From: Chloroflexota bacterium | Lineage (GTDB): Bacteria > Chloroflexota > Limnocylindria > Limnocylindrales > CSP1-4 | Assembly (NCBI GenBank): GCA_027346765.1 | Contig: DAIERN010000107.1 | Location: forward strand, 1-5,520 | Length of the DNA stretch: 5,520 bases | Direction: 5' to 3' | Shown: piece by piece, positions 1 to 5,520 of the stretch | Layout of the letters: every line of letters starts with the position of its first letter | How positions within the stretch are numbered: the stretch's first letter is position 1 | Notes under the pieces: model-generated | Databases searched by the model: none | Told to the model about the DNA's origin: nothing | What the model saw: the letters and a program-made list of their open reading frames with translations, nothing else | Program-made: the position numbers and the translations under genes

Positions 1-1
1 G

Positions 2-499
2 AAGACCGCGGTCTCCGGTGTCGCGACCTACGCCGGCTGCTCCCTGACGGCGGCGGGCTCGCGCACGCTCACCGCGACCACGACCGGCCTGACGGCGAAC
101 ACGGCGACGAGCGACTCGGTCACGGTGAGCGCCGCCTCCGCGACGATCGACGGGCCCGCGGACGCGGCGACGGTCACCGCCCGGTTCACCGCGGCGCAGG
201 TCGCGCAGCTGCTCTCGGTTGCGGCCGCGCACAACGGGCTGACGCTCGACAAGGTGGACGTGACTGACTCCGGCGTCAGGGTCACGGTGCACGGCATCGA
301 GGCCGCCGCCAAGCTGAGCGTGCGCGGCGGCGCGTTGCTGCTCGATCCCGGCGCAGGTGGAACGCTCGTGCTGATCCAGCCGGCGGCGCGCGACCCGTGG
401 CGCCTGACCGACGTCTGGTTCAGCGCCAACGGCATGAATCTCGCCGGCACGGTCGACATCGCGCGGATAGTGGCTGACCTGTCGGGCGGTGGCGGCTGA
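2..499 (+). CDS. DUF2993 (LmeA-like) protein with Ig-like N-terminal part, 5'-truncated
   Basis: The frame is open from the first bases of the window and ends at TGA 497-499, giving 165 visible residues; almost every third codon base is G or C, so the part upstream of the GTG at 125 is coding too. Residues about 4-43 are Thr/Ser/Ala-rich and carry the pattern GVATYAGCSL...RTLTAT...GLT...TSDSVTVS, which resembles the last strands of bacterial Ig-like repeats. From about residue 50 to the end, the alternating strands, the FTAAQVAQLL helix, the repeated hydrophobic-Gly strands and the terminal NGMNLAGTVDIARIVADL resemble DUF2993. The characterised member of that family, mycobacterial LmeA, is a periplasmic phospholipid-binding protein involved in lipomannan elongation. 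No signal peptide is visible because the N-terminus is missing. The GTG at 125 is an unlikely true start: it would cut through the strand pattern and leave no export signal. Domain calls are by eye. Cell-envelope lipid binding is inferred; the Ig-like call is the weaker of the two. Confidence 0.7.
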   Translation, partial: KTAVSGVATYAGCSLTAAGSRTLTATTTGLTANTATSDSVTVSAASATIDGPADAATVTARFTAAQVAQLLSVAAAHNGLTLDKVDVTDSGVRVTVHGIEAAAKLSVRGGALLLDPGAGGTLVLIQPAARDPWRLTDVWFSANGMNLAGTVDIARIVADLSGGGG

Positions 500-539
500 T
501 GGTGACTAGACTCGGTCCCGCTCACGGATTCCAGCGCTC

Positions 540-543
540 GAGG
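540..543 (+). promoter_or_regulatory. Ribosome binding site for the PRC/MgtE_N/CBS gene
   Basis: GAGG lies 5 nt upstream of the GTG at 549 and supports this start. The 49-bp gap between the upstream stop and this start (500-548) is too short for a known Mg2+ riboswitch. It shows no convincing -35/-10 pair, so the promoter may lie inside the preceding gene. Confidence 0.6.
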
Positions 544-548
544 CAAGC

Positions 549-1814
549 GTGATCCACCTCAGCCAGGTCATCGGCCGGCCGGTCCGCGACCAGAACGGCG
601 AATCGATCGGCAAAGTGGCCGACCTGATCGTCGCCGTGGGTGAGCGCTACCCGCCGGTGACCGGCCTCGTCATCGACACCGACAAGCGCCAGATCTTCCT
701 GCCCTGGTCATCGGTCGCCGCCGTGGATACGAGCGGCGCACGGCTCTCGACATCGCAGCTTGACATCACCAAGTTCAGCCAGCGCCAGAACGAGATCCTG
801 CTGAAGCTCGACCTGCTCGACAAGCAGATCGTCGACATCGACGGGCGGCGCGTGGTGCGCGTCAACGACGTCAGCCTGGACGAGGTCGAGGGCGCGCTCC
901 GCCTGGTGGCGGTCGACGTGGGCACCGCGGGGCTGCTGCGCAGGTTGGGCATCGAAGGCCCGTATCGCACTCTAGCGCGCGGCCTGGGCCGCCCTACCGG
1001 CGAGCGCTACATCGACTGGGAGGACGTCGATCCACTGGAAAGCACCATCGCCGCCGTGAAGCTGCGTGTGCCCCATGCGGGACTGGCCGAGCTGCACCCA
1101 GCCGACCTGGCGACGATCATCGACCAGCTCACGCCACGCGACCGTGCAGGCGTGCTGGCATCGCTCGATGACGAGGCGGTGGCCGACGCGATCGAGGAGC
1201 TCGAACCCGAATCGCAGGTCGACGTGCTGGAGGAGCTTCAGCCCGATCGAGCCGCGGACATCCTCGAGGAGATGAGCCCCGACGACGCGGCCGACCTGGT
1301 CGCCGACCTGTCCGACTCCACCCGGGCGGAGATCCTGGCGCTGATGGAGAAGACCGAGGCGGACGAGGTCAAGGAGCTGCTGGGCTACCCCGAGGAAACT
1401 GCCGGCGGCATCATGACCACCGAGTACATCGCGGTGCCGGCCACGCTCACGGCCGCCCAGACGATCGACAAGCTGCGCTCGCTCGAACCATCGGCAGAGA
1501 CGATCTACTACGTCTATGTCGTGGACGACGACGGCAAGCTTGTCGGCGTGCTGTCGCTGCGCGACCTGATTGTCGCCCAGCCCCAGACCGTGATCCGCGA
1601 CGTGATGATCGATGAGCCGGTCGCCGTGGGGGTTCTCGATCACCAGCGCGAAGTGGCCAACCTGGTCGCGCGCTACAACCTGCTGGCGGTACCCGTGGTC
1701 GACGATGAGGGGCGGCTGGAGGGCATCGTCACGGTCGACGACACGCTCGATTCGCTTCTTCCCGTGGGCTGGAAGAGCCACCTGCCGCGCCGCTTCCCGG
1801 GCAGCACCCGGTGA
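549..1814 (+). CDS. PRC-barrel / MgtE N-terminal / tandem CBS domain protein, probable metal-sensing partner of the Nramp carrier
   Basis: This 421-residue protein is predicted cytosolic, with no membrane segment. Residues 1-60 form a PRC-barrel (IGRPVRDQNGESIGKVADL), and residues about 83-135 look like a second PRC-like unit (VDIDGRRVVRVNDVSL). Residues about 172-280 match the MgtE N-terminal superhelical domain: short helical repeats rich in Asp/Glu such as LQPDRAADILEEMSPDDAADL. CBS1 covers about 288-342 (GGIMTTEYIAV, YYVYVVDDDGKLVGVLSLRDL) and CBS2 about 350-403 (VPVVDDEGRLEGIVTVDD). In MgtE, the N and CBS domains bind Mg2+ through acidic residues and close the channel when Mg2+ is plentiful. 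Here the MgtE transmembrane domain is absent: the chain stops soon after CBS2 with a basic tail. The stop overlaps the next gene's start (GTGA, 1811-1814), so the two products are probably made together. Inference: it senses divalent metal, or adenine nucleotides through CBS, and gates or stabilises the carrier. Domain assignment is secure; the role is inferred. Confidence 0.93.
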   Translation: MIHLSQVIGRPVRDQNGESIGKVADLIVAVGERYPPVTGLVIDTDKRQIFLPWSSVAAVDTSGARLSTSQLDITKFSQRQNEILLKLDLLDKQIVDIDGRRVVRVNDVSLDEVEGALRLVAVDVGTAGLLRRLGIEGPYRTLARGLGRPTGERYIDWEDVDPLESTIAAVKLRVPHAGLAELHPADLATIIDQLTPRDRAGVLASLDDEAVADAIEELEPESQVDVLEELQPDRAADILEEMSPDDAADLVADLSDSTRAEILALMEKTEADEVKELLGYPEETAGGIMTTEYIAVPATLTAAQTIDKLRSLEPSAETIYYVYVVDDDGKLVGVLSLRDLIVAQPQTVIRDVMIDEPVAVGVLDHQREVANLVARYNLLAVPVVDDEGRLEGIVTVDDTLDSLLPVGWKSHLPRRFPGSTR

Positions 1815-3091
1815 CCGCGGCGCCACGCGACGTCGCCCGCCAGACCGGGCCGCGCCGCTTCGGGCGCCGGATGCGTTTCGCCGCCGTCCTGGCGGTGCTG
1901 GGCCCAGGCATCGTCAGCGGCTTCGCCGACAACGACGCTGGCGGCATCACCACCTACTCGCTCGCCGGCGCCAAGTTCGGCTACGACCTGCTGTGGGTGA
2001 TCCTGGTCACCCAGCTGGCGCTGTTCGTGACCCAGGAGATCGGTGCGCGGATGGGCCTCGCCACCGGCCAGGGACTGACCGGGCTGATTCGCGAGCGCTT
2101 CGGCGTGCGCTGGGCGGCGTTTGCCGCATTCACGATGATCGCCGCCAACCTGGGCTCGACGGTGTCCGAGTTCGCCGGCATCAGCGCCGCGCTCTCCCTG
2201 TTTGGGGTACCGGTGCCGGTCAGCGCGGGCCTCGCCGCGGTGGCGGTGATCACGCTCATCAGCTGGGGCAGCTTCGGCCGCGTCCAGTACGTGTTCGTGG
2301 GCATCGGCCTGCTGGTGTCGATCGCCTACGTCGTGTCAGCGGTGCTGTCGCAGCCGGACTGGTCGGTCGCGGCCATCTCATTGATCGTGCCGCACGGCAC
2401 GTTCAGCGGCGCGTACATGCTCGCGGTCGTGGGTACCGTGGGCACCACGATCACCCCGTGGGGCCAGGGCTTCATCCAGGCTTACGTGGTGGACAAACGG
2501 CTGCGGCCAGAGGAGCTCGCGGCTGAGCGGCTCGACGTGCTGATCGGCGTGCTGATCACCAACGTTGTTGCCGCGTTCATCGTCATCGCGTGCGCGGCGA
2601 CGCTCTTCACCGTTGGTCAGCGCGACATCACCGACGCCGCGCAGGCCGCGCAGGCCCTGGGACCCATCGCCGGGCCGGTCGCGTCGACGCTGTTCGCGAT
2701 CGGACTTCTGGCCGCGTCGCTGTTAGGGCTGGGCGTCGTTCCGCTGGCGTCGGCGTACACCGCCTGCGAGGCCTTCGGTTGGGAGCAGGGTGTGGGTTGG
2801 CGGTTGCGCGAAGCGCCGGCCTTCTACGGCCTGCTGGCGTTCTTCATCGGCTTCGCGGCGCTGTTCATGCTCATCCCCGGACTGCCGCTGATCCAGGTCA
2901 TGTTCAGCGCCCAGGTGATCAACGGCCTGCTGCTGCCGGTGATCCTGGTGTTCGTGATGCTGCTCGCGGGCGACAAGCGGCTGATGGGCAATCTCGTCAG
3001 CGGCCGGATCAACCTGGCGCTGGGCTGGCTCGTCACGGTGATGCTCATCGTGATGTCGATCGTGCTGGTGCTGACGGCCTTCAGCGGCTAA
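1811..3091 (+). CDS. Nramp-family (SLC11) divalent metal transporter with altered metal site, NRMT-like, probable Mg2+ transporter
   Basis: This 426-residue protein has about 11 hydrophobic segments and a basic N-terminus. It is recognisable as Nramp from GPGIVSGFADNDAGGITTYSLAGAKFGYDLLW (residues 31-62, TM1-2 region), the TM3 stretch around SEFAGISAAL (119-128), and the TM10-type AQVINGLLLP. Key motifs differ from proton-coupled Mn/Fe transporters. TM1 DPGN is D42-A-G-G45, so the metal-binding Asn is lost while the Asp stays. TM6 MPHN is T215-P-W-G218, so both the soft-metal-selective Met and the proton-pathway His are lost. The TM3 Asp is T117, although E120 is kept. Loss of the Met and of proton-relay residues is what I recall of the NRAMP-related magnesium transporters, whose wider site takes hydrated Mg2+. 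Start GTG 1811 overlaps the upstream TGA by 4 bases with no clear Shine-Dalgarno, implying translational coupling to the MgtE_N/CBS protein. The symbol mntH would mislead. Family certain; Mg2+ specificity inferred. Confidence 0.93.
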   Translation: MTAAPRDVARQTGPRRFGRRMRFAAVLAVLGPGIVSGFADNDAGGITTYSLAGAKFGYDLLWVILVTQLALFVTQEIGARMGLATGQGLTGLIRERFGVRWAAFAAFTMIAANLGSTVSEFAGISAALSLFGVPVPVSAGLAAVAVITLISWGSFGRVQYVFVGIGLLVSIAYVVSAVLSQPDWSVAAISLIVPHGTFSGAYMLAVVGTVGTTITPWGQGFIQAYVVDKRLRPEELAAERLDVLIGVLITNVVAAFIVIACAATLFTVGQRDITDAAQAAQALGPIAGPVASTLFAIGLLAASLLGLGVVPLASAYTACEAFGWEQGVGWRLREAPAFYGLLAFFIGFAALFMLIPGLPLIQVMFSAQVINGLLLPVILVFVMLLAGDKRLMGNLVSGRINLALGWLVTVMLIVMSIVLVLTAFSG

Positions 3092-3094
3092 GGC

Positions 3095-3183
3095 TGGTGG
3101 GCGAGGCCGGATTTGAACCGGCAAGCCGCTTTCGCGGCACGGGGTTCTAAGCCCCGCGCGTATGCCTGTTTCGCCACTCGCCC
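3095..3183 (-). tRNA. tRNA-Leu, anticodon UAG
   Basis: All arms can be folded from the minus strand. The acceptor GGGCGAG (3183-3177) pairs with CTCGCCC (3105-3099). The D stem is GCG/CGC (3174-3172 with 3160-3158). The anticodon stem CGGGG/CCCCG (3156-3152 with 3144-3140) closes the loop CTTAGAA, with anticodon TAG at 3149-3147. The type II variable arm is GCCGC-GAAA-GCGGC (3138-3125), and the T arm is GCCGG-TTCAAAT-CCGGC (3122-3106). The discriminator is A (3098) and CCA is genome-encoded (3097-3095). The long variable arm and UAG anticodon identify leucine, reading CUA and by wobble other CUN codons. The 3' end lies 3 bp from the stop codon of the convergent Nramp gene. The 5' end lies 23 bp after the arsR stop on the same strand, with no obvious promoter in that gap. 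Confidence 0.97.
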
Positions 3184-3206
3184 CGGAATTCGAGTCTAAC
3201 GGCGTC

Positions 3207-3545
3207 TCAACCCAGCGGCTGGATCACCGGCAGTCGCCGTGCGGAGGCCGCAGGCGCGACCCGCGCAACCGGGTTGAGCTGCCCGGCCAGCTCCTGGAAG
3301 CGCGCCACGGCTTCTGGCCGCAGCTGGTAGTAGACGAACGAGCCACGCCGCTCCGAGCGCACCCAGCCGGATTCGCGGAGAACCTTCAGGTGGTGGCTGA
3401 CCGTGGGCTGAGCCACCTCGCAGCATGCCGTGAAATCGCACGCGCACACCTGCTCGCCGCTCGCCAGCTGGCGCAGGATCGCCAAACGGCTCGGATCCGC
3501 CGCACCGCGCAGTAGGAGCTCGTCTGGGTCAGCGGGCTGCTTCAT
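3207..3545 (-). CDS. arsR: ArsR/SmtB-family arsenic-responsive transcriptional repressor
   Basis: Taken from the ATG at 3545, the product has 112 residues, the usual size for this family of small winged-helix homodimers. In-frame ATG/TTG codons further upstream (3557, 3569, 3581) are rejected because they lie in the promoter; the 3545 ATG sits 7 nt after a TATGAT -10 box and begins MKQPADPDELLLRGAADPSRL. The helix-turn-helix is CEVAQPTVSHHLKVLRESGW, followed by the wing RRGSFVYYQL. Cysteines C34 and C36 in VCACD correspond to the first two arsenite ligands of the E. coli ArsR ELCVCD motif. The third E. coli Cys position is Thr39 here, and an extra pair C41-C42 follows, so As(III) or Sb(III) could bind in a variant three-Cys site. 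In the metal-free state the dimer should bind the palindrome between arsR and arsM and repress both; arsenite would release it. The C-terminus after about residue 80 is a low-complexity Pro/Ala/Arg tail. Divergent arsM makes arsenic the likely inducer. Confidence 0.92.
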   Translation of the reverse strand: MKQPADPDELLLRGAADPSRLAILRQLASGEQVCACDFTACCEVAQPTVSHHLKVLRESGWVRSERRGSFVYYQLRPEAVARFQELAGQLNPVARVAPAASARRLPVIQPLG

Positions 3546-3552
3546 GACAAAT

Positions 3553-3581
3553 ATCATATTGACAAACATCGATATTGGCAA
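3553..3581 (-). promoter_or_regulatory. arsR promoter, predicted leaderless
   Basis: On the minus strand, -35 TTGCCA (3581-3576) and -10 TATGAT (3558-3553) are separated by 17 nt. Each matches the sigma70-type consensus at 5 of 6 positions. Seven nt (3552-3546) separate the -10 box from the arsR ATG at 3545, so transcription should start at or next to the A of the start codon. No Shine-Dalgarno exists upstream. The -35 element lies inside the operator palindrome, which explains autorepression. Predicted from sequence only. Confidence 0.7.
3556..3569 (+). repeat. Operator-like direct repeat, second ArsR half-site candidate
   Basis: ATATTGACAAACAT (3556-3569) is an imperfect copy of ATATTGGCAACTAT (3572-3585), 10 of 14 positions identical and offset by 16 bp. 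It overlaps the arsM -35 TTGACA and abuts the main palindrome. It could be a weaker second binding site, or the resemblance could come partly from both copies containing TTG(A/G)CA -35-type sequence. Confidence 0.4.
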
Positions 3582-3588
3582 CTATCAA
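3559..3588 (+). promoter_or_regulatory. arsM promoter, predicted leaderless
   Basis: -35 TTGACA (3559-3564) is a perfect consensus match. With an 18-nt spacer, -10 TATCAA (3583-3588) matches TATAAT at 4 of 6 positions. Seven nt (3589-3595) separate it from the ATG at 3596, so the expected transcription start falls at the start codon. No Shine-Dalgarno is present before that ATG. The -10 and spacer are inside the ArsR palindrome, so repressor binding should block RNA polymerase. The weaker -10 leaves some doubt about the exact hexamer. Confidence 0.65.
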
Positions 3589-3593
3589 TATCG
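3570..3593. promoter_or_regulatory. ArsR operator palindrome
   Basis: CGATATTG (3570-3577) and CAATATCG (3586-3593) form a perfect 8-bp inverted repeat around an 8-bp centre. Its core ATATTG-N8-CAATAT has the size and AT-rich dyad form typical of ArsR/SmtB dimer sites. It overlaps the -35 of arsR and the spacer plus -10 of arsM, so one bound dimer could silence both promoters. It is one of the few AT-rich patches in otherwise GC-rich DNA. Confidence 0.8.
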
Positions 3594-3595
3594 CC

Positions 3596-4471
3596 ATGAC
3601 AACGACAGCCGTCGCCCCGGCGACCATCGACACGACCGATTCCACCCAGGCCATCCATGAAGAGGTCCGCGCTCGCTACGCCGCGGCCGCGGTGACCGCG
3701 CAGTCCGGTTGCTGCGCCGCCGACGGCGACGAGGCGCCCGGCCCCACCTTCTACTCCGCGCTGGAGCGATCAGAGCTGCCCGACGCGGCTGTCCTGGCCA
3801 GCCTGGGCTGCGGCAATCCCCTTGCCGTGGCCGACCTGCACGAGGGCGAGCGCGTGCTCGATCTTGGCAGCGGTGGCGGCATCGACGTTCTGCTCTCGGC
3901 CAAGCGGGTCGGCCCAACCGGCCGCGCCATCGGCCTGGACATGACCGACGAGATGCTCGCGCTGGCACAGCGCAACGCCGCGCAGGCGGGCGCGACCAAC
4001 GTCGAGTTCGTCCGCGGCCATATCGAAGACATTCCCCTGCCGGCCGAGTCGGTCGACGTCGTCATCAGCAACTGCGTGATCAACCTCGCGGCCGACAAGC
4101 CGGCGGTGTTCCGCGAGATCGCCCGGGTGCTCAAGCCGGGCGGCCGGCTGGGCTTCGCCGACATCGTCGCCGACGATCGCCTCTCCCCCGCCGAGCGCGG
4201 CGAGCGTGGCTCCTATGTGAGCTGCATCGCCGGCGCGCTCTCGTACAGCGAGTTCGCCGCCGGGCTGGAGTCGGTCGGGCTGACCGACATTTCGCTGACC
4301 GCGACTCACGCGGTGGCGGACGGCCTGGACAGCGCGATCATCAAGGCCACCAAGCCAATCGCCGGTGCGGCTACGGCCGCGGCGCCCGCGATCGACGTCA
4401 GCCGGCGCGAGCTGCCGCTGGCCCAGAAGTCAGCCGGCAGCTGCGGCTGCGGCGAGGGCGGCTGCTGCTAG
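3596..4471 (+). CDS. arsM: Arsenite S-adenosylmethionine methyltransferase
   Basis: This 291-residue cytosolic enzyme transfers methyl groups from S-adenosylmethionine to As(III), giving methylated and finally volatile arsines. The Rossmann SAM-binding core has motif [17 protein letters not shown] (88-102), acidic GLDMTDEM (113-120) and the post-core [14 protein letters not shown] (178-191). The ArsM-type cysteines are present: C39/C40 in the N-terminal SGCC, C72 in SLGCGNPL, C160 in ISNCVINL and C210 in YVSCIAGAL. The last two are the As(III)-binding pair of known ArsM enzymes, and the N-terminal ones take part in the disulfide relay. The chain ends in a Cys-rich tail, [11 protein letters not shown] (281-291). 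ATG 3596 is chosen because it follows the -10 box by 7 nt; the in-frame TTG at 3575 lies inside the operator. It is transcribed divergently from arsR. The stop codon shares a CTAG with the convergent gene. Length and motifs are normal, so the enzyme is probably active. Confidence 0.95.
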
Positions 4472-5046
4472 CGCCTGGCCTCTTGGTCGACCTGGGCCAT
4501 CTCGCGCGCTTCGTCCACGCGGACTTCCTTGGGAACGGCGAATAGCTTCTTGACGAGTTCCCGCGCGGCGGCAGCGCCGACGATGCCCAGCAGCATGTCG
4601 TAGGTCTTCCAGGCCGACGTCCGCGCGGTGGGCGGATCCTTGGGGTGCTCCGCGCGCAGGTACGCGGCGAAGTCTTTCTCCAGATGGGCGCGCACCTTGT
4701 CGCGGTCCTCCTCGGGCAGTCTGTCGAGCGACTTCTCGATGTCGCGCGGCAGGACCTTGGGCGGCCGCTCGTAGCGCTTGGGGAAGAGCTGCTTCTCGAT
4801 CGTCTGCGCAAGGCGGCGTGGCCCGCCCAACAGGAGGAACGCCGCACCGCCCGCCGCGCCCAGCGTTGGCACCGGGTTGGCCTTGATCTTCGCCGGGATG
4901 TTGACCGCCGCGCGCACGGAAGTATTGAGGTTGTCGAGCTCGGCCGCGACGTTCCGGCGCGCACCGTCGACATCCTTGAGCGCCGCGGCGACGCGCGGCG
5001 CCGGCGGCGTTACCGGCCGCCCAGCTTCGATCGTCTCGTCTGCCAT
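4468..5046 (-). CDS. Hypothetical membrane-associated protein, unrecognised family
   Basis: I do not recognise a characterised family. The 192-residue product has a charged helical N-terminal part (about 15-57, VDGARRNVAAELDNLNTSVRAAV) ending in IPAKIKANPVP. A short Gly/Ala/Leu-rich hydrophobic segment follows at about 60-75 (GAAGGAAFLLLGGPRR). This layout loosely recalls DUF3618-type actinobacterial proteins. The middle (about 90-140) is highly charged (RPPKVLPRDIEKSLDRLPEEDRDKVRAHLEKDF). A second amphipathic or hydrophobic helix lies at about 149-169, before an acidic/basic tail. The start at ATG 5046 is well supported by GGAGGAG just upstream. The gene overlaps the 3' end of the upstream gene by 37 bp, so the two are probably translationally coupled. 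Its TAG is embedded in the same CTAG as the arsM stop. The unusually strong SD contrasts with the leaderless arsenic genes. No function is proposed beyond envelope association. Confidence 0.8.
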   Translation of the reverse strand: MADETIEAGRPVTPPAPRVAAALKDVDGARRNVAAELDNLNTSVRAAVNIPAKIKANPVPTLGAAGGAAFLLLGGPRRLAQTIEKQLFPKRYERPPKVLPRDIEKSLDRLPEEDRDKVRAHLEKDFAAYLRAEHPKDPPTARTSAWKTYDMLLGIVGAAAARELVKKLFAVPKEVRVDEAREMAQVDQEARR

Positions 5047-5520
5047 TGCTCCTCCAACCAGGCGCGGGTTTCGTTCGCGGCGTCAATCGATCTGCGCGGA
5101 TACAGCTTCGCGAAGCGCGCGCCGGGGTCCAACCGGGGCAGCGCCATTACCGCGTCGAGGATCGGCCACAGGATCAGCCCAAAGGTGATCGCAAAGCCGA
5201 TTGCCGGCGGCCATGTCCACGGGGCCGCGGCGATGAGCCAGCCAATGGGCATGCCCAAGATGGCACCGACCAACACGCCACCGATGAACCCACCGCGGCC
5301 GGCCAGCCTGCCCAGCATCAACGCGAACAGGATCGCCCCGATCACGGCGCCGGCGACCAACGCGACCGCGACCGTGCTATCGAGCGGGAAGGCGAGCTGG
5401 CCCGCGGCACTGTTGGCCGCGTTATAGGCAGCGTTGGAGCCGCACAGCCAGGCCAGGGCGATCGTCGCCAGCACCGCCAGCAAGAGGCTGCCCAGCGCCG
5501 CGCGGCGCGACGCGCCGACG
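5010..5520 (-). CDS. Hypothetical multi-pass membrane protein, 5' end outside window
   Basis: The frame is open from the window edge to TAA at 5012-5010, giving about 169 visible residues. The TTG at 5483 is not compelling as a start, because the frame continues upstream as GASRRAALGSL and leads straight into the first hydrophobic segment; the true start is probably just beyond the window. Four hydrophobic segments are visible: LLLAVLATIALAWLCG, VAVALVAGAVIGAILFALML, a Gly-rich FIGGVLVGAILGMPIGWLIAA, and IGFAITFGLILWPILDAVMAL. A roughly 45-residue Arg-rich, presumably cytosolic tail follows (YPRRSIDAANETRAWLEEQW). The repeated small-residue G/A-x3-G patterns suggest tightly packed helices. 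I cannot assign a family. It is the first gene of a two-gene minus-strand unit, and its last 37 bp contain the start and Shine-Dalgarno of the next gene, so the two products may act together at the membrane. Confidence 0.75.
   Translation of the reverse strand, partial: VGASRRAALGSLLLAVLATIALAWLCGSNAAYNAANSAAGQLAFPLDSTVAVALVAGAVIGAILFALMLGRLAGRGGFIGGVLVGAILGMPIGWLIAAAPWTWPPAIGFAITFGLILWPILDAVMALPRLDPGARFAKLYPRRSIDAANETRAWLEEQWQTRRSKLGGR
5049..5055 (-). promoter_or_regulatory. Strong Shine-Dalgarno deciding the start at 5046
   Basis: GGAGGAG on the minus strand lies just upstream of ATG 5046, with 4 nt between its GGAGG and the start codon. It is inside the coding sequence of the upstream gene, where it encodes Glu-Glu. 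It is the best ribosome binding site in the window. Confidence 0.8.

Follow-up and report, generated by a model that had tools for sequence, protein, structure and literature searches.

The stretch of DNA analysed here, hereafter the window, comprises 5,520 nucleotides of a Chloroflexota bacterium and is rich in GC (0.66-0.73). On its forward strand lie two genes in tandem, the first for a putative detached Mg2+ sensor and the second for a metal carrier of the Nramp fold, and the features of both are collected in Table 1. Both open reading frames, as well as the overlap of the regulator stop codon with the start of the carrier gene, agree with a preliminary description of this DNA that was made from its letters. 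A riboswitch search of the window found none, and in particular no M-box.

Table 1. Features of the two-gene locus (coordinates count from the first letter of the window)
Feature	Coordinates	Strand	Basis
Regulator: detached Mg2+-sensor protein, 421 aa; PRC, MgtE_N, CBS-CBS, no membrane domain	549..1814	+	ORF, Pfam, model
First PRC-barrel, residues 2-60	552..728	+	PF05239; strands in model
Second beta domain, of PRC type, residues ~82-123 (limits estimated from model)	792..917	+	Two PRC stretches; strands 82-123
MgtE_N, residues 182-283; D213, D245, D249 at the E59, D91, D95 positions of T. thermophilus MgtE	1092..1397	+	Pfam, alignment
CBS pair, residues ~286-403 (lower limit estimated)	1404..1757	+	Pfam, alignment
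Basic C-terminal tail, residues 404-421, in place of the acidic plug helix of MgtE	1758..1811	+	Sequence, model, tails of relatives
Overlap of regulator stop (TGA 1812-1814) and carrier start (GTG 1811-1813), 4 bases	1811..1814	+
Carrier: NRMT-type, Nramp fold, 426 aa	1811..3091	+	ORF, Pfam, homologues, tree, model
TM1 site N41-D42-A43-G44-G45, DxxG half of NRMT signature	1931..1945	+
TM3 T117...E120, Asp lost and Glu kept	2159..2170	+
TM6 site T212-T-I-T215-P-W217, TxxT half of NRMT signature	2444..2461	+

Site residues and domains of carrier and sensor

The carrier matches the Pfam Nramp family (1.3e-81) and, among solved relatives, finds EleNRMT (7qia, 45% identity) at 1.2e-97, the best MntH entry reaching 8.6e-30. 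Compared with the D. radiodurans Nramp/MntH, the TM1 Asp (D42) and the TM3 Glu (E120) are kept, whereas the TM1 Asn is replaced by G45, the TM3 Asp by T117, the TM6 Met by T215 and the TM6 His by W217. These four losses, to which the preliminary description had drawn attention, are all visible in the alignment but are not unusual, since they fit the binding-site signature DxxG-TxxA/T published for NRMTs, a signature found in the carrier as D42..G45 and T212..T215. The MntH motifs DPGN (TM1) and MPH (TM6) are absent from the carrier, which has NDAGG and TPW instead; it scores 141 bits with the MntH model NF001923 (cut-off 430) and barely passes the general Nramp model NF037982 (53.7 versus 50). 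Its AlphaFold2 model (pLDDT 90.9, pTM 0.89) compares with EleNRMT at TM-scores of 0.89/0.95 and with the DraNramp entries 8e60 and 8e6l at 0.85 and 0.82 (query length). The nearest carriers, among the best 120 of 6626, are 80-98% identical, and six of the eight that bear an organism name belong to Chloroflexota / Candidatus Limnocylindrales. When the carrier was placed in an SLC11 tree, a check that had been proposed beforehand, it grouped with EleNRMT and outside MntH: in a FastTree of 199 carriers, some genomes being entered twice, both lie in a 159-tip clade (support 0.892) from which all 21 DPGN/MPH tips are excluded, the smaller clade that unites the two having a support of 0.56. By its sequence the carrier is of the NRMT type, and from homology it would be expected to transport Mg2+ without proton coupling.

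The upstream protein was described beforehand as the MgtE_N and CBS domains in the form of a separate PRC-barrel protein, and this is borne out by its Pfam matches to PRC (2.6e-11, two stretches), MgtE_N (3.3e-27) and CBS (3.8e-19, two stretches), FliG_M being a marginal match within MgtE_N (25.8 bits, cut-off 25), as well as by the lack of a membrane part: the protein has no match to the MgtE membrane domain (PF01769), ends 18 residues past CBS2 and reaches 204 bits with TIGR00400, under the cut-off of 232.75. Its structure model (pLDDT 85.4, pTM 0.66) resembles the cytosolic domains of MgtE (TM-scores by target length of 0.82 for 2oux and 0.85 for 2yvy), with low confidence in the tail (pLDDT < 50 for residues 410-421).

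Residues were mapped to T. thermophilus MgtE by alignment, all 18 check residues falling into register, and their roles in the Mg2+ and ATP sites follow the accessible text of PMC5882242 and PMC5529423. Five of the six Mg2+ ligands tested are acidic in the sensor of the window; in its CBS pair D398 and D401 occupy the D247 and D250 positions, N377 that of D226 and L378 that of F227. The relatives used for comparison come from a scan of species genomes in which the best 80 of 404 confirmed carrier places were kept (L001-L080). Among 60 sensors, namely that of the window and 59 relatives from these loci, which are not independent of each other, the positions of E59, D91, D95, D247 and D250 are acidic in 49, 53, 58, 55 and 51, respectively, and in 54 an Asn stands at the position of the Mg5 ligand D226. 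Of the ATP site, Tyr170, Arg187 and Asp188 are kept in 51, 53 and 55 of the 60, Asn203 is not kept, and the position of the ATP-stacking Phe227 is Leu throughout (60/60). Given the changes of D226 to Asn and F227 to Leu, the gating of the sensor cannot be identical to that of MgtE. The 20 residues that follow CBS2 have a mean charge of +2.6 in 62 sensors of L001-L080 (positive in 53) and of +1.8 in 59 survey sensors; the corresponding mean is -5.4 in 43 PRC-bearing proteins with the Pfam MgtE membrane domain and -5.5 in another 35 proteins with PRC, of which one or more are short.

Association of sensor and carrier across loci and genomes

In 66 of the 80 places kept, a sensor match lies beside the carrier, some of the matches being incomplete or broken, 1.2-1.3 kb distant or on the downstream side; in three of the 14 places without a match the carrier is at a contig end, and a profile search added none. 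A second survey used an even draw of 151 Chloroflexota genomes, in which carriers were termed NRMT-like at a profile score of at least 360 (a threshold chosen after the fact, where the scores leave a gap), MgtE_N matches were termed detached when no MgtE membrane domain was detected with them, and neighbours were sought within 3 kb. Among the matches listed, 41 of 66 NRMT-like carriers had a detached MgtE_N gene within this distance, one had a full-length MgtE-like gene and 24 had none; carriers of 200-310 bits were paired in 17 of 73 cases, one of them with an NRMT in between, and MntH-like carriers in one of 49, again with an NRMT in between. Counted from the side of the sensor, an Nramp gene was near (within 3 kb) for 55 of 84 detached MgtE_N matches and for one of 56 with the membrane domain, among the matches listed, from which weak ones are missing.

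The preliminary description had also called for a survey of the pairing by motif, and here the pairing proved strong and motif-specific rather than sporadic. In the fetched survey loci a detached sensor adjoins 51 of 65 NRMT-type carriers, none of 21 with DPGN/MPH, none of three with the Met site but not DPGN, and three of 28 others, all three of them NRMT-like with one deviating residue; in this count the unpaired carriers include those at contig ends, and two carriers, L094 among the others and the MntH of L096, were manually counted as unpaired since an NRMT separates them from the sensor.

Across genomes, a detached MgtE_N gene is present in 52 of 53 Chloroflexota genomes with NRMT and in 21 of 98 without (p 4e-22, kinship ignored). 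In the lone exception (G066) the carrier is near a contig end, and at that end of an equally long contig the locus L006 shows the C-terminus of the sensor. One NRMT genome outside the draw (G003, locus L041) has no MgtE_N match, and the other 11 genomes examined with it have at least one. Between NRMT and full MgtE there is no association across genomes (p 0.27). Genomes with MntH-like genes are also richer in detached sensors (37/48 versus 36/103, p 1.6e-6, kinship ignored); NRMT and MntH are separated by adjacency to the sensor, not by co-occurrence in the genome.

A comparable pattern is found in 119 genomes of Actinomycetota, where NRMT-like denotes at least 340 bits and non-canonical an MgtE_N gene without a strong PF01769 match beside it: 26 of 28 NRMT genomes have a non-canonical MgtE_N gene versus 19 of 91 others (p 5e-12, kinship ignored), and 20 of the 28 NRMT-like carriers adjoin one. 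Of the two exceptions, G276 shares with G197 the sequence DDPAG in TM1, and G215 shares the TM6 site of both, its TM1 being unreadable. Near an Nramp-like gene stand 25 of 46 non-canonical genes and none of 36 canonical MgtE genes.

Evidence for the metal comes from the operons of relatives. Eight of the 34 distinct loci scanned, whose carriers are 41-48% identical to that of the window and have the NRMT site, carry an M-box at the start of the sensor gene (L060, which is the same as L213, L065, L070, L072, L075, L218, L221 and L228), while a scan of 29 distinct Chloroflexota loci gave none. Two carriers that are 88-91% identical to EleNRMT over the compared stretch (L201, L202) each follow a sensor of the same type, which there ends in one hydrophobic helix.

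Proteins that might join sensor and carrier in one chain were also considered. At L050 a single ORF of 851 aa covers both, but L049, whose carrier is 99% identical, has two overlapping genes, the junction differing by a 2-base change in length. Among the 120 of 653 rows listed, Nramp and MgtE_N coincide in three proteins: in P0125 and P0211 long stretches look frame-shifted by eye, and in P0151 the join falls at an AGGI stretch common to both proteins. The ORF of L016 contains unknown bases. None of these candidates is credible as an evolved fusion that would prove contact.

Pore-dead and soluble relatives of the sensor

In one Chloroflexota locus (L093) and ten Actinomycetota loci, the gene before NRMT encodes a protein that does not stop after PRC, MgtE_N and CBS but continues to full length, its MgtE membrane domain being degenerate. 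When 120 such C-terminal parts were aligned and the register was checked, the pore residue Asp432 was present in all 21 MgtE proteins without PRC and in none of 99 with PRC, the latter (77 proteins from the listing of relatives and 22 loci) being skewed towards relatives of L050. According to the accessible part of PMC5882242, D432A is a mutant of Mg1, and mutation at Mg1 abolishes conduction. The looser motif GGN.G.Q occurs in 14 of 21 canonical MgtE versus 0 of 99 PRC-bearing proteins; the form GGN[TS]GxQ, tried as a mark of a live MgtE, was too narrow, with 6 of 21 canonical proteins.

In a sensor tree of 191 tips, with groups assigned by hand, some genomes present twice and weak deeper nodes (0.12-0.48), the sensor of the window falls in a 137-tip clade (0.948) together with all 22 full-length PRC-bearing loci. 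This clade holds 103 of 111 soluble or one-helix sensors linked to NRMT, the other eight lying elsewhere; 20 of 21 canonical MgtE form a separate clade (0.941), and an Actinomycetota branch near DUF1003 forms a third, of 16 tips with L277 (support 1.0). The topology suggests that membrane domain and soluble tail have been swapped within one sensor family. Fourteen of the genomes that contribute the 15 Actinomycetota sensors of a branch have no carrier of at least 340 bits, and of three neighbour proteins tested from the 15 loci of this NRMT-free branch two were DUF1003. It follows from the DUF1003-adjacent branch that the sensor module can occur where NRMT is absent. Since most sensors of the NRMT-free branch likewise match the PRC portion of the model, PRC was discarded as a mark of NRMT linkage alone.

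The newest element in these data is the pore-dead relatives, which suggest a sensor family that has lost its channel. Our tentative proposal, for which we would put the odds a little short of even, is that MgtE-like proteins with PRC domains make up a family of Mg2+-sensor subunits that do not conduct and that serve NRMT carriers. They would descend from MgtE channels that stopped conducting: the membrane domain would survive in some members, though deprived of the pore Asp, be reduced to a single helix in others, and be gone from those of the window's kind, where a short basic tail is all that is left. In this way the gating module would have moved to a transporter of unrelated fold.

A putative feedback unit and its known counterparts

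Our main reading, to which we assign a probability of about 0.62, is that the window encodes a two-gene Mg2+ uptake unit in which an NRMT importer is joined by an MgtE-type sensor acting in trans as a negative-feedback subunit. The carrier would import Mg2+, probably as its main substrate, and can probably pass Mn2+ too, while the upstream gene would supply the cytoplasmic sensor. At high cytosolic Mg2+ the acidic clusters between MgtE_N and CBS would fill and the sensor would compact, and the compacted form, by means of the PRC domains and/or the basic C-terminal tail, would act on the carrier at the membrane such that import is limited. Contact between sensor and carrier, as well as this direction of regulation, is what we infer. 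The question touched is how NRMT importers avoid overfilling the cell with Mg2+; the EleNRMT structure entries among our matches contain nanobodies beside the carrier. Should the sensor prove to be a subunit, the Mg2+ gate studied so thoroughly in MgtE would have found a second use on a transporter of unrelated fold.

The metal could be another one. Were the carrier mainly a Mn2+ importer and the sensor responsive to Mn2+, the unit would control manganese, an option that Shin et al. weighed in the case of A. capsulatum. The accessible part of their paper (PMC4072509) reports that Acp2977 of this organism, downstream of an MgtE-like gene and, like the window, without an M-box, fully rescued a Mn2+-uptake mutant, the rescue of a Mg2+-uptake mutant being confined to low-millimolar Mg2+; Mn2+ uptake is also spoken of for EleNRMT (PMC8806188, in part). 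Because of these complementation results, in which the A. capsulatum carrier acted as a Mn2+ importer, the earlier statement that both halves of the pair point independently to Mg2+ was too strong. We nevertheless regard manganese control as unlikely, for at least 30 of 53 Chloroflexota NRMT genomes own an MntH-like gene for that metal, the M-box precedes the eight related operons with NRMT-site carriers, and the soft Met ligand is gone from the carrier. Co-expression of an MgtE fragment with the A. capsulatum carrier made the rescue no better (PMC4072509, same part); that assay, however, asked for improved growth when Mg2+ was scarce, a condition in which a brake by feedback would presumably be of no use.

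Alternatively, both proteins could serve Mg2+ balance as members of a shared regulon with no contact between them, the sensor being a cytosolic Mg2+ buffer or chaperone or acting elsewhere, a reading with which agree some sensors located at a distance from NRMT and with unrelated neighbours, for instance CTP synthase (L099, L100, L104), and the NRMT-free Actinomycetota branch with its two tested loci beside DUF1003. It appears quite improbable in view of the 4-base overlap, which recurs in 23 of the 66 loci with a sensor match (best 80 of 404 confirmed places), and of the C-termini of relatives, which look membrane-directed, be it as a degenerate MgtE membrane domain, as one hydrophobic helix in the EleNRMT-like operons or as a basic tail of Trp, Lys and Arg. 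That unrelated genes became neighbours by chance is scarcely credible, the pairing being motif-specific in two phyla and reported in other bacteria in 2014 (PMC4072509, in the part accessible).

As regards a unit of importer and feedback sensor, the idea is largely anticipated: the accessible part of Shin et al. 2014 (PMC4072509) reports, next to most of the NrmT genes studied there, a homologue of the cytoplasmic domain of MgtE and raises feedback regulation by this neighbour as a speculation, so that both pairing and feedback have been in print since then, the pair of the window now being backed by stronger co-occurrence. The NrmT unit resembles that of the window in its two genes, their order and the proposed feedback role, and differs in that some of its members have an M-box upstream; the main text of that paper, as far as accessible, is silent on PRC domains, on a basic tail and on relatives with a dead pore. 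Our literature search found no test of such a pair besides that in A. capsulatum and, for MgtE together with PRC-barrel, no paper, subscription journals being mostly outside its coverage.

EleNRMT (7qia), 45% identical to the carrier, shares with it the DxxG-TxxA/T site and the fold and differs in the residue of the Met site, which is Thr in the window and Ala in EleNRMT; a partner gene is not treated in the accessible part of PMC8806188, yet the 88-91% identical relatives have one. T. thermophilus MgtE (2yvx, 2yvy; 43-45% identity in Foldseek matches) shares MgtE_N and the CBS pair with the sensor, which by comparison has no membrane domain, has gained PRC and carries a basic tail in place of the acidic plug helix. 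The Actinomycetota proteins near DUF1003, of which we take Rv1232c to be one, have the same PRC/MgtE_N/CBS order by the sensor HMM and likewise no membrane domain, but they form a clade separate from that of the window, and their tails are of another type.

Reduced sensor-like proteins beside NRMT

Among the related loci compared here (numbered with the prefix L), the Nramp-fold carrier NRMT is adjoined by small proteins of 191-244 aa in L209, L211, L212, L214, L215, L216, L217 and L219. In these eight loci the match to the sensor model, the profile of PRC, MgtE_N and CBS proteins, is restricted to its PRC part, and PRC was confirmed by Pfam in all three of the NRMT-adjacent small proteins tested. 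Shortened sensors precede NRMT in L015 and L019; here the match to the sensor model ends at about residue 231, CBS is absent, and a Pfam search at 0.001 returned no match for the L019 protein.

Other partners, other carriers

The NRMT of L105 has no MgtE_N neighbour and is adjoined instead by a TrkA_C-domain protein, which is perhaps another ligand-sensing partner. MgtE_N sensors, for their part, also adjoin a set of Nramp-like carriers whose sites read DNDAGG and APW (L083-L092, L156). The majority of these carriers are longer, and nine of the ten adjoining sensors included in the sensor tree lie on a separate branch.

The Actinomycetota sensors of L261-L273, L275 and L276 have C-terminal tails of the type DHLLPDDWRE. 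Of three neighbours tested by Pfam, those in L271 and L275 are DUF1003 proteins and that in L264 gave no match. Mrp-like ATPases, recognised by eye, lie close to the sensor in several of these loci.

Surroundings of the carrier operons

Features of the window and of related loci
Feature	Location	Strand	Remarks
tRNA-Leu gene	window 3095-3183	-	immediately 3' of carrier gene
ArsR/SmtB-type regulator	window 3207-3581	-	divergent from methyltransferase gene
Arsenite methyltransferase	window 3575-4471	+	NF008823; Cys-rich C-terminus
ORF	window 4468-5046	-	no Pfam or NCBIfam match at 0.1
ORF	window 5010-5483	-	no Pfam or NCBIfam match at 0.1
Shortened sensor, 187 aa	L015:105-668		5' of NRMT; sensor-model match
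Shortened sensor, 252 aa	L019:5183-5941		5' of NRMT; sensor-model match
TrkA_C-domain protein	L105:2136-2711	-	adjoins NRMT
c-di-GMP-II riboswitch	L221:4109-4174		short distance 3' of sensor-NRMT operon controlled by M-box (Mg2+ riboswitch)

Downstream of the carrier in the window, the regulator and methyltransferase genes are divergent, and the methyltransferase scores 274 bits against a cut-off of 263; the two likely constitute an arsenic-detoxification pair.
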